Shown piece by piece: positions 1-64,000 of a stretch of 64,000 nucleotides of DNA (positions are counted from its first letter, which is position 1; each line of letters starts with the position of its first letter). Made by a program: the position numbers and the translations under genes. Source of the DNA: Streptomyces sp. NBC_00239 (GTDB lineage: Bacteria > Actinomycetota > Actinomycetes > Streptomycetales > Streptomycetaceae). The notes under the pieces are model-generated. The model had not been told where the DNA came from and did not search any database. It was given only the letters and a program-made list of their open reading frames with translations. The DNA is taken from NCBI RefSeq assembly GCF_036194065.1, contig NZ_CP108095.1:2046001-2110000 (forward strand), written 5' to 3'.

Positions 1-84
1 CGTGGGGTAAGCCACATTTTTGCCCAAATTGGACATAAAGAGTGAATGATTGATCCCGTTCATGCCGAGATGCCCGGGAGAGAC

Positions 85-1269
85 ATGCGCCGCCCCCACT
101 GGACCCGTACCGCCCTGCCCGCTGCGGGGGTGGCCACCGCCCTCTGCCTGGGCGGCGTCACCGCCACGGCCGCCCAGGCCGCGTCCGGGCCCGGCGCGGC
201 GGATACGGACACGAGGCCCGGCGCCGGCTCCGGCCCGAAGGCGGGCTCGGGCGCAGGCACCGGCTCGGGCGCGAACACGGGCGCGGGCGCCGCTTCGGGC
301 GCAGGCTCCGGCTCCGGAGCGAACACGGGCGCGGGCTCGGGCACGGGCACGCAGGGCCGGGACGCCGTGGCGCCGCCGCTCGCCCCCGGGCTGTCCGCCG
401 AGGCGGCCCGGCAGCTCGACATCAAGGAGAAGATGTCCTCCTTCACCGTGAAGTTCCCGGCCGCGCCGTACCGGACCACCAACGTCGGGCGCGCCGTCGA
501 GCTGATCAACGGCTCCATCGTCCTCCCCGGCGAGACGTGGAGCTTCAACAAGACGGTCGGCGAGCGGACCAAGGAGAACGGTTTCGTCGACGGCATCATG
601 ATCAATGACGGCCGGTACGTGAAGTCCCCCGGCGGCGGTGTCTCCGCCGTCGCGACCACGATGTACAACGCGATGTTCTTCGCGGGCGTCAAGCCGCTGG
701 AGCACGGGGCGCACTCCTTCTACATAGAGCGCTACCCCGAGGGCCGCGAGGCCACGGTGGCGTGGGGCACCCTCGACCTGCGGTGGCTCAACGACTCCGG
801 CCACCCGATCTACATCCATGCCCGTTCCACCGACCACTCCGTGACGATCAGTTTCCTGGGCACGAAGCGCTTCGACGAGGTGCGCGCGGTCAAGGGGCCC
901 CGCACGCACGTCACGCAGCCCGTCGAGCGGGAGGCCTCCGGACCGGCCTGCGAGGCGCAGACCCCGTACGAAGGCTTCGACGTCGCGGTCGACCGGATCA
1001 TGGTGACGGGCGGCCGGGAGGTCGGTCACGAGACCTTCCGGACCCACTACACCCCGCGCGACAAGGTCACCTGCGTGCCCGAGGCAACGCCGAGCGCGAC
1101 CACCTCCGGCGCGGCCGAGCCGTCCGCCTCGGGAGCCACCGCTCCCGCCTCCGGCGCCGCGACCCCGTCGCCGACCCCGTCGCCGACCGCGCCGGCCGGC
1201 ACGTCGACGGCGGCCGTCTCACCCGCCGCCGCCGGCACCTCCGGCGCGCCCCGCCCCGCCGGTTCCTGA
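85..1269 (+). CDS. VanW family exported protein
   Basis: Predicted secreted or cell-envelope protein of 394 residues. A basic N-terminus is followed by a hydrophobic stretch ending in AQA-AS, a good signal peptide. A long Gly/Ala/Ser/Thr linker (about residues 40-105) follows, then a VanW domain of roughly 150 residues (NGSIVLPGETWSFN, then DGRYVKSPGGGVSAVATTMYNA). The tail is Pro/Thr/Ala-rich. VanW domains occur in glycopeptide-resistance and envelope proteins, but their biochemical role is unsettled. I chose the ATG at 85 because GGGAG lies just upstream and the signal peptide begins there; an in-frame ATG at 46 is possible. The last 51 bases overlap the end of the opposing GH16-like gene. 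Confidence 0.85.
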   Translation: MRRPHWTRTALPAAGVATALCLGGVTATAAQAASGPGAADTDTRPGAGSGPKAGSGAGTGSGANTGAGAASGAGSGSGANTGAGSGTGTQGRDAVAPPLAPGLSAEAARQLDIKEKMSSFTVKFPAAPYRTTNVGRAVELINGSIVLPGETWSFNKTVGERTKENGFVDGIMINDGRYVKSPGGGVSAVATTMYNAMFFAGVKPLEHGAHSFYIERYPEGREATVAWGTLDLRWLNDSGHPIYIHARSTDHSVTISFLGTKRFDEVRAVKGPRTHVTQPVEREASGPACEAQTPYEGFDVAVDRIMVTGGREVGHETFRTHYTPRDKVTCVPEATPSATTSGAAEPSASGATAPASGAATPSPTPSPTAPAGTSTAAVSPAAAGTSGAPRPAGS

Positions 1270-2130
1270 CCGCCCGAGGCCGCCGCTGCCACCGCTACCG
1301 CCCCAGCCGGGGCGGTGGACGCGCAGGTGGGCCACCTCGAAGCTCATCTCCGACACCTCGGGGCCGGGAGCCGGGTGGTAGCGCCCGGCGCACACCGACA
1401 GGTTGACGATCAGGTACGCGGCCCAGCGCCGGCCGACGCCCCGCCGGTCGGCGAAGACCCGGGTGCCGTCGATCCACCACACCACCGAGCGGGCCCCGAA
1501 CTCGACGGTCAGCTCCACCCAGCCACCGGGCCGTACCGCGGGGTCCCGGTGGTAGCGGTGGGCCTCGCGGACGTGGTTGGACAGTTCCAGCAGGTCGGGA
1601 TTGTCGGGGTGGTACTCGAACACGTCGATCTCGTTGCCGCCGTCGCGCCAGGTCCAGATCGCCGGCCAGGCGCCGATCTCCTCGGGCAGCCGGACCCGCG
1701 CCTCCAGCACGTCCCCGGTCCGCACCATGAACCCCTCGTCGCTGCCTTCCGTGGTGAGCAGCCCGGCGTCCCAGTTGCCGTCCGGCCGGGGCGTGGCGCG
1801 GAATACCCCGCTGCGGCTGTAGGCGGGGTCCGCCACGAGGTGGTCGAGTTTGTTGTCGCCGGGATTGACCGGGCCGCCGTCCGGATACGCCCAGGAGCGG
1901 CCCGCGACCCACTGGGCCTCCGAGCCGAAGTCGGCCACGAACACGGCCGGGCCGTCGCGCCCGGGCGGCTCGGCGCCGGACGGCCGCAACCGCCCCGTCC
2001 ACCGCCTGAGCCGGCCGAACAGGTCATCGCCGAGGTCGATCAGCAGAGTGCGCAAGCCGCCCCTTCCGGTACGGGAGGAATGCCCCCGGACGGGTTCTGC
2101 CCAGACTCGGAATCGAACATGCCGATTCAC
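1219..2130 (-). CDS. GH16-like glycoside hydrolase (beta-glucanase fold)
   Basis: Protein of up to 303 residues with a concanavalin-like glycosidase domain. The GH16 catalytic signature is visible as NEIDVFEYH, with two acidic catalytic residues flanking an Asp. A conserved aromatic-rich strand (VVWWIDGTRVF) follows. Family members cut beta-1,3/1,4-glucans or galactans; the substrate here cannot be read. No clear signal peptide is visible, which is unusual for the family. The start is uncertain: GTG at 2130 gives the full frame, but TTG at 2055 has a better ribosome site (GGAAGGGG). The C-terminus is a Gly/Ser/Arg-rich low-complexity tail that overlaps the vanW-like gene tail to tail. Confidence 0.75.
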   Translation of the reverse strand: MNRHVRFRVWAEPVRGHSSRTGRGGLRTLLIDLGDDLFGRLRRWTGRLRPSGAEPPGRDGPAVFVADFGSEAQWVAGRSWAYPDGGPVNPGDNKLDHLVADPAYSRSGVFRATPRPDGNWDAGLLTTEGSDEGFMVRTGDVLEARVRLPEEIGAWPAIWTWRDGGNEIDVFEYHPDNPDLLELSNHVREAHRYHRDPAVRPGGWVELTVEFGARSVVWWIDGTRVFADRRGVGRRWAAYLIVNLSVCAGRYHPAPGPEVSEMSFEVAHLRVHRPGWGGSGGSGGLGRSGTGGAGRAGGAGGGG

Positions 2131-2183
2131 TCACACACGGCGATCGAATCGTTACTCAGCGCAACCCGGAGTCGCGCCGACCC

Positions 2184-3530
2184 CTAGTTGCCGCGGCGGA
2201 TGCGGGCGGCCTTGCGGGCTTCCGCCGCCTTGCGGGCTTCGGCGGCCTTGCGGGACTCCTTGGCCTTGGCCGGGCGGGTGCCGATGCCCTTGAAGGCGCG
2301 CTGCGGCTCGCCCTTGCGGGTGATCGCGGGAGCCTGGGCGCCGGTGATGCGGGTCAGTTCGGCCTCGCCGGAGCGCACCTGGGTGGTCTTCGCGCGGATG
2401 CCGGCGTCGGACATCAGGCGGGCGACGTCGCGGCGCTGGTCGGGGGTGACCAGGGTGACGACGGTGCCGGACTCGCCGGCGCGGGCGGTGCGGCCGGCGC
2501 GGTGCAGGTAGTCCTTGTGGTCCGCGGGCGGGTCCATGTTGACCACGAGGTCGAGGTCGTCGATGTCGAGGCCGCGGGCGGCGACGTTGGTGGCCACCAG
2601 CGTGGTGATCTCGCCCTTGCGGAACTGGTCCAGCGTGTGGCTGCGCTGCGGCTGCGACTTGCCGCCGTGCAGCGCCGCGGCGCGTACGCCGCTGTCGCGC
2701 AGGTGCCGGGTGAAGCGGTCGACGGACTGCTTGGTGTCCAGGAACATGATCACGCGGCCGTCACGGGCGGCGATCTCCGTGGCCGCGGCGAACTTGTCGG
2801 CGCCGTGGACGTGCAGGACGTGGTGCTCCATCGTGTTCACCGCGGCCGCCGCGGGGTCCACGCTGAGCGTCACCGGGTCCTTGAGGTACGTGCGGACGAT
2901 CGTGTCGACGTCCCGGTCCAGGGTGGCGGAGAACAGCATCCGCTGGCCGTCGGGGCGCACCAGGTCCATCAGCTCGGTGACCTGCGGCAGGAAGCCGAGG
3001 TCGCACATCTGGTCGGCCTCGTCGAGCACCGTGACGGCGACCTCGTCCAGCCGGCAGGCCTTGCGTTCGACGAGGTCCTTCATGCGGCCCGGGGTCGCGA
3101 CGAGCACGTCGACGCCCTCGCGGAGCGCGACGATCTGCCGCTGGATCGCGAGACCGCCGACCGCGGTGGCCAGCCTGACCCGCAGGGCCTCGGCGTACGG
3201 GGTGAGGGCCGCGGTGACCTGCTGCGCGAGCTCGCGGGTGGGGACGAGGACCAGGGCCAGCGGCCGCTTCGGCTCGGCGCGGCGGCCGGCGGTGCGCACG
3301 AGCAGCGGCAGGCCGAAGGCGAGGGTCTTGCCCGAGCCGGTACGGGCGCGGCCCAGCACGTCGCGGCCGGCGAGGCCGTTGGGGAGGGCGGCGGCCTGGA
3401 TGGGGAACGGCTCGGTGACGTCGAGGGCGGCGAGCTTCTCCGCCAGCGGGCGGGGGAGGTCGAGCTCGGCGAATGCGGCCACCGGCGGCAGTGCGGGCGT
3501 GCCGTCGTTCGTACGGGCTGAGCCGTCCAC
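2184..3530 (-). CDS. DEAD-box ATP-dependent RNA helicase
   Basis: RNA helicase of 448 residues that unwinds structured RNA using ATP. All core motifs are present: Q motif FPIQ (42-45), motif I ARTGSGKT (62-69), PTRELAQQ (97-104), TPGR (146-149), DEAD (170-173), SAT (201-203) and HRAGRTARAG near 345. The C-terminus is a Lys/Arg/Ala-rich tail typical of actinobacterial RhlE-like or cold-shock helicases and probably binds RNA. The start is a GTG. It stands alone between the GH16-like gene and a divergent permease, so context adds little. Confidence 0.93.
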   Translation of the reverse strand: MDGSARTNDGTPALPPVAAFAELDLPRPLAEKLAALDVTEPFPIQAAALPNGLAGRDVLGRARTGSGKTLAFGLPLLVRTAGRRAEPKRPLALVLVPTRELAQQVTAALTPYAEALRVRLATAVGGLAIQRQIVALREGVDVLVATPGRMKDLVERKACRLDEVAVTVLDEADQMCDLGFLPQVTELMDLVRPDGQRMLFSATLDRDVDTIVRTYLKDPVTLSVDPAAAAVNTMEHHVLHVHGADKFAAATEIAARDGRVIMFLDTKQSVDRFTRHLRDSGVRAAALHGGKSQPQRSHTLDQFRKGEITTLVATNVAARGLDIDDLDLVVNMDPPADHKDYLHRAGRTARAGESGTVVTLVTPDQRRDVARLMSDAGIRAKTTQVRSGEAELTRITGAQAPAITRKGEPQRAFKGIGTRPAKAKESRKAAEARKAAEARKAARIRRGN

Positions 3531-3711
3531 GGGGAACCATCCTCGAATCGCGCGCAGCGAGCGAGTTCCCGTGCGGCCGTAAAACCCTCATTTTAGCCCA
3601 CCGGGTGGTGCCGGCCCCCGGCACCAAGGTGCCCGGTGGCCCACCGGGCGGTCGGCCCCGGGCGCAGCAGCCCGTGGTGCGGCCCGCGGTCGTGTGCGTG
3701 ATCCTGCGTAC

Positions 3712-5208
3712 ATGGGTCAGGACATCGAGGACGTCAGCCCCCCGGACGAGGGGCTCAAGGCCGATGCGATCGGTTTTCTCGACGCCCTCGTGATCGGTCT
3801 GAACTCCACCTCCCCCGCGTATTCGCTGGCCGCCGCGATCGGGCCGATCGTGGCGCTGGTGGGGATCTACGCGCCCGGGGTGATGCTGGCCTCGTTCGTG
3901 CCGATGCTGCTGATCGCCGCGGCGTTCTACTACCTGAACAAGGTGGACCAGGACTGCGGGACGACCTTCTCCTGGGTGACCCGGGCGATGGGGCCGTGGG
4001 CCGGGTGGCTCGGCGGCTGGGCGATCACGATGACCGGTGTCCTGGTGATCGGTTCGCTCGCCGATGTGGCCGTGCGGTTCGGCCTGCTCGCGGCGGGGGC
4101 CGACAGCGCGGCCAACAACGAGGTCGTCCGGCAGTCGCTGACGGTGGTCGTGATCATCGCCATGACCGCGGTGTGCGTGATCGGCACGGAGATGTCGGCG
4201 CGGGTCCAGGACGTGCTGATCCTGGCGCAGGTCTTCTTCCTGCTGGTGTTCGCGGTGGTGGCCATCTACCGGGTGTACGCGGGCACCAGCACGCTGGACT
4301 CGATCGAACCGGAGTTCGGCTGGCTCAACCCCTTCGGCGCGGGCGGGGCGGCGCTCACCGGCGGGCTGCTGCTCGGCGTGTTCATCTACTGGGGCTGGGA
4401 GTCCGCGGTGAACCTCACCGAGGAGGTCAAGGACTCCGCGACCGCACCCGGCAAGGCGGGCATCTGGTCGACGGTGGTGCTGCTGGTGACGTACCTGTCG
4501 GTCGGCTTCGCGGTGGTGGGCTACGCGGGCACCGAGTTCCTCGCCGAGAACGCGGGTGAGGAGGAGGCCGTCTTCGCGGTCCTCGCGCACGAGGTGATGG
4601 GCGGCTGGGACTGGGTGGTGCTGCTCGCGGTGTGCACGTCGGCGCTCGCCTCGACGCAGACCACGATCATCCCGGCGTCCCGGACGGCCCTGTCGATGGC
4701 GCGCCGGCACGCGCTGCCGCACGGGCTGGCGCGCATCCATCCGCGCTTCCGCACGCCCGACGTGAGCACGTGGTGGGTCGCGGGCATCGCGATCGCCTGG
4801 TACCTGATCGTCAACCAGATCAGCGAGAACGCCCTGTTCGACTCGCTCACGGCGCTGTCGCTGCTGATCTCCTTCTACTACGCGCTCACCGGCCTGGCCT
4901 GTGCGATCTACTACCGCCGCCACCTCACGGAGAGCCTGCACAACCTGGTGCTGATCGGGATCGGCCCGGTGGTCGGCGCGCTGCTGCTGGGCTGGCTGCT
5001 GGTCGAGTCGGTCGTCGACATGGCCGACCCGGAGAACTCGTACAGCGGGGTCTCCTGGTTCGGCCTCGGGCCGCCGCTGGTGATCGGGATCGGGATCGCG
5101 CTGACCGGTGTGCTGGTGATGCTGTTCTGGCGGGTGCGGTCGGGCACGTTCTGGCAGGAGCGGCGCGGGGTCGCCGACCCGGACCTCGTCCACGGCCGCA
5201 AGCCCTGA
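3712..5208 (+). CDS. APC-family amino acid permease
   Basis: Integral membrane transporter of 498 residues with about twelve hydrophobic helices. The opening segment (LNSTSPAYSLAAAIGPIVALVG) is typical of amino acid/polyamine/organocation permeases, so it probably imports an amino acid or amine by cation symport. The ATG at 3712 is preferred; an in-frame GTG at 3694 would add six residues. A universal stress protein gene follows after 57 bases in the same direction. This pairing is common in actinomycetes, where the small Usp is thought to act on the transporter or respond to the same stress. Confidence 0.88.
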   Translation: MGQDIEDVSPPDEGLKADAIGFLDALVIGLNSTSPAYSLAAAIGPIVALVGIYAPGVMLASFVPMLLIAAAFYYLNKVDQDCGTTFSWVTRAMGPWAGWLGGWAITMTGVLVIGSLADVAVRFGLLAAGADSAANNEVVRQSLTVVVIIAMTAVCVIGTEMSARVQDVLILAQVFFLLVFAVVAIYRVYAGTSTLDSIEPEFGWLNPFGAGGAALTGGLLLGVFIYWGWESAVNLTEEVKDSATAPGKAGIWSTVVLLVTYLSVGFAVVGYAGTEFLAENAGEEEAVFAVLAHEVMGGWDWVVLLAVCTSALASTQTTIIPASRTALSMARRHALPHGLARIHPRFRTPDVSTWWVAGIAIAWYLIVNQISENALFDSLTALSLLISFYYALTGLACAIYYRRHLTESLHNLVLIGIGPVVGALLLGWLLVESVVDMADPENSYSGVSWFGLGPPLVIGIGIALTGVLVMLFWRVRSGTFWQERRGVADPDLVHGRKP

Positions 5209-5265
5209 TCCCCGGGCCCGGCCCGGCACCCGAATTTTCGAACCTGAGTCCGAGGGGACGCGAGG

Positions 5266-5700
5266 ATGTCTGTGGTCCTGGGGTACGACGAGTCGCCGGG
5301 CGCGGAACGGGCCCTGCGGGTGGCGATCGAGGTCGCGGCCGCCTTCGGCGAGCCGCTGGTCCTCGTGTACGGGGCGGCCGCCCCGGGCGCGCTGGGCGAG
5401 GAGTACCGCTCGCACCAGGAGGCCGTACGGGAGGCGGGGCGCAGCGCGCTCGCGCACGCCGTGGAGGCCGCCGACGCGGCGGGCGTGCCGTCCGCGGTGG
5501 AGATCGTCGACGCGAAGCCGGCCCAGGCACTGCTGGAAGCCGCCGAGCGGCACGGCGGGCGGGTCATCGTGGTCGGCAGCTGGGGCGAGAGCCCGATCCG
5601 CGGCGCGCTGCTGGGCTCCACCCCGCACAAGCTGCTGCACCTGTCGCCGCTGCCGGTGCTGTGCGTGCCCACGGAGCACAGCGGTGCCGAGCACGGCTAG
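5266..5700 (+). CDS. universal stress protein (UspA family)
   Basis: Single-domain Usp of 144 residues. It opens with the beta strand and acidic residue that contact ATP (VVLGYDES). It ends with the nucleotide loop G-x2-G-x9-G-S (GSWGESPIRGALLGST), which places it in the ATP-binding subgroup. GAGG lies just before the ATG. It is probably co-transcribed with the upstream APC permease. The role is inferred from the family: stress survival or regulation of the partner transporter. Confidence 0.9.
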   Translation: MSVVLGYDESPGAERALRVAIEVAAAFGEPLVLVYGAAAPGALGEEYRSHQEAVREAGRSALAHAVEAADAAGVPSAVEIVDAKPAQALLEAAERHGGRVIVVGSWGESPIRGALLGSTPHKLLHLSPLPVLCVPTEHSGAEHG

Positions 5701-5871
5701 CGCCGTGACGGAGGCGGCGTGCCGGGCCGGGGCGTGCGGTGGGCCGCGTCGTGCGCGGCGCCGGCGGCGGTCCGGGAGCGACCGCGGGTGGCGTGAGCCG
5801 CGCCCGCACGCGCCCCGTCGGCCGGGCGCCGCGCCGGCGGACGGGGCGTGGCGCTCCGCCCGCCGGTGCGC

Positions 5872-5955
5872 GGGTCCGGTTCCGGTTCCGGTTCCGGGTC
5901 CGGGTCCGGGTCCGGGTCCGGTTCCGGGTCCGGGTCCGGGTCCGGGTCCGGGTCC
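5872..5955. repeat. 14-copy hexamer tandem repeat (GGGTCC/GGTTCC)
   Basis: Fourteen perfect hexamers alternate between GGGTCC (10 copies) and GGTTCC (4 copies). They end two bases before the nadE stop codon, in the gap between the Usp gene and nadE. The run has no interruption and could expand or contract by slippage. It lies in the 3' untranslated region of nadE. Confidence 0.95.
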
Positions 5956-5957
5956 CG

Positions 5958-6788
5958 TCAGGGCGCGACGGGCAGCTGACGCTTGTGCTCGGTGAGGCGG
6001 TAGCGGCGCACGATGGTCGCGTGGGCGGCCTCGTCGACCGGCTTGCCCTCCAGGAAGTCGTCGATGTCGTCGTAGGTCACGCCGAGCGCGTCCTCGTCGG
6101 GCTTGCCCGGGTCGAGGGTCTCCAGGTCGGCGGTCGGGGTCTTCCACACCAGCTCGACCGGGGCGCCCAGGCGCTCCGCGACGGCGCGCACCCGGCGCTT
6201 GGTCAGGCCGGTCAGCGGCACGAGGTCGGCCGCGCCGTCGCCGAACTTGGTGAAGAAGCCGGAGACCGCCTCGGCGGCGTGGTCGGTGCCCACGACCAGG
6301 CCGTCCCGGGCGCCCGCGACGGCGTACTGGGCGACCATGCGCTGGCGGGCCTTGATGTTGCCGTGGACGAAGTCCTGGTGGTGGGCGTCGCGGAAGGCCA
6401 CCCCGGCCGCGGCGGCGGCGTCGAGGGCCGCGTCGCTCGCGGGCTTGATGTCGACGGTCAGGACCTCGTCGGCGGCGATGAACCCGAGGGCGAGCTGGGC
6501 GTCCTTCTCGTCGGCCTGGACGCCGTACGGGAGCCGCATGGCGTAGAACACGGCGGGGTGGCCGGCGGCGCGGGCGCGCTCCACGGCGAGCTGGCAGAGC
6601 CGGCCCGCGGTGGTGGAGTCCACTCCGCCGCTGATGCCGAGGACCAGGGAGCGCAGGCCGGACGAGGTCAGCCGCTCGGCGAGGAAGGCCACCCGGCGCT
6701 CGATCTCCAGCTCCGCGTCGAAGGTCTCGGACACCTGGAGATCCCGGGCGATCTCCTGCTGCAGGGCGGTGGACGCCGGGTCGGTCAC
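5958..6788 (-). CDS. nadE: ammonia-dependent NAD+ synthetase
   Basis: Cytosolic enzyme of 276 residues that amidates nicotinate adenine dinucleotide to NAD+ using ATP and ammonia. The PP-loop is seen as SGGVDS (53-58). The substrate-binding segment [22 protein letters not shown] is intact. The length matches the short ammonia-using NadE form; there is no N-terminal glutaminase domain. The GTG start has GAGGAG a few bases upstream. A hexamer tandem repeat abuts its 3' end. Confidence 0.96.
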
Positions 6789-7045
6789 GGCTGCTCCTCG
6801 GGTCGGTTCGGGCGGTGCGCGGATACGGCTCCGACTTTACGGGAGGGGCCGCGCGGCCCCTCCGGAAGACCCCTGCCGCGGACCCGCTCCCGCACACGCG
6901 TCCGATCGCTCGGATTCACCTGGTTGACCACCGCCCTTTACTTTCTCTTTTCCCACTCTGAGATGCGGCTGTCGCACACTGTCCCACCAGCCTCAGCCGC
7001 GACCCGGTGGGAGGCATTCCGACTCCTCGAAGGACCGAAGGCTCC

Positions 7046-7732
7046 GTGCCCGTATCCGTTGTCCTCACCGGCCGCGTTGCGCGGCTGGAGCCCCTCGCAG
7101 CGCACCACGCAGAGGCACTCGCCGAAGCCGGCGCAGAGGATCGTACGAGTTATGCCTACACTCCGGTGCCGCACGGCCTGGAGGCGGCTCACGAGTACAT
7201 CGACCGCGCGCTCGCCGATCAGGCGGCCGGCCGGTCACTGCCCTTCGCCGTGGTCAGTACCGCGGACGGCCGGGTCGTCGGATCGACCCGGTTCCTGGAT
7301 CTCGACTACTGGCAGGGGCCGCTGGTGTGGCCCGCCGTTCCGGGAGTCCCGTACGGGGATCCCCGTACGGCGGTGCCGGACGCCGCGGAGATCGGGAACA
7401 CCTGGCTCGCGCCGCGCGCGCAGGGCACCGGGATCAACACCGAGGCCAAGCTGCTCATGCTCCGGCACGCCTTCGAGACGTGGGGGGTGCGGCGGATCTC
7501 GCTGCGGGCCGACGCCCGCAACACGCGGTCGCGCGTGGCCATCGAGCGGCTCGGCGCCACCTGCGAGGGGGTCCGCCGGGCCCATTCGCGCGGGCTGGAC
7601 GGGGCCGTGCGCAGCACCGCCTTCTATTCGATCCTCGACGAGGAGTGGCCGGCCGTGCGCGCCATCATCCAGCTGCGGATCGCCCCCTCGGCGGTCTCGC
7701 CGCACACCCTCGGCCGGATGATGATGGCGTAG
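7046..7732 (+). CDS. GNAT-family N-acetyltransferase (RimJ/RimL-like)
   Basis: Protein of 228 residues with the fold of acetyl-CoA-dependent acetyltransferases of the RimJ/RimL subgroup. It shows an N-terminal RLEPL strand, a central VVGSTRFLDLDYW region and the acetyl-CoA region GTGINTEAKLLMLRHAFE followed by NTRSRVAIERLGA. It probably acetylates a protein N-terminus or small amine. I placed the start at GTG 7046, with GAAGG four bases upstream. The next gene begins after about 250 bases of GC-rich sequence in which I see nothing else. Confidence 0.85.
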   Translation: MPVSVVLTGRVARLEPLAAHHAEALAEAGAEDRTSYAYTPVPHGLEAAHEYIDRALADQAAGRSLPFAVVSTADGRVVGSTRFLDLDYWQGPLVWPAVPGVPYGDPRTAVPDAAEIGNTWLAPRAQGTGINTEAKLLMLRHAFETWGVRRISLRADARNTRSRVAIERLGATCEGVRRAHSRGLDGAVRSTAFYSILDEEWPAVRAIIQLRIAPSAVSPHTLGRMMMA

Positions 7733-7981
7733 CCCTCGCGCGAGCACGCGCGCGCGTACGCGTACGCGCACGCATCAGGGGGGCAACGGGCACCGGTACG
7801 GCCGGGGTTCGGCCCGGCCGGGCCGAACCCGCCGGGCAGGGCCGTCAGCCGGTCCGGTGGGGCCGACGCGCGGGCGGGGTCCCCCGTCCGGCCGTCGTCG
7901 GCTGCCAGGCTGGAGCCCGGCGGCCGGCCGGGCCGGCCCGCCGGCGCACCTGCCCGCCGACGCACCGAGAGCGAGCCGACC

Positions 7982-8482
7982 ATGACCGACACCTGGCTGC
8001 CGCCCCGCGAGTACATCGCCACCCTGCCGCAGAACACGGCGTACGCCTGCCTGTACTTCACCGACCGCGCGGGCCGGCCGCTGCAACTGCGGGCGGCGTA
8101 CGAGTCGGAGCCCTGGCAGTCGCCGGGCGGGAACATGGACCCGGGCGAGACGCCCTGGGAGACCGCGGTCCGCGAGTGCCGCGAGGAGACCGGGATCGTG
8201 TTCGACGGCGAACCACGGCTGCTGGGCTTCCACTTCGCCGCGCCGCGCGGCGAGGAATGGCCGTCCAACCACATGGGCGTGATCTTCGACGGCGGGGTCC
8301 TCACGGACCGGCAGATCGCGGGGATCGTCCTGGACCCCGCGGAGCACAGTGCGTACCGGGTGGCGTCGCTGGCCGAGTGGGAACGCGAGATGACCCCGGC
8401 GAGCTTCGCGCGGCTCGCCCGGATCGACGAGGCCCGGCGCACCGGCACCGTCGCCTACATGGAGACCGGCTCCTTCGCCTGA
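7982..8482 (+). CDS. Nudix hydrolase
   Basis: Protein of 166 residues with a complete Nudix box G-x5-E-x7-REx2EE-x-G (residues 50-72, GNMDPGETPWE then RECREETGI). The family hydrolyses nucleoside diphosphate-linked substrates in the cytosol; the substrate cannot be told from sequence. The ATG follows GAGCGAGCC. Its neighbours look unrelated, so it is probably monocistronic. Confidence 0.9.
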   Translation: MTDTWLPPREYIATLPQNTAYACLYFTDRAGRPLQLRAAYESEPWQSPGGNMDPGETPWETAVRECREETGIVFDGEPRLLGFHFAAPRGEEWPSNHMGVIFDGGVLTDRQIAGIVLDPAEHSAYRVASLAEWEREMTPASFARLARIDEARRTGTVAYMETGSFA

Positions 8483-8620
8483 CCGGCTCCCCCGCCCGTA
8501 CGTCCGACCACGCCCGACCGCCGGAGCGCGTGCGCCCGTCCGGGCGGCTGCGCGCACGCCCGGACCGCCCGCGGCGACCCCGCCCGCCGGACCGAACGTC
8601 CGGTCCGGCATGCTGACTCG

Positions 8621-9559
8621 GTGACGAGTGGGGTGCTAGCGGGGTTTCTTGCCTTCCTGCCGATCTGGGCGATCACGGGAGTGGGCTGGGCGGCGGGCCG
8701 GTACGAGGTACTAGGCCCGCACGCCCCGTCCGTGCTCGGCCGGTTCGCCTTCACCTTCGCGATGCCCGCCCTGCTGTTCCTGACGATGGCGCGGTCGCGG
8801 CCGGCCGACCTGGTGCGCCCCGGCGTCCTCGTCTTCGCGCTGAGTCTGCTGTCGGTGTTCGCGGTGGCGCAGGTGCTGACCCACCGGGTGTTCCGGCGCG
8901 GCCCGGGCGACCGGGCCATCGCCTCGATGGCGGCGGCGCACGTCAACTCGGCCAACCTCGGCATCCCGGTGGCCATCCACGTCCTCAAGGACACCTCGTT
9001 CGTGGTGACCGTGGCGCTCTTCCAGACGCTGCTGGTCACCCCGCTGATCCTGGTCCTGATCGACCTCGGGGTGCGGCCGGACTCCGAAGGGCGGCTGCGG
9101 CGGATGGTGTCGCTGCCGCTGCGCAACCCGATCGTCGCGGCCTCGGCGGGCGGGCTGGCCGTGTCCGCGCTGGGGCTGCGGCTGCCCGCCCCGGTCGTGG
9201 ACCCCTTGCAGCTGCTGGGCGGGGCGGCGGTGCCCGCCGCGCTCTTCGCGCTCGGCATGTCGCTGCACTCCCGGACCCGGCCGGACGCCGAAGGCCGGGC
9301 CGAACGCCGGGTGCTCGTCGCACTGAAGGTGGTGGCGCAGCCGGCGCTGGCGTACGCGGTGGGCCGGTGGGTGTTCGGGCTCGACGGTCACGCGCTGCTG
9401 TCGGTGGTCCTGGTGGCCGGGCTGCCCACGGCACAGAACGCCTTCCTGTTCGCCTCGGAGTACCGGCTCGACACCGACCTGGCCCGGGACACCGTGCTGT
9501 TGTCCACGGTCTGCTCGATGGTCTCCCTGTCCGTGATCACCTGGCTGCTCGCCGCCTGA
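8621..9559 (+). CDS. AEC-family transporter (auxin efflux carrier-like)
   Basis: Membrane protein of 312 residues with about ten predicted helices in two halves. The AEC signatures are visible: a first half with FAFTFAMPALLFLTMA, the HVNSANLGIPVAIHVL crossover region, and a second half with ALFALGMSL. Bacterial members export or exchange organic acids or amino acids. The start is GTG at 8621. No partner gene indicates a substrate. Confidence 0.85.
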   Translation: MTSGVLAGFLAFLPIWAITGVGWAAGRYEVLGPHAPSVLGRFAFTFAMPALLFLTMARSRPADLVRPGVLVFALSLLSVFAVAQVLTHRVFRRGPGDRAIASMAAAHVNSANLGIPVAIHVLKDTSFVVTVALFQTLLVTPLILVLIDLGVRPDSEGRLRRMVSLPLRNPIVAASAGGLAVSALGLRLPAPVVDPLQLLGGAAVPAALFALGMSLHSRTRPDAEGRAERRVLVALKVVAQPALAYAVGRWVFGLDGHALLSVVLVAGLPTAQNAFLFASEYRLDTDLARDTVLLSTVCSMVSLSVITWLLAA

Positions 9560-9599
9560 CCGCCACCGGTCCCGGCCGTCGGAGGCCCGCCGGCCCCGG

Positions 9600-10811
9600 T
9601 CAACGGGGGGCGAGGGCGGGGGCCGGCGTGCGGTCGGCGGGCGCCGCGGGGGCGGCCTGGCGGCGGTGGGCGCGGCGCTCCAGGGTGCCGGAGAGCAGGG
9701 CCAGGGCGAGGGCTGAGGCGGCGAGGGCGGCGCCGACCCAGTTGGGGGCGGTCCAGCCGAGGCCGCCCGCGATGGCCAGCCCGCCGAGCCAGGCGGCCAG
9801 CGCGTTGCCGAGGTTGAAGGCGCCGATGTTGACGGCCGAGGCGAGGGTGGGCGCGCCGGCCGCCTGGTCGAGTACGCGCTTCTGGAGCGGCGGGACGGTG
9901 GCGAAGCCGAGGGCTCCGATCAGGGTGATCGTGACGGCCGCGGCGGCCCGGTGGTGGGCGGTGACGGTGAACAGGGCGAGGACCAGGGCGAGCGCGCCGA
10001 GCGACCCGTACAGCATGGGCATCAGGGCGCGGTCGGCGAACCGGCCGCCGACCAGGTTGCCGGCGACCATGCCCAGTCCGAAGAGGACGAGCAGCCAGGT
10101 GACGGAGGAGTCGGCGAAGCCGGCCACGTGGGTCATCATCGGCGCGATGTAGGTGACGGCGGCGAACACGCCGCCGAAGCCCAGGACGGTCATGGCCATG
10201 GCGAGGAGCACCTGGACGTTGCGGAAGGCGGCCAGTTCGTGGCGCAGCCGTACGCCTTCCGGCTTGGGCAGGTCGGGGACCAGCCGGGCGACACCGAGGA
10301 GGCCGAGCACGCCGAGCGCGGCGACGCCGAGGAAGGTGACCCGCCAGCCGGCGCTCTGGCCGATCCAGGTGCCGAGCGGGACACCCACCACGTTGGCCAC
10401 GGTGAGGCCCGTGAACATGGTGGCGATGGCGCCGGCCTTGCGGTCGGGTGCCACCAGTTCGGCGGCGACGACCGCGCCGATGCCGAAGAACGCGCCGTGC
10501 GCGAGCGAGGCGACGACCCGGCCGGCGAGCATCACCCCGAAGCCGGGGGCGAGCGCCGAGAGGACGTTGCCCGCGATGAAGAGGGCCATCAGCAGCATCA
10601 GCATCCGCTTGCGCGAGATCTTGGTGCCGAGTGCGGTCATCAGCGGGGCGCCGAGCACCACGCCGAGCGCGTAGCCGGTGACCAGGAGGCCCGCGGTGGG
10701 GACGGTGACCCCGAACTCGGCGGCCACCTCGGGGAGCAGTCCCATGATCACGAATTCGGTGGTGCCGATGCCGAAGGCGCCGATCGCCAGGGCCAGGAGC
10801 GCGAGGGGCAT
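9600..10811 (-). CDS. MFS efflux transporter
   Basis: Major facilitator protein of 403 residues and twelve helices, of the arabinose-efflux/chloramphenicol-resistance type (DHA1). The first helix reads ALAIGAFGIGTTEFVIMGLLPE, a typical opening for AraJ/YdhP-like pumps, and the loop 2-3 motif GTKISRKRM is present. ATG 10811 is chosen because the hydrophobic first helix starts there; the open frame extends 24 residues further upstream. It is divergent from a MarR regulator 149 bases away, the usual layout for a repressor controlling a drug pump. Confidence 0.87.
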   Translation of the reverse strand: MPLALLALAIGAFGIGTTEFVIMGLLPEVAAEFGVTVPTAGLLVTGYALGVVLGAPLMTALGTKISRKRMLMLLMALFIAGNVLSALAPGFGVMLAGRVVASLAHGAFFGIGAVVAAELVAPDRKAGAIATMFTGLTVANVVGVPLGTWIGQSAGWRVTFLGVAALGVLGLLGVARLVPDLPKPEGVRLRHELAAFRNVQVLLAMAMTVLGFGGVFAAVTYIAPMMTHVAGFADSSVTWLLVLFGLGMVAGNLVGGRFADRALMPMLYGSLGALALVLALFTVTAHHRAAAAVTITLIGALGFATVPPLQKRVLDQAAGAPTLASAVNIGAFNLGNALAAWLGGLAIAGGLGWTAPNWVGAALAASALALALLSGTLERRAHRRQAAPAAPADRTPAPALAPR

Positions 10812-10885
10812 GGATCTCAGCCTTATCGATTGATCGCGTCGACGGGTGGACCGCGCTGATCGCGCGCCGACCGCGTGACGCATTG

Positions 10886-10927
10886 ATTGCAGAAGCTTTT
10901 AACCTGCGACCACAATAATTGCAGACG
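10886..10927. promoter_or_regulatory. candidate MarR operator (direct repeat)
   Basis: In the divergent gap between the MFS pump and the MarR gene, ATTGCAGA(A/C)G occurs at 10886-10895 and 10918-10927. The starts are 32 bases apart, about three helical turns. The segment is AT-rich against its surroundings. The match to the divergent architecture suggests regulator binding; this is inference. Confidence 0.4.
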
Positions 10928-10960
10928 CGGGTTATTGGCAAACGCGGTAGATTGGGGGGC

Positions 10961-11404
10961 ATGACCGCCACGGACCCCGCCCTGACCGGACTCGCCCAGC
11001 GCTGGTGCGCCCTGTCCCTGCTGCACGGGCGGATCGAGAGCCACCTGGAACGCGCCCTGCAGGCCGGGCACGGGCTGAGCGTGCGCGAGTACTCGCTCCT
11101 CGACGTCCTCAGCCGGCAGCACGACGGACCCGGCGGCCACCTGCAGATGAAGCAGGTGGCGGACGCGGTGGTGCTCAGCCAGAGCGCGACCACCCGGCTC
11201 GTCACCCGGCTGGAGGACCGCGGGCTGCTGGCGCGCTACCTGTGCCCGACCGACCGCCGCGGGATCTACACCAACGTCAGCGAGGCGGGCGCCGCGCTCC
11301 TCGCCGAGGCCCGGCCCACCAACGAGGCGGCCCTGCGCGAAGCGCTGGACGCGGCCGCGGGCGAGCCCGAGCTCGCCGGACTCGTCTCCGCGCTCACCGG
11401 CTGA
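10961..11404 (+). CDS. MarR-family transcriptional regulator (divergent from MFS pump)
   Basis: Dimeric winged-helix regulator of 147 residues. The winged helix is clear: LSVREYSLLDVLS, then QVADAVVLSQSATTRLVTRLEDRGLL, then the wing CPTDRRGIYTNVS. ATG 10961 directly follows a G-rich ribosome site (GGGGGG). It is divergent from the MFS transporter and probably represses it, releasing DNA on binding a small aromatic ligand, as is usual for the family. Confidence 0.9.
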   Translation: MTATDPALTGLAQRWCALSLLHGRIESHLERALQAGHGLSVREYSLLDVLSRQHDGPGGHLQMKQVADAVVLSQSATTRLVTRLEDRGLLARYLCPTDRRGIYTNVSEAGAALLAEARPTNEAALREALDAAAGEPELAGLVSALTG

Positions 11405-11495
11405 CGCGGCGGGCGGCCGACGCGGCCCGCGGCCGCACGTCGGGGCCGGCTGCTGATGCGGCCGGTGGCGGCGCGTCGGGGTGGCGGGGCGTTAG

Positions 11496-11507
11496 TACGA
11501 TCTCGTA
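11496..11507. promoter_or_regulatory. inverted repeat TACGA-TC-TCGTA
   Basis: A 5-bp inverted repeat with a two-base spacer lies 12 bases before the GTG of the second MarR gene, inside an AT-rich island. The position fits an autoregulatory operator, or operator plus -10 region, of a leaderless or short-leader transcript. Confidence 0.4.
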
Positions 11508-11519
11508 TATTCCGACCTC

Positions 11520-11972
11520 GTGACTTCTCTTCCCGCGGTTCCGCCGCCCGCCCCGGAGCCGGCCGGATCTCCCCTGCTCGCCCTGCAACGGGCCACGCAC
11601 GTGACGCTCCAGCTGCTCGCGGCCGAGCTGTCCGCCCTGGAGCTGACCCCCTCGGAGACGAACGCGCTGGCCATCCTCGCCGACGGCCGGGCCCGTACCG
11701 TGTCCGAGCTGGGGGCCGCGGCCGGCACCCGGCCGACCACGCTGACCAGCGTGCTGGACCGGCTGGAGCGGCGCGGCCACATCTCGCGCGGCGCCCGGCC
11801 CGGCGACCGCCGGGTCGTGGTCGTAGAGCTGACCGGTTCCGGCCGGGAGGCGGCCGGCGCGGTCCGCGAGGCCGTCGCCGGCATCGAGGAGCGGGCCCTC
11901 GGCGGGCTGTCCGCGCAGGCCCTCGCCGGTTTCAACACCGCGCTGCACGCCCTCGCGGAGGTGCGCGCGTGA
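11520..11972 (+). CDS. MarR-family transcriptional regulator
   Basis: Second MarR-type winged-helix regulator, 150 residues. Core segments are LTPSETNALAILADG, TVSELGAAAGTRPTTLTSVLDRLERRGHI and the wing RGARPGDRRVVVVELT. The GTG at 11520 lies close downstream of an inverted repeat. Its stop overlaps the next start (GTGA), so it is translationally coupled to the following small gene, which may be its target. Confidence 0.88.
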   Translation: MTSLPAVPPPAPEPAGSPLLALQRATHVTLQLLAAELSALELTPSETNALAILADGRARTVSELGAAAGTRPTTLTSVLDRLERRGHISRGARPGDRRVVVVELTGSGREAAGAVREAVAGIEERALGGLSAQALAGFNTALHALAEVRA

Positions 11973-12400
11973 ACGGGACGACCACCTTCGAGGAGCTGCT
12001 GGCCGGGGTCACCGCGGACGCGGGCCGGTTCGGGCACCGCGAGCACGTCCGGCTGACCTGGCTGGCCGTACGCCGCCTGGGCATGCCCGCCGCGGTCGAC
12101 TTCGTCGGCGAGGGCATCCGGCGCACTGCCGCGGGCGCGGGCGCGCCGGGCAAGTTCCACGTCACCATGACGCGGGCCTGGGTGGAGCTGGTGGCGCACC
12201 ACGTGCTGCTGGACCGCGAGGCCGGGTTCTCCGACTACGCCGCGTTCGACGACTCCGCGGAGTTCGCCGAGCGCCATCCCGAACTCCTCGACCGGGCGCT
12301 GCTGACCCGCTTCTACCGGGCGGACACGCTCGCCGGCGAAGCCGCCCGCACCGGCTGGGTGGAACCCGACCTGGCACCGCTCCCCCACCTCACCGACTGA
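11969..12400 (+). CDS. conserved hypothetical protein coupled to MarR
   Basis: Protein of 143 residues starting at a GTG that overlaps the MarR stop codon. It contains FGHREHVRLTWLAVRRLG, the conserved His/Arg-rich opening of a family of small bacterial proteins of unknown function. Further His and aromatic residues follow (FHVTMTRAWVELVAHH). No signal peptide or membrane segment is seen. Being in the same unit, it is probably controlled by the MarR regulator. Confidence 0.75.
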   Translation: MNGTTTFEELLAGVTADAGRFGHREHVRLTWLAVRRLGMPAAVDFVGEGIRRTAAGAGAPGKFHVTMTRAWVELVAHHVLLDREAGFSDYAAFDDSAEFAERHPELLDRALLTRFYRADTLAGEAARTGWVEPDLAPLPHLTD

Positions 12401-12500
12401 CGGGCCGGCGCCCCGGCGCCCCGGCGGCGCGGCGGCGCGGCAGCCGACCTGCCGGCACCTCGGTGACCCGCCCGCCCCACCCCACCGACTGACGGGCCGG
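12391..12500 (+). repeat. 18-bp direct repeat
   Basis: CACCGACTGACGGGCCGG occurs at 12391-12408, spanning the stop codon of the preceding gene, and again at 12483-12500. It looks like a small duplication of the gene end. The rest of the gap to cobL is GC-rich with no gene seen. Confidence 0.85.
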
Positions 12501-12619
12501 ACCTGCGCGGACAGGGCCGGGGCACCCGCGGACGGTGATCTCCCGGGCCCCCCGGCAGGGGCACGGAGGGGGCCAGTAGAGTGCGGATCCATCCCCTCCC
12601 GATCCCGAGGTACCCGGCA

Positions 12620-13873
12620 GTGAGCACCATGGTCCCCCCGTCCCCCCCGGCCTTCGTCGTCGGGATCGGCGCAGACGGGTGGCCGGGGCTGTCCCCCACC
12701 GCCCGGCAGGCACTCGGCGAGGCCGAGGTCCTCATCGGCGGCCCCCGCCAGCTCGACCTGCTTCCCGTACGCGAGTGCCCGGGCGAGCGGGTCGGCTGGC
12801 CGTCGCCGCTGCGTCCCGCCGTGCCCCGGCTGCTCGCGGAGCACGCCGGCCGCCGGATCGCCGTACTGGCCAGCGGCGACCCGATGTTCTACGGGATCGG
12901 GCGGGCGCTCAGCGAGGAGCTGGGCCCCGCGCGGCTGCGGGTGCTGCCGCACCCGTCCTCCGTCTCGTACGCGTGCGCCCGGCTGGGCTGGCCCGCCGAG
13001 GACACCGAGGTGGTCACGCTGGTCGGCCGCCCGGCGGCCCGGCTCGCCGCGGCCCTGCACCACGGCCGGCGGCTGCTGGTGCTCAGCGCGGGCGCGGACA
13101 CCCCGCGCGTGGTGGCGGAACTGCTGCGCGAACGCGGCTTCGGCCCCAGCCCGATGACCGTGCTGGAGCAACTGGGCTCCGAGCGCGAGGACGCGCACAC
13201 CGGTACCGCGGCCGACTGGGCGCATCCGGCGGGCGACCCGCTGAACGTGATCGCCGTCGAGTGCCGCCGGGCCGACGGCGCGCTGCGACTGGCCGCGGCG
13301 CCCGGCCTGCCCGACGCCGCCTACGAGCACGACGGGCAGCTCACCAAGCACCACGTGCGGGCGGTGACGCTGAGCGCGCTCGCCCCCGCCCCCGGCGAGC
13401 TGCTGTGGGACGTCGGCGGCGGTTCCGGCTCGATCGCGATCGAGTGGATGCGCACGCACCCGTCCTGCCGGGCGTTCACCGTCGAGCGCGACGCCGTACG
13501 GGCCGACCGGATCGGCCGCAACGCGGACCGCCTCGGGGTGCCCGGGCTCCGGGTCGTACGGGGCGCCGCGCCGGGCGCGCTCGCCGGACTCCCGTCCCCC
13601 GACGCCGTGTTCATCGGCGGCGGACTGACCGCGCCGGGTCTTCTGGAGGCCTGCTGGGACGCGCTCCCGGTCGGCGGCCGGCTGGTCGCGAACACCGTGA
13701 CGCTGGAATCCGAGGCGCTGCTGGCCGGCTGGTACCGGCGGCACGGCGGCGAACTGGCCAAGCTGGCCGTCTCGCACGCCGTCGCGGTCGGCGGCTTCAC
13801 CGGCTGGCGGCAGGCGATGCCCATCACCCAGTGGTCCGTCACCAAGTCCCTCACGTCTGGAGAGCAAGCATGA
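12620..13873 (+). CDS. cobL: precorrin-6Y C5,15-methyltransferase (decarboxylating)
   Basis: Bifunctional cobalamin enzyme of 417 residues. The N-terminal CbiE-like methylase (about 1-205) shows VVGIGADGWPGLSPTAR and LASGDPMFYGIG. The C-terminal CbiT-like methylase (about 220-417) has the SAM-binding loop LLWDVGGGSGSIAIEWMR. It methylates C5 and C15 of the corrin ring and removes the ring C acetate carboxyl group. GTG 12620 has GAGG nine bases upstream and is preferred over GTG 12581. The stop overlaps the cobM start (ATGA), so the two are coupled. Confidence 0.95.
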   Translation: MSTMVPPSPPAFVVGIGADGWPGLSPTARQALGEAEVLIGGPRQLDLLPVRECPGERVGWPSPLRPAVPRLLAEHAGRRIAVLASGDPMFYGIGRALSEELGPARLRVLPHPSSVSYACARLGWPAEDTEVVTLVGRPAARLAAALHHGRRLLVLSAGADTPRVVAELLRERGFGPSPMTVLEQLGSEREDAHTGTAADWAHPAGDPLNVIAVECRRADGALRLAAAPGLPDAAYEHDGQLTKHHVRAVTLSALAPAPGELLWDVGGGSGSIAIEWMRTHPSCRAFTVERDAVRADRIGRNADRLGVPGLRVVRGAAPGALAGLPSPDAVFIGGGLTAPGLLEACWDALPVGGRLVANTVTLESEALLAGWYRRHGGELAKLAVSHAVAVGGFTGWRQAMPITQWSVTKSLTSGEQA

Positions 13874-14619
13874 CCGTGTACTTCATCGGAGCGGGCCCCG
13901 GCGCCGCCGACCTGATCACGGTCCGCGGCGCCCGCCGGCTCGCCGCCAGCCAGGTCTGCCTGTACGCGGGCAGCCTGGTGCCGCGCGAACTGCTGGCCGA
14001 ATGCCCCCCGGGCGCACGGCTGGTGGACACCGCGCAGCTCAACCTGGACGAGATCATCGGGGAGTTGGTACGGGCCCACGAGGCGGGTCTGGACGTGGCC
14101 CGCCTGCACTCGGGCGACCCGTCGGTCTTCAGCGCGGTCGCCGAGCAGATGCGGCGCCTGGACGCGGCCGGCGTGCCGTACGAAGTGGTGCCGGGCGTAC
14201 CGGCGTTCGCGGCGGCGGCCGCGGCCCTCAAGCGGGAACTGACGGTGCCGACGGTCGGCCAGACGGTCATCCTGACCCGGATCGCGCAGCAGGCCACGCC
14301 GATGCCGGAGGGCGAGGACCTGGCGACGCTGGGCCGCAGCGGGGCCCTGCTGGTGCTGCACCTGGCGACGCGGTACGTCGACCGGGTCGTCGACGAGCTG
14401 CTCCCGCACTACGGCGCCGACTGCCCGGCCGCGGTCGTCGCGATGGCCAGCCGCCCCGACGAACTCGTCCTGCGCGGCACGCTGGAGGACATCGCGGGCC
14501 AGGTGAAGGCGCACGGCCTGGTCCGCACGGCGGTCATCCTGGTCGGCCGGACGCTGGGCGCGGAGCAGTTCCGCGACAGCCACCTGTACTCGGCGGAACG
14601 CGACCGGCATGTCTGCTGA
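13870..14619 (+). CDS. cobM: precorrin-4 C11-methyltransferase
   Basis: SAM-dependent corrin methylase of 249 residues. It shows VYFIGAGPGAADLITVRG at the N-terminus, LHSGDPSVFSAVAEQ, the PGVPAFAAAAAALKRELTVP substrate loop and LTRIAQQATPMP. These are hallmarks of CobM/CbiF. It sits between cobL and cobK with overlaps at both ends (4 and 11 bases), so cobL-cobM-cobK form one coupled operon. Confidence 0.95.
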   Translation: MTVYFIGAGPGAADLITVRGARRLAASQVCLYAGSLVPRELLAECPPGARLVDTAQLNLDEIIGELVRAHEAGLDVARLHSGDPSVFSAVAEQMRRLDAAGVPYEVVPGVPAFAAAAAALKRELTVPTVGQTVILTRIAQQATPMPEGEDLATLGRSGALLVLHLATRYVDRVVDELLPHYGADCPAAVVAMASRPDELVLRGTLEDIAGQVKAHGLVRTAVILVGRTLGAEQFRDSHLYSAERDRHVC

Positions 14620-15535
14620 GCCCGCCGGGCCGGGCCGGCCGGGCGGGGGGACTTCCGGGGAGCCCGCGCACGTCCTGATCCTGGGCGGCACCACGGAGGC
14701 CCGACGACTGGCGGAGGCGCTGGCGCCGGGTCCGGAGCGGGTGCCCGGGCGGACTCCGGAGCGGGAGCGCGCTCCCGGGCAGGCGCCGGGGCGGGTAGCG
14801 GAGCGGGCTCCGGGGCAGGTTCCCGGGCAGGGGCCGGGGCCGACTCCCGGGCGGGCTCCGTACCGGGTGACGAGTTCGCTGGCCGGGCGGGTGGCGCGGC
14901 CGGTCCTGCCTCCCGGTGAGGTGCGGATCGGCGGCTTCGGCGGTGCCGAGGGCCTCGCGGACTGGATCCGGGAGCACCGGGTGGCCGCGGTGGTCGACGC
15001 CACGCACCCGTTCGCGGAACGGATGAGCTTCAACGCGGCGGCCGCGGCGGCCGCTTCAGCAGTTCCGCTGCTGGCGCTGCGCCGACCCGCGTGGTCGCCG
15101 GGGCCCGGCGACGTGTGGCACCGGGTCCCCGATCTGGCGGCCGCCGCGCGGGTCCTGCCGGGGCTCGGGCGGCGGGCGTTCCTCACCACCGGGCGGATGG
15201 GCCTGGCCGCGTTCGCCGGCCTGGACTCGCTCTGGTTCCTGGTGCGTTCGGTGGACGCGCCGGAGCCGCCGGTGCCGGCCCAGTGCGAAGTGCTGCTGGA
15301 CCGGGGGCCGTTCGGGCTCGACGAGGAGCGGGAGCTGCTGCGCGCGCACCGGATCGACGTGCTGGTCACCAAGGACAGCGGCGGCTCGGCCACCGCCCCC
15401 AAGCTGGCCGCGGCCCGCGAGGCCGGGATCCCCGTACTCGTCGTGGACCGGCCGCCGGTGCCGGGTGGGGTCGCGGTGGCGGAGTCCGTCGACGCGGCGC
15501 TGCACTGGCTGGCGGCGTCCCTGCCACGCCTCTGA
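14609..15535 (+). CDS. cobK: precorrin-6A reductase with low-complexity insertion
   Basis: NADPH-dependent reductase of 308 residues. Conserved parts are ILGGTTEARRLAEAL (nucleotide loop), VTSSLAGRV, VDATHPFAERMS, FLTTGRMGL and VTKDSGGS. Between the first helix and the VTSSLAGRV strand lies an extra segment of about 40 residues (about 40-83), built of repeated P-G-(R/Q) and E-R units. Normal CobK proteins pass directly between these elements, so this is a low-complexity insertion in a surface loop. The ATG overlaps cobM by 11 bases. Confidence 0.92.
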   Translation: MSAEPAGPGRPGGGTSGEPAHVLILGGTTEARRLAEALAPGPERVPGRTPERERAPGQAPGRVAERAPGQVPGQGPGPTPGRAPYRVTSSLAGRVARPVLPPGEVRIGGFGGAEGLADWIREHRVAAVVDATHPFAERMSFNAAAAAAASAVPLLALRRPAWSPGPGDVWHRVPDLAAAARVLPGLGRRAFLTTGRMGLAAFAGLDSLWFLVRSVDAPEPPVPAQCEVLLDRGPFGLDEERELLRAHRIDVLVTKDSGGSATAPKLAAAREAGIPVLVVDRPPVPGGVAVAESVDAALHWLAASLPRL

Positions 15536-15548
15536 ACCGCCACCCCCG

Positions 15549-15975
15549 CCGACGCCCTGAGGCGCAACCCCCACCCCCGCCGACACCCTGAGGTGCAACC
15601 TCCAGCCCCGCCGGCTGACCGTGGCACGCCCTCAGCTTCGCCGGCTGACCGTGACGCCCCTTCAGCCTTCCCGGCTGCCCGAGGGGCAACTTCCAGCCTC
15701 GCCGGCGTTTGAGGCACGGGCCTGGGCAGAGCCCACCCCCAGCCTCGCCGGCGTTTGAGGCGCGGGTCCGGGCAGAGCCCGGTACCCGGCGGAGCCGGGT
15801 TGTTCGTTGGGGCTCCGCCCCAAACCCCGCGCCTCAAACGCCGGCGAGGCTGGAAGTTGCCGCACGCAGCGCCGGCGAGGCTGGAGGTTGCCCCGCGGGC
15901 GTGGCGGGCGTCGCGGGCGTCGCGGGCGTTGCCGGCGAGGCTGGAGTTGCCGCCCAACGGGTCACACCAGCGGCG
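15549..15975. repeat. nested palindromic repeat cluster with a 113-bp core element
   Basis: The 476-base gap between cobK and the DUF1963-like gene has no credible gene. Its core is a 115-bp palindromic element: perfect inverted arms of 28 bases at 15739-15766 and 15826-15853, around a centre holding further hairpins (AGCCCGGTACCCGGCGG, GGGGCTCCGCCCC). Decayed arm copies flank it. To the left they read towards the centre (e.g. 15698-15717, and remnants back to 15549); to the right they are in reverse orientation (15871-15892, 15931-15952). A second full copy is at 32541-32652. The sequence resembles the dispersed CTCGCCGGCGTTTGAGG repeats seen in many Streptomyces genomes. Confidence 0.9.
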
Positions 15976-16011
15976 CCGGGCGTTGTCGGAGGCGGTGGTT
16001 AGGGTCGGGGG

Positions 16012-16680
16012 GTGAGTGACACCACCCTGTTGATCAATGGCGGCCCGGCCGCGCCGCACGCCCTCGTCACCCGCGTCGGCGGCCTGCCCCTGGCACCCGC
16101 CGGCACCACGTGGCCCACCTGCACGGCCTGTTCGGGACCGCTCCGGTTCATCGCGCAGATCGTCCTCGACGGCGACCGCGGGGTCCTCTCCGTCTTCATG
16201 TGCGGCAACGACCCGGGGCAGTGCGAGGAGTGGAGCGCCACCGGCGGCGGGAACCGGGCGTACCTCTTCCCGTCCGCCGGACTCGTACCGCTCCCGCTGC
16301 CCGCCCTCCCCGCGGACCCCGCCGCCGACCCCGACGAGGGCGACGAGGTGGACCCGGACGACGACGTACGGCAGTTGGGGGCCGTACGGACCGTCGAGCG
16401 GGTGGCGGTCGCCGGTTCCGGTTACCGGCAGGCGGCCAAGGCGTGGTCGGAGCGGACCGGCCGCGCCCGGAACGAGATCCTCGGACAGCTCGGCGGCGTC
16501 CCCGACTGGCTCCAGTACGACGAGACGCCCGACTGCCCCGGCTGCGGCCTGGCGATGGCGCACGTGGCCACCCTGGAGGAGGGTCCGGACCACGTCACCG
16601 CCCCCAACTTCGGTTCGGGCAGCGCCTATGCGCACGCTTGCGAACCCTGCGGCCGGGCGGCGTTCCTCTGGCAGTGCTGA
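16012..16680 (+). CDS. DUF1963-like protein with paired cysteines
   Basis: Protein of 222 residues. The N-terminus GGLPLAPAGTTWPTCTACSG and PLRFIAQIVLD resembles the YwqG/DUF1963 fold. There are four cysteine clusters (CTAC, C-x6-C, CPGC, CEPC), suggesting bound zinc. An acidic linker lies mid-protein (DEGDEVDPDDD). Function unknown. The GTG start follows the G-rich GGTCGGGG. It lies between two arms of the cobalamin cluster but shows no link to that pathway. Confidence 0.72.
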   Translation: MSDTTLLINGGPAAPHALVTRVGGLPLAPAGTTWPTCTACSGPLRFIAQIVLDGDRGVLSVFMCGNDPGQCEEWSATGGGNRAYLFPSAGLVPLPLPALPADPAADPDEGDEVDPDDDVRQLGAVRTVERVAVAGSGYRQAAKAWSERTGRARNEILGQLGGVPDWLQYDETPDCPGCGLAMAHVATLEEGPDHVTAPNFGSGSAYAHACEPCGRAAFLWQC

Positions 16681-16793
16681 CACCGGCCGCGGCAGGCGGC
16701 GCCGACGACCGGCCGAGCGCCGAGCGCCGGGTGCCGGGCGCCGGGCGGTAGCGCGTACCGCCCGGCACCCGGCACCGGCAACCGGTCCGCGGC

Positions 16794-18377
16794 TCAGGCC
16801 TCCGGGTAGCGCCGCGGCGTCCAGGTGACCCTGGTGCCGTCGCCGCGCTCGGTGACCTGCGTCTGCGAGGAACCGATCAGCAGCAGCGTGCGCATGTCCA
16901 CCTCGGCCGGCTCCAGCGTGGCCAGCGTGACGATCCGCACCGACTGCTCCGGGCCTCCGACGTCCCGGGCGACGACCACCGGGGTCTGCGGCGGCCGCAG
17001 TTCCAGCAGCAGGTCGCGGGCCTTCTCCACCTGCCAGGTCCGGCTGCGCGAGCCCGGGTTGTACAGGGCGAGCACCAGGTCCGCGCGGGCCGCCGCGGCC
17101 AGCCGCTCCGCGATGACCTCCCACGGCTTGAGGCGGTCCGAGAGCGAGATCGTCGCGTAGTCGTGGCCGAGCGGGGCGCCGGCCGCGGCGGCCGCCGCGT
17201 TGGCCGCCGTCACACCGGGCAGCACCCGTACCGGCACGTCGCGGTACGCGTCCTGCGCGGCCACCTCCAGCACGGCGGTGGCCATCGCGAACACGCCCGG
17301 GTCGCCGCCGGAGACCACGGCGACCCGCTGCCCGCGGCGGGCCAGGTCGAGCGCGTACTCGGCGCGCTCGGACTCCACCTTGTTGTCGGAGCCGTGGCGG
17401 ACCTGTCCGGGCCGCTTCGGCACCCGGTCCAGGTACGTCGTGTAGCCGATGAGCACCTCGGCGTCGGCCAGCGCCCGACGGGTCTCCGGGGTCAGCCACA
17501 GCGGACCGGCCGGCCCGGTGCCGACGACCACCACTTCGCCGCGGGCCGCGTCGGCCGAACGGGCGGGCGCGGAGCCGGGGTTGCCGATCCGGCTGGGCAG
17601 CACCGCGACCGCGAAGTAGGGGACGGACTCGGGGTCGGTGTCCGCCAGCATGCCGGTGCGCTCGCCCGCCATGGTGGCGCGCTCCACGTACCGGGCCTCC
17701 GGCAGCCGGCCGGAGTCGGCCATGGCCTGCCGTACGGCGGGGAAGGTGCGGCCGAGCTTCATCACCACGGCCGAGTCGGTCGCGGCCAGGCGGGCGGTGA
17801 GCTCCTCCTGCGGCAGCGTGCCGGGCAGGATCGTCAGCACCTCCTCGCCCTCGACGAGCGGGGTCTGCAGGCGGGCGGCGGCGGCGCTGACGGAGGTGAC
17901 CCCGGGGATCACCTCGGTCGCGTACCGGTCCGCGAGCCGCTTGTGCATGTGCATGTACGAGCCGTAGAAGAGCGGGTCGCCCTCGGCGAGGACCGCGACC
18001 GTGCGTCCCGCGTCGAGGTGCACCGCCAGGCGGGCGGCGGCCTCGGCGTAGAACTCGTCCATGGCGCCCTGGTAGCCGCCGGGGTGGTCGGTGGTCTCCG
18101 TGGTCACCGGGTAGACCAGCGGCTCCTCGATGTGGTCCGCGCGCAGGTGCTTCGCCGCGATGGACCGGGCGATGGACCGGCCGTGCCGGGCGCTGTGGTA
18201 GGCGATGACGTCCGCCTCCGCGATGACCTCGACGGCGCGCAGGGTCATCAGCGACGGGTCGCCGGGGCCCAGGCCGACCCCGTACAGGCGGCCGGCGTCC
18301 CGGCTCGCTCCCCGGCCCGATTCCCGGCCGGCGTCCCGGCCCGCGTCCTGGGCGCCGCTCGTCTGACGGTCGCTCAT
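16794..18377 (-). CDS. cobIJ: fused precorrin-2 C20- / precorrin-3B C17-methyltransferase
   Basis: Fusion of two SAM-dependent corrin methylases, 527 residues. The N-terminal CobI half has [19 protein letters not shown] and [13 protein letters not shown]. The C-terminal CobJ half (from about residue 275) has [33 protein letters not shown] and [14 protein letters not shown]. CobI adds the C20 methyl and CobJ adds C17 and contracts the ring. A Gly/Arg/Asp-rich stretch of about 30 residues precedes the first domain. The ATG overlaps the cobH stop (ATGA), so it is the last gene of cobG-cobH-cobIJ. Confidence 0.95.
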
Positions 18378-19021
18378 TCTTCCTCGCTCGCGATCGCGTT
18401 GACGGCGGCGGCGGCGATGGCGCTGCCGCCGCGCCGGCCGCGCACGATCATGTGCTCGAGGCCGGACGGGTGGTCGGCCAGGGCGTCCTTGGACTCGGCG
18501 GCGCCGATGAAGCCGACCGGGACGCCGATGACGGCGGCCGGACGCGGGGCGCCCTCCTCGATCATCTCCAGGAGCCGGAACAGGGCGGTCGGCGCATTGC
18601 CGACGGCGACCACCGCGCCCTCCAACAGGCCGCGGTCGCGCCACAGTTCGAGGGCGGCGGCGCTGCGCGTGGTGCCCATCTTCGCGGCGAGGTCCGGCAC
18701 GGCCGGGTCGGAGAGCATGCACAGCACGTCGTTGTCGGCGGGCAGCCGCTTGCGGGTGACCCCGCTGGCCACCATCTGTACGTCGCACAGGACGGGCGCG
18801 CCGGCATGCAGGGCGGCGCGGGCGTTCAGCACGACGTCGGGGGTGTAGCCGAGGTCGCGGGTGAGGTCCGTCATTCCGCAGGCGTGGATCATGCGCACGG
18901 CGACCTGGGCCACCGAGGCGGGCAGCCCGGCGAGGTCCGCCTCGGCGCGGATCGTGGCAAAGGACTGGCGGTAGATGGCCGCGCCGTCCTTCTCGTACTC
19001 GAACACTGTGTACTCGCTCAT
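18374..19021 (-). CDS. cobH: precorrin-8X methylmutase
   Basis: Enzyme of 215 residues that moves the methyl group from C11 to C12, giving hydrogenobyrinate. Conserved segments are RMIHACGM with the catalytic His, [29 protein letters not shown] and [13 protein letters not shown]. Both ends overlap neighbours by four bases (ATGA with cobG upstream and cobIJ downstream), indicating translational coupling along the unit. Confidence 0.96.
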
Positions 19022-20802
19022 TTCTGCACTGCGTCGGATTCGGATTCTGCGGAACTGCGGAAGTCGTCGGTGTGGCGGGCGTCCGCGAGGGCCGCCGCGA
19101 GGCCGTCCCGGCCCACGGCGGGCCTCTCGCGCCCGTGGACGGAGAGTGCGTAGCCGGCGGCGGTGGCCACCACGTCCACCCATGCGGTGCCCTGCGGGTG
19201 CCCGCAGCGGCGCTCGCAGCCGGACCAGTGCACGGGCAGCGGCCCCCGCGCGGCCTCGGCGACGGCCGCCGCGTCGGCGCGCACGTCGGCCAGCGATTTG
19301 GCGCAACCGGGCTGGCCCGTACAGGCGGTGACGGACTGCCAGGCGCTGCCGGCCGCGACCACCAGCCCGGCCCGCGCGAGCCCGTCGGCCACCGCCGCGT
19401 CGTCACCGGGGCGGCCGGGCCGGGGGCCGGACCCGGAGGCGGGCCCGCGGCCGGACCCGGGACCGGACCCGGTCGCGAAGGCGGGGGCTGAGGCGGGGCC
19501 GGACTCGCGGCCGGACCCGGGGCCGGCGTGCAGGACGACGCTGCGCCACGGGGTCATCAGCAGCTCGGCGCTCCCGCGCCGCACGGCGGCGTCCGCGAGC
19601 GCGCGCAGCTGGCCGGACGTGAGCCGGCCGAGGGGCACCAGCACGCACAGCGGCCCGCCCGCCCCGGCGGACCCGGAAGCGACACCGGTGCCGGCATCCG
19701 CACCCGCACCCACGCCCTCACCCGCACCCGCACCCGCACCCGCACCCGCGAACCCTGGCAGCGGCGGGGCGGCGTACGGCCACGCCACCTCGGCAACCCG
19801 CTCCGCGGCCATCCCGGCGGCGGCCAGTCGGCCCGCGAACTCACCGGCGTCCAGGGCGTGTTCGGCCGGCAGCTCGCGGACCCGCCAGGCCCGCGTACCG
19901 GCCGCGTCGGCGGCGTCGAGGAAGTACTCGGCGGCCAGCAGAGCGGCCCGCGGCGCGTCCGTCCCGGCCACCTCCACGGCGTCGGCGGCGGGCCCCAGCC
20001 GCACCAGGGCGCGCCGCCCCGGCCGGCCGAGCACGGTCACGTCGGGGCCGAGCGCGGCGACGTCGCCGCGGCCGTCGTCGAAGGCGAACAGGAAGCGGCC
20101 GGACAGGGCGGTCACCCGGGCGTTCGCGCACAGCAGCCGGTCGAGCTCCAGCGCCCAGGGCCGGACCGCGGGCCGCAGCCGGTCGCCGGGGGCCGACAGC
20201 GGGGTCGCCACGATGTTGCGGACCCGTTCGTGGCCGGGCGCGGGCAGCAGCCCGGCGCCGTCGAGCAGGGCGGCGAGTTCGCTGCCGCAGCCGTCCGCGA
20301 GGCCGCGCAGCTGCACGTTGCCGCGCGAGGTGAGGTCGAGGCGGCCGTCGCCGAACCGGTCGGCGGCCAGCGCCAGCAGGCGCGCCTGCCGGGCGTCGAG
20401 CAGTCCCGCGGGGATCCGGACCCGGGCCAGGAACCCGTCGTCCGCGGCGTGCAGCCGCAGCGCCCCGGGACACGCGTCCCCCCGCTCCCGCACGACGCGC
20501 TCCGTCCGGCCGGGCCCCGGCGCGGCGGACCCCGCCGCTACGGGCTCCCGTACGGCAGGTTCCGCGACAGCCGACCGCACGCCGGGGTCCGCCGCGATGC
20601 CCTGCACGCCGGGGTCCGCCGCGATGCCCTGTACGCCGGGGTCCGCCACGACGCCTTCCGGCAGCGCAGCCTCCGCCGCGGACCCCGCCACGACGGGCCC
20701 CGCCGCGGTCTCCGGTACGGCGAACGCCCCCACGACGGATTCCCGTATGTGGGGTTCGTCCCGGGATGCGGCGGAGGGGGGCGGTGGCATGGCGGCGAGC
20801 AT
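19018..20802 (-). CDS. cobG: precorrin-3B synthase (siroheme/4Fe-4S type)
   Basis: Oxygen-dependent enzyme making precorrin-3B, which marks the pathway as the aerobic branch. It has the nitrite/sulfite-reductase fold: [13 protein letters not shown], and the 4Fe-4S cysteines C-x5-C (CTGQPGC) and C-x3-C (CERRC). The predicted 594 residues are longer than usual. The N-terminus carries a 9-residue tandem repeat (ADPGVQGIA, three units near 20580-20665), and two Gly/Ala/Ser/Pro-rich inserts interrupt the middle. ATG 20802 is used; 20790 is possible. It is divergent from cobN, sharing the riboswitch-containing gap. Confidence 0.9.
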
Positions 20803-20896
20803 ACCCACGATTGCTGGGGCCCGGCCTGTGGCCGTCGCCACCTGCCGCCGCCCGGGACCTGGGAGAACCCCCTCTCCCGCACCGGACCGGCGGCAC

Positions 20897-21072
20897 ATAG
20901 GATGCCCCTCGGCGGGCCGCCTGGCCCGTCATCGCCGAGGACGGCGACATGGGAGGAAGCCCGGTGAGACTCCGGCGCGGTCCCGCCACTGTGAGCCCGG
21001 CCGCTGCCCTCGCGGCAGCCGGGTGAGTCAGGAACTCCCGCCGTCCACACTGCCCGGGGCGCGGAAACCCCG
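20897..21072 (+). ncRNA. cobalamin riboswitch upstream of cobN
   Basis: The leader of cobN contains the conserved blocks of the adenosylcobalamin riboswitch in order: GGAAGCCCGGTGAGACTCC (from 20954), the B12 box GCCACTGTGA, then GAGTCAGGAACTC. A hairpin CGGGG-N8-CCCCG (21055-21072) abuts the ribosome site GAGGAAGG of cobN and probably masks it when ligand is bound, giving translational repression. Outer limits are approximate. Confidence 0.95.
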
Positions 21073-21090
21073 AGGAAGGCCTGCCGCCGC

Positions 21091-24000
21091 ATGATCCTGC
21101 TGCTGTCGACGTCCGACACCGATCTGCTGAGCGCCCGCGCTGCGGAGGGCCCGGTTCCGTACCGCTTCGCGAACCCGTCCCGGCTGCCGCTCGACGACCT
21201 GCCCGCCCTCCTCGACGGCGCCGACCTGGTCGTCGTACGCCTCCTCGGCGGGCTGCGCGCCTGGCAGGAGGGGCTCGACGTGCTGCTGGCTCCCGGCCAG
21301 GACCGCCCGGTGGTCGTCCTCACCGGCGAACAGGCCCCCGACGCCCAGCTGATGGCCGCCTCCACGGTGCCGATCGGCATCGCCGCCGAGGCCCACGCCT
21401 ACCTGGCGCACGGCGGCCCGGCCAACCTGGAGCAGCTGGCCCGCTTCCTCTCCGACACCGTGCTGCTCACCGGCCACGGCTTCGACTCCCCGGCGCCCGC
21501 GCCGACCTGGGGCCACCTGGAGCGCACGCCGGTGCGCCCGTACGGCCCGCGGATCGCGGTGCTCTACTACCGCGCCCACCAGATGAGCGGGAACACCGCC
21601 TTCGTGCACGCCCTGTGCGACGCCGTCGTGGAGGCAGGCGGCACGCCCGCGCCGCTGTACGTGTCCTCGCTGCGCGCCCCCGAGCCGGAGCTGCTGGCCG
21701 AACTGGCCCACGCCGACGCCATCGTCACCACCGTGCTCGCCGCGGGCGGCACCCGCCCGGCCGACGCCTCCGCCGGCGGCGACGACGAGTCCTGGGACGC
21801 GGGCGCGCTGGCCGCGCTCGACGTGCCGATCCTCCAGGCGCTGTGCCTGACCGGCTCGCGCGCCAACTGGGAGGAGAACGACGAGGGGCTCTCGCCGCTC
21901 GACGCCGCCAGCCAGGTCGCGGTGCCGGAGTTCGACGGCCGCCTGATCACCGTGCCGTTCTCCTTCAAGGAGATCGACGAGGACGGCCTGCCGGCGTACG
22001 TCGCCGACCCGGAGCGGGCCGCCCGGGTGGCGGGCATCGCCCTGCGGCACGCCCGGCTGCGCCACACCCCGAACGCCGACAAGCGCATCGCGCTGGTGCT
22101 GTCCGCGTACCCGACCAAGCACTCCCGGATCGGCAACGCGGTCGGCCTGGACACCCCGGCGAGCGCGGTGGCGCTGCTGCGCCGGCTGCGCGCCGAGGGC
22201 TACGACTTCGGGCCGCAGGAAGAGATCCCCGGCCTGGTCTCCGGCGACGGCGACGAGCTGATCCGCGCGCTCATCGACGCGGGCGGCCACGACCAGGACT
22301 GGCTGACCGAGGAGCAGCTCGCCGCGAACCCGGTCCGGATCCCGGCCGCCGACTACCGGCGCTGGTTCGCCCAGCTGCCGGCCGAGCTGCGCGAGGCGGT
22401 GGAGCGGCACTGGGGCCCGGCGCCGGGCGAGATGTTCCTCGACCGCTCACGGGTGGGCCACGGCGGCGACCCGGACGGCGACATCGTCCTCGCGGCGCTG
22501 CGCCGCGGCAACCTGCTGATCCTCATCCAGCCGCCGCGCGGCTTCGGCGAGAACCCGATCGCGATCTACCACGACCCGGACCTGCCGCCCTCGCACCACT
22601 ACCTGGCCGCCTACCGGTGGATCCAGGCCGCGGCCGAGGACGGCGGCTTCGGCGCCGACGCCATGATCCACCTGGGCAAGCACGGCAACCTGGAGTGGCT
22701 GCCCGGCAAGAACGCCGGCCTGTCCGCCGCGTGCGCGCCCGACGCGGCCCTCGGCGACCTGCCGCTGGTCTACCCCTTCCTGGTCAACGACCCGGGCGAG
22801 GGCACCCAGGCCAAGCGCCGGGTGCACGCCACGCTCGTGGACCACCTCGTGCCGCCGATGGCGCGCGCCGACTCCTACGGGGACATCGCGCGGCTGGAGC
22901 AGCACCTCGACGAGTACGCGCAGATCTCCTCGATGGACCCGGCGAAGCTGCCGGCGATCCGCGCGCAGATCTGGACGCTGATCCAGGCCGCGAAGCTGGA
23001 CCACGACCTCGGTCTCGCCGAACGCCCGGACGACGACGGCTTCGACGACTTCCTGCTGCACGTCGACGGCTGGCTGTGCGAGGTCAAGGACGCGCAGATC
23101 CGCGACGGCCTGCACGTGCTGGGCGGCGCGCCGACCGGCCCCGAGCGCGTCAACCTGGTCCTGGCGATCCTGCGCGCCCGCCAGATCTGGGGCGGCACGA
23201 CCGCGCTGCCGGGCCTGCGCGAGGCGCTCGGCCTTGACGAGTCCGCGGCCACGCGCACCACGGCCGACGCGGCCGAGGAGACGGCCCGCGCGCTGGTCGA
23301 GGCCATGGAGGCTGCGGGCTGGGACCCGGCCGCCGTCGCCGCGGTCGCCGAGGGGCACCCGGCTGGCGTGGCGGACGTCCTGGAGTTCGCCGCGCGCGAG
23401 GTGGTGCCGCGGCTGGCCGCGACCACCGACGAGATCGACCACGCGGTGCACGCTCTGAACGGCGGCTTCGTACCGGCGGGCCCGTCGGGCTCGCCTCTGC
23501 GCGGCCTGGTCAACGTGCTGCCGACCGGCCGCAACTTCTACTCCGTCGACCCCAAGGCCGTGCCCTCGCGCCTCGCGTGGGAGACCGGCCAGGCCCTCGC
23601 GGACTCGCTGCTGGAGCGCTACCGCACCGACAACGGCGAGTGGCCGGCGTCCGTCGGCCTGTCGCTGTGGGGCACCAGCGCGATGCGCACCGCCGGCGAC
23701 GACGTGGCCGAGGCCATGGCGCTGCTCGGCGTCCGCCCGGTGTGGGACGAGGCCTCGCGCCGGGTCACCGGCCTGGAGCCGATCCCGTACGAGGAGCTGG
23801 GCCGGCCGCGCATCGACGTGACGCTGCGCATCTCGGGCTTCTTCCGGGACGCGTTCCCGCACGTCATCGGGCTGCTCGACGACGCGGTGCGGCTGGCCGC
23901 CTCGCTCGACGAGCCCGCCGAGGCCAACTACGTGCGGGCGCACGCCCAGGCGGACCTCGCCGAGCACGGCGACGAGCGGCGGGCCACCACCCGCATCTTC

Positions 24001-24714
24001 GGCTCCCGCCCCGGCACGTACGGCGCGGGCATCCTCCAGCTGATCGACAGCCGGGACTGGCGCACCGACGCCGACCTCGCGGAGGTCTACACGGTGTGGG
24101 GCGGCTACGCGTACGGCCGCGAGCTGAACGGGCGCCCGGCGCGGGCCGAGATGGAGACCGCGTACAAGCGGATCACGGTCGCCGCGAAGAACACCGACAC
24201 CCGCGAGCACGACATCGCGGACTCGGACGACTACTTCCAGTACCACGGCGGCATGGTCGCCACCGTACGGGCGCTGCGCGGCACGGCCCCCGAGGCGTAC
24301 ATCGGGGACTCGACGCGGCCGGAGACGGTCCGCACCCGCACGCTGGTGGAGGAGACCTCGCGGGTCTTCCGGGCCCGGGTGGTCAACCCGAAGTGGATCG
24401 AGGCGATGCGCCGTCACGGCTACAAGGGCGCCTTCGAGCTCGCCGCGACCGTCGACTACCTCTTCGGGTACGACGCGACGACGGGCGTGATCGCCGACTG
24501 GATGTACGACAAGCTGACGCAGACGTACGTCCTGGACGCCGAGAACCGGGCCTTCCTCCAGGAGGCCAACCCGTGGGCCCTGCACGGGATCGCGGAACGC
24601 CTGCTGGAGGCCGAGTCCCGCGGCATGTGGGAGAAGCCCGACCCGGAGACGCTGGCGGCGCTGCGCCAGGTGTTCCTGGACACCGAGGGCGACCTCGAAG
24701 GCGACGCCGAATAG
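21091..24714 (+). CDS. cobN: cobaltochelatase subunit CobN
   Basis: Large ATP-dependent chelatase subunit of 1207 residues that binds the corrin ring and inserts Co2+ in the aerobic pathway, working with CobS/CobT or ChlI/ChlD-type AAA+ partners that are not in this window. Diagnostic segments include ALCLTGSRANWEENDEGLSP, MIHLGKHGNLEWLPGK, LPTGRNFYSVDP and FGSRPGTYGAGI. GAGGAAGG lies 11 bases before the ATG. It is expressed from its own unit behind a cobalamin riboswitch, so cobalt insertion falls when B12 is plentiful. Confidence 0.97.
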   Translation: MILLLSTSDTDLLSARAAEGPVPYRFANPSRLPLDDLPALLDGADLVVVRLLGGLRAWQEGLDVLLAPGQDRPVVVLTGEQAPDAQLMAASTVPIGIAAEAHAYLAHGGPANLEQLARFLSDTVLLTGHGFDSPAPAPTWGHLERTPVRPYGPRIAVLYYRAHQMSGNTAFVHALCDAVVEAGGTPAPLYVSSLRAPEPELLAELAHADAIVTTVLAAGGTRPADASAGGDDESWDAGALAALDVPILQALCLTGSRANWEENDEGLSPLDAASQVAVPEFDGRLITVPFSFKEIDEDGLPAYVADPERAARVAGIALRHARLRHTPNADKRIALVLSAYPTKHSRIGNAVGLDTPASAVALLRRLRAEGYDFGPQEEIPGLVSGDGDELIRALIDAGGHDQDWLTEEQLAANPVRIPAADYRRWFAQLPAELREAVERHWGPAPGEMFLDRSRVGHGGDPDGDIVLAALRRGNLLILIQPPRGFGENPIAIYHDPDLPPSHHYLAAYRWIQAAAEDGGFGADAMIHLGKHGNLEWLPGKNAGLSAACAPDAALGDLPLVYPFLVNDPGEGTQAKRRVHATLVDHLVPPMARADSYGDIARLEQHLDEYAQISSMDPAKLPAIRAQIWTLIQAAKLDHDLGLAERPDDDGFDDFLLHVDGWLCEVKDAQIRDGLHVLGGAPTGPERVNLVLAILRARQIWGGTTALPGLREALGLDESAATRTTADAAEETARALVEAMEAAGWDPAAVAAVAEGHPAGVADVLEFAAREVVPRLAATTDEIDHAVHALNGGFVPAGPSGSPLRGLVNVLPTGRNFYSVDPKAVPSRLAWETGQALADSLLERYRTDNGEWPASVGLSLWGTSAMRTAGDDVAEAMALLGVRPVWDEASRRVTGLEPIPYEELGRPRIDVTLRISGFFRDAFPHVIGLLDDAVRLAASLDEPAEANYVRAHAQADLAEHGDERRATTRIFGSRPGTYGAGILQLIDSRDWRTDADLAEVYTVWGGYAYGRELNGRPARAEMETAYKRITVAAKNTDTREHDIADSDDYFQYHGGMVATVRALRGTAPEAYIGDSTRPETVRTRTLVEETSRVFRARVVNPKWIEAMRRHGYKGAFELAATVDYLFGYDATTGVIADWMYDKLTQTYVLDAENRAFLQEANPWALHGIAERLLEAESRGMWEKPDPETLAALRQVFLDTEGDLEGDAE

Positions 24715-24753
24715 CAGTGGAACCCCGGCCGGACGCTGTCGCACAATGCTCTG

Positions 24754-25554
24754 ATGGATCTTGATGTGCATCTCGACACGGAGCAGCTGGCGCAGCGCCT
24801 GGCCGGGGTCGGCGGTGTCGTGGGCGTCTGCCTCGGCGGCAGCCGGGCCCGCGGCACCCACCGGCCCGACTCGGACTACGACTTCGGCCTGTACTACCGC
24901 GGCCGGCCCGACACCGCGGCGCTGCGCGCCCTGGCGAAGGAGCTGACCGGCGCGGAGGTCGACGTGACCGAGCCGGGCGCCTGGGGCCCGTGGGTGGACG
25001 GCGGTGCCTGGCTGACGGTCGGCGGGGCGCGCGTGGACTGGCTCTACCGTGACGTGGACCGGGTATCCCGCCTCTGGGAGGACTGCCGGGAGGGCCGCTA
25101 CGAGATCGGCACGCAGCCGGGCCACCCTCTCGGCGTCTACTCGCACTCCTACCCCGGCGAGCTCGCCACGGGCCGCATCCTGGCCGACCCGACCGGCGAA
25201 CTCACCGTCTTGCAGGGCGACATGGCGCACTACCCGGCGGCCCTGCGCAAGGCCCTGGTCGACGCGGCCCGCTGGGAGCCGGACTTCGTGCTGGCCGGCG
25301 CGGCCAAGGGCGCGGCCCGCGGTGACTCCTTCTACGTGGCGGGCTGCCTGTTCCGGGCGGTGGGCGTCCTCGCCCAGGCCCTGCACGCCCAGGCCGGCAG
25401 CTGGCCGGTCAACGAGAAGGGCATCATCGCCGCCGCCGGTGAACTGCCCTGCGCCCCACCGGACTTCGCGGCCCGCGCCCACGCCCTCTTCACCACTCAC
25501 GATCTCAAGGCGGCCGCAGAACTGACCGAGGACGTCCTGACCCGCTGCGCCTGA
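24754..25554 (+). CDS. nucleotidyltransferase-domain protein
   Basis: Protein of 266 residues with the polymerase-beta-like nucleotidyltransferase signature GGSRARG...DSDYDFGLYY near residues 28-46 and a likely third carboxylate in GGARVDWLYRD. A helical C-terminal half follows. Such proteins can transfer AMP to antibiotics, proteins or RNA; the substrate is unknown. It begins 39 bases after cobN and may share its transcript, though no pathway link is evident. Confidence 0.8.
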   Translation: MDLDVHLDTEQLAQRLAGVGGVVGVCLGGSRARGTHRPDSDYDFGLYYRGRPDTAALRALAKELTGAEVDVTEPGAWGPWVDGGAWLTVGGARVDWLYRDVDRVSRLWEDCREGRYEIGTQPGHPLGVYSHSYPGELATGRILADPTGELTVLQGDMAHYPAALRKALVDAARWEPDFVLAGAAKGAARGDSFYVAGCLFRAVGVLAQALHAQAGSWPVNEKGIIAAAGELPCAPPDFAARAHALFTTHDLKAAAELTEDVLTRCA

Positions 25555-25630
25555 CCCGCCCCCGGCCCCGCCGCGCCCGGCGAGGCGCGTGCCGGACCCC
25601 GCCGGCCGGGCGGGACCGTGACGGCACGGC

Positions 25631-26425
25631 CTACCGCAGCGGGCGGTCCGGGTGGACCCAGGACGGGACCACCGCGCACTCCGGGCACTCCGGGTCGTCC
25701 TGGCTGACCGTTAGGCGGAAGTGGTCGTCGGCGCTCAGGGACGTCAGGGCGGGATGGTGGACCGCGGCGAGCTTGAGCCGGACGTGCTCGCCGCGGCTCT
25801 TGGTGGGGCGGATCCGGTTCCAGACCGGGGGCAGCGCCGCGATCAGGCCCAGGGCCGTCAGGCCGCCGAGGCCGGTGATCGCGTCGCGCAGGCCGAACGG
25901 GGCGAGGTCGTAGGTCAGGCCCAGGATCATCCCGGCGGCGATCGCCGCGAAGAAGATGAAGGCCACCAGAAAGCAGCAACTGCTGGAATCCCCGCGCCGG
26001 ATCCAGCGCGGCAGCGCCTCGTGGTGGGCCCAGCGCCAGTCCCGGATCGCCCGGAACTGCACTTCGTCCGAGCGGAGTTGGCTCAGCGAGCCCGGCGCCG
26101 GCCGGCTGCGCAGCCAGTCGAGCACACCGGCCGGCACCGGGTGCCGAGGGCTGCGGTCCGGGTCCCGTCCGGCCGCCGTGAGGTGCAGTTCCCCGTACGG
26201 GTCCACCTCGACGAACCCTAGGCGCACCAGGTCGGCGACCGCGACGAACTCGCCCGGCTCCGGCGCCGTCGCCATGTGGGCGTAGTACGGGTCGGGCTCG
26301 TAGGAGGCGAGCCGGGTCACGAGGGTGTGCAGGCGCAGGCGGCGGACCGCCCACCGCAGCGCGAGCACGGTGTACGGGATCGCGACGGCGCCCAGGGAGA
26401 GTTCGGGGACGGTGAGTGGCTGCAC
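25631..26425 (-). CDS. hypothetical membrane protein
   Basis: Protein of 264 residues from a GTG. It has one N-terminal hydrophobic segment and two central ones (CCFLVAFIFFAAIAAGMILG and GLGGLTALGLIAALPP). The cytosolic part between them resembles the TIGR04222-type actinobacterial membrane proteins only weakly, so no function is assigned. Its C-terminus has a CPEC pair. It is convergent with the nucleotidyltransferase gene. Confidence 0.65.
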   Translation of the reverse strand: MQPLTVPELSLGAVAIPYTVLALRWAVRRLRLHTLVTRLASYEPDPYYAHMATAPEPGEFVAVADLVRLGFVEVDPYGELHLTAAGRDPDRSPRHPVPAGVLDWLRSRPAPGSLSQLRSDEVQFRAIRDWRWAHHEALPRWIRRGDSSSCCFLVAFIFFAAIAAGMILGLTYDLAPFGLRDAITGLGGLTALGLIAALPPVWNRIRPTKSRGEHVRLKLAAVHHPALTSLSADDHFRLTVSQDDPECPECAVVPSWVHPDRPLR

Positions 26426-26583
26426 GCCGTGAGGCTAGGACGCGGCGCGCGGTGCCGTCGAGCGGATTCCGGCCGGGAGACGGAGCCCGCCCCTTATCCC
26501 GGATCGGCGGGTGGTGGCGCGGAACCGCCCCGCCGTCACCTGATGCGGTGAACTCCCCCATGTCCGGGGCGGCCGAGGGGTAA

Positions 26584-28950
<2,367 letters not shown>

Positions 28951-28991
28951 GCCGGGGCGGGCCCGGCACCTGCCGGGCCCGCCCCTTCCCC

Positions 28992-29894
28992 TCAGAAGCC
29001 GCGCAGGTGCAGCGCGTCGAGGACGGCCAGGTCGTCGGCCGACAGCCGCAGGGCGCCGGCGGCGATGTTGTCCTCCAGGTGGGCGGGGTTGCCGGTGCCG
29101 GGAATGGCCAGCACGTGCGGGCCGCGGTGCAGGGTCCACGCGGTCCGCACCCGGGCCGTGCTCACCCCGTGGGCGCGTGCGACGGTGACCAGTTCCGGCG
29201 CCTCCTCGGCGGGGGCGCCGCCCTCCCGCCCCGCGCCGGCGATGGCGTAGAACGGCACGAAGGCGATGCCCTGCTCGCCGCAGATCCGCAGGAGGTCGTC
29301 CTGGGCGGGCCGCCCGATCCCGTACGGGTTCTGTACGCAGACCACCGGCGCGATGGCCTGCGCCTCGGCGAGCTGCGCGGCCCCGATGTTGGACAGTCCG
29401 AGGTGCCGGATGAGCCCGGCCTCGCGCAGCTCGGCCAGGACGCCGAACCGCTCGGCTATCGAGGCGGTGCCCAGGATCCGCAGGTTGACCACGTCGAGGT
29501 GGTCCCGGCCGAGCTGGCGCAGGTTCTCCTCGACCTGGCCGCGCAGTTGCGCGGGTCCGGCGTGGCTCCATTCGCCCGAAGGGTCCCGGCCCGGCCCCAC
29601 CTTGGTCGCGATGACCAGGTCGCCCGCGTACGGCGAAAGGGCCTGGTTGATCAGCTCGTTGGCGGAGCGCAGCGAGGAGAAGTAGAACGAGGCCGTGTCG
29701 ATGTGGTTCACGCCGAGCTCGACGGCGCGCCGCAGCACGGCCACCGCCTGCGCGCGGTCGCTCGGCACGGCGTCGAGTGCGAACGCCTCGCCCTTCTGCG
29801 TGAGGCGCATCGCGCCGAAGCCGATCCGGTTGACGGTCAGGTCGCCGAGCGTCCAGGTGCCCGCCGCCGCCGCGTTGATCATCGCTGAGGTCAT
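28992..29894 (-). CDS. aldo/keto reductase
   Basis: NADPH-dependent oxidoreductase of 300 residues with a TIM barrel. The catalytic region shows HIDTASFYFS (Asp and Tyr), IATKVGP (Lys) and LDVVNLRILG, where the usual active-site His is replaced by Asn as in some actinobacterial AKR members. The cofactor segment IPGTGNPAHLEDNIAA is intact. Substrate unknown. It is convergent with the geosmin synthase gene. Confidence 0.88.
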   Translation of the reverse strand: MTSAMINAAAAGTWTLGDLTVNRIGFGAMRLTQKGEAFALDAVPSDRAQAVAVLRRAVELGVNHIDTASFYFSSLRSANELINQALSPYAGDLVIATKVGPGRDPSGEWSHAGPAQLRGQVEENLRQLGRDHLDVVNLRILGTASIAERFGVLAELREAGLIRHLGLSNIGAAQLAEAQAIAPVVCVQNPYGIGRPAQDDLLRICGEQGIAFVPFYAIAGAGREGGAPAEEAPELVTVARAHGVSTARVRTAWTLHRGPHVLAIPGTGNPAHLEDNIAAGALRLSADDLAVLDALHLRGF

Positions 29895-29931
29895 CCGGGA
29901 ATGATCACACGGCCGGGGCGGGTGAGCGGGG

Positions 29932-31155
29932 TCAGAATTCGTCGAGGGTGTGCGGTAGCAGTTCCGTGCGCAGCGCCGCGTCGAGGGCGGCGGCCGCGCC
30001 CGGGGTGTGCTCGACGGCGAGCCCGGCCCGTACGAGTGCGGCGGCGGCGGTGCCGCCCAGGTAGCAGGCGGCCAGGTCGCGGGCGTCGAGGCCGAGGTCC
30101 GCCGGGGCGCGGGCCGGTTCGCAGGAGGCGCCGTCCGGTCCGGCCTTCAGGCGGAACCGGCCGGCGTTGGCCGGCAGCCGGGCGTCGGACAGCTCCAGGA
30201 CGATCTCCACCGGGGCGGCCCAGCCGCGCGCGGTCAGCGCGGCGGGCACGTCGACGAGCCTGACCCACAGCGCCGGGAACTGCGAGGTGACCTTGACCTG
30301 GTCGCGGTCGGCGGCGAAGTGCAGCAGCGGGTCGTCGGCCGGCCGGCCCCAGGCGCTCACCTTGCCGGTGAGGTCGAGGGAGGCGACGCAGTTCCACAGG
30401 GCGGCGGCGGCCTGCGGGGTGTCGGCCTCCAGTTCGTCGACGCGCACCAGCCCGGGGACCCGTACCGGGCCGCCGTCGTCCTCGGCCTTGGTGCGGTAGA
30501 CGACGTACCCGGCGAGCGGGTCGCCGAGCGTGATGATCCGCGGCGGGCTCAGCTGCTCGTCCTCGCTGTCCTTCTCGCGCAGCCACTCGGTGCGCCAGCG
30601 CTCCTCGTCCCGGGTGGTGCGGCCGGCCCGGCCCGCGCGGGTGCGCTCGTAGTACGGGCCGAGCAGGGCCGGGGCGTCGGCCGGGTCGACGAGCCGCAGC
30701 GGCCGCCCGTCGGGGGTGACGCGCAGGGCGAGCGGCCGCGTCGAGTCGATCTCCACGGTCAGACCGTGGGTGGCCGCGCCGAAGCCGAACCGCCCGTAGA
30801 TGGCGGCCTCGGAGGCCCACAGCGCGGCGATCGGGCGGCCCGCGCGGGCCGCCCGGTCCAACTGCTCCGCCATCAGCGCGCTGAGCACCCCGCGGCGGCG
30901 GTGGGTGGGCGCCACCGAGACGAACGTGAGGCACGGGCAGGGCAGATCGGCCCCGGGGACGGACAGCCGGAACGGGTGGGCGGCCATGAAGCCGACCAGC
31001 GCGGCGCCGTCGTAGGCGCCGATGCGTTCGCAGCCGGCCAGCAGATCGTGGTGGTGGGCGCGTTCCTCTTCCTCGGGCCGGTCGTGGAAGACCAGGTAGG
31101 CGAGTTCCAGCGCGCGGTCGATCTCGTCCTCGGGTACGTCACGGATGTCCACCAT
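29932..31155 (-). CDS. Eis-like GNAT acetyltransferase
   Basis: Protein of 407 residues with the three-part architecture of the Eis family: an N-terminal GNAT domain (VSVAPTHRRRGVLSALM is the acetyl-CoA loop), a second GNAT-like domain and a C-terminal sterol-carrier-like domain. The tyrosine of ASEAAIYGRFGFG matches the catalytic Tyr of Eis. The protein ends in LDEF, so a C-terminal Phe carboxylate is available, as used as general base in mycobacterial Eis. Family members acetylate aminoglycosides and other amines at several positions. ATG 31155 gives the expected length. Confidence 0.87.
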   Translation of the reverse strand: MVDIRDVPEDEIDRALELAYLVFHDRPEEEERAHHHDLLAGCERIGAYDGAALVGFMAAHPFRLSVPGADLPCPCLTFVSVAPTHRRRGVLSALMAEQLDRAARAGRPIAALWASEAAIYGRFGFGAATHGLTVEIDSTRPLALRVTPDGRPLRLVDPADAPALLGPYYERTRAGRAGRTTRDEERWRTEWLREKDSEDEQLSPPRIITLGDPLAGYVVYRTKAEDDGGPVRVPGLVRVDELEADTPQAAAALWNCVASLDLTGKVSAWGRPADDPLLHFAADRDQVKVTSQFPALWVRLVDVPAALTARGWAAPVEIVLELSDARLPANAGRFRLKAGPDGASCEPARAPADLGLDARDLAACYLGGTAAAALVRAGLAVEHTPGAAAALDAALRTELLPHTLDEF

Positions 31156-31188
31156 GTCCCGGACCCTAAACCCTCATTGGGGGACGGG

Positions 31189-32397
31189 TCACCGCATAAT
31201 GGCCGGATTTGCCAGTCGTACCAGTTCCAGGGCCTGATCGGGGAACCATTCGCCGGCCTTCGGTGCGGCCACCCCGCGCTCGGGGTCGCGCGGGCCGCGG
31301 GTGCCGCGCAGGCACGAGCCGTCCGACTCCCCCGGGGTCTTGATCCAGAGGGTGGCGTCGTGGAGGACGTACCCGGTGCGGGTGCTGGGCCGGACGCCCA
31401 GGCCCCGACCGGGCGGGTTGCACCAGTCCTGCGGCTCGCGGTACTTGCCCGCGGGGGCCTTCCACGGACCGCGGCCGTTGCGGCTGGTGTCGGTGACGAA
31501 GTGTTTCATCCTGGCCGGATCCAGTACCCGGGCGCGGGCGTCGATCCAGGCCTGCGCTTCGGCGTGCGGGCGCCACTGGTCGGGGCAGTGGGCGCTGTCA
31601 CCGCCGGACTCGGCGTACGCGAGGCAGACGGAGACCAGGTAGGCGAACCACACGTTGGCGGCGTCGGTGTTGTAGTTGGAGACGTTGACGGCGAAGCCGG
31701 TGGCCCGGTCGATGCCGGCCTGCCGCAGCCGGGGCACGATGCTGTTGACGGTGTGCCAGCCGGCGTGCCCGGTGTCGAGGTAGACGTCGGTGGCCGGCTT
31801 GGCCTCCAGGGCCCGTACCGCGTAGTCGATCTCGGTGTAGCGGGCGGCGGTCCGGGTGCCGGCCGCCTCGTCGCCGCCGGCCACGTCCGCCGGGCACTCG
31901 CGCGGCAGCAGGGCCAGCGAGTCGGGTTCCAGGACGACGATCGCGCGGTGGTCGTCGATGCCGCGGGCGACGGCGTCGATCCAGTTGCGGTACGCGGCCG
32001 TGCCGGAGGCGCCGCCCGCCGAGTACTGGGAGCAGTCCCGGCCCGGCACGTTGTAGAGGACGAGGACCGGCAGGGACTGCTGCCGGGCCGCGTCCAGGGT
32101 GGTCGCGCGGGCTTCGGCCTCCGCCTGGGCCGGTGTCTGGTCGCCGAGCCACACGGCGTGCGGGGTGGCGGCCATCGCGGTGATCGCTTCCGCCTCGCGG
32201 CCCCGGCCGGCGGCACCGAGCTGCCGGGCCTGGGCGTGCGCCGCGGGGTTGGCGGCCGGGACGTAGAGGGGCAGTTCGGGTACGGCGGCCTGCCGGTGGA
32301 CCGCCGGCAGGGCGGGTACGGACGGGGCGCCGGGGAGCAGGACGGCCGCGAGGGCGGCGGCGGGCAGCAGGGCCCGTACGAGGTGTCGGTGGTGCAC
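31189..32397 (-). CDS. secreted glycoside hydrolase family 6 (cellulase)
   Basis: Predicted secreted beta-1,4-glucanase of 402 residues. After a GTG start comes a signal peptide (RALLPAAALAAVLLPG) and a Pro/Ala linker, then the GH6 catalytic domain. GH6 landmarks are VLYNVPGRDCSQYSAGG with the catalytic Asp, VVLEPDSLALL, YLDTGHAGWH and WCNPPGRGLG. No cellulose-binding module is seen. The open frame runs upstream into the dispersed repeat at 32541-32652. I reject that extension because it would translate the repeat and bury the signal peptide. Confidence 0.92.
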   Translation of the reverse strand: MHHRHLVRALLPAAALAAVLLPGAPSVPALPAVHRQAAVPELPLYVPAANPAAHAQARQLGAAGRGREAEAITAMAATPHAVWLGDQTPAQAEAEARATTLDAARQQSLPVLVLYNVPGRDCSQYSAGGASGTAAYRNWIDAVARGIDDHRAIVVLEPDSLALLPRECPADVAGGDEAAGTRTAARYTEIDYAVRALEAKPATDVYLDTGHAGWHTVNSIVPRLRQAGIDRATGFAVNVSNYNTDAANVWFAYLVSVCLAYAESGGDSAHCPDQWRPHAEAQAWIDARARVLDPARMKHFVTDTSRNGRGPWKAPAGKYREPQDWCNPPGRGLGVRPSTRTGYVLHDATLWIKTPGESDGSCLRGTRGPRDPERGVAAPKAGEWFPDQALELVRLANPAIMR

Positions 32398-32540
32398 GGC
32401 AGCCGACGCTGGTGCAGGGTCCGTGGGCGGGTCAAGCCGCGTTACCCGCCCGGCGCAAACCCACAACCCGCACGGGTTGCCCCCGTCACCGCCCTTGCCC
32501 GCCCCACCAGCCCCGCCGACGCGCTGGGCGCAACACCCCT

Positions 32541-32652
32541 CAGCCTCGCCGGCGTTTGAGGCGCGGGGTTTGGGGCGGAGCCCCAAGGACAACCCGGCTC
32601 CGCCGGGCACCGGGCTCCGCCCGGACCAGCGCCTCAAACGCCGGCGAGGCTG
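32541..32652. repeat. 112-bp palindromic dispersed repeat, copy 2
   Basis: Second full copy of the element centred near 15796, in reverse orientation. Its arms are 24 bases (32541-32564 and 32629-32652). Reverse-complemented, it matches the first copy over its whole length apart from about three substitutions and one small indel. Decayed arm fragments follow to about 32800 (for example 32703-32725). The surrounding gap 32398-32826 between the GH6 and xdhC genes has no credible gene. Confidence 0.93.
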
Positions 32653-32826
32653 GAGTGACCCCTCGGGCAGCGGGCGAGGCCGGGGTTTCGCGCCCGCGAG
32701 GTCGGCGAGGCTGGAGGTTGCCGTCCAGGCAGGGGGTTGCCCCTCGGGCAGGCGGCGAGGTTGGGGGAGGCCCGCCAGGGCTGAGGTTGCGCGGGGTCGC
32801 CGGCACGGCTGGGGGGTCGGGGGTGG

Positions 32827-33978
32827 TTAGGCGACCACGCCGATGCGGGTGACGGTGGTGGCGGAGGCGTCGTGGTGGATCGGGGTGTGCGCACCGGTCA
32901 GCGAGGACCCGCTGCCGCCCCGCCGGTTGGCGACGATCTCGGCGGCGATGGAGAGCGCCGTCTCCTCCGGGGAGCGCGCACCGAGGTCCAGGCCGATCGG
33001 AGAGCGCAACCGGGCGAGTTCGAGCTCGGTGACACCGACCTCGCGCAGCCGCTTGTTGCGGTCCTCGTGGGTCCGGCGGGACCCCATCGCGCCGACGTAC
33101 GCGACCGGCAGCCGCAGCGCGAGTTCGAGCAGCGGCACGTCGAACTTGGCGTCGTGCGTCAGCACGCACAGCACGGTGCGGCCGTCGACGGCGGCCCCGG
33201 CGAGGTAGCGGTGCGGCCAGTCGACGACGATCTCGTCGGCGTCGGGGAAGCGGGCCCGGGTCGCGAAGACCGGCCGCGCGTCGCAGAGCGTGACGTGGTA
33301 GCCGAGGTACTTGCCGATCCGCACGAGCGCGGACGCGAAGTCGATGGCCCCGAAGACGATCATGCGCGGCGCGGGCACGCTGGACTCGACGAGGATCGTG
33401 AGCGGCTCGCCGCAGAGCCGCCCGTCGGCGCCGATCTCCAGCACGCCGGTCTTCCCGGCGTCCAGCATGGCGCGGGCCTCCTCGGCGACCGTGCGGTCGA
33501 GCTCGGGGTGACCGCCGAGTCCGCCCTCGTACGGCCCCTCGGCGCGGACCAGCACGGCGCGGCCCATCAGCTCGGCCGGGCCGGCGGCGATCCGGGCCAC
33601 GGCGGCGGGCTCGCCCTGTGCGGCGGCGGCCAGCGCGGCCTCGAAGACGGCGCGCCCGGGGGCGCCGGCGCGCACCGGGGTGACGAGTATGTCGATGATG
33701 CCGCCGCAGGTCAGGCCGACCGCGAAGGCGTCGTCGTCGCTGTAGCCGAAGCGTTCCAGGACGCTCTCGCCGTCGTCGAGCGCCTGCCGGCACAGGTCGT
33801 AGACGGCGCCCTCCACGCACCCGCCGGAGACCGATCCGATGGCCGTGCCGTCGGCGTCGACGGCGAGCGCGGCGCCGGGCTGCCGGGGCGCGCTGCCGCC
33901 CACCGCCACGACCGTGGCGACGGCGAAGTCTCGTCCCTGCTCGACCCACCGGTTCAGCTCTTCGGCGATGTCCAGCAT
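32827..33978 (-). CDS. xdhC: XdhC/CoxF-family molybdenum hydroxylase maturation factor
   Basis: Protein of 383 residues needed to insert a sulfurated molybdenum cofactor into xanthine dehydrogenase-type enzymes. It has the XdhC/CoxI N-terminal region (ATVVAVGGSAPRQPGAALAV, GSVSGGCVEGAVYD) and a C-terminal Rossmann domain (MIVFGAIDFASALVRIG and YVGAMGSRRTHEDR). ATG 33978 has a strong GAGGAGG site. It lies downstream of the purine permease gene in the same direction as the hydroxylase subunits, so it probably serves them. Confidence 0.92.
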   Translation of the reverse strand: MLDIAEELNRWVEQGRDFAVATVVAVGGSAPRQPGAALAVDADGTAIGSVSGGCVEGAVYDLCRQALDDGESVLERFGYSDDDAFAVGLTCGGIIDILVTPVRAGAPGRAVFEAALAAAAQGEPAAVARIAAGPAELMGRAVLVRAEGPYEGGLGGHPELDRTVAEEARAMLDAGKTGVLEIGADGRLCGEPLTILVESSVPAPRMIVFGAIDFASALVRIGKYLGYHVTLCDARPVFATRARFPDADEIVVDWPHRYLAGAAVDGRTVLCVLTHDAKFDVPLLELALRLPVAYVGAMGSRRTHEDRNKRLREVGVTELELARLRSPIGLDLGARSPEETALSIAAEIVANRRGGSGSSLTGAHTPIHHDASATTVTRIGVVA

Positions 33979-34070
33979 GTCGGCCTCCTCGGAGGATCGG
34001 TTCCAGTATCGGACGGGTGAAGGGGAAAGCGCCGCCCCGGCCCTTCGCGGGGCCCGGACGGCGCCCGTGC

Positions 34071-35531
34071 TCAGTGGATGTTGAGCCAGCCCTCGATCGG
34101 GTGCAGAGCGTAGAACACCACGAAGATCGCGGTGAGGCCCCACATGAAGCCGCCGATCTCGCGGGCCTTGCCCTGCGCGACCTTGATGGCGACGTACGAG
34201 ATGACGCCCGCGGCGACACCGGCGGTGATCTGGTACGTGAAGGGCATGATCACGACGGTCAGGAAGACCGGGATCGCGACCGAGCTGTCGGCCCAGTCCA
34301 CGTGGCGGGCGTTCTGCATCATCATCGCGCCGATGACGACCAGGGCCGCGGAGGCGACCTCACCCGGGACGATCTGCGTGATCGGGGTGAAGAAGATGCA
34401 GGCGGCGAAGAACAGGCCGGTGACCACGGAGGCGAGGCCCGTACGGGCGCCCTCGCCGACACCGGTGGCGGACTCGACGAACACGGTCTGGCCGGAGCCG
34501 CCCGCGACGCCGCCGATGGCACCGCCTGCGCCGTCGATGAACAGGGCCTTCGACAGGCCGGGCATGCGGCCCTTGTCGTCGGCGAGCTTGGCCTCGGTGC
34601 CGACGCCGATGATGGTGGCCATCGCGTCGAAGAAGCCGGCCAGCACCAGGGTGAAGACGATCATGCCGATCGTCATGGCGCCGACCTCGCCCCAGCCGCC
34701 GAACTCGACGTCGCCGAAGAGCGAGAAGTCGGGCATCGAGACCGCGGAGCCGGCGAGCTCCGGCGGGCCGCTGCGCCAGGCCTTCGGGTCGATGTCGGCG
34801 ACGACGTTGAGGAGGGTGGCGAGGATGGTTCCGCCGACGATGCCGATCAGGATCGCGCCGGGCACCTTGCGCGCCTGCAGCATGAAGATGGCCAGCAGGG
34901 TCACGCAGAAGATCAGGACGGGCCAGCCGGCGAGCTCGCCGGCGGGACCGAGGGTGACGGGACCGCCACCCTGGGAAGCGTGCACGAATCCGGCCTTCAC
35001 CAGGCCGATCAGGGCGACGAACATGCCGATGCCCATGGTGATCGCGTGCTTGAGGGCGAGCGGGATCGCGTTCATGATCATCTCGCGGAGGCCGGTGACG
35101 ACCAGGAGACAGATCACGACGCCGTACATCACGCACATGCCCATGGCCTGCGGCCAGGTCATCTCGGGGGCGACCTGGGAGGCGAGCACACCGGACACCG
35201 AGAGTCCGGCGGCCAGGGCGAGCGGAACCTTGCCCACGAAGCCCATGAGGAGCGTGGTCACGGCCGCGGCGAAGGCGGTGGCCGTGATGAGAGCCTTCTG
35301 GCTCAGGGTGTCACCGGCGGCGTCTTTCCCCGAGAGGATCAGGGGGTTGAGAAGAAGGATGTACGCCATCGCCATGAAGGTCGTGATACCGCCACGAACC
35401 TCGTTGCCGACGTTGGATCCTCTGTGGGTTATGTGAAAGTACCGGTCGAGCCAGGACCGTCCGGCGGGGTTGAGCGAGCCGGAGCCCGCATCTTCCGCGG
35501 TGGTCTTGGACTCCACTGACGACTGGGTCAT
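34071..35531 (-). CDS. AzgA-type purine (hypoxanthine/guanine/xanthine) permease
   Basis: NCS2-superfamily transporter of 486 residues with twelve to fourteen helices. The opening RYFHITHRGSNVGNEVRGGI and TTFMAMAYILLLNPLIL are characteristic of the AzgA branch, which imports adenine, guanine or hypoxanthine by proton symport. The conserved SGQTVFVESATGVGEGARTG loop is intact. It stands between xdhC and the xanthine dehydrogenase subunits, consistent with purine salvage and breakdown. Confidence 0.92.
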   Translation of the reverse strand: MTQSSVESKTTAEDAGSGSLNPAGRSWLDRYFHITHRGSNVGNEVRGGITTFMAMAYILLLNPLILSGKDAAGDTLSQKALITATAFAAAVTTLLMGFVGKVPLALAAGLSVSGVLASQVAPEMTWPQAMGMCVMYGVVICLLVVTGLREMIMNAIPLALKHAITMGIGMFVALIGLVKAGFVHASQGGGPVTLGPAGELAGWPVLIFCVTLLAIFMLQARKVPGAILIGIVGGTILATLLNVVADIDPKAWRSGPPELAGSAVSMPDFSLFGDVEFGGWGEVGAMTIGMIVFTLVLAGFFDAMATIIGVGTEAKLADDKGRMPGLSKALFIDGAGGAIGGVAGGSGQTVFVESATGVGEGARTGLASVVTGLFFAACIFFTPITQIVPGEVASAALVVIGAMMMQNARHVDWADSSVAIPVFLTVVIMPFTYQITAGVAAGVISYVAIKVAQGKAREIGGFMWGLTAIFVVFYALHPIEGWLNIH

Positions 35532-35758
35532 GGTGCCTAACTCCCAAGGTTCAAAGGGGCACCCGCATGAAGATTGGAGATCGCGGGATTTGGGATGCTG
35601 CGTTTGGCTGCACGACCCGGGGTGACGGCCCGAGACGAAGCGTTCGTGGATGGTGCGTGGGGGTGAAGGGACCGCGAGCGGTGCGGTACTTCGATACTCC
35701 GGGCGGTGTGGGCGTGAAGTGTGACGTTCCCGTCCCGCACCGCCCGGAGAGTCCGGGG

Positions 35759-35782
35759 TCCGGGGGCCTCGCGGCCCCCGGA
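35759..35782 (-). terminator. terminator of the xanthine dehydrogenase operon
   Basis: A perfect 10-bp stem (TCCGGGGGCC / GGCCCCCGGA) with a four-base loop lies 11 bases beyond the stop codon of the large subunit. There is no T-run, as is usual for Streptomyces hairpin terminators. The remaining sequence to 35531 is the upstream region of the permease. Confidence 0.7.
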
Positions 35783-35792
35783 GCGCGCCGTC

Positions 35793-38198
35793 CTAGAGGG
35801 TGCCGGTGAGGGCTTCCGGACGGATCGGCGTCTTGTTGAGCTCCAGACCGGTCGCCTGCCGGATCGCCGCGAGGACGGCCGGGGTGGACGACAGGGTCGG
35901 CGCCTCGCCCATACCGCGAAGGCCGTACGGCGCGTTCGGGTCGGCGAGCTCCAGGACGTCGACCGGGATGGTCGGGGTGTCGAGGATGGTCGGGATCAGG
36001 TAGTCCGTGAAGGAGGGGTTGCGCACCTTCGCGGTCTTCGGGTCCACGATGATCTCTTCCATGATCGCCACGCCGAGGCCCTGGGTGGTGCCACCCTGGA
36101 TCTGGCCGACCACGGAGAGCATGTTCAGCGCCTTGCCGACGTCCTGGGCGGTGGCCAGCTCGACGACCTTGACGAGGCCGAGCTCGGTGTCCACCTCGAC
36201 CACCGCGCGGTGCGCGGCGAACGTGTACTGGACGTGGCCGTCGCCCTGGCCGGTCTTCAGGTCGAACGGGACGGTCGGGCGGTGGCGGAACTCGAGTTCG
36301 AGGTCGATCGCGTCCTCGCCCTCCAGGACCTCCGCGATGTCCGCGAGGACCTCGCCGCCGTCGGTGACGACCTTGCCGCCTTCGAGCAGCAGCTCGGCGG
36401 TGGCCCACGCCGGGTGGTAGGAGCCCTTCTTGCGGCGGCCGATCTCCAGGACGGCCTCGCGGACGGCCTCACAGGTGTTCTTCACGGCGCCACCGGTCAT
36501 GTACGTCTGCCGCGAGGCGGACGTGGAACCGGCGGAGCCGACCTGCGTGTCGGCCGGGTGGATGGTCACCTGCGTGACACCCAGCTCCGTACGGGCGATC
36601 TGGGCGTGCACGGTGACACCGCCCTGGCCGACCTCCGCCATGGCCGTGTGGACCATCGCGACGGGCTCGCCGTTGATGACCTCCAGGCGGACCCGGGCGG
36701 TGGAGTAGTCGTCGAAGCCCTCGGAGAAGCCGACGTTCTTGATGCCGACCGCGTAGCCGACACCGCGGACGACGCCCTCGCCGTGCGTGGTGTTGGAGAG
36801 GCCGCCGGGCAGCGCGCGGACGTCCGCGCCCTCGCCGGCGGTCTCCCACTGGCGCTCGGGCGGCAGCGGACGGGCCTTGACCCGGCGCAGCAGCTCGGCG
36901 ACGGGCGCCGGGGAGTCCACGACCTGGCCGGTGGGCATGATCGTGCCCATCTCCATGGCGTTGAGCTGGCGGAACTCGACCGGGTCCATGCCCAGCTTCG
37001 CCGCGAGCTTGTCCATCTGGGCCTCGTACGCGAAGCAGGCCTGGACGGCGCCGAAGCCGCGCATCGCGCCGCAGGGCGGGTTGTTCGTGTAGAGCGCGAT
37101 CGCCTCGATGTCCACGTCCTCCAGGACGTACGGACCCACCGAGAGGGACGACGCGTTGCCGACGACGGCCGGGGAGGCCGAGGCGTAGGCGCCGCCGTCG
37201 AGCACGATCTTGCACTTCATGTGCGTGAGCTTGCCGTCCTTGGTGGCGCCGTGCTCGTAGTAGAGCTTCGCCGGGTGACGGTGCACGTGACCGAAGAACG
37301 ACTCGAACCGGTTGTAGACGATCTTGACCGGCTTGTTCGTGGCCAGGGCCAGCAGGCAGGCGTGGATCTGCATCGAGATGTCCTCGCGGCCGCCGAAGGC
37401 ACCGCCGACGCCGGAGAGCGTCATGCGCACCTTCTCCTCGGGCAGGCCGAGGACGGGGGCGATCTGCTTGAGGTCCGAGTGCAGCCACTGGGTGGCGACG
37501 TAGAGGTCGACACCGCCGTCCTCCGACGGCACGGCCAGGCCGGACTCCGGGCCGAGGAAGGCCTGGTCCTGCATGCCGAAGGTGTACTCGCCCTCGACGA
37601 TGACGTCGGCGCGCTTGCGGGCCTCTTCCACGTTGCCGCGGATGATCGGCTGGCGGTGCACGATGTTCGGGTGCGGGACGTGACCGGAGTGGTGGTCGTC
37701 GCGGCCCTCGTGGATCAGCGGCGCGTCGGCGGCGAGCGCCGAGGCCTCGTCCGTGACCACCGGCAGCTCGCGGTAGTCGATCTTGATCTTGGCGGCCGCG
37801 CGGCGGGCGGTCTCCGGGTGGTCGGCGGCCACGAGGGCGACCGGCTCACCGTGGTGGCGTACCCGGCCGTTGGCCAGCACCGGGGTGTCCTGGATCTCCA
37901 GGCCGTAGTTCTTCATCTCGGCCGGCAGGTCGTCGTACGTCAGCACCGAGTAGACGCCGGGCATGGCGAGCGCCTCGGAGATGTCGATCGAGGCGATCTC
38001 GGCGTGGGCGACGGTGCTGCGCAGGGTCTGGCCCCACAGCATGTCCTCGTGCCACATGTCCGAGGAGTACGCGAACTCGCCGGTGACCTTCAGGGTGCCG
38101 TCCGGGCGGAGCGTGGACTCGCCGATGCCGCCCTTGTTGTGCTTCTGGGTGACGTTGGTCGGGGTACCGGCCGGAGTGGTGCGGGTGTTCTGAGCCAT
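35793..38198 (-). CDS. xanthine dehydrogenase, molybdopterin-binding subunit
   Basis: Large subunit (801 residues) of a molybdenum hydroxylase that oxidises hypoxanthine and xanthine. It has the aldehyde oxidase/xanthine dehydrogenase a/b hammerhead domain at the N-terminus, then cofactor-binding segments GVGGAFGGRE, PCGAMRGFGAVQACFAYEAQ and MAEVGQGG. The catalytic glutamate is in GLRGMGEAP near the C-terminus. It begins two bases after the stop of the iron-sulfur subunit. Substrate is inferred from the family plus PucR, XdhC and the purine permease nearby. Confidence 0.93.
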   Translation of the reverse strand: MAQNTRTTPAGTPTNVTQKHNKGGIGESTLRPDGTLKVTGEFAYSSDMWHEDMLWGQTLRSTVAHAEIASIDISEALAMPGVYSVLTYDDLPAEMKNYGLEIQDTPVLANGRVRHHGEPVALVAADHPETARRAAAKIKIDYRELPVVTDEASALAADAPLIHEGRDDHHSGHVPHPNIVHRQPIIRGNVEEARKRADVIVEGEYTFGMQDQAFLGPESGLAVPSEDGGVDLYVATQWLHSDLKQIAPVLGLPEEKVRMTLSGVGGAFGGREDISMQIHACLLALATNKPVKIVYNRFESFFGHVHRHPAKLYYEHGATKDGKLTHMKCKIVLDGGAYASASPAVVGNASSLSVGPYVLEDVDIEAIALYTNNPPCGAMRGFGAVQACFAYEAQMDKLAAKLGMDPVEFRQLNAMEMGTIMPTGQVVDSPAPVAELLRRVKARPLPPERQWETAGEGADVRALPGGLSNTTHGEGVVRGVGYAVGIKNVGFSEGFDDYSTARVRLEVINGEPVAMVHTAMAEVGQGGVTVHAQIARTELGVTQVTIHPADTQVGSAGSTSASRQTYMTGGAVKNTCEAVREAVLEIGRRKKGSYHPAWATAELLLEGGKVVTDGGEVLADIAEVLEGEDAIDLELEFRHRPTVPFDLKTGQGDGHVQYTFAAHRAVVEVDTELGLVKVVELATAQDVGKALNMLSVVGQIQGGTTQGLGVAIMEEIIVDPKTAKVRNPSFTDYLIPTILDTPTIPVDVLELADPNAPYGLRGMGEAPTLSSTPAVLAAIRQATGLELNKTPIRPEALTGTL

Positions 38199-38200
38199 GG

Positions 38201-38806
38201 TCAGACCGCCTCTCCCTGACGGGCGGCCGCGAGGCGGACCGCGTCGAGGATCTTCTCGTAGCCCGTGCAGCGGCAGAGGTTGCCGGACAGGGCCTCACGG
38301 ATGTCCTGGTCGGACGGGGAGGAGTTCTCCTCCAGCAGCGCGTCGGCCTGGACCAGGAGGCCCGGGGTGCAGAAACCGCACTGGACGGCGCCGGCGTCGA
38401 TGAACGCCTGCTGGATGTTGGAGAGCTCGACGCCCTCGCCGGTCTGCGAGTCGCCCGGCTTGGGCTGCCACTGCTTGGCCGCGTCCAGGGACACGCCCTT
38501 GCCGCCGCAGCCGCCGCCGGTGCCGCAGGCGCCGCCGTGGCCGTGCTCCTCGCGCTGCTTGGCGAACTCCGCCAGGCCCTCGACGGTCACGACGTCGCGG
38601 CCCTCGACCTGACCGGCCGCGACCAGGCAGGAACAGACCGGCACGCCGTCGAGACGGACGGTGCAGGAACCGCACTCGCCCTGCTCACACGCGTTCTTCG
38701 AACCCGGCAGGCCGAGGCGCTCGCGCAGGACGTAGAGGAGGGACTCGCCCTCCCACACATCGTCGGCTTCCTGCGGACGACCGTTGACAGTGAAATTGAC
38801 GCGCAT
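38201..38806 (-). CDS. xanthine dehydrogenase, 2Fe-2S subunit with Cys/Gly insertion
   Basis: Electron-transfer subunit of 201 residues. The plant-ferredoxin-type cluster ligands are ACEQGECGSC and VCSC; the second cluster has CGFC and CRC near the C-terminus. Between the two domains (about residues 88-125) is an extra His/Gly/Cys-rich segment (HGHGGACGTGGGCGG) plus a linker, making the protein roughly 35 residues longer than typical subunits. It lies between the FAD and molybdenum subunit genes with two-base gaps. Confidence 0.93.
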   Translation of the reverse strand: MRVNFTVNGRPQEADDVWEGESLLYVLRERLGLPGSKNACEQGECGSCTVRLDGVPVCSCLVAAGQVEGRDVVTVEGLAEFAKQREEHGHGGACGTGGGCGGKGVSLDAAKQWQPKPGDSQTGEGVELSNIQQAFIDAGAVQCGFCTPGLLVQADALLEENSSPSDQDIREALSGNLCRCTGYEKILDAVRLAAARQGEAV

Positions 38807-38808
38807 GA

Positions 38809-39705
38809 TTACGCAGCCCCTTCAAGCGAGCGGCCGTTGCCGGTACCGCGGTACTGCTCCCAGGTCCAGACGAGCTGGCGGCGAGCCATGATGCCGACCG
38901 CGTGCCGGCGGTACTTCGCCGTGCCGCGGACGTCGTCGATCGGGTTGGCCGCGCCGGAGGCGAGGTCACCGAACTGCTTGGCGATCGACGGGGTGATGAC
39001 CTTGCCGGACTCCCAGAAGCCGCCCTCTTCGAGCGCGGCGTTCAGGAACTCCTCGGCGGCCTTCGCCCGGATCGGGGTCGGCGCGGCCGAACCGATGCCG
39101 GTGCGGACCGTCCGGGTCTCGGGGTGCAGTGCCAGACCGAACGCGCAGACCGCGATGACCATCGCGTTGCGGGAGCCGACCTTGGAGTACTGCTGGGGAC
39201 CGTCCGCCTTCTTGACGTGGATGGTCTTGATGAGCTCGTCGGCGGCGAGCGCGTTGCGCTTCACGCCGGTGTAGAACTCGTCGATCGGGATCAGGCGGGA
39301 GCCGCGTACGGACTCCACCTCGACCTCGGCGCCCGCGGCGAGCAGTGCGGGGTGGGAGTCACCGGCCGGCGAGGCGCAACCGAGGTTGCCGCCGACGCCG
39401 CCGCGGTTGCGGATCTGCGGGGACGCGACCGTGTGCGAGGCGAGCGCGAGACCGGGAAGCTCCGTGCGGAGGTTCTCCATGATCTGCGTGTACGGGACGG
39501 AGGCGCCCAGGCGCACGACGTCCTCACCGACCTCCCACTCCCGCAGCAGACCGATGCGGTTCAGGTCCAGGAGGTACTCCGGACGACGGTGGTCGAAGTT
39601 GATCTCGACCATCACATCGGTGCCACCCGCAATCGGCACAGCTGTGGGGTGCTCGGCCTTAGCGGCGAGCGCCTCCTCCCAGCTGGCGGGGCGAAGGAAG
39701 TCCAT
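38809..39705 (-). CDS. xanthine dehydrogenase, FAD-binding subunit
   Basis: Middle subunit (298 residues) passing electrons from the iron-sulfur clusters to NAD+ or another acceptor. FAD-contacting motifs AGGTDVMVEI and RNRGGVGGNLGCASPAGDSHPA are present. It is the first gene of the leftward three-subunit operon and is divergent from pucR, 253 bases away. AAGAGAG precedes the ATG. Confidence 0.93.
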   Translation of the reverse strand: MDFLRPASWEEALAAKAEHPTAVPIAGGTDVMVEINFDHRRPEYLLDLNRIGLLREWEVGEDVVRLGASVPYTQIMENLRTELPGLALASHTVASPQIRNRGGVGGNLGCASPAGDSHPALLAAGAEVEVESVRGSRLIPIDEFYTGVKRNALAADELIKTIHVKKADGPQQYSKVGSRNAMVIAVCAFGLALHPETRTVRTGIGSAAPTPIRAKAAEEFLNAALEEGGFWESGKVITPSIAKQFGDLASGAANPIDDVRGTAKYRRHAVGIMARRQLVWTWEQYRGTGNGRSLEGAA

Positions 39706-39958
39706 GTGCGGCTCTCTTCTTCTTCATCGAGTCGTTCACTTCAAGCCAGGAGGGCCGAAGTCCCTCGACTGGTCGTTCACGTGCTGTTAACGCGGTGTGG
39801 AGTCAGTACACAAGCCGCGCGTCCCCCGGGTGCAGTCACCGAAACCATGAAGGAGTTGGCTGGGCGCCTCCCTCGTCTTGTAGATTCGTATAAAAGGCGA
39901 GGCCGAGCAGCCTCTCCGATTTTCAACGGCAACATCGAGACAGATCGGCGGCGACCCC
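39706..39958. promoter_or_regulatory. divergent xdh-pucR control region
   Basis: A 9-base direct repeat GTCGTTCAC occurs at 39731-39739 and 39772-39780, 41 bases apart, close to the xdh start. A TATAAA hexamer at 39889-39894 lies 65 bases before the pucR ATG and could be a -10 element. The layout suggests PucR binding between the divergent units; the exact sites are inferred. Confidence 0.4.
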
Positions 39959-41623
39959 ATGAGGCTGCGCGCACTACTGGAAACCGAGGCACTGGGCCTG
40001 CGGCTCCTGGGCGGCGAAGAGGAGCTCGACCGTACGGTCCGTGGCGTGATGACGACCGACCTGCGGGACCCCAGCCGATACCTCTCCGGCGGCGAATTGG
40101 TGCTGACAGGGCTCGCGTGGCGAAAGAATTCAGCCGACTCCGAGCCATTCGTACGAATCCTTGCGAGCGCGGGTGTCGCGGGCCTCGCGGCCGGCGAAGC
40201 GGAACTCGGCGACATCCCCGACGATCTGGTTTCGGCCTGCCGCCGCAACCGCCTGCCGCTGTTCGCGGTGAACGAGGACGTTGCATTCGCCACCATCACG
40301 GAATACGTGGTCCGGCAGGTGTCCGGGGAGCGCGCCGGGGACCTCGCGGCCGTCGTGGACCGGCACCGCCGACTGATGACGTCGGGCCCCGCCGGGGGCG
40401 GACCGGACGTCGTGCTCGATCTGCTCACCACGGACCTCGATCTGCGCGCGTGGGTGCTTTCCCCCACGGGCCGGCAGATCGCCGGGGCCGGAGAGCCCCT
40501 GGCGCCGGGCGTGTGCGCGGCGCTCGCCAGTGAGCACCTGGCAGCGGTCCGGACCGGCCGCAGGGGCCCGCACCGGATCTCCATCCAGGGTATTACGTAC
40601 TCGCTCTTCCCGATCAAGGGTCACGCCCGGGGGGCCGCGCCGGCCGTCCGCGACGTGCGCGAGAGCGTCCTCTCGGACTGGCTGCTGGCCGTCGAGGCGG
40701 ACGCCGGCGACTGGCCGGCCGAGCGGCTCGACCTGCTGCAGGGCGTGACCCAGCTGATCGCCGTCGAGCGGGACCGCCGGGACGCGGCCCGCACGGTGCG
40801 CCGCCGGCTGGCCCAGGAGGTCCTGGAACTGGTCCAGACGGGTGCGGCGCCGGCCGAGATCGCGGCCCGCCTGCGGGTCGCGGCGCCCGTGCTGCTGCCG
40901 GGGCTGGGCACGGCCCCGCACTGGCAGGTCGTGGTGGCCCGGGTGGACTGGGACGGCGGGGACATCCCCGGCGGCCCGGTGGCGCAGTCCCTGCTGGAGG
41001 AGATCCTGGTCGACCCGGGCGTCTCGGGCCCGGAGCCCTCGGACCGGATCGCGGTGGCGCACGCGGGTGACGAGGCCATCGCGCTGGTGCCGCTGGCCGC
41101 GCTGGCCGCCGAGGGCGAGCCGGACTCCGCCCTGCATGCCGACGCCCTGCTGGCGACCGTACGGGAGCCGCTCGCGGCGGGACTGGCCGACGACGGGCGG
41201 CTGACCCTGGGCGTGAGCGCCGCCGTGCACTCCGCGGAAGGGCTGCGCGGCGCGCTGGAGGAGGCCCGGCACGCACGCCGGGTCGCCGCCGCCCGCCCCG
41301 GCCGGGTGTGCGCCGCGGGCCACCACGAGCTGGCCTCGCACGTGCTGCTGCTGCCGTTCGTCCCGGACGACGTCCGCCGGGCGTTCACGGCGCGGCTGCT
41401 GGACCCGCTGCGGGACTACGACCGGCGCCACCGCGCCGAGCTGATCCCGACCCTGGAGGCGTTCCTCGACTGCGACGGCTCCTGGACCCGCTGTGCGACG
41501 CGTCTGCACCTGCACGTCAACACCCTGCGCTACCGGGTCGGGCGAATCGAGCAGTTGACGGCCCGGGACCTGTCCCGGCTGGAGGACAAGCTCGACTTCT
41601 TCCTTGCCCTGCGCATGAGCTGA
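39959..41623 (+). CDS. pucR: PucR-family purine catabolism regulator
   Basis: Transcriptional regulator of 554 residues. The N-terminal PucR domain is seen as MRLRALLETEALGLRLLGGE and LVLTGLAW. A middle GGDEF-like/CdaR region follows. The C-terminal helix-turn-helix is AFLDCDGSWTRCATRLHLHVNTLRYRVGRIEQL. Family members sense purine breakdown intermediates. It is transcribed away from the xanthine dehydrogenase operon, which is its likely target together with the permease and xdhC. Confidence 0.92.
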   Translation: MRLRALLETEALGLRLLGGEEELDRTVRGVMTTDLRDPSRYLSGGELVLTGLAWRKNSADSEPFVRILASAGVAGLAAGEAELGDIPDDLVSACRRNRLPLFAVNEDVAFATITEYVVRQVSGERAGDLAAVVDRHRRLMTSGPAGGGPDVVLDLLTTDLDLRAWVLSPTGRQIAGAGEPLAPGVCAALASEHLAAVRTGRRGPHRISIQGITYSLFPIKGHARGAAPAVRDVRESVLSDWLLAVEADAGDWPAERLDLLQGVTQLIAVERDRRDAARTVRRRLAQEVLELVQTGAAPAEIAARLRVAAPVLLPGLGTAPHWQVVVARVDWDGGDIPGGPVAQSLLEEILVDPGVSGPEPSDRIAVAHAGDEAIALVPLAALAAEGEPDSALHADALLATVREPLAAGLADDGRLTLGVSAAVHSAEGLRGALEEARHARRVAAARPGRVCAAGHHELASHVLLLPFVPDDVRRAFTARLLDPLRDYDRRHRAELIPTLEAFLDCDGSWTRCATRLHLHVNTLRYRVGRIEQLTARDLSRLEDKLDFFLALRMS

Positions 41624-41765
41624 CGAAGAGTTGGCACAACCTGACTGATGATCACATAGTCTGTTCCAGACTTTGTGAAAGGGTTCACCTGACCCCTTGG
41701 CCGATCACGCCGGTGTGTGCTGGGATTCGCCCCAGGGCTCAATGGCGCGCTTTGGGGAGGGCAAT

Positions 41766-42539
41766 GTGGCGGACACCGCCATGTCGAAAACCGGAACGGC
41801 TGGGGGCGACGACCCCCTCCAGCGGGCGATATGGCGGCTGCGGTCCCGCGGCTGCTGGACGGATGCGGCGGCGCTGCTCGAACCGCACGCGGCGGCTCCG
41901 GGCGCCGCACTGCAGCGCGCGTCCCTGCTGATCGAGCGGTGCCTGTACACGGAGGCCGGCTGGACGGAGGCCGAGGAGGCACTGCGTGTCGCCGAAGCCG
42001 CCGCCGGGACGGACGACGAACGCGGCGAGGCCGCCTGCGAGCGCGGCTACCTGGCGTACGCCGCCACCCGGCTGGGCGTACGGGACCGGGCCGACGAGGC
42101 CCGCTCCGCACTGGGCCGCGCAGCCGCCCTGATCTCGCTCTCTTCGCCCCGGCGGGCACTGCTGGACTTCCGCCGCGGGCTGGTCGCGGAGAACATCGCG
42201 GGCTCACCCCAGGCGGCCAGGGCGGCCTACGACCGCTCGCACACCGCGGCCGCGGCGCACGGGGACACCCTGCTGCTGTCCTTCACCTGGCGGCACCTGG
42301 CGGGGCTCGCCCTGCGGGACGGCGAGATCACCGAGGCCCGGAACGGATTCACCCAGTCGCTACTGCTCCGCGAGGAGCTGGGGTATCTGATCGGAACGGC
42401 CCCGGCGCTCGCGGCGCTCGCCGACGCGGCGGAGGAACCGGAAGCCGGACGGCTGCGGGCCGAGGCCCGGCGGCTGGTCCAGCTGCTGGGGGGCGTGCCG
42501 ACCTGGCTGGCGGCGAGCCTCACGCCCGCCACGGCCTGA
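41766..42539 (+). CDS. tetratricopeptide-like helical repeat protein
   Basis: Protein of 257 residues, almost entirely alpha-helical and Ala/Glu/Arg-rich. Helix pairs such as GWTEAEEALRVAEAA and FTQSLLLREELGYLIGTAPALAALAD resemble TPR repeats, so it may be a scaffold. No catalytic motif is visible. GTG 41766 is preferred because GGGAGGG lies five bases upstream; ATGs at 41742 and 41781 are also in frame. It precedes the P450 gene by 164 bases. Confidence 0.7.
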   Translation: MADTAMSKTGTAGGDDPLQRAIWRLRSRGCWTDAAALLEPHAAAPGAALQRASLLIERCLYTEAGWTEAEEALRVAEAAAGTDDERGEAACERGYLAYAATRLGVRDRADEARSALGRAAALISLSSPRRALLDFRRGLVAENIAGSPQAARAAYDRSHTAAAAHGDTLLLSFTWRHLAGLALRDGEITEARNGFTQSLLLREELGYLIGTAPALAALADAAEEPEAGRLRAEARRLVQLLGGVPTWLAASLTPATA

Positions 42540-42703
42540 CCGCTCCGCGGTTCCCGCTCGCGGGCGCGAGCGGAAGCACAGCTCGGGCGGGGAGCGCCCC
42601 CGTGACCGCGGGGGCGCTCCGGTGCACCGTGCTCCGCACCGGGCGCCGATGCGCCGCAAGATCAGTGTTTGTGGCTCCGGCCCTGATGGGCACCCTGCCA
42701 GGC

Positions 42704-44047
42704 ATGTCAGTGAAGACGCAGTTCACGGCGGGGACCGCACCAGGGGCGCTCCCGCTTGTCGGCCACGGACGGCAGTTGCTGCGCCGTCCCCTGCAGTTCC
42801 TTTCGGAACTGCCCCAATACGGTGACCTGGTGGAGATCAGGCTGGGCCCGCAGACCGCCTACGTGCCGTGCCACCAGGACCTTCTGCACCAAGTCCTGGC
42901 GGACGACCGGACCTTCGACAAAGGAGGCCTGCTCTACGAGAAGGCGCGGGACTTCCTCGGCAACGGCCTCGGCAGCTGCCCACACGCGGAACACCGGGCG
43001 CAGCGGCGGCTGCTCCAGCCGGCCTTCCGGCCCGAGCGGCTCGCGCAGTACGGGGCGGCGATGGAGCATCGGCTGGGCCCGTTGCAGGAGTCCTGGTACG
43101 ACGGATGTGTCATCGACGCCTTCAGCACCTGGTACCACTTCACGCTGGGAACAGCTGTTCGCGCCTTGTTCTCGACCGACATAGCCGACACGACGGCCCG
43201 CCGCATCGAGCGGTCGTTCGACGTCATGCTCGGCAACATTTTCGCCCGGATGCTGGTGCCGGGCCCGCTGCAGAAACTGCCCACTCCCGGCCGGCGCCGC
43301 TACGCCGGCGCGATCGCCGACCTCCACGGCGCCATCGACGAGCTGATCGACCGGTACCGCGAGACCGGCGAGGACCACGGGGACGTGCTCTCCGTCGTGC
43401 TCGCCTCCGGCGGCCGGATGGGCCGCGAGCCCACCCCCACCGAACTGCACGACCAGATGGTCACCCTGCTCGCCGCCAGCTCCGAGACCTCGGCGGCCAC
43501 CCTCACCTGGGCCTGCCTGCTGCTCGCGCAGGACGGGGAGCTCCAGGAGCGGCTGCGGGCCGAGGTGGACGAGGTCCTCGACGGCGACCAGGCCCGCTGG
43601 GAGCACGTGCCGCGGCTCGAATTCACCCGTCGGGTGCTCACCGAGACGATGCGGCTCTACCCCGCGGGGTGGCTGCTCACCCGGATCACCACGGGCCCCG
43701 GGGCCGAGCTGGCCGGACACCCCATCCCGGCCGGCAGCACCGTGGTCTTCAGCCCGTACGTCGTCCAGCGCCGGGCCGACCTCTTCGAGCGGCCGGACGC
43801 CTTCGACCCGGACCGGTGGCTGCCCGAGCGTGCCGCCGGACTTCCCCGGGGCGCCTTCGCGGCCTTCGGAGGCGGGGCCCGCAAGTGCATCGGCGACACC
43901 TTCGCCCTCGGGGAGACCGCGGTGGCGCTGGCCAGCGTGGTGAGCCGGTGGCACCTGGAGGTGGCCCCCGGCGCCGACCTCCGGCCGGCCAGGCTCGCGA
44001 CCATCCTGCGTCCGCGGCGGCTGGGCATACGGCTGCGTGCGCGGTGA
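42704..44047 (+). CDS. cytochrome P450, probable terpene-tailoring enzyme
   Basis: Heme monooxygenase of 447 residues. The heme-binding loop FGGGARKCIGDTFALGE with its axial Cys and the K-helix ETMR are intact. The I-helix reads LLAASSETSA, so the usual oxygen-activating Gly is Ser while Glu-Thr is kept. There is no membrane anchor. It overlaps or nearly overlaps the following terpene cyclase gene, so it probably oxidises that cyclase product. ATG 42704 is used; ATG 42686 would add six residues. Confidence 0.9.
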   Translation: MSVKTQFTAGTAPGALPLVGHGRQLLRRPLQFLSELPQYGDLVEIRLGPQTAYVPCHQDLLHQVLADDRTFDKGGLLYEKARDFLGNGLGSCPHAEHRAQRRLLQPAFRPERLAQYGAAMEHRLGPLQESWYDGCVIDAFSTWYHFTLGTAVRALFSTDIADTTARRIERSFDVMLGNIFARMLVPGPLQKLPTPGRRRYAGAIADLHGAIDELIDRYRETGEDHGDVLSVVLASGGRMGREPTPTELHDQMVTLLAASSETSAATLTWACLLLAQDGELQERLRAEVDEVLDGDQARWEHVPRLEFTRRVLTETMRLYPAGWLLTRITTGPGAELAGHPIPAGSTVVFSPYVVQRRADLFERPDAFDPDRWLPERAAGLPRGAFAAFGGGARKCIGDTFALGETAVALASVVSRWHLEVAPGADLRPARLATILRPRRLGIRLRAR

Positions 44048-45084
44048 GCACGATGCGCAGAGACACGGTGGACACCCGGGGCCACCTCCACGACCTGGAC
44101 CTGCCCTTCCCTGAGCGGGTGAGTCCGGACGTCGAACGGGCCCGCCGGCGCAGTCTGCGGTGGATGCACGACCGCGGGCTGCTGTCCTCGCGCGACCTGG
44201 CCGCCTACGACGTACTGCGGCTGGACCAACTGGCCGCTCGCGCCTACCCGTTCGCCACCGGGGAGGCGCTGGACCTGATGACGGACTGGATGGGCTGGTT
44301 CTTCGTGTTCGACGACCAGTTCGACAGCCCGCTGGGCCGGGATCCAGGGCGCGTCGCGGCCATCGCGGCCGCAACCGTCGACGTCATGGACGGCGGGCCG
44401 CGCACCGGACCGCCGGACCCGCTGAAGGACACCTTCCGCGAATTGTGGGAGCGCTCGGCCGCCGGCATGTCACCCGCGTGGCGGCGCCGGCACCGGGACA
44501 GCTGGACCCGCTTCATCAGCGGGTACGCGGGCGAGGCGGCGGACCGGGACGCCTCCGGCCCGCCGGCACCGGCGCGGTACATGACCGTGCGCCGGGCCAC
44601 CATCGGCACGGATTCCTGCTTCGACCTGGTGGAACGGCTGACCGGGATGGAGATCCCGCCGGAGGCCCGTGCGTGCGAGCGCCTCACCACCATGGCCGAT
44701 CTGAGCAGCGAGGTCGTGGCGCTCACCAACGACCTGGCGTCCCTGGGCAAGGAGCTGGCCTCGGGCGAGTTCCACAACATCGTGCCGGTGCTGCAGTCCG
44801 CGACCGGGTGCACGGCGGAGGAGGCCGCCCGCGAGGCGGTCCGCATGGTCGCCGAGCGGGTCGGAGAGTTCCGGCGGCTCGCCGCCGGCATCGACGAGGT
44901 CCGCCGCGAGCACCGGCTGACGGCGGGCGGAGAGGAGGCGGTCCACCGGCTGGTGTGCTGCATGGAGGACTGGATGCGGGCGACCCGCGACTGGTCCCTG
45001 TTGACCGGGAGGTACTCGGAAGCCGGCGTGCGGGAGGCCGAGCGGCCCCGGCCGTGGGCGCGGATCTACCGGGCGCTGTGGTGA
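44044..45084 (+). CDS. class I terpene synthase (sesquiterpene-cyclase type)
   Basis: Terpene cyclase of 346 residues. The aspartate-rich motif is FVFDDQFDS and the second metal site (NSE triad) is NDLASLGKE. Length and motifs fit bacterial sesquiterpene cyclases acting on farnesyl diphosphate. The product cannot be assigned; it is clearly different from the geosmin synthase in this window. GTG 44044 overlaps the P450 stop codon (GTGA); ATG 44053 is an alternative. The P450-cyclase pair looks like a two-gene pathway to an oxidised terpene. Confidence 0.9.
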   Translation: MSTMRRDTVDTRGHLHDLDLPFPERVSPDVERARRRSLRWMHDRGLLSSRDLAAYDVLRLDQLAARAYPFATGEALDLMTDWMGWFFVFDDQFDSPLGRDPGRVAAIAAATVDVMDGGPRTGPPDPLKDTFRELWERSAAGMSPAWRRRHRDSWTRFISGYAGEAADRDASGPPAPARYMTVRRATIGTDSCFDLVERLTGMEIPPEARACERLTTMADLSSEVVALTNDLASLGKELASGEFHNIVPVLQSATGCTAEEAAREAVRMVAERVGEFRRLAAGIDEVRREHRLTAGGEEAVHRLVCCMEDWMRATRDWSLLTGRYSEAGVREAERPRPWARIYRALW

Positions 45085-45212
45085 GCCTGCCGCCGGGCGC
45101 TGCGATGAGGCGTCGGTGAAGCCCCCGTCAGGGCGCCGCGGCCGGGCGCCGGAGACCCGCCGGTGAGGGCCCGGCCGGCGGGTCGGAGGGCCGGTCCGGA
45201 GGGGGCGCGGCG

Positions 45213-45908
45213 TCAGCGCGGGGCGCCGGTGAAGTGCTCCCGTACGAGTGATTCGACGACCTGGAGGTCCTGGGCGATCAGGGCCTCCAGGAGGGCGGAG
45301 TGCTCCGCCGCGTCCGCCACCAGGTCGGCCCGGCGGATCCGCGGGGAGTCCGGGGCCGGCCACTGGGCGCGCCGGTGCAGGTCGTCGGCGACCAGGACCA
45401 GCTGCTCGTTGCCCGCCAGCGAGAGCACCGCGCGGTGGAAGGCCCGGTCGGAGTCCGCGTAGCCGGGCACGTCGCCGGCCGCGGCGGCGGTCGCGGTGGC
45501 CGCGGCGGCGGGCCGCAGCGCCGTCCAGGCGTCCACCGGGGTAGTACGTGCCAGGCGCAGCATCACCGGCACCTCCAGCAGCGCCCGGACCTCCGCCAGT
45601 TCGGCGAGCTCCCGCGCGGTGCGCACGACCACCCGGAAGCCGCGGTTGGGCAGGCATTCGACGGCGCCTTCGAGGGCCAGCTGCTGCATCGCCTCGCGCA
45701 CCGGCGTGGCCGAGACGCCGAAGCGCTCCCCCAGCGCCGGGCCGGAGTAGATCTCTCCGGGCACCAGGTCGCCGTCGACGAGCGCGGCACGCAGGGCATC
45801 GAGGATCTGCCCGCGCACCGAGTGGCGGACCACCTTCTGGGGCGGGAGGGATGCTTCGCTGTGCACGCTCCGAGGATATGGGACACCGTTGATAGGACCT
45901 GCCTCCAT
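45213..45908 (-). CDS. GntR-family regulator (FCD/FadR-type)
   Basis: Regulator of 231 residues with an N-terminal winged helix (GQILDALRAALVDGDLVPGEI, then LGERFGVSATPVREAMQQLALEGAVE) and an all-helical FCD ligand domain whose metal-binding residues are seen in DRAFHRAVLSLAGN and AEHSALLEAL. FCD regulators usually sense organic acids. ATG 45908 or GTG 45866 could start it. The iron box at 45914-45932 abuts its start codon, so iron may affect its expression too. Confidence 0.87.
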   Translation of the reverse strand: MEAGPINGVPYPRSVHSEASLPPQKVVRHSVRGQILDALRAALVDGDLVPGEIYSGPALGERFGVSATPVREAMQQLALEGAVECLPNRGFRVVVRTARELAELAEVRALLEVPVMLRLARTTPVDAWTALRPAAAATATAAAAGDVPGYADSDRAFHRAVLSLAGNEQLVLVADDLHRRAQWPAPDSPRIRRADLVADAAEHSALLEALIAQDLQVVESLVREHFTGAPR

Positions 45909-45913
45909 GTGGG

Positions 45914-45932
45914 TAAGGTAAGGCTAACCTGT
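45914..45932. promoter_or_regulatory. iron box (DmdR/DtxR-type operator)
   Basis: TAAGGTAAGGCTAACCTGT matches the 19-bp palindromic consensus of actinobacterial iron repressors (TTAGGTTAGGCTAACCTAA) at 15 of 19 positions, with the AGGCTAACCT core exact. It lies in the gap between the GntR gene and the FhuF-like gene, about 30 bases before the latter. Confidence 0.8.
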
Positions 45933-45962
45933 TAACGATCGCTCGATTCGGTGGTCCCCGCC

Positions 45963-46862
45963 ATGACCGTCCCGGCTTTGCTTCCCGTCGCCCCCGCCGC
46001 CGGCCCGGCTTCCGGCGGCACGGGCCCGTGCACCCCGGCCGGCTCCCCGGTGGCCGACGCGTACGCACGTATGGCCGAGGCGTTCCCGGGGCTGCGGGTG
46101 CGGGAGCGCACGGCCTGCGAGCCGGCGCCGCGCGGTGCGGGCTGGGTCGGCGCGGGCGAGCTGGCGGCCGGCGGGACCGCCCTCGACGCCTTCCTCGCCT
46201 GGGACCACGCACAGGTCCTGCGGGACTACGGCCGGACCGCCCGGCCGGACGTGGTCGCCGGCTTCGGGCTGCACCGGTACGCCTGGCCTGCCTGCCTGCT
46301 CGTCACGGTGCCCTGGTTCCTGGCGCGCCGGGTCCCGCGGATCCCCGCGGACGGGGTCGCGTTCCACCGGACGGCCGGACGCATGTCGGTCGTCGTCGAG
46401 AGCTTCGCCTGCCTGCCGTCCGACCCGGCCGCGGACCTGCCCGGAGCCCGGGTCGTGCCCGACGAGGAGGCCCTGCGGGCGGAGGTGCGCGCGGCGGTGG
46501 CCGCGCACCTCGGCCCGCTGCTGGAAGGATTCGGCCCCCGGATGCGGCGCGGCCGGCGGGCCCTGTGGGCCATGGTGACCGACGAGGTCGTGGAGAGCCT
46601 GTGGTACGTCGGGCACCTGCTGGGCGAGGAGCCGCGGGCGATGGCGGAGCTGGAGCTGCTGATGCCCGGCGCGACCGCCCCGTACACGGGCGGCGCGGCC
46701 TTCCGGACGCTCACCGGCCCGCGGGGCGAGGAGCTGCCCACCCGCGACCGGGCCGGCTGCTGCCTCTTCTACACGATCCGGCCCGACGACACCTGCATCA
46801 CCTGCCCGCGCACCTGTGACGCGGACCGCGTCGCACGACTGTCCGCCGCCGCGGCCTCCTAG
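45963..46862 (+). CDS. FhuF-like 2Fe-2S ferric-siderophore reductase
   Basis: Protein of 299 residues. The C-terminus carries the FhuF signature: GCCLFYTIRPDDTCITCPRTC, with C-C-x10-C-x2-C ligands for a 2Fe-2S cluster. Such proteins reduce ferric siderophores in the cytosol to release iron. The iron box just upstream supports this role and predicts derepression under iron starvation. ATG 45963 is used; GTG 45951 is in frame. Confidence 0.9.
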   Translation: MTVPALLPVAPAAGPASGGTGPCTPAGSPVADAYARMAEAFPGLRVRERTACEPAPRGAGWVGAGELAAGGTALDAFLAWDHAQVLRDYGRTARPDVVAGFGLHRYAWPACLLVTVPWFLARRVPRIPADGVAFHRTAGRMSVVVESFACLPSDPAADLPGARVVPDEEALRAEVRAAVAAHLGPLLEGFGPRMRRGRRALWAMVTDEVVESLWYVGHLLGEEPRAMAELELLMPGATAPYTGGAAFRTLTGPRGEELPTRDRAGCCLFYTIRPDDTCITCPRTCDADRVARLSAAAAS

Positions 46863-47068
46863 ACCCCAGCCGCCTCACGCCACCCGCCCGGGTGGCCGTA
46901 TTCGAACTCAACTACGCATGGTCGCGCGGGAGTTCGACTCAGATCACCCTATCCGGAGGGCCGCGCCCCCCGAAGGCGTCCACTTGACCCGAAACCCGCG
47001 TGCGGGCCGGACGGGATCCGCCACTATGGCGCCCGGAAAGCCGCAGTCGCGAGGCAAAGGGACACCGG

Positions 47069-48178
47069 ATGAGACTGACCGACATATCGCTGGACTGGCT
47101 GCTGCCCGGCAGCCTGCTGATCCTGGGCGTGCTTGCGGCAGTGGCGGTGCTGGCCCGCGGCAAGCGCGAAGGGGAGAAGGCGGCGGCGGAGGACAGCTGG
47201 GAGCGCAGCGAGGAGCGGCGGCGGCGCAAGGAGGCGATCTACGGCACCGCCTCGTACGTCCTGCTGTTCTGCTGCGCGGCGGTCGCCGCGGCGCTCTCCT
47301 TCCACGGCCTCGTCGGCTTCGGCCGGCAGAACCTCAACCTCTCCGGCGGCTGGGAGTACCTGGTCCCCTTCGGCCTCGACGGCGCCGCCATGTTCTGCTC
47401 GGTGCTCGCCGTCCGCGAGGCCAGCCACGGCGACGCGGCCCTCGGTTCCCGACTGCTGGTCTGGATGTTCGCGGGCGCCGCGGCCTGGTTCAACTGGGTG
47501 CACGCGCCGCGCGGGATGGGCCACGACGGCGCCCCGCAGTTCTTCGCCGGGATGTCGCTGTCGGCGGCCGTGCTCTTCGACCGCGCGCTCAAGCAGACCC
47601 GCCGGGCCGCCTTGCGCGAACAGGGCCTGATTCCGCGGCCGTTGCCGCAGATCCGGATGGTCCGCTGGCTCCGGGCGCCGCGCGAGACCTTCGGCGCCTG
47701 GTCGCTGATGCTCCTGGAGGGCGTCCGCACCCTCGACGAGGCCGTCGAGGAAGTGCGCGAGGACAAGCGGGAGAAGGAGCAGGACCGGCACCGGCGGCGC
47801 GATCAGCACCGGCTGGACCGGGCGCGCATCAAGGCGCTCGGCCGGCAGCACCGGGCCTTCGGGCGGCAGCGCGGCCGGCAGCTGGACCTGCCGGAACTCG
47901 GGACGGGAGCGGGCTCCGCGCCGGTCGGCGCGGAGCCCGCCATAACCGAGCCGGGACAACTGCCCCTGGTATCCCAGATCCCGTCCGGGGGCGCCCCCGG
48001 GCGGCCCTCCCTACAGGCGCTGAACGGCGGCACGGGTAACGGCGGTTCGGGATTCGGCGGCGCGGGCGCGGACGGGCCGCGGACCGTGGACCTCACCGCC
48101 GAGGACGACACCCAGACGATCCCGCGGCTCGACTCGCTGGAGCGCAAACTCAAGGACCTGGAGCAGCAGTTCGGCTGA
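47069..48178 (+). CDS. DUF2637 membrane protein (SpdB-like)
   Basis: Protein of 369 residues with an N-terminal helix (WLLPGSLLILGVLAAVAVLA) and a DUF2637 core of about four helices (SYVLLFCCAAVAAALSFHGL, YLVPFGLDGAAMFCSVLAVRE, MFAGAAAWFNWVHA, FFAGMSLSAAVLFD). A long charged, Arg-rich cytosolic tail follows. DUF2637 proteins are common on Streptomyces plasmids and phages as spread (SpdB) proteins, and also occur in chromosomes. ATG 47069 has a purine-rich site upstream. The preceding gap (46863-47068) shows nothing else. Confidence 0.83.
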   Translation: MRLTDISLDWLLPGSLLILGVLAAVAVLARGKREGEKAAAEDSWERSEERRRRKEAIYGTASYVLLFCCAAVAAALSFHGLVGFGRQNLNLSGGWEYLVPFGLDGAAMFCSVLAVREASHGDAALGSRLLVWMFAGAAAWFNWVHAPRGMGHDGAPQFFAGMSLSAAVLFDRALKQTRRAALREQGLIPRPLPQIRMVRWLRAPRETFGAWSLMLLEGVRTLDEAVEEVREDKREKEQDRHRRRDQHRLDRARIKALGRQHRAFGRQRGRQLDLPELGTGAGSAPVGAEPAITEPGQLPLVSQIPSGGAPGRPSLQALNGGTGNGGSGFGGAGADGPRTVDLTAEDDTQTIPRLDSLERKLKDLEQQFG

Positions 48179-48273
48179 TCGCACCGGTCCGCCGGACAGC
48201 GGCAGGCCGGCCGGACACCGGCGGACCGGCCGGACACCGGCCGACCCGACGGGGGCCCGGCCCGAGCACACGC

Positions 48274-48771
48274 TCAGGCCGGGCCCCCGTCCGGTTCCCG
48301 CCCGTCGATTTCGAACCAGACGACCTTCCCGGCCCCGTGCGCACTGACCACGCCCCAGGCGTCGGAGAGCGCCTGGACCAGCAGGAGCCCCCTGCCGTGC
48401 GTACCGTCGTCGGCGGTCGGTACGTACGGTCGGGGATGCCGGGAGGTGAAGTCCCGCACCTCCACCCGCAGTCGGCAGGCTGCGAGGCTGGCGGTGACCT
48501 CGGCGCCCTGGTCGGTGTGGACGAGCGCGTTGGTGACGAGTTCCGTGGTGAGCAGTTCCGCCACGGCGGCGGAGTCGGGACGGCCCCAGTGCCTCAGCAG
48601 GTCGCGCAGTGCCCGGCGGACTTCGCCCACCGCCCTCAGATCGGCCCGCCGTAACGAGCGGCTCATCCGGTGGCCGGTGTGCGTTCCGCGACTGCCCGGT
48701 ATCGCCTCCACTTCGGTGTCCTCGTCCTCGGCCGCCCCTCGCGCTGACGGTCGTGTTCGCCTTGGCTGCAT
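48274..48771 (-). CDS. anti-sigma-factor-type ATP-binding protein
   Basis: Small HATPase_c_2 protein (165 residues) of the RsbW/SpoIIAB-like kinase group abundant in Streptomyces. The N-box is LLTTELVTNALVHT and the G-box region is DGTHGRGLLLVQALSD. It probably regulates a sigma factor or BldG-like antagonist by binding or phosphorylation. About 40 residues precede the domain. ATG 48771 is used; GTG 48792 and ATG 48666 are also in frame. Confidence 0.83.
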   Translation of the reverse strand: MQPRRTRPSARGAAEDEDTEVEAIPGSRGTHTGHRMSRSLRRADLRAVGEVRRALRDLLRHWGRPDSAAVAELLTTELVTNALVHTDQGAEVTASLAACRLRVEVRDFTSRHPRPYVPTADDGTHGRGLLLVQALSDAWGVVSAHGAGKVVWFEIDGREPDGGPA

Positions 48772-48919
48772 CGCTTTCGCCCCCACCCGCACGGCGACTC
48801 ACACCCCCTTCCTCGAACAGGTCTACGGGATGATGCCCCGCCCGGGCGGCGGCATTCCTGCCGGTCACGGCCGTATCACGGCAGGCCGAAGGCGCCCCGG
48901 GCGGTGTTTACGGATCGGT

Positions 48920-49942
48920 TTATGGCCTGGGCACATTCCGCAGGTTGGACCGGGCCATCTGGAGCATCCGCCCCACCCCGCCGTCCAGCACGATCTTGCT
49001 CGCCGAAAGGGCGAAGCCGGTGACCATGTCGGCGCTGATCCGGGGCGGGATGGACAGGGCGTTGGGATCGGTCACGACATCCACGAGAGCAGGACCTTTG
49101 TGGCGGAAGGCGTCCTTCAGCGCGCCCGCGAGCTGCTTGGGTTTCTCGACCCGCACCCCGTAGGCGCCGGCGGCGCGGGCGATCGCCGCGAAGTCCGGAT
49201 TGTGATTGGTGGTTCCGTACGAAGGCAGTCCGGCGACGAGCATTTCCAGTTCGACCATGCCGAGGGACGAGTTGTTGAACAGGACCACTTTGACGGGCAG
49301 GTCGTACTGCACGAGGGTGAGGAAATCTCCCATCAGCATCGAGAAGCCGCCGTCGCCCGACATGGAGATCACCTGACGCCCGCGGTCGGTGAACTGGGCT
49401 CCGATCGCCTGCGGCAGGGCGTTGGCCATGGAGCCGTGGCTGAAGGAACCGATGATGCGGCGCTTGCCGTTCGGGGAAATGTAACGCGCCGCCCATACGT
49501 TGCACATTCCCGTGTCCACGGTGAACACAGCGTCCTCCGCAGCGAGTTCGTCGAGGACCGAGGCGACGTATTCGGGGTGGATCGGGGTGTGCTTCTCGAC
49601 CTTGCGGGTGTAGGCCTTCACGACGCCTTCGAGCGCGTCGGCGTGCTTCTTCAGCATCCGGTCGAGGAACCGCCGGTCGGTCTTGGCGCGCACCCGCGGG
49701 GTCAGGGAGCGCAGGGTCTCCCGTACGTCGCCCCACACGGCGAGGTCCAGCGTGGTGCGGCGGCCGAGGTGTTCGGGCCGCACGTCCACCTGCACGATCT
49801 TCACGTCGTCGGGGAGGAAGGCGTTGTACGGGAAGTCCGTGCCGAGCAGGATCAGCAGGTCGCACTCGTGGGTGGCCTCGTAGGCGGCGCCGTAGCCGAG
49901 CAGCCCGCTCATGCCGACGTCGTACGGGTTGTCGTACTGGAA
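48920..49942 (-). pseudogene. poxB: poxB 3' fragment, gene split by prophage integration
   Basis: C-terminal part of a thiamine-diphosphate pyruvate dehydrogenase (quinone)/oxidase-type enzyme. It begins in mid-protein at FQYDNPYDVGMSGLLGYGAA, matching the middle of PoxB proteins. It continues through the ThDP site (SGDGGFSMLMGDFL) to the normal end. About 230 N-terminal residues are missing. Going upstream, the reading frame hits TAG at 49943-49945 right where PoxB similarity stops and phage sequence begins. ATG 49912 could start a residual product, but it lacks the pyrimidine-binding domain and should be inactive. The missing half is expected beyond the other prophage end. Confidence 0.9.
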
Positions 49943-49948
49943 CTACCT
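49934..49948. other. phage attachment junction in poxB
   Basis: PoxB coding similarity (QYDNPYDVG on the minus strand) ends at about 49934-49940, and phage sequence follows directly. The crossover core cannot be fixed from one junction. The absence of a tRNA gene and use of a coding gene fits a serine-integrase phage, but the integrase is not visible. Confidence 0.75.
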
Positions 49949-49969
49949 GCGTATGTCGCCGCCAAGCGA

Positions 49970-50001
49970 AAGCCCCGGCCACCAAACGGTGACCGGGGCT
50001 T
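49970..50001 (-). terminator. terminator at the prophage edge
   Basis: Stem AAGCCCCGG (49970-49978) / CCGGGGCTT (49993-50001) with an inner CACC/GGTG extension. On the minus strand it is followed by TTTCGCTT. It ends the leftmost leftward phage transcript and shields poxB from it. Confidence 0.85.
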
Positions 50002-50015
50002 CCCTTGCTCTGCTG

Positions 50016-50201
50016 CTAGACCGCCGGTGTGCCGCTTCCGGGACACGTCTCCGTGCCCGTTCCACCCCGCTGGTGCATGGCTACCGGCTCACCCGAAGCA
50101 GCTCCGACGATCAGGCCGCAGACGCCACAGCTGCCGTCGCACTGAGCGGGGTCGAAGCGGACAGCCGCGGGCCGCCGCGTAGACGAGTTCGTTGCGCACA
50201 T
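50016..50201 (-). CDS. small Cys-rich phage protein
   Basis: Protein of 61 residues at the extreme edge of the prophage. It has C-x3-C-x2-C (CDGSCGVC) and two further Cys, suggesting a small zinc-binding fold. AGGAGG is eight bases before the ATG and a strong terminator follows the stop, so it looks like a real gene. Function unknown. Confidence 0.65.
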   Translation of the reverse strand: MCATNSSTRRPAAVRFDPAQCDGSCGVCGLIVGAASGEPVAMHQRGGTGTETCPGSGTPAV

Positions 50202-50245
50202 GTTCCAGTCCTCCTAGTGATAGGTGGTGCCGGTGGTGCGGTACC

Positions 50246-50269
50246 TCTCCGCCAACGCGCGGGCGGAGA
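50246..50269 (-). other. perfect RNA hairpin between phage genes
   Basis: TCTCCGCC (minus strand 50269-50262) pairs perfectly with GGCGGAGA (50253-50246) around an eight-base loop. It starts one base after the stop of the upstream gene. It may be an attenuator or an mRNA-stabilising hairpin; no U-run follows. Confidence 0.6.
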
Positions 50270-50270
50270 C

Positions 50271-50747
50271 TCAGAATGCAGCCTGCAAGTCGAATGCTCG
50301 GCTGCCTCGGCTCTGCCCCTGTCGCGCGGTGAAGACGAAGGGGCAGTAGATCTTGGACTCGTTGTGGAAGTGCACGCCGAACCCTGGATTCTGGGGCTGC
50401 TCGCCGTACGCGTAGGCAGAGCTGATCTCCTCCGACTGCGCGTGCGTGAGGGCAGCTACGAGGTAGGCCTCCGCGCGGGCTGGGGAGATCATCTTGTCGT
50501 CGTACAGCGCCGGATAGTCGAGGATCGGGGCCGGGTCGCCCTTGACGGGCGCCTCCGAGTCGGTGAGCTTCTCACCAGGCGCCAAGACGTGCGTGATCGC
50601 CACCCAAAGCTGCGCGCCGGATGTGAATCGGACGCAGAGGCCAAAGGGCCGACTTCCGTCCGCCTCCTGCCAGGGCTCTACCGCCTGTACATCAGGCGCT
50701 GCCGCCAGCGCGTCGACGGCGAACTCCTGGAATCGTGCGGGGCGCAT
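50271..50747 (-). CDS. hypothetical phage protein
   Basis: Protein of 158 residues, soluble, with no motif I recognise. It contains FGLCVRFTSGAQLWVAITHV and an aromatic C-terminal region. GGAAGGA precedes the ATG by eight bases. It follows the next upstream gene after 27 bases, so they are co-transcribed. Confidence 0.75.
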   Translation of the reverse strand: MRPARFQEFAVDALAAAPDVQAVEPWQEADGSRPFGLCVRFTSGAQLWVAITHVLAPGEKLTDSEAPVKGDPAPILDYPALYDDKMISPARAEAYLVAALTHAQSEEISSAYAYGEQPQNPGFGVHFHNESKIYCPFVFTARQGQSRGSRAFDLQAAF

Positions 50748-50774
50748 GAGTCAGTCCTTCCATGGGGGCAGCCG

Positions 50775-51230
50775 TCAGTCTAGATCTGCATCGACGTCTT
50801 CGGCTCGCTTGACGGGGCCACGGTGGCCAGCCCCGTACATCTCGCAGAACACGGGCATCACCGCATTCCACAGCTCGTCGTCCGGGTCTGTGACCTCCCA
50901 CGTGTGGCCGCCAGGGTGCATGCGGAAAAGCTCACAGGGAGTGGAGGCGTCGAGCGACGCCGGGCACTCGGGGAGAGCCGCGACCCTGCCGGTCGGCGAC
51001 CCGTCCTCCCACCGCAGCCAGCAGCACGTGCTATCCGCGGCTTCGTACAGCAGCGTCCAGTGCGGGCCGTCGTGCGTCTCCAGACCGCAGCGCAGCACCG
51101 GCACCTGCATGACGTGCTCCCAGAGATCCAGGTCGACGACGCCGGCCGCGCGGAGGAGAAGGAGCCTCGTAGCCGGCGGCACCAGTGCTTTGACGGCGCA
51201 GACGTACCGTCCGAGCGTCTGCCGTTTCAT
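50775..51230 (-). CDS. hypothetical phage protein
   Basis: Protein of 151 residues. It has a basic N-terminus (MKRQTLGRYVCAVKALVPP) and a Trp/Cys-rich middle (WTLLYEAADSTCCWLRWEDG). ATG 51230 is chosen: GAAGGGAG lies upstream and the ATG overlaps the stop of a 32-residue membrane peptide gene. Function unknown. Confidence 0.75.
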   Translation of the reverse strand: MKRQTLGRYVCAVKALVPPATRLLLLRAAGVVDLDLWEHVMQVPVLRCGLETHDGPHWTLLYEAADSTCCWLRWEDGSPTGRVAALPECPASLDASTPCELFRMHPGGHTWEVTDPDDELWNAVMPVFCEMYGAGHRGPVKRAEDVDADLD

Positions 51231-51325
51231 GCGCCGGCTCCCTTCGCCATGAGCACGACGAGGGTTGCGACCCACGACAGGAGTGCGACCCACCCGGACA
51301 CTCCGAGATCCCGTTTGCGGGACAT
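51227..51325 (-). CDS. 32-residue single-pass membrane microprotein
   Basis: Short frame with a basic start (MSRKRDLG), one transmembrane helix (WVALLSWVATLVVLMA) and stop. GAGGTGAG lies just before the ATG. Its stop overlaps the next ATG (ATGA), so the two are coupled. Similar tiny membrane proteins in phages act in superinfection exclusion or lysis control; here the role is unknown. Confidence 0.65.
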   Translation of the reverse strand: MSRKRDLGVSGWVALLSWVATLVVLMAKGAGA

Positions 51326-51349
51326 TCTCACCTCACAAGATCCACTGAG

Positions 51350-51440
51350 CCCCTCCGCCCGGAATCGAACCGGGGTCGCCCGCGCGGGGATGGATGCCGG
51401 GGTTGGCGCGCGGTGCTCTTCCTGACTGAGCTACGGAGAG
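51350..51440 (-). tRNA. tRNA-like gene with enlarged anticodon loop
   Basis: The minus strand folds as a cloverleaf: acceptor CTCTCCG/CGGAGGG, D-arm GCTC-N9-GAGC, five-base variable loop GCGAC, and T-arm CCCGG-TTCGATT-CCGGG. The anticodon stem CCGCG/CGCGG is perfect, but its loop is 24 bases instead of 7, so no anticodon can be assigned with confidence. No CCA is encoded. It lies in a phage gap upstream of the membrane microprotein. Confidence 0.6.
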
Positions 51441-51525
51441 AAAGGAGGCACGGGCCACACGTAGCCGACCTCAATGGCGGTGCGGCCCTGCCTCCCTGCG
51501 CGTCGATGATCAGTCGACGGCGGGT

Positions 51526-51882
51526 CTAGCGGGGAGGATGCGGGCGTACCTCGCCCAGAATGTCGCCGACGTACGCCGCGCACGCTGCCGCGTCCGCAAG
51601 CCACGCCGTCTCCGAGGTGAGTTCGGTGAGCCGGCGATCAACGGCGCCACGCAACTCCACGGTGAACTGGGGACCGTAGCGGTACCCACGCTCATCGTGC
51701 GCTCTGTGCTCCTGAAGTTCCGCCGCCGCCTCCAACGCAAGGGCGTAGCTGTAGTACGGCGACCCCTTGTCCGAATAGCGCTCGACGTCACGCTGAAGCG
51801 CCGCGCACACGTCGCAGTCGGCTATTTCCTCGCGGGCGTTGGCGTCGGCCACGTCCGCACGTGCGTGAACATCACTGGACAT
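51526..51882 (-). CDS. hypothetical phage protein (divergent from XRE regulator)
   Basis: Protein of 118 residues, helical and charged, with a CDVC pair near residue 23 and helices such as YALALEAAAELQEHRAHDE. It is divergent from the XRE regulator across 171 bases. It heads the leftward run that ends at the prophage edge. Function unknown. Confidence 0.7.
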   Translation of the reverse strand: MSSDVHARADVADANAREEIADCDVCAALQRDVERYSDKGSPYYSYALALEAAAELQEHRAHDERGYRYGPQFTVELRGAVDRRLTELTSETAWLADAAACAAYVGDILGEVRPHPPR

Positions 51883-51929
51883 GGATCGCCCCTGTCTGCA
51901 ATGGAGTCGCTACCCGCAGTGCTTATGGA

Positions 51930-51981
51930 TGCCAGGTTGGCACTTACCGAAGGGGCTGGCAAGCATGCGCGGCCAACTGGC
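51930..51981. promoter_or_regulatory. candidate operators in the divergent phage promoter region
   Basis: Two related inverted repeats lie between the divergent genes: TGCCAGGTTGGCA (51930-51942) and GCCAACTGGC (51972-51981). They share GCCA/TGGC half-sites and could bind the adjacent XRE regulator. Confidence 0.4.
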
Positions 51982-52053
51982 ATATCTGCGAGGTACTGTG
52001 CGTCCCCTCTGCTCTGTGCCAGGATTCCGCTACACACCGATAAGGGGGACGCC

Positions 52054-52911
52054 TTGGCCGCACCATCTGTACGCCGCCGCCGGCTGGCGGCCGAACTCGG
52101 GGCTCTTCGGGAGCGGGCCGGCCTCAAGCAGACAGACGTGGTGGCACGGATTCCTGGCGACCACACCGCTACATGGCTCTCGCGTATCGAAGGGGCCCGG
52201 CTCGGCGTCAAGCCCGCGGAGTTGTCCGCGATTCTGGACCTCTACGGCCTTCTCGACGCGGACAAGCGGGACGTTCTCTTGTCACTCGCACGCGACGGAG
52301 CGCAGCGCGGATGGTGGCAGACCTACAGCGACATCATCAGCCCGGCCTATTCTGAGCTGATCGCGCTGGAGGCGGACGCCAAGTGTCTCCGCTCGTTCCA
52401 GTCGCTTCTTCTGCCCGGCCTGCTCCAGACGCCAGCGTACGCGCGTGCGTCAATCAGTGCGATCAACATGACCTCGTCAGCGGAGGACGTAAGCCGCCTC
52501 GTGGAGGTTCGTATCGCTCGACAGTCTGTCCTCACCCGTCCCGAGCCTCTCGACGTGTGGGCCATCATCTACGAGGGCGCCCTCCGCCCCAAGCTTGCCG
52601 ATCCGCGGATCATGACCGGTCAGTACCAGCGCTTGCTGGACCTGATCGAGTACCCGTCGGTGTCGATACAGGTCATCCCTTTCGACGCTCCGCTTCACCC
52701 TGGGATCAGCGGCCCCTTCACCGTCCTTGGGTTCCCCGAGAGCGCGGATCTTGATGTCGTTCACGTGGAGGGACTTGCCTCCGCGCTGTACGTTGAAGCC
52801 CCTGTGGACGTGGCGGTTTACAACAGCGCGTTTGAGCAGCTCCGCGCATACGCGCTGCCGTTCGCTCCGTCAGCCGACCTCATTGCGAAACTGAAGAAGG
52901 AACAATCATGA
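52054..52911 (+). CDS. XRE-family regulator with DUF5753 domain
   Basis: Protein of 285 residues. The N-terminal helix-turn-helix is RRRRLAAELGALRERAGLKQ then VVARIPGDHTATWLSRIEGAR. A DUF5753-type C-terminal domain follows (SFQSLLLPGLLQTPAYARA, VWAIIYEGALRP). Such proteins pair with DUF397 partners in Streptomyces development and stress control. I chose TTG 52054, preceded by AAGGGGG; the family usually starts AAPSVRRRRLA. The stop overlaps the DUF397 ATG. Confidence 0.88.
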   Translation: MAAPSVRRRRLAAELGALRERAGLKQTDVVARIPGDHTATWLSRIEGARLGVKPAELSAILDLYGLLDADKRDVLLSLARDGAQRGWWQTYSDIISPAYSELIALEADAKCLRSFQSLLLPGLLQTPAYARASISAINMTSSAEDVSRLVEVRIARQSVLTRPEPLDVWAIIYEGALRPKLADPRIMTGQYQRLLDLIEYPSVSIQVIPFDAPLHPGISGPFTVLGFPESADLDVVHVEGLASALYVEAPVDVAVYNSAFEQLRAYALPFAPSADLIAKLKKEQS

Positions 52912-53120
52912 CCATGATCCTCAGTGCCGTTACGTCTGGCCTGTCGTGGACGAAGAGCAGCTACAGCGGCGACGGCGGAAACTGCGTCGAGGTGGCGGCC
53001 GGCCAGCTCGTCGGCGTGACGCCCGTGCGCGACTCTAAGGTGCCCGCGGGCCCCGCGCTCGCCTTCAGCGAGCCCGAGTGGGGCGTGTTCGTCGACGCCG
53101 TCAAGGCCGGCCAGCTTTAG
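52908..53120 (+). CDS. DUF397 protein, partner of XRE regulator
   Basis: Small protein of 70 residues with the DUF397 signature WTKSSYSGDGGNCVEVA and VRDSKVPAGPALAFSEPEW. It overlaps the XRE gene (ATGA). DUF397 proteins act with their cognate XRE regulators, in some pairs as antagonists resembling a toxin-antitoxin arrangement. Confidence 0.9.
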   Translation: MTMILSAVTSGLSWTKSSYSGDGGNCVEVAAGQLVGVTPVRDSKVPAGPALAFSEPEWGVFVDAVKAGQL

Positions 53121-53135
53121 CCGTCAGACCCTCTG

Positions 53136-53168
53136 AGCGCCCGCTTCCGTGATCGGGAGGCGGGCGCT
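53136..53168 (+). terminator. terminator after XRE-DUF397
   Basis: Stem AGCGCCCGC (53136-53144) / GCGGGCGCT (53160-53168), extended inward by TTCC/GGGA. It lies 15 bases after the DUF397 stop and just before the convergent small gene, so it may work in both directions. Confidence 0.8.
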
Positions 53169-53174
53169 TCGCTG

Positions 53175-53408
53175 TCACTCGGCCGCCGGCCAGACGTCAG
53201 GGCCTCCGCCACGCCACTCAATGAGCGGCGTGGTCGGAATCTCGTCCTCGTCGATGGGTATCTCTGCGCGGCGGAAAAACTCGACGAGATCCCGCACGCT
53301 GGTGGCCCGTCCCAGGATCGTCGAGTCGACGTGCACCCTTCGGCCGCCGATCGCGTCGGGGGCGTGGACGACGATGCGCGGGAAGGTGGCCATATGTTGA
53401 GGCTGCAC
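53175..53408 (-). CDS. hypothetical phage protein
   Basis: Protein of 77 residues (GTG 53408) or 72 (ATG 53393). It has a beta-rich start (FPRIVVHAPDAIGGRRVHVDS) and an acidic middle (RAEIPIDEDEIPTTP). It resembles small DUF433-like or antitoxin-like proteins only vaguely. It lies between two terminators, so it must have its own promoter or depend on read-through. Confidence 0.55.
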   Translation of the reverse strand: MQPQHMATFPRIVVHAPDAIGGRRVHVDSTILGRATSVRDLVEFFRRAEIPIDEDEIPTTPLIEWRGGGPDVWPAAE

Positions 53409-53452
53409 GCGGTACGGGAAGCGTGCTCGACGTGCGGTCCATTCGGGTGAAC

Positions 53453-53490
53453 GAAAAAAAGCCCCCTGCCTCGTGTGAGACAGGGGGCTT
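53453..53490 (-). terminator. intrinsic terminator with T-run
   Basis: AAGCCCCCTG and CAGGGGGCTT form a long stem with a small internal mismatch. On the minus strand a run of seven T follows, the best textbook terminator in the window. It ends the leftward transcript carrying the DUF2637 gene. Confidence 0.9.
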
Positions 53491-53529
53491 CAGGTTCGGT
53501 TCCTACTCCACGTCTAGCCGTGGTCGTCC

Positions 53530-54216
53530 TCAGGCTCCGACGGTCCTACCATGGCGCAGCTTTGCGTAGCATTCCGCCAGGTCGACGAGGACGCGTCCAG
53601 GAGTAGCCGCCGGATGCTTGGCGATCCGCCCGGAGTTGGCCGCGCCCCGAACCGTCGGCTCAGCCACGCCGAGTTGCTGAGCAGCGTCCGCGTACGTCAC
53701 GAGAACGGGCTTCTGCGGTGCTGCGACGGACGGCATGGCGCCTTCCTCCGACGCCTCTTCCTCAGGCTCCTCAGCGGCCAACGGCGGCTCCTCGTAGACC
53801 ACTTCCGGCGCCTCCTTCCGCCGCGTGTGGAAGAGCAATGCACCGCCGCAGAGGGCAATCGCCGGCCATCCGGCGACGAGGAGTCGGAGGTACGCCGGCG
53901 GGTTCGTCAGATCCATCAAGCCCGCCGTGGCCACGTTTGCGCCGACGGAAGCAGTCAGGGCGACGGCGAACCAGAACCACGCGCCGACTCGGCCGACCCG
54001 ACCGCTCTCCCCCGACCTCGTCCGGCGCCACGCGGCCATCATCAGCAGGTCGACACTCACCGGGTACGCCCACGCTTTCCATCCGGTCTGCCCGGCAGCG
54101 TGCGCCACGTCGTGGATGTGGGCGAAGCTGAGGGCAGCAGCGATGACGGCCTGGAGAAGGACGGGGTCGACGTCGCGCCGGATGCGGGACACCAGGCGGG
54201 CGAGTCTGGCTTTCAT
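53530..54216 (-). CDS. phage DUF2637 membrane protein with C-terminal HTH
   Basis: Protein of 228 residues. The DUF2637 core has about four helices (LLQAVIAAALSFAHIHDVA, WAYPVSVDLLMMAAW, FWFAVALTASVGANVATAG, AGWPAIALCGGALLF). An acidic linker (EEPPLAAEEPEEEASEEG) leads to a small helix-turn-helix resembling MerR/excisionase types (YADAAQQLGVAEPTVRGAANSGRI). Related proteins are found on Streptomyces plasmids and phages. ATG 54216 has GAGGAG upstream. Confidence 0.82.
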   Translation of the reverse strand: MKARLARLVSRIRRDVDPVLLQAVIAAALSFAHIHDVAHAAGQTGWKAWAYPVSVDLLMMAAWRRTRSGESGRVGRVGAWFWFAVALTASVGANVATAGLMDLTNPPAYLRLLVAGWPAIALCGGALLFHTRRKEAPEVVYEEPPLAAEEPEEEASEEGAMPSVAAPQKPVLVTYADAAQQLGVAEPTVRGAANSGRIAKHPAATPGRVLVDLAECYAKLRHGRTVGA

Positions 54217-54248
54217 GATCTCCTCGTTCGTGTGCGTGTGTTCGTGAA

Positions 54249-54285
54249 ACGGGGCCCCCACCACCGCAATTGGCAGGGACCCCGT
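54249..54285 (-). other. stem-loop between phage genes
   Basis: ACGGGGTCCC pairs with GGGGCCCCGT (one G-U) around a 17-base loop. It begins a few bases after the upstream stop and is followed by TTTC on the minus strand. It could be a weak terminator or processing hairpin. Confidence 0.5.
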
Positions 54286-54292
54286 GGGTTGA

Positions 54293-54586
54293 TCAGTTGC
54301 CGGGGCAGCACTCCGGCGTTCCGCACGGCGCCTCGTCCACCAGGCGTACGAGGCGGCTCCAGCACCTCACACACAGCCCGGCGCCACACGGGCCGTTGCT
54401 GCGGTTCAGGATGTGGTGTGTGTCGGCTGTGGCGTCGAAAGACTTCTCCGTCTGCGAGAAGCACGCGGCGCACACGTGGAGTCCAGGAGAGCGGAGCGAC
54501 TGGCCACCACGGTTCCAGCCGATCAGCGCCGGACGGCTCCAGTCCACCGCTACCTCGCTTACCTCCAACGTGTCGATGATGCTCAC
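54293..54586 (-). CDS. Cys-rich phage protein, probable zinc ribbon
   Basis: Protein of 97 residues with CAAC, CVRC and CC pairs plus His residues (HHILNRSNGPCGAGLCVRCW), indicating one or two zinc sites. The GTG start has GAGAGGA nine bases upstream. It is the first gene behind the promoter/operator unit at 54601-54653. Confidence 0.75.
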   Translation of the reverse strand: MSIIDTLEVSEVAVDWSRPALIGWNRGGQSLRSPGLHVCAACFSQTEKSFDATADTHHILNRSNGPCGAGLCVRCWSRLVRLVDEAPCGTPECCPGN

Positions 54587-54600
54587 TTAGTTGTCCTCTC

Positions 54601-54653
54601 CGTGAGTTCCTTGCGTGACTCCACTATCGCAGACTTGATGAGTACTCCACAAG
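54601..54653 (-). promoter_or_regulatory. phage promoter/operator unit, copy 1
   Basis: On the minus strand: CTTGTGGAGTACTCATCAAG (54653-54634, a 16-of-20 palindrome around GAGTACTC), a 13-base spacer with GATAGT, then the leader AGTCACGCAAGGAACTCACG. The same order and spacing recurs at 57402-57454. This looks like a repressor-controlled phage promoter with a conserved transcript start. Confidence 0.65.
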
Positions 54654-54657
54654 CCCC

Positions 54658-54680
54658 TTCCGTGAGTCGACTTACGGAGC
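54658..54680. repeat. imperfect copy of the 30-bp phage palindrome
   Basis: TCCGTGAGTCGACTTACGGA is an imperfect palindrome related to the perfect one at 58353-58382. It lies just beyond a leftward stop codon and just before the next promoter unit, so it may end transcription there. Confidence 0.65.
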
Positions 54681-54681
54681 T

Positions 54682-54945
54682 TCAGAGCAGCAGTACGGCA
54701 AAGGCCAGCGCCAGGAGGACGAACCCGGCCGCCGGCTGCGTCCACTCCTCCGGCCACTGAAGCCGGCAGCGACGGACCGTCGACGCCCACACGGTCCGCC
54801 CCTGCCAGTCGCGCACGTGGTAGGGCTCCAGGTAGTCGGCCTGGACGTCGACGGCCGTCAGCCGGCCGTGCGTGCCCACGCGGGTGCCGCACGGGGTTGT
54901 GGTGATGATGACGCGGTCGCCGAGTCTCAGCGGGTGTCTGCCCAT
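54682..54945 (-). CDS. phage protein with GDRV barrel and C-terminal membrane helix
   Basis: Protein of 87 residues. The N-terminus LRLGDRVIITTT...GTHGRLTAVD resembles a small KOW/DUF4314-like beta barrel. The C-terminus is a transmembrane helix (FVLLALAFAVLLL). Last gene of the punctuated leftward operon. A similar IGDRV opening occurs in the protein at 57466-57759. Confidence 0.7.
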   Translation of the reverse strand: MGRHPLRLGDRVIITTTPCGTRVGTHGRLTAVDVQADYLEPYHVRDWQGRTVWASTVRRCRLQWPEEWTQPAAGFVLLALAFAVLLL

Positions 54946-54949
54946 CGGG

Positions 54950-55147
54950 TCACTCCTTCGTTTCCGGCCAGCGGTGATCGTCGGCGCACTCGCGGTGGGC
55001 GAAGAGAACGTTGCCGCGGATCCGGCCGACGACCCGCATGGCGCCGTCCCCGATGCCGGGGCAGTACACGCAGTCGGTGCCGCTCCACTGCTCGGGGGTG
55101 ATTTCCTGGAGCGGCGGGAGGTCGTAGGGGTAGGGGTGGGCGTTCAC
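54950..55147 (-). CDS. small phage protein with CVYC motif
   Basis: Protein of 65 residues (VNAHPYPYDLPPLQEI...DCVYCPGIGDG...AHRECADDHRW), probably binding one zinc through CxxC and His/Cys. The GTG start overlaps the previous stop (GTGA) and has AGGAGGGAG upstream. Confidence 0.65.
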   Translation of the reverse strand: MNAHPYPYDLPPLQEITPEQWSGTDCVYCPGIGDGAMRVVGRIRGNVLFAHRECADDHRWPETKE

Positions 55148-55347
55148 GGCTGCTCCCTCCTGCCCGACCGGGCGGGAAAGTACGCTGAGCATTGCGCGGA
55201 CGTGTATCGGTGAATCCGTCCGTCTGCGTAGACCGCCCACGGCCTGCGGTCCCGCGCCCCACTGGGCCAATAGACCGCGGGGGCGCCGTTGTGCAGGATT
55301 TCAGCTCCGGCCCGTGCAGCCGCAAGCAGTTCTCTCGCCGTCGCCAT
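55144..55347 (-). CDS. hypothetical small phage protein
   Basis: Protein of 67 residues (ATARELLAAARAGAEILHNGAP...) with an N-terminal helix and aromatic-rich remainder. The ATG shares its A with the previous TAA (TAATG) and has GAAGGAGG upstream, showing translational coupling. Confidence 0.65.
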   Translation of the reverse strand: MATARELLAAARAGAEILHNGAPAVYWPSGARDRRPWAVYADGRIHRYTSAQCSAYFPARSGRREQP

Positions 55348-55499
55348 TAGTCCTCCTTCGCTCGGCGCCACGCCTGACGCTCACGTCGCTTGCCAGTGCG
55401 GCGGGCGGTCTTCCGAGCCTTGCCCGGCGGCTGTCCGCAGCACGGGCAGTCACGTCCGCCCGGCCCCTTCGGGCAGCGCCGGCCGATCATCGGGGGCAT
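55347..55499 (-). CDS. basic zinc-finger-like small phage protein
   Basis: Protein of 50 residues. The first half carries RRCPKG and CPCCGQPPG, a likely zinc site. The second half is strongly basic (KARKTARRTGKRRERQAWRR), suggesting nucleic-acid binding. GGAG is eight bases before the ATG, and its stop overlaps the next start (TAATG). Confidence 0.65.
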   Translation of the reverse strand: MPPMIGRRCPKGPGGRDCPCCGQPPGKARKTARRTGKRRERQAWRRAKED

Positions 55500-55503
55500 G
55501 TTG

Positions 55504-55662
55504 TTACTCCGTCCCTCGGCGTAGCACGACGGAGAACGAGGCGTCCATGAGCGCCGAGAGGCGCGTGAACTCCGTGACGGCCTCGTCGGCGTCAGTAAAC
55601 GTCTGCTCGTGCTCCTCGCCGTTGCTGTGGTCGTACGTCTCGACGGTGAAACTCTGTGCCAT
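55504..55662 (-). CDS. hypothetical small phage protein
   Basis: Acidic protein of 52 residues (AQSFTVETYDHSNGEEHEQT...). GGAGG lies just before ATG 55662. It is the gene immediately downstream of the tRNA-like element at 55693-55756. Function unknown. Confidence 0.65.
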   Translation of the reverse strand: MAQSFTVETYDHSNGEEHEQTFTDADEAVTEFTRLSALMDASFSVVLRRGTE

Positions 55663-55692
55663 CGAGCCTCCAGTGGTCGGTGATGCGGGGAG

Positions 55693-55756
55693 TGCCCCGC
55701 CGCGGATTCGAACCGCGCGCCCTCCGGGGAGGTGGAGGGCCGGCCGTTGCGGGGCA
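55693..55756 (-). ncRNA. tRNA-like element B (no D-arm)
   Basis: Minus-strand fold of 64 bases filling most of a gene gap: acceptor stem TGCCCCGC/GCGGGGCA, hairpin CCCTCC-N8-GGAGGG, and T-arm CGCGG-TTCGAAT-CCGCG with a canonical T-loop. The D-arm is replaced by about nine unpaired bases. It starts nine bases after one stop codon and ends before the next ribosome site. An acceptor plus T-arm is the minimal substrate of RNase P. Confidence 0.65.
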
Positions 55757-55762
55757 GGTGGG

Positions 55763-55939
55763 TCAGCGGTAGTGGTAGACCGCCCGCACACGGAAGGCTT
55801 CAGGGAGCGTCCACACGTCTTCCGGGATGTGATCCTGGCAGTAGAGCCACGCAGGGAGGTGCGCCCAGCATCCCTGGTGCTCCACGGCCCACATCGCAGG
55901 ACGGAAGCACGCGTCACAGTGACGCAGAGACCTGCTCAT
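55763..55939 (-). CDS. small Cys/His phage protein
   Basis: Protein of 58 residues with CDAC and C...C-x2-H spacing (HCDACFRPAMWAVEHQGCWAH...YCQDHI), a probable treble-clef-like zinc site. Its ATG follows GGAGGAGAG. It is translated from mRNA immediately 3' of hammerhead ribozyme 1. Confidence 0.7.
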   Translation of the reverse strand: MSRSLRHCDACFRPAMWAVEHQGCWAHLPAWLYCQDHIPEDVWTLPEAFRVRAVYHYR

Positions 55940-55956
55940 CTCTCCTCCTTCGGCCT

Positions 55957-56011
55957 GCCTCATCAGCGCGGGGAGGCCATCACCCGCGGACGCCCCGGAG
56001 GGCGTTTCGGC
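55957..56011 (-). ncRNA. type II hammerhead ribozyme, copy 1
   Basis: Complete hammerhead core on the minus strand. Order: stem II strand GCC; GAAA; stem III ACGCCC-UCCG-GGGCGU; cleavage triplet GUC; stem I CGCGGG-N10-CCCGCG; CUGAUGA; stem II strand GGC. Stems I and III are closed and stem II is open, which defines type II. Cleavage is predicted between 55989 and 55988. Stem II may continue through an internal loop to CUUC/GAAG (55948-56017). The 5' end lies in the UAG stop codon of the upstream gene. Confidence 0.92.
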
Positions 56012-56169
56012 TAGAAGTACTTGCGCTTGCCGTGCGCCTCGTTCAGGCGGACTGCCTTGCGGACGGCCCACGCGAGGCGGGTGTACGTCTTCGTCCAGGT
56101 GGCGCCGTCGCGCGTGTCCTTGACGACGTAGCCGTGGCGGACCTCTACCACCTGAAACCGCGCGGCCAT
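56011..56169 (-). CDS. small basic phage protein
   Basis: Protein of 52 residues (AARFQVVEVRHGYVVKDTRDGA...), beta-rich then basic helix (RKAVRLNEAHGKRKYF). GGAGGG precedes ATG 56169, which overlaps the previous stop (TGATG). Its own UAG stop forms the first bases of hammerhead ribozyme 1. Confidence 0.7.
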   Translation of the reverse strand: MAARFQVVEVRHGYVVKDTRDGATWTKTYTRLAWAVRKAVRLNEAHGKRKYF

Positions 56170-56402
56170 CAGCCCTCCGTCGGCGCGAACTGGCAGAGCT
56201 TCGCGATGTTCCCGCCGCACTCCTCCAGCAGCGCTGGCGTGAGCATGGCGGTCCGGTCGTACTTGTTCCACAGGTCCGCTTCGACGTGGAACCGCTCGTC
56301 CAGGTCGATGAAGGCGTTCACGAGGGCGGAGGCCTCGTACGCGTCGCGTCGGTTGACGACGAGGTGCGTGTGCGGGCCGTCGATGTAGACGTTGTAGGAC
56401 AC
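56169..56402 (-). CDS. hypothetical phage protein
   Basis: Protein of 77 residues from GTG 56402 with GGAGGAG upstream (SYNVYIDGPHTHLVVNRRDAY...). The start lies 21 bases beyond the 3' end of hammerhead ribozyme 2. A helical acidic second half follows. Function unknown. Confidence 0.7.
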   Translation of the reverse strand: MSYNVYIDGPHTHLVVNRRDAYEASALVNAFIDLDERFHVEADLWNKYDRTAMLTPALLEECGGNIAKLCQFAPTEG

Positions 56403-56422
56403 GGTGTCTCCTCCTGTGGTCT

Positions 56423-56477
56423 GCCTCGTCAGGCCCGGTAGACCAGTTCCGGGCGACGCCCCAGAGGGCGTTTCGGC
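56423..56477 (-). ncRNA. type II hammerhead ribozyme, copy 2
   Basis: Same architecture as copy 1, 466 bases upstream on the transcript. GCC; GAAA; stem III ACGCCC-UCUG-GGGCGU; GUC; stem I GCCCGG-N10-CCGGGC; CUGACGA (position 7 is free to vary); GGC. Three of six stem I pairs differ from copy 1 by compensatory change (C-G to G-C or the reverse). Cleavage is predicted between 56455 and 56454. It starts four bases after the UGA stop of the upstream gene and ends just before the next ribosome site. Confidence 0.92.
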
Positions 56478-56481
56478 TGTG

Positions 56482-56709
56482 TCAGCGCTGTGCGTCGACG
56501 ACGATCTGTTCGGCAGCCATGGCGGCCGACGTGAGCGTCTCGCCCAGCCAGTCACCCGACCCGCTGGGGGTGTCCAGATACCATCCGGCCGCCTGCCCGT
56601 TGCCGTTGTAGTGGCGCAGGTCGAAGCGACCCCATCCGTCCTCAAAAGTCCAATGCGAACCGGGGCGGACACAGTCCCACTGGAGGGCGCCAAACGATCG
56701 CGAAGCCAT
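56482..56709 (-). CDS. hypothetical phage protein
   Basis: Protein of 75 residues rich in Trp, Gly and aromatic residues (ASRSFGALQWDCVRPGSHW, RFDLRHYNGNGQAAGWYLDT), probably a small beta domain. AGGAG precedes the ATG. It is flanked by tRNA-like element C upstream and hammerhead 2 downstream. Confidence 0.7.
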   Translation of the reverse strand: MASRSFGALQWDCVRPGSHWTFEDGWGRFDLRHYNGNGQAAGWYLDTPSGSGDWLGETLTSAAMAAEQIVVDAQR

Positions 56710-56742
56710 GTCGTCTCCTACGTCAGCCTCTGTGCTTTGAGC

Positions 56743-56792
56743 GCCCCGGACGGAAGTCGAATCCGCCGACCCTTGCGGGCCACCATCGGGGC
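56743..56792 (-). ncRNA. tRNA-like element C (no D-arm)
   Basis: Minus-strand fold of 50 bases: acceptor stem GCCCCG/CGGGGC, mini-hairpin CCC-GCAA-GGG, and T-arm GCGGA-TTCGACT-TCCGT. A competing hairpin CCACCA/TGGTGG presents the 5' acceptor strand in its loop, so a pseudoknot is possible. It begins eight bases after a UAG stop codon. Confidence 0.55.
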
Positions 56793-56800
56793 TGGTGGTG

Positions 56801-56995
56801 CTAGTTGTTGTCGCCGTCGCCGTCACCGGGGCAGCTGTCAAACGCCCGGCGCCCGCACCCGGGGCAGATCTCCCCGGCGTCCGCGTCCGGGTGCTTGTCC
56901 GTGAAGTAGGCCGTGTCGGCGTCGGCGTCCTCCTGCGTGGCGTACGGGCCGCTCAAGAGAACGTCGCCGTTGTGGGCGAACACTGCGTAAGTCAT
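56801..56995 (-). CDS. small acidic zinc-ribbon-like phage protein
   Basis: Protein of 64 residues with a C-terminal CPGCGRRAFDSC motif and a strongly acidic middle and tail. The N-terminus (TYAVFAHNGDVLLSGPYATQEDA) resembles small phage proteins of unknown role. GAGGAGAG precedes the ATG. tRNA-like elements D and C lie directly upstream and downstream. Confidence 0.7.
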   Translation of the reverse strand: MTYAVFAHNGDVLLSGPYATQEDADADTAYFTDKHPDADAGEICPGCGRRAFDSCPGDGDGDNN

Positions 56996-57019
56996 GGGCT
57001 CTCCTCATGTGATTCGAGT

Positions 57020-57065
57020 GCCCCGGGCCGGATTCGATCCGGCACCGTCTCGGCGTGGCCGGGGC
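57020..57065 (-). ncRNA. tRNA-like element D (minimal acceptor/T-arm fold)
   Basis: Minus-strand fold of 46 bases: acceptor stem GCCCCGG/CCGGGGC, a short CCG-AGA-CGG hairpin extended by CAC/GTG, and T-arm GCCGG-ATCGAAT-CCGGC. The T-loop starts with A instead of T. It begins nine bases after a stop codon and ends before the ribosome site of the next gene. Confidence 0.55.
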
Positions 57066-57074
57066 GGATGTTGC

Positions 57075-57377
57075 TCAGAACAGCGACGGCGCTTCCGACT
57101 CCGCAGACAGGCGCTCCATCGTGGTGCCGCCCCCGATAAACCCGTGTCCCCGGCGGGTTCTGACGAGGTGGTCGGCCTGGACCCGAGTCGAGTAGCGCCC
57201 AGGGCCGAAGGTGACCGTGACGCCCATGGACTCGTACGAGCCGTAGGGGCCGTCACACCGCGTCGGGCCGGACGATACAAACATTTCGTTCGTTCGACCG
57301 TCGCGAGTGACCTTCACGCGCTCACCGATCTTCAGGGACTGTATGAAGGTGATTGCCGCCGACATCTCCGGGCTCAT
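57075..57377 (-). CDS. hypothetical phage protein, first gene of the punctuated operon
   Basis: Protein of 100 residues. The middle is a beta-rich segment with a KOW/SH3-like feel (IGERVKVTRDGRTNEMFVSSG, MGVTVTFGPGRYSTRVQADH). GGAGGAAG precedes ATG 57377. It is first behind promoter/operator copy 2. Confidence 0.72.
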   Translation of the reverse strand: MSPEMSAAITFIQSLKIGERVKVTRDGRTNEMFVSSGPTRCDGPYGSYESMGVTVTFGPGRYSTRVQADHLVRTRRGHGFIGGGTTMERLSAESEAPSLF

Positions 57378-57401
57378 GACTTCCTCCCCCGCCGAACTCT
57401 C

Positions 57402-57454
57402 CGTGAGTTCCTGGCGTGACTTCAGGATGGCACACTTGATGAGTACTCCACAAG
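57402..57454 (-). promoter_or_regulatory. phage promoter/operator unit, copy 2
   Basis: Same layout as copy 1: palindromic CTTGTGGAGTACTCATCAAG (57454-57435), a 13-base variable spacer, then the leader AGTCACGCCAGGAACTCACG. The operator is identical to copy 1 while the spacer is not, which argues for protein recognition. It drives the eleven-gene unit down to about 54.68 kb. Confidence 0.65.
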
Positions 57455-57465
57455 TCCCTAGTGGC

Positions 57466-57759
57466 TCACGATGAAGCCGGACCAGGCTCGCCCGCCAGGA
57501 ACGCGGCCATTGCGACGACGTCGGCGCCGGTGTGGTGAGTGTCGGCGAGCAGCTCCTTCGCGCGGGCGACGAGGGCTTCACGGTCGGAGGGCGCAGCGAC
57601 GGCAATGGGCCGAACACTTCCCTCGCGCACCCAAAGGCCGTAGTCGTTGCCATCCCACTGGACGTAGTACGGCATATGAGAGTCGTCCGGGTCGACGTCC
57701 GTTACGACGCCCAAGACGTAGGGTCCCTGGACACGATCGCCAATCTTGATGACAGTCAT
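57466..57759 (-). CDS. phage protein with GDRV-type barrel
   Basis: Protein of 97 residues. The N-terminal half (IKIGDRVQGPYVLGVVTDVD...YYVQWDG) looks like a small SH3/KOW-like beta barrel. The second half is helical. GGAGGGG precedes the ATG, which lies one base after the previous stop. Function unknown. Confidence 0.72.
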   Translation of the reverse strand: MTVIKIGDRVQGPYVLGVVTDVDPDDSHMPYYVQWDGNDYGLWVREGSVRPIAVAAPSDREALVARAKELLADTHHTGADVVAMAAFLAGEPGPASS

Positions 57760-57760
57760 G

Positions 57761-58324
57761 TCAGTTCCCCTCCAGGTAGATGGCGATCTTCAGTAGGTCA
57801 TCCGCGGACGCACCCTCGCCGACGAGGCGCCGGGCGGCATCGAGGAGTGAGAGACGGGAGGGCGGCACGGTCTGATCGTCGATGTCGGCCGGCGTGACGT
57901 CGGTGCCGTCGCTGGTCACGCGCTCCACCTCGTCACACCACCATTCCCCGTCGGGATCGCCGTGGATACCGCCTCCGAAACGCACTAGGTACGGCATGTC
58001 GCGGTCGTGGACGTCGATGGCTCGCAGCTCTCCAACACGGTCGACGAACGACCAGCCCCCCGACGGCTCCTCCGCGCGCACTACCCGCACGCAGTCCCCG
58101 ATGCGCAGGCGGGTGTCCGGCTTGACGCCCGCTTCTCCTCCGTCAAGTTCGTCCGCCAGGGCGAGGATGCCGCGCGCGAAGGTGCGGGCATCCGCCGCGG
58201 AAAGGTACGGGTTCATCTCCAGCCCGCCACTGATGTAGCCATCAAAGGCCACCGAGGCCGATGTCTTCCTTGCCACGATGCGCTCAGATCCGTCGTAGCG
58301 GCACTGCGCGGTGTACTCGGCCAT
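57761..58324 (-). CDS. hypothetical phage protein
   Basis: Protein of 187 residues. The middle contains another barrel-like segment (LRIGDCVRVVRAEEPSGGWSF, MPYLVRFGGGIHG) like the downstream gene. The C-terminal helices resemble those of the neighbour (LLDAARRLVGEGASADDLLK). The pair may have arisen by duplication. GAGGAGAG precedes the ATG. Confidence 0.72.
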   Translation of the reverse strand: MAEYTAQCRYDGSERIVARKTSASVAFDGYISGGLEMNPYLSAADARTFARGILALADELDGGEAGVKPDTRLRIGDCVRVVRAEEPSGGWSFVDRVGELRAIDVHDRDMPYLVRFGGGIHGDPDGEWWCDEVERVTSDGTDVTPADIDDQTVPPSRLSLLDAARRLVGEGASADDLLKIAIYLEGN

Positions 58325-58352
58325 GCGCTCTCCTCGTTTTACGCGGGTCGGG

Positions 58353-58382
58353 GTAGCTCCGTAAGTCGACTTACGGAGCTAC
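58353..58382. repeat. perfect 30-bp palindrome
   Basis: Bases 58353-58382 equal their own reverse complement; the centre is AAGTCGACTT. It overlaps the stop codon of the small gene at 58379-58522. A degenerate copy is at 54658-54680, also directly after a stop codon. Candidate terminator hairpin or protein-binding site. Confidence 0.9.
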
Positions 58383-58522
58383 TGGAGCAGCTCGTCCAGG
58401 TCGACGAGGGTCTCCGCCAGGTCGTCGACGTCCCCGCGGACGTCCTCACCCCAGAGCGCAGCTTCGTCGAGTCGCACGCCTTGCATGTCGTAGGCGTCAA
58501 GGGAGGGAAGGGATCGGGTCAT
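58379..58522 (-). CDS. small acidic phage protein
   Basis: Protein of 47 residues, very acidic and Leu-rich (ALWGEDVRGDVDDLAETLVDLDELLQ), so probably a protein-binding helix. GAGAGG is eight bases before the ATG. It lies just downstream of the sigma factor gene and might be a small partner of it; this is inference from position and charge. Confidence 0.6.
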   Translation of the reverse strand: MTRSLPSLDAYDMQGVRLDEAALWGEDVRGDVDDLAETLVDLDELLQ

Positions 58523-58544
58523 TGGACGGCCTCTCGTGTGTGTC

Positions 58545-59339
58545 TTACGCAGCTTGGGCGACGGAAGGGGCCTCGTTGAGACCACGAGCGATGTTCAGGC
58601 CGTGCGACGCGGCCACCTGCCGCATCCGCTGGCCGGCGGTGTGGCGCAACTGGGCCACCGCCCGCTTTGTGGTGCCAAGCAGCTCAGCAATTTCTTCGTC
58701 CGCAAGGGCCTCCGTGCGGATGCCGTACGTGGAACGGAGCGTGAGTGCCTGGCGCGGCGCGATCGAGTCGAGGAGCCAGTTCGCCAGCTCCCGCCGTCCC
58801 TCGACGTCATCCGCGTCCACCGGGTCGGGAATGGTGTCCGCAAGAGTGGTGTCGTCGGACCCGTGCTGCGGGGCTTCCAGGGACATCGTGCCGGCGAGCG
58901 CGCCCATGACGCTCAGGAAAGTCTCACGCGACATGCCGCGCTTGGCCTTGCCGACGAGGCTGATGCGGATCCATGCACCCTCGACGTTGCCCTCCGTCTC
59001 CGCGAGAGCCTGTCGTACCCGCAGCACCGCGGAGGGCTCCACGGTGTGACTGCACGTCATGCGGATCCACTCTTCCGTCACGGCCCGCCGGATCGCGTGA
59101 AATGTGTACGTGGAGAGGGCCGCGTCCGACGAGGTGTCGTAGCTGCGGAGTCGGGCGATCAGCTCGACGCGAGCCTCCTGCATCAGGTCGTCAAGTTCGG
59201 CGGGGGACGCGGAGGGAGCAGCCTTGCGGACGATCGACGCAAGTACCGATTCGTGCGCCGAGACCACTTCCCACATCGCGTCCCCGTCGCCGGCCTGTGC
59301 GCGGCGGATCATGTCGGCCGTAACTGCGGGAGTGGTCAT
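58545..59339 (-). CDS. phage-encoded sigma-70-family factor
   Basis: Protein of 264 residues. The region 2 core is seen as LDDLMQEARVELIARLRSYD then STYTFHAIRRAVTEEWIRM. Region 4 is LADEEIAELLGTTKRAVAQL followed by RHTAGQRMRQVAA. The order and spacing fit a sigma factor lacking regions 1 and most of 3. It probably redirects host RNA polymerase to phage promoters, most likely late ones. GGAGG precedes the ATG, and it has its own promoter region. Confidence 0.88.
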   Translation of the reverse strand: MTTPAVTADMIRRAQAGDGDAMWEVVSAHESVLASIVRKAAPSASPAELDDLMQEARVELIARLRSYDTSSDAALSTYTFHAIRRAVTEEWIRMTCSHTVEPSAVLRVRQALAETEGNVEGAWIRISLVGKAKRGMSRETFLSVMGALAGTMSLEAPQHGSDDTTLADTIPDPVDADDVEGRRELANWLLDSIAPRQALTLRSTYGIRTEALADEEIAELLGTTKRAVAQLRHTAGQRMRQVAASHGLNIARGLNEAPSVAQAA

Positions 59340-59350
59340 GTCGTTACCTC

Positions 59351-59427
59351 CGTGAGCGGCTTGTGTGACTTGGTTATGGGGGATGGATCATGGATTATCA
59401 GGGCCGCTACATGTGATGTGGGTCACA
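59351..59427 (-). promoter_or_regulatory. sigma gene promoter region with leader motif and CRP-like site
   Basis: The leader AGTCACACAAGCCGCTCACG (59370-59351) resembles the leader after the two phage promoter units. Upstream, TGTGATGTGGGTCACA (59412-59427) is a perfect TGTGA-N6-TCACA palindrome, the classic CRP/FNR-type operator. It lies about 75 bases before the sigma ATG. Confidence 0.5.
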
Positions 59428-59455
59428 CGGATATCCCTGCTGCGGATACGCCAAA

Positions 59456-59483
59456 GCCCCCGCTTGCACGTTCAAGCGGGGGC
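59456..59483 (-). terminator. phage terminator
   Basis: Perfect 11-bp stem GCCCCCGCTTG / CAAGCGGGGGC with a six-base loop, followed by TTTGG on the minus strand. It ends the replication-gene transcript before the sigma gene promoter. Confidence 0.88.
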
Positions 59484-59500
59484 GTCTGCCCGAGGGTTGG

Positions 59501-59722
59501 TCAGCCGGTCAGGTCGTGCGTCGGAATGTCCAGGGCGTCGGCCATGGCTACGTCAGCTAGAGCCAGGGGGCAGCGCTCCCAGCCTGGAATCCGATAGAGA
59601 GCGACCACGGACGCCCACTTGATGTTGTGCTCCCCGACGAGCGCCGCCCCGTGCAGTCCCGCGATCTCCGCTAGCTCCCCTTGCTCCTCGGCCGTGCCTT
59701 GCGGCCCGGTTATCACGATCAT
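59501..59722 (-). CDS. hypothetical phage protein
   Basis: Protein of 73 residues (IVITGPQGTAEEQGELAEIAG...) with a Rossmann-like first strand and a C-terminal segment (PLALADVAMADALDIPTHDL). No catalytic signature is certain. The ATG overlaps the previous stop (ATGA). Confidence 0.68.
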   Translation of the reverse strand: MIVITGPQGTAEEQGELAEIAGLHGAALVGEHNIKWASVVALYRIPGWERCPLALADVAMADALDIPTHDLTG

Positions 59723-60138
59723 GCTGCGCCACCCCCGTGCTCGGCCGGCTCCTCCCCCTCCCATCGGGCTAGGGCGCGGTCCATGGATGCGGTGACGCCG
59801 CGAACACAGGCCAAGGCCGTGGGCAGAAGCGCGGCGCCTATCTGGAGTTCGTCTGTAAGTGCCTGACGGTGATCGTCAAGCGCGATGTCCTCAGTGGGGC
59901 GGGATGGACCGCTCGTCGCGGAGCGACCCGTTTCGTCCGGCGCCGCCCCCGGTCGTCGACTGCGGGCGGTAACTGCGTCGTCATAAGCAGCACACATCTG
60001 ACGCAACTCGGCCAGTTCCGCGTAAAGCTGAGTGACCAGTTGGGACAGACGTTGTCCTGCGTGGTCGCGACAGTACGTCACGCTCTGCGGCCGGGCAATC
60101 GCCGTGCGGCCGGATACCGACGTCTCGTTAGTGCTCAT
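59719..60138 (-). CDS. hypothetical helical phage protein
   Basis: Protein of 139 residues, mostly helical and probably coiled-coil forming (YAELAELRQMCAAYDDAV; a second helix near the C-terminus). ATG 60138 follows AAGGGG. First gene after the operator-like site at 60186-60205. Confidence 0.7.
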   Translation of the reverse strand: MSTNETSVSGRTAIARPQSVTYCRDHAGQRLSQLVTQLYAELAELRQMCAAYDDAVTARSRRPGAAPDETGRSATSGPSRPTEDIALDDHRQALTDELQIGAALLPTALACVRGVTASMDRALARWEGEEPAEHGGGAA

Positions 60139-60185
60139 CCGTCCCCTTATCGTGCGGTTTTGACTCACGCTCGCCACCCCCGAGG

Positions 60186-60205
60186 CTTGTGGAGTACTCC
60201 TCATC
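60186..60205. promoter_or_regulatory. third GAGTACTC operator-like site
   Basis: CTTGTGGAGTACTCCTCATC shares 14 contiguous bases with the operators at 54634 and 57435, but in opposite orientation, and lacks the downstream leader. It lies 48 bases before the gene starting at 60138. Confidence 0.55.
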
Positions 60206-60315
60206 TCACCTGGGCATATGACTGGCGGGAGTGCTGAAGCCTTCAACTTCCACCGTTATCGAACTGTGACCATGTGGAGGCCGTGTGAAGCGTCAAAGTT
60301 TGCCGCTTCGTCGCC

Positions 60316-60720
60316 CTACGGAGCCGGAACGCAACACTCCGCACCCATCTCCGCTGCTAGAAGCGCGCCCCATGCGCCGACAGAAAGATCACCTTTCCGC
60401 CGATTGCACTCTCGGCAAGCCGGCGAAAGGTTGTGGAAATCGTGAACGCCCCCCAGCGAGAGGGGGGTTACGTGATCCATTTCGAGTACAACCATCGGCC
60501 CCGCAGGCGAGTCACAGTAGGTGCAGCTCCACTCGTCGGCGTCCTCCCATATCGCCAGGACGGCGCGGCGCGTGGGTCCGAATGTCGGCTTTGGCGGTCG
60601 CAGAGGGGGAGCAATGCGGACAGGCCGGGTGGCATGGCGGGCCATGAAAGGGCGGTTCTCAGCCACCCTTGCCGGAAACGAAGTGACACTCCGTGCACGG
60701 AGGCCACCGACGGCCGTCAC
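60316..60720 (-). CDS. HNH endonuclease
   Basis: Protein of up to 134 residues with a full HNH domain: CTYC, LEMDHVTPLSLGG, HNLSPACRECNRRKGD. The two CxxC pairs bind structural zinc and the DH...N...H residues form the ββα-metal nuclease. It may be a free-standing homing nuclease or a packaging/replication nuclease. GTG 60720 overlaps the DNA polymerase stop (GTGA); ATG 60645 is an alternative start. Confidence 0.87.
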   Translation of the reverse strand: MTAVGGLRARSVTSFPARVAENRPFMARHATRPVRIAPPLRPPKPTFGPTRRAVLAIWEDADEWSCTYCDSPAGPMVVLEMDHVTPLSLGGVHDFHNLSPACRECNRRKGDLSVGAWGALLAAEMGAECCVPAP

Positions 60721-62645
60721 GCGCGCGCCAGTTCAGCAGCGTGGGCTTCCTGCGGGTGATCCGCGTACCACTGATCATTTTCGATCATCGTCGACGCCTT
60801 CTTCATGTAGAGCGACCCCCACGAGCGCCCGCCCACGTCAGGATCGGTGCCCAGCGGAATGCCACGGAGGCTCATCGTCATTGCCTCCCCGATCTCACGA
60901 GCGACTTCCGGAGCCTCGTTGTCGGTGGCGTCTGCCACGATCTCGTCATGCACCGGAAGCAGCACATGAGGGGTGAGCCCTCGGGCGTGGATCTCCAAGA
61001 GGCCTTGCGCGAAAATGTCCCGGGCCGTCGACTGAATCTCTCCGTTGAAGCTGGCGTATGCAGCGTCCCGGTCGAAGATGAGACGCCGGCCGGACGGAGT
61101 CCGGAGGGTGTACCCGTCGCGTATGACCTGCGCCTGAAGGTTGCGGATGTACCGGGCCAGGCGCGGGTACGTGCGCTTGTACCCCTTTACAGCGTCCTGC
61201 GCCGCAGGCATGGACAGTCCCGTCTGCGCAGCAATCGTCTTCGCTCCGCCTCCGTAGGCCACCCCGAGCTGCACGACCTTGGCCACCTTGCGCTGACCCG
61301 GGGTGAAGTCGGGCCCGTAGACGCTTTCCGCCGTCAAGTTGTGGAGGTCGGCGCCGCGGAGGATTGCGGCCGTCATGCGCTCGTCGCCGGAGAGCGCCGC
61401 CATTACGCGCGGTTCGACGGACGAGTAGTCGACGGATATGACCCGGTGTCCCTCGTCGGCAATGACGGCGTGGCGGATGACCCACATGCCGGACGGGAGC
61501 TGCTGGAACGGCGGGTCAGAGATCGACATGCGCGCCGTCCGCGCAGCCAAGGCGCCGATCTTGGGGTGCACCCGGTCGTGCTCATCGGCCGTCCGGAGCA
61601 TGGCCTCCGCGTACGACGTCCGCCACTTCGACGCCCGCTTACTGCGGAGAACCGCCATGGCCAAGGGATTGGCCGTCCGGCTTCCGATCGGCTCCCAGTC
61701 CTTGTCGACGTCCGCCAGGCGCTTCAGGACGGTCGAGTTCACCTGAACTGCTCCGCCGGCCGTCCTCTCGGGAATGACCTCCCCCATGCCCAGCAGAGCT
61801 TCAGAGAGCTGACGTGTGGAGTTCACGTTGGACACGCCGTACCGGGCAGCCTTCGCGGCCCACTCCGCGGACTCCTCCAGGAGCTGAGCAGAGAGCTTCG
61901 TCGTGTAGGCCCGGTCGATTCTCATTCCGCGGCGCTCGATGAGGGCGCAAACGTAGCCCACGTCGTGCTCGAAGGGGATCAGTCCCGGGTTGATACCCAA
62001 CTCCCGAACGCGCTCCTCCAGCTTGGGCAGGAGGCGAGACGTCAGGATCACATCCCCGCCGGCGTAGCTCAGGTACAACGGGTTGTTGATGTCGATCTTG
62101 CTCCACCCGGTGTCCTTCGTCTCTCCGATCGCGTGAAACTCTCCGTAGAGTCCGGCGGCCGTGTCGGGTGCAGACGGATCCACGTAGTGGGCAGCAGCGT
62201 CCTTGAGACCGTTCCCGACGCCGCCCTGGTCCCGTCGACGAGGATCGGAGAGGTGGCTGTAGATGTACGCGTCAAGCGTCTTCGGAGCGAGCATCTCCAG
62301 GGAGGCGCCGGGCAAATGCCTGTCGGTCGCCAGCATGTCGAAGTTGCGGTTCTGCATGGACAGCGCCGGAAGAGTCCGCAGGGCCCACGCTGCCAGACGT
62401 CGGAGGTCGTCCCCCTTCTCCACCTGAAGCACCCACGCCTGATCCGGCGTACCGAACTGCGCCGTTCGGATGCGGAAGTCCTTGCTGAACGTCGCGAGCC
62501 CCGTTGTCTCCGTGTCGTACGCCACCCGTTCGCCGGCGTTGGCCCGGTCGATGATGTACCGCTGGAATGCCTGGAAGTCCTCCACTGTCTGGGGGACGTA
62601 GACCGGTATCAGTTCCCCAAGCACGGGGAAGGTGGGAATGATCAT
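60717..62645 (-). CDS. phage family A DNA polymerase with 3'-5' exonuclease
   Basis: Replicative polymerase of 642 residues. The exonuclease motifs are DTETTGL (44-50), QNRNFDM and YAGGD, so proofreading residues are intact. Polymerase motif A is SVDYSSVEPR, motif B is RKVAKVVQLGVAYGGG and motif C is VHDE (565-568). There is no 5'-3' exonuclease domain. Its ATG overlaps the primase/helicase stop (ATGA), forming a replication module. Confidence 0.95.
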   Translation of the reverse strand: MIIPTFPVLGELIPVYVPQTVEDFQAFQRYIIDRANAGERVAYDTETTGLATFSKDFRIRTAQFGTPDQAWVLQVEKGDDLRRLAAWALRTLPALSMQNRNFDMLATDRHLPGASLEMLAPKTLDAYIYSHLSDPRRRDQGGVGNGLKDAAAHYVDPSAPDTAAGLYGEFHAIGETKDTGWSKIDINNPLYLSYAGGDVILTSRLLPKLEERVRELGINPGLIPFEHDVGYVCALIERRGMRIDRAYTTKLSAQLLEESAEWAAKAARYGVSNVNSTRQLSEALLGMGEVIPERTAGGAVQVNSTVLKRLADVDKDWEPIGSRTANPLAMAVLRSKRASKWRTSYAEAMLRTADEHDRVHPKIGALAARTARMSISDPPFQQLPSGMWVIRHAVIADEGHRVISVDYSSVEPRVMAALSGDERMTAAILRGADLHNLTAESVYGPDFTPGQRKVAKVVQLGVAYGGGAKTIAAQTGLSMPAAQDAVKGYKRTYPRLARYIRNLQAQVIRDGYTLRTPSGRRLIFDRDAAYASFNGEIQSTARDIFAQGLLEIHARGLTPHVLLPVHDEIVADATDNEAPEVAREIGEAMTMSLRGIPLGTDPDVGGRSWGSLYMKKASTMIENDQWYADHPQEAHAAELARA

Positions 62646-64000
62646 GCTGCGTCCTCCTTCGCCTGTCCGAAAATGTCCACGGGCCCGTGCGTCGGCTCGT
62701 CGTCGACGTCTTCCGCAATTCGCCCGGCGGCTTCTCGCTCTGCATCCGTCATGAGGCGGATCCCGTCAAAGCCCCACCGACCGCCGGCGCCCGCACGCCG
62801 CTTCGTGAAGCCGCGGGACTCCAGCTCGACGCCGAGTGCCCAGCCGCTGAGCACTTCCTTCCTGGAAAGCCCCGCGTCCTCCGTCCACTCCGCGTAGGCA
62901 CGTCGGACGGCCATCGGGGCGACGCGGGCGCCGTCCTCCTGGACCAGGCGAGCCGCAATGAACTCTGCGAGCCTGTCCTCCGATTCGCGGTAATCCTGCG
63001 TAGCCCCGGCGACGGAGGAAGGCTCCTGGAGCCCGTGCTCGTACCACTCCATCGAGCCGCGGACGGCCCACGCGAGGATGCCCTCCGCCTCCGACCGCAG
63101 CTTGGCGGGAAGGCTGGTGTCCGCCGTCGAACCACGTCGGAACGTTGCCTCAAACGGGATCAATTTCACGCGGCGCCAAATTCCGGTGTCCTGCGACAGA
63201 ATCGCCGGCTTGTAGTTGCCGGCCACCATGAGAAGGAAGCTAGGGACGTACGTGAACGGATTGCTGTGGAGGAAACGGCACGTCACCGGGTCACCGCCCG
63301 TCAGCTGCTTGACCAGCGCTTCCGCCAGACGCGAGTACTTTTCTGTCTCGCTCGCCGTCACGAGCCGGGCTCCGCGGAGGGAGGCGAGTTCGGGAGAGGC
63401 CTGCCCGACGGATGTGCGCTGCTCGAACGTTGAGAACTCCGTCGACTTCGTGATCCCGCGGAGCGCGTGGATCAGCGCGTCGAGCAACGCCGACTTCCCG
63501 TTGCTCCCCTGCCCATGCATGAACACGAAGCACTGTTCAGCCGTGCTCCCGGTGATCCCGTATCCGACGAGGCGCCGCATATACCCGGGCATCTCCGGGT
63601 GCTGCGGGAACACCTCGTCGAGGAACGTCAACCACCTCTCCGCCGGAGCCGCAGGGTCGTACGCCACGTCAAGGCGGCGCGTGATCATGTCCTCGGGCCG
63701 GTGCGGGTGGAGTGCGCCCGTGCGGAGGTTGATCGTGCCGTTGGCGACGGACAGCAGTTCCTCATGGGCGTCAAACTCGTCGGCGCGGGCGGGTACTCCG
63801 GGGACGCTCGGAAGCTCCTTGATTGCCGCGTCGATGCTGCGGTTCGTCAGGGCCTTCAGCGCCAGGCGCCGGTTCGTGTCGTCGCCCGTGGCGATCAGCT
63901 CCGCGCCCATAAGGTGAAGGGAGCGGCGGACCTGCGCTTGCCCGGGAACCCAGATCGTTCCGTCCCAGACGAGGAACCCGAGCCCGGTTGCGTACCGTAC
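62642..64000 (-). CDS. P4-type phage primase / SF3 helicase (5' end beyond window)
   Basis: C-terminal 452 residues of a phage/plasmid primase-helicase. The D5-type N-terminal segment (GLGFLVWDGTIWVPG) is at the window edge and the frame is open to base 64000, so the true start lies outside. An internal ATG at 63910 is not the start. Walker A is GQGSNGKS (63514-63491), followed by LRGARLVTASETEK (Walker B region) and LLMVAGNYKP (sensor). It unwinds DNA for the coupled polymerase. Confidence 0.92.
   Translation of the reverse strand, partial: VRYATGLGFLVWDGTIWVPGQAQVRRSLHLMGAELIATGDDTNRRLALKALTNRSIDAAIKELPSVPGVPARADEFDAHEELLSVANGTINLRTGALHPHRPEDMITRRLDVAYDPAAPAERWLTFLDEVFPQHPEMPGYMRRLVGYGITGSTAEQCFVFMHGQGSNGKSALLDALIHALRGITKSTEFSTFEQRTSVGQASPELASLRGARLVTASETEKYSRLAEALVKQLTGGDPVTCRFLHSNPFTYVPSFLLMVAGNYKPAILSQDTGIWRRVKLIPFEATFRRGSTADTSLPAKLRSEAEGILAWAVRGSMEWYEHGLQEPSSVAGATQDYRESEDRLAEFIAARLVQEDGARVAPMAVRRAYAEWTEDAGLSRKEVLSGWALGVELESRGFTKRRAGAGGRWGFDGIRLMTDAEREAAGRIAEDVDDEPTHGPVDIFGQAKEDAA

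What the first reader, a model, noticed from the sequence alone, without database searches (positions are those of the whole stretch)
55957..56477. Two type II hammerhead ribozymes between small phage genes
Both copies have every invariant core position (GAAA, GUC, CUGANGA), closed stems I and III and an open stem II. Three stem I pairs covary between copies, so RNA structure is being kept. Each sits between a stop codon and the next ribosome site in a leftward phage operon, so self-cleavage would cut the polycistronic mRNA into gene-sized pieces. Type II hammerheads are known but uncommon; a pair acting as operon punctuation in an actinophage would be new to my knowledge.
Basis: partly seen in the sequence, partly recalled or inferred. 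Interest (0 to 1): 0.95.

Follow-up and report, generated by a model that had tools for sequence, protein, structure and literature searches.

The report
Ribozyme and tRNA-mimic phage gene punctuation
The early genes of a Streptomyces-type prophage are separated by two self-cleaving hammerhead RNAs and several small tRNA look-alikes, and in similar prophages such a pair of RNA marks brackets a slot whose gene is often different, suggesting that these phages use RNA-cutting marks to divide long messages into gene-sized pieces.

Summary
Both copies are type II hammerheads (RF02276, 53.2 and 49.7 bits, cut-off 37), the only two found in the host genome; stem I has three compensatory changes. The punctuation idea is plausible but not new: Perreault et al. 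2011 (PMC3088659, passages) found type II hammerheads common in bacteria and proposed processing of prophage transcripts.

Three results go further. (1) In five R4-like Streptomyces phages, hammerhead matches fill 38 of 46 early spacers of 50 nt or more. (2) In nine prophage loci a hammerhead and a tRNA-like element (TLE) bracket one small gene at near-fixed spacing; the nine proteins fall in eight families. (3) Another spacer of the same operon holds a 47-nt mini tRNA-like element (mTLE) whose family covaries (6 of 15 pairs changed on both sides, 0/500 shuffles) and is in 59 of 392 congeneric genomes (hand count); no Rfam family matched it in the window.

Best explanation: the early mRNA is cut at RNA joints, by self-cleavage at hammerheads and probably by RNase P/RNase Z at tRNA mimics, giving gene-sized mRNAs. 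Cleavage is inferred, not shown.

The parts
56415..56478 (-). Type II hammerhead ribozyme 1, between gene C and gene D; predicted cleavage between 56455 and 56454
   Evidence: RF02276 53.2 bits; core and stems parsed
55949..56012 (-). Type II hammerhead ribozyme 2, between gene E and slot gene F; predicted cleavage between 55989 and 55988
   Evidence: RF02276 49.7 bits
55693..55755 (-). tRNA-like element TLE3 (7-bp acceptor, T arm, middle hairpin; no D arm), 7 nt after the stop of gene F
   Evidence: geometry scan, fold, family alignment A1, model R1 62.4 bits
57019..57065 (-). mini tRNA-like element mTLE1 (47 nt: 7-bp acceptor, 3-bp hairpin, 5-bp T arm), 9 nt after the stop of gene A
   Evidence: family A2 and A3; model R2 69.0 bits
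56742..56792 (-). tRNA-like element TLE2 (6-bp acceptor, hairpin, T arm), 8 nt after the stop of gene B; weakest of the three
   Evidence: fold; R2 only 21.4 bits, E 0.62; one homologue in G186 (L248) with a C-G to U-A change in the acceptor and the same fold. The scan scored it through another 5' strand at 56832 inside gene B
51349..51440 (-). tRNA-Trp-like gene with a long anticodon loop, in a later spacer of the same strand
   Evidence: ARAGORN; Rfam tRNA 40.6 bits
55763..55939 (-). gene F, 58 aa, the one-gene slot between hammerhead 2 and TLE3; start codon 9 nt after the ribozyme end
   Evidence: no PHROG match
57075..57377 (-). gene A, 100 aa, upstream of mTLE1
56801..56995 (-). gene B, 64 aa, between mTLE1 and TLE2
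   Evidence: similar gene after an mTLE in L249
56482..56709 (-). gene C, 75 aa, between TLE2 and hammerhead 1
   Evidence: phrog_15616, unknown function
56169..56402 (-). gene D, 77 aa, after hammerhead 1
56011..56169 (-). gene E, 52 aa; its UAG stop overlaps the first two bases of hammerhead 2
55504..55662 (-). gene G, 52 aa, after TLE3; its homologue (75% identity) sits in the slot before the TLE in L043
58545..59339 (-). phage sigma factor near the head of the conserved gene order

Best explanation
The region is the early operon of a Samy-like prophage (Samy is a relative of phiC31), read leftward. From 57.1 to 55.7 kb each spacer between genes holds one compact RNA element directly after a stop codon and directly before the next ribosome site. 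Two are type II hammerheads. Three are tRNA-like elements made of an acceptor stem, a hairpin and a T arm. The hammerheads cut themselves after GUC. The upstream mRNA is left with a 3' hairpin and a cyclic phosphate; the downstream mRNA begins with a 5'-hydroxyl on a stable stem, next to its Shine-Dalgarno sequence. The tRNA mimics are probably cut by host RNase P at the 5' side of the acceptor and perhaps by RNase Z on the 3' side. The result would be separate one- or two-gene mRNAs with protected ends from one long transcript. Because each joint carries its own processing signal, single genes between joints can be exchanged without upsetting their neighbours. Shown here: presence, structure, covariation, position, co-occurrence and difference of the bracketed gene. 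Inferred: cleavage, the enzymes, mRNA stability effects, and that the elements are kept because of cleavage.
For: Rfam matches well above cut-off. In 90 parsed hammerheads the variable pairs of stems I and III pair at 90-100% against 45-68% after shuffling, and 83 of 90 have GUC (the parser chooses the cleavage site that pairs best, which favours pairing). In five R4-like phages 52 matches at E 0.001 (43 over the Rfam cut-off) all lie on the strand of the early genes; 41 of 52 overlap annotated genes by 5 nt or less (random 65-mers 1-10%) and 38 of 46 spacers of 50 nt or more within the hammerhead span hold one. Strict tRNA-like scan of the window: 4 hits of score 6.6 or more, all minus strand in this region, against a mean of 0.08 and a maximum of 1 in 60 simulated windows. 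mTLE family: 6 of 15 pairs with changes on both sides, 0/500 shuffles, both in the copies my scan selected (99.8% paired) and in a set chosen without that filter (98.8% paired); 22 of 36 follow a same-strand gene stop within 30 nt, against 4 of 36 read from the other side and 11% at random positions. 9 of the 13 congeneric genomes with TLE3-type elements also have a hammerhead (16 of 392 do), in all nine 143-282 nt upstream on the same strand. Near-fixed spacing in nine loci: start codon at +73 or +74 from the ribozyme's first base, stop 5-8 nt before the TLE. Slot proteins: nine loci, eight families; wider strict-pattern set, 14 distinct proteins, 10 families. Precedent: prophage hammerheads flanking ardA cleave in vitro and in E. 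coli, and a halovirus transcript 5' end maps within 3 nt of a hammerhead site 13 nt before a start codon (PMC3088659).
Against: No cleavage was measured, and 4 of 18 consensus hammerheads tested by Perreault et al. were inactive in vitro. The minimum-energy fold without the pseudoknot is not the hammerhead: it lies 1.0 and 1.1 kcal/mol above the optimum, about 3 for copy 2 by the value, and neither RNA folds better than shuffles (z -0.8 and -0.3). Stem II shows covariation at its middle pair only, and the pseudoknot is only mildly enriched (5 bp or more in 56% against 34%). The joints are dispensable: Samy keeps only a hammerhead 5' half fused to a TLE, and L249 only a 3' half. 8 of 20 viral contigs with the TLE3 signature have no hammerhead match and a ninth only a marginal one. 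The acceptor stem of both TLE families hardly varies, so covariation does not support it there; the one exception is TLE2 and its single homologue. For TLE3 the number of pairs with two-sided changes is no higher than in shuffles (217/500). Counting hits of any score, the window's 4 tRNA-like hits do not exceed simulation (mean 2.5, maximum 6). RNase P or Z action is untested.
Confidence: 0.62

Rival explanations
1. The elements are kept mainly as recombination joints. Similar hammerhead and TLE sequences in many phages give short homologies at which small gene cassettes are exchanged, and cleavage is incidental.
For: The bracketed gene differs in most relatives while the RNA elements stay. 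Two gene losses have their end points inside the elements: Samy and L249.
Against: Stems covary with sequence change in hammerheads and mTLEs, which homology alone does not explain; the cores are kept as RNA cores; mTLE copies also sit beside genes of conjugative or integrative elements.
Confidence: 0.17
2. The elements act as terminators, attenuators or simple mRNA-end stabilisers without cleavage.
For: They are G+C-rich hairpins in spacers; actinophage terminators without a U tract are known (recalled, not looked up).
Against: A terminator needs neither the hammerhead core nor a T-loop; both are kept. Genes follow each element at once, so strong termination would silence them.
Confidence: 0.1
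3. The TLEs are decaying or working tRNA genes, and their neighbourhood to hammerheads is accidental.
For: ARAGORN of the 12 TLE3-family loci among 15 loci scanned tRNA-Gly with anticodon CCC at that place, and one in L249 tRNA-Glu; 21 of 94 mini-model matches are 73-75 nt long, the size of ordinary tRNAs.
Against: No D arm by alignment and fold; the loop has C where tRNAs have U33; window TLE1-3 have no tRNA match at E 10 and are not called by ARAGORN; mTLEs have no room for an anticodon arm yet covary; the place after a hammerhead is constant in nine genomes.
Confidence: 0.1

Closest known systems
Clustered hammerheads in prophages (Perreault et al. 2011, PMC3088659)
   Same: Type II hammerheads near or flanking single genes in prophages, proposed to cut long transcripts; the genes are said not to be constant
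   Different: No tRNA-like partners in the parts read (passages, first part of the Discussion); here a hammerhead-gene-TLE bracket is conserved while the gene differs, and R4-like phages carry 9-12 hammerhead matches per early region
Halovirus HF1/HF2 hammerhead (PMC3088659, Discussion)
   Same: Hammerhead 13 nt before a start codon in an early operon, 5' end mapped near the cleavage site
   Different: A variant hammerhead in a virus of haloarchaea; no array is described in the part read
tRNA punctuation of mitochondrial transcripts (recalled)
   Same: Structured tRNAs between genes are excised by RNase P and RNase Z to free mRNAs
   Different: Here the elements are tRNA mimics of about 46-78 nt without D arm, mixed with ribozymes, in phage and integrative elements; enzyme action untested
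tRNA family RF00005
   Same: Acceptor stem, T arm and T-loop
   Different: No D arm, no proper anticodon loop, no Rfam match for window TLE1-3

Membership tests
Type II hammerhead ribozyme (RF02276) | Covariance-model score above the gathering score | tested here: met
   53.2 and 49.7 bits against 37
Type II hammerhead ribozyme (RF02276) | Core GAAA, NUH, CUGANGA; stems I and III closed, stem II open | tested here: met
Type II hammerhead ribozyme (RF02276) | Loop I-tail pseudoknot | tested here: inconclusive
   6 bp possible in both copies, with one compensatory change, but only mildly enriched in the whole set
Type II hammerhead ribozyme (RF02276) | Self-cleavage after the NUH triplet | not testable with these tools
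   needs transcription in vitro
Clustered prophage hammerheads (Perreault 2011) | Two or more hammerheads flanking genes in a phage operon | tested here: met
tRNA (RF00005) | Acceptor stem and T arm with T-loop | tested here: met
tRNA (RF00005) | D arm and anticodon arm with U33 | tested here: not met
   no Rfam tRNA match at E 10 for window TLE1-3
RNase P substrate | Cleavage at the 5' end of the acceptor stem | not testable with these tools
   inferred from the acceptor-T-arm helix, the minimal determinant as recalled

The most novel reading that the evidence does not exclude
Streptomyces phages and integrative elements use a mixed set of interchangeable RNA cutting joints (type II hammerheads, in one prophage also a pistol ribozyme, and an undescribed family of minimal tRNA mimics cut by host RNase P and RNase Z) that divides early polycistronic RNA into gene-sized mRNAs and creates plug-in slots for single accessory genes.
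Probability: 0.4. Interest if true: 0.88.

Novelty: new variant of a known kind. Interest (0 to 1): 0.72.

Why it matters
The role of prokaryotic hammerheads is called an open question in a 2017 review (PMC6155905, passages). Phages with 9-12 hammerhead matches in successive spacers, and a bracket whose ribozyme stays while its gene differs, make the question testable with one end-mapping experiment. The mini tRNA-like family, with strong covariation and no Rfam match in the window scan, would be a new structured RNA and would show mobile elements borrowing tRNA-processing enzymes to cut mRNA. It may also mark accessory, perhaps anti-defence, genes: in phage Celia an OCR-like antirestriction gene lies between two sub-threshold hammerhead matches (29.0 and 31.3 bits).

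Tried and rejected
Tried without result: relatives by the sigma factor in viral contigs, by gene A in genome contigs, by gene C in viral contigs: none confirmed. Paper searches: hammerheads with phage, prophage, Streptomyces or actinophage and tRNA-like elements with phage, RNase P or Streptomyces. In the listings I saw no title on this arrangement; one search listed 10 of 18 papers, 10 of 27 and 15 of 185, so not all were seen, and the library lacks most subscription papers. Searches gave nothing useful. Papers read: PMC3088659 (passages, first part of the Discussion), PMC6155905 (passages), PMC11302927 on Samy (passages); none whole.

Rejected: chance motif; att-site remnants, since a matching 5' acceptor strand is present and copies repeat within one element; TLEs as decoding tRNAs. 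In the five R4-like early regions neither TLE model matched at E 1, so the TLE is not a general partner of hammerheads.

Dropped or special rows: one search left out 3 hammerheads that could not be parsed (L019, L031 5809, L059 1234). A1 has 23 sequences; L068, L181, L183, L184, L038 and L045 were left out as repeats, cut off, or altered. A2 holds copies passed by a scan that demands a paired T stem and acceptor, so its 99.8% is partly by selection; repeat the count on all 47 model matches in the same loci, including ones with mispairs. One search took five phages out of 126 matched records, left out opposite-strand genes of phiScoe1 and genes beyond 11.8 kb in R4; over all fetched stretches the count is 38 of 54 spacers. 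Its 11 hammerheads overlapping genes by more than 5 nt are 8 in R4, 1 in Celia, 2 in Thestral; I suspect the annotation but did not test it. In one search, 36 names were given, 32 printed a line, 31 had a TLE start and 15 a full strict-pattern hammerhead; L037, L039, L191 and L192 did not match the TLE pattern and L045 not the hammerhead pattern, though L037, L039 and L045 are counted. L183, L193/L249 and L038 repeat other loci. One search was counted by hand. Slot families rest on BLASTP at E 0.001; distant kinship was not tested.

Full report
CHECK OF THE OBSERVATION. The Rfam type II hammerhead model matches the window twice, at 56478-56415 (53.2 bits, E 3.9e-08) and 56012-55949 (49.7 bits, E 3.3e-07), both on the minus strand and over the full model; the gathering score is 37. 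The same search of the host genome found no other match. A strict motif search finds 2 matches in the window and none in 200 shuffled windows. Pairs 1, 2 and 4 of stem I differ by compensatory changes. A pseudoknot between loop I and the 3' tail, described for type II by Perreault et al. (PMC3088659, passages), can form in both copies: UGGUCU/AGACCA and UGGCCU/AGGCCG, with one compensatory change. Plain energy folding does not give the hammerhead as the best fold; without the pseudoknot it lies 1.0 and 1.1 kcal/mol above the optimum (one search gives a lower optimum for copy 2, so about 3 there).

WHERE IT LIES. Gene order, read leftward, is DNA polymerase, sigma factor, a series of very small genes, and a gene with weak excisionase-type PHROG matches. 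Much of this order is in Streptomyces phage Samy, which its authors relate to phiC31 (PMC11302927, passages), and in loci of six congeneric genomes. The two hammerheads lie among the small genes. Hammerhead 1 starts 3 nt after the stop of gene C. Hammerhead 2 overlaps the UAG stop of gene E. In both cases AGGAGG follows at the end of the ribozyme.

A strict scan for a tRNA-type acceptor stem plus T arm gave 4 hits in 64 kb, both strands scanned. All four are on the minus strand in this region: 57065-57020, 56832-56743, 55755-55694, and the ARAGORN tRNA-Trp at 51440. All score 6.6 or more; simulated windows gave 0.08 such hits on average and at most 1 in 60, though hits of any score averaged 2.5. 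The second hit was scored through a 5' strand at 56832 inside gene B; folding prefers a 6-bp acceptor that starts at 56792, and I take that as the element. The order from 57.1 to 55.7 kb is thus gene A, mTLE1, gene B, TLE2, gene C, hammerhead 1, genes D and E (overlapping), hammerhead 2, gene F, TLE3, gene G. Each spacer there holds one element, starting from 2 nt before to 9 nt after the end of the preceding stop codon.

THE TLE3 FAMILY. An exact 22-base 3' signature of TLE3 is in 20 viral contigs. Aligned with others (A1, 23 sequences) the element has an acceptor GCCCCGC/GCGGGGC, a short linker, a middle hairpin and the T arm. Acceptor and T stem are paired in 100% of cells, but the T arm and the acceptor's 3' strand were fixed by the search pattern for most members. 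The middle helices are paired in 84-85% of cells, with two-sided changes at 3 pairs in 8 cells; 7 of 500 shuffles reach that cell count and 217 of 500 that pair count. ARAGORN of 12 loci of this family tRNA-Gly (CCC), but there is no D arm and the loop lacks U33. A model of it (R1) matches 13 of 392 congeneric genomes. Nine of these 13 are also among the 16 of 392 with a type II hammerhead match (15 over the cut-off). In all nine the TLE starts 143-282 nt downstream of the hammerhead on the same strand.

THE BRACKETED SLOT. In these nine loci one clear gene of 42-88 aa lies between hammerhead and TLE (genes chosen by my script from Shine-Dalgarno fit and length). Its start codon is at +73 or +74 counted from the first ribozyme base and its stop ends 5-8 nt before the TLE. 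The nine proteins fall in eight families; only L038 and L042 are alike (44%). Two of the nine loci, L037 and L042, showed no match to the window's other genes but resemble each other. The slot gene of L043 is 75% identical to window gene G, which lies after the TLE in the window. With viral contigs, 15 loci by a strict pattern gave 14 distinct slot proteins in 10 families; six of these loci are also among the nine, start codons range from +73 to +79, and in L127 the first gene ends 230 nt before the TLE. Two broken forms are informative. Samy has a hammerhead 5' half fused to a TLE with no slot gene (no hammerhead match in the whole record). L249 has a hammerhead 3' half after a hairpin remnant, then slot gene and TLE. 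So deletions can end inside the elements and the ribozyme can be lost.

R4-LIKE PHAGES. Whole-record searches gave 12, 10, 11, 10 and 9 hammerhead matches at E 0.001 in phages Paedore, Celia, Thestral, phiScoe1 and R4, 52 in all, 43 of them over the Rfam cut-off, all on the strand of the early genes and within about 10 kb. Of 52, 41 overlap annotated genes by at most 5 nt; random 65-mers do so at 1-10%. Of 46 spacers of 50 nt or more within the hammerhead span, 38 hold one (38 of 54 over the whole stretches used); in 30 of 52 the next start codon is 15-20 nt after the ribozyme. Eight of the 11 exceptions are in R4, where annotated small genes (gp60.1, gp67.1, gp75.1) coincide with ribozymes. 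No TLE of either kind was found in these five early regions at E 1.

HAMMERHEAD COVARIATION. I parsed 90 distinct hammerheads from the window, congeneric genomes, named phages and viral contigs. Variable pairs of stems I and III pair at 90-100% against 45-68% after shuffling; the parser picks the cleavage site that pairs best, which favours this somewhat. Stem II covaries at its middle pair only. A pseudoknot of 5 bp or more is possible in 56%, against 34% with shuffled tails.

THE MINI ELEMENT. A DNA search with the mTLE1-TLE2 stretch gave many short matches to mTLE1 in congeneric genomes. Fetched copies form a family of about 46-50 nt: acceptor GCCCCGG/CCGGGGC, a 3-bp hairpin, a T arm with a loop that is mostly AUCGAAU or AUCGACU. 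On 35 distinct sequences that passed my scan, 99.8% of cells pair and 6 of 15 pairs change on both sides, in 25 cells; none of 500 shuffles reaches any of the five measures. The scan demands pairing, so I repeated the count on all 47 model matches in the same loci (45 distinct, found without the scan): 98.8% paired, 6 pairs and 32 cells with two-sided changes, 0 of 500 shuffles (1 of 500 for pair types). The acceptor itself is almost invariant. The model (R2) has 94 matches in 79 of 392 congeneric genomes; by hand count 73 matches, in 59 genomes, are 45-60 nt and 21 are 73-75 nt, the size of ordinary tRNAs. Of 198 genomes drawn from the phylum 4 match; 2 are outside the genus, at 42.6 and 43 bits, and one of those is of tRNA length. 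Of 36 copies 22 follow the stop of a same-strand open frame of 50 aa or more within 30 nt, against 4 read from the other side and 11% at random places. Among 19 neighbouring proteins scanned, Pfam names include FtsK/SpoIIIE, DUF2637, a cytosine methylase and a sub-threshold integrase match, so a number of copies probably lie in integrative or conjugative elements. A permissive Rfam scan of the window region (E 10) had no match at any of the three TLEs.

TLE2. It is the weakest (R2 21.4 bits, E 0.62). One homologue, in G186 (L248), folds alike and replaces an acceptor C-G pair by U-A (GCCCCG/CGGGGC to GCCCUG/CAGGGC), a single compensatory change.

OTHER ELEMENTS NEARBY. Locus L035 (G224) has three hammerheads, a pistol ribozyme (70.9 bits) and a weak TLE-like hairpin (E 0.13-0.17) in one run of genes on one strand. 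Viral contigs L132 and L156 have short acceptor-T-arm elements 0.6 and 1.1 kb from an Rfam hammerhead on the same strand; L066 has one near a pattern match that does not reach the Rfam cut-off. These are a few out of 120 contigs scanned and no background rate was worked out for them.

MECHANISM. Hammerhead chemistry leaves a 2',3'-cyclic phosphate upstream and a 5'-hydroxyl downstream (established knowledge). Here the upstream product would end in the stem III hairpin and the downstream one begin with stem I. RNase P needs little more than a stacked acceptor and T stem (recalled), which is what all TLE forms keep. I therefore think both classes are processing joints. Structure and arrangement are shown; cleavage and its effect are inferred.

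KNOWN AND NEW. Hammerheads clustered around prophage genes, and their reading as transcript processors, were published in 2011 (PMC3088659; passages, first part of the Discussion); the 2017 review (PMC6155905, passages) calls the role open. In the listings I saw no paper on hammerheads in Streptomyces phages or on such tRNA-like spacers; the library is open-access only and some listings were cut. New here, to the extent of these searches: the dense arrays of R4-like phages, the hammerhead-gene-TLE bracket with differing gene, and the mini tRNA-like family.

Noticed in passing
window 20932-21037 (+): Cobalamin riboswitch, 38.4 bits.
   Followed up: no
window about 58381, 54682, 57452, 54650, 60205: Repeated palindromes (CTCCGTAAGTCGACTTACGGAG) and repeats around CTTGTGGAGTACTCATCAAG before gene groups; they look like the operators and early promoters of phiC31-type phages (recalled).
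   Followed up: no
L035 10683-10528 (-) and about 11015 (-): A 16S rRNA-like fragment (75 bits, model positions 107-310) and a stretch that looks like an rRNA-operon leader lie upstream of the hammerhead and pistol array in G224.
   Followed up: partly
L032 (phage R4) gp60.1 8998-9081, gp67.1 6626-6718, gp75.1 3669-3770: Annotated tiny genes coincide with type II hammerheads and are probably not genes.
   Followed up: partly
L029 (phage Celia) 2720-3142: OCR-like antirestriction gene with a sub-threshold hammerhead match on each side (29.0 and 31.3 bits), recalling ardA in Agrobacterium.
   Followed up: no
L004 (Dulem virus 39): Phage from lemur faeces with three type II hammerhead matches (two over the cut-off), a RAGATH-27 RNA and four tRNA matches in 12 kb.
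   Followed up: no
L040 9254-9297, L038 9702-9745, L041 9593-9636: Weak mini-element matches (about 26 bits, E 0.07-0.11) a few hundred bases after the TLE in three related loci, perhaps further joints.
   Followed up: no
window 51440-51349 (-): tRNA-Trp call with a roughly 20-nt anticodon loop by eye; may be another tRNA-like spacer element.
   Followed up: partly
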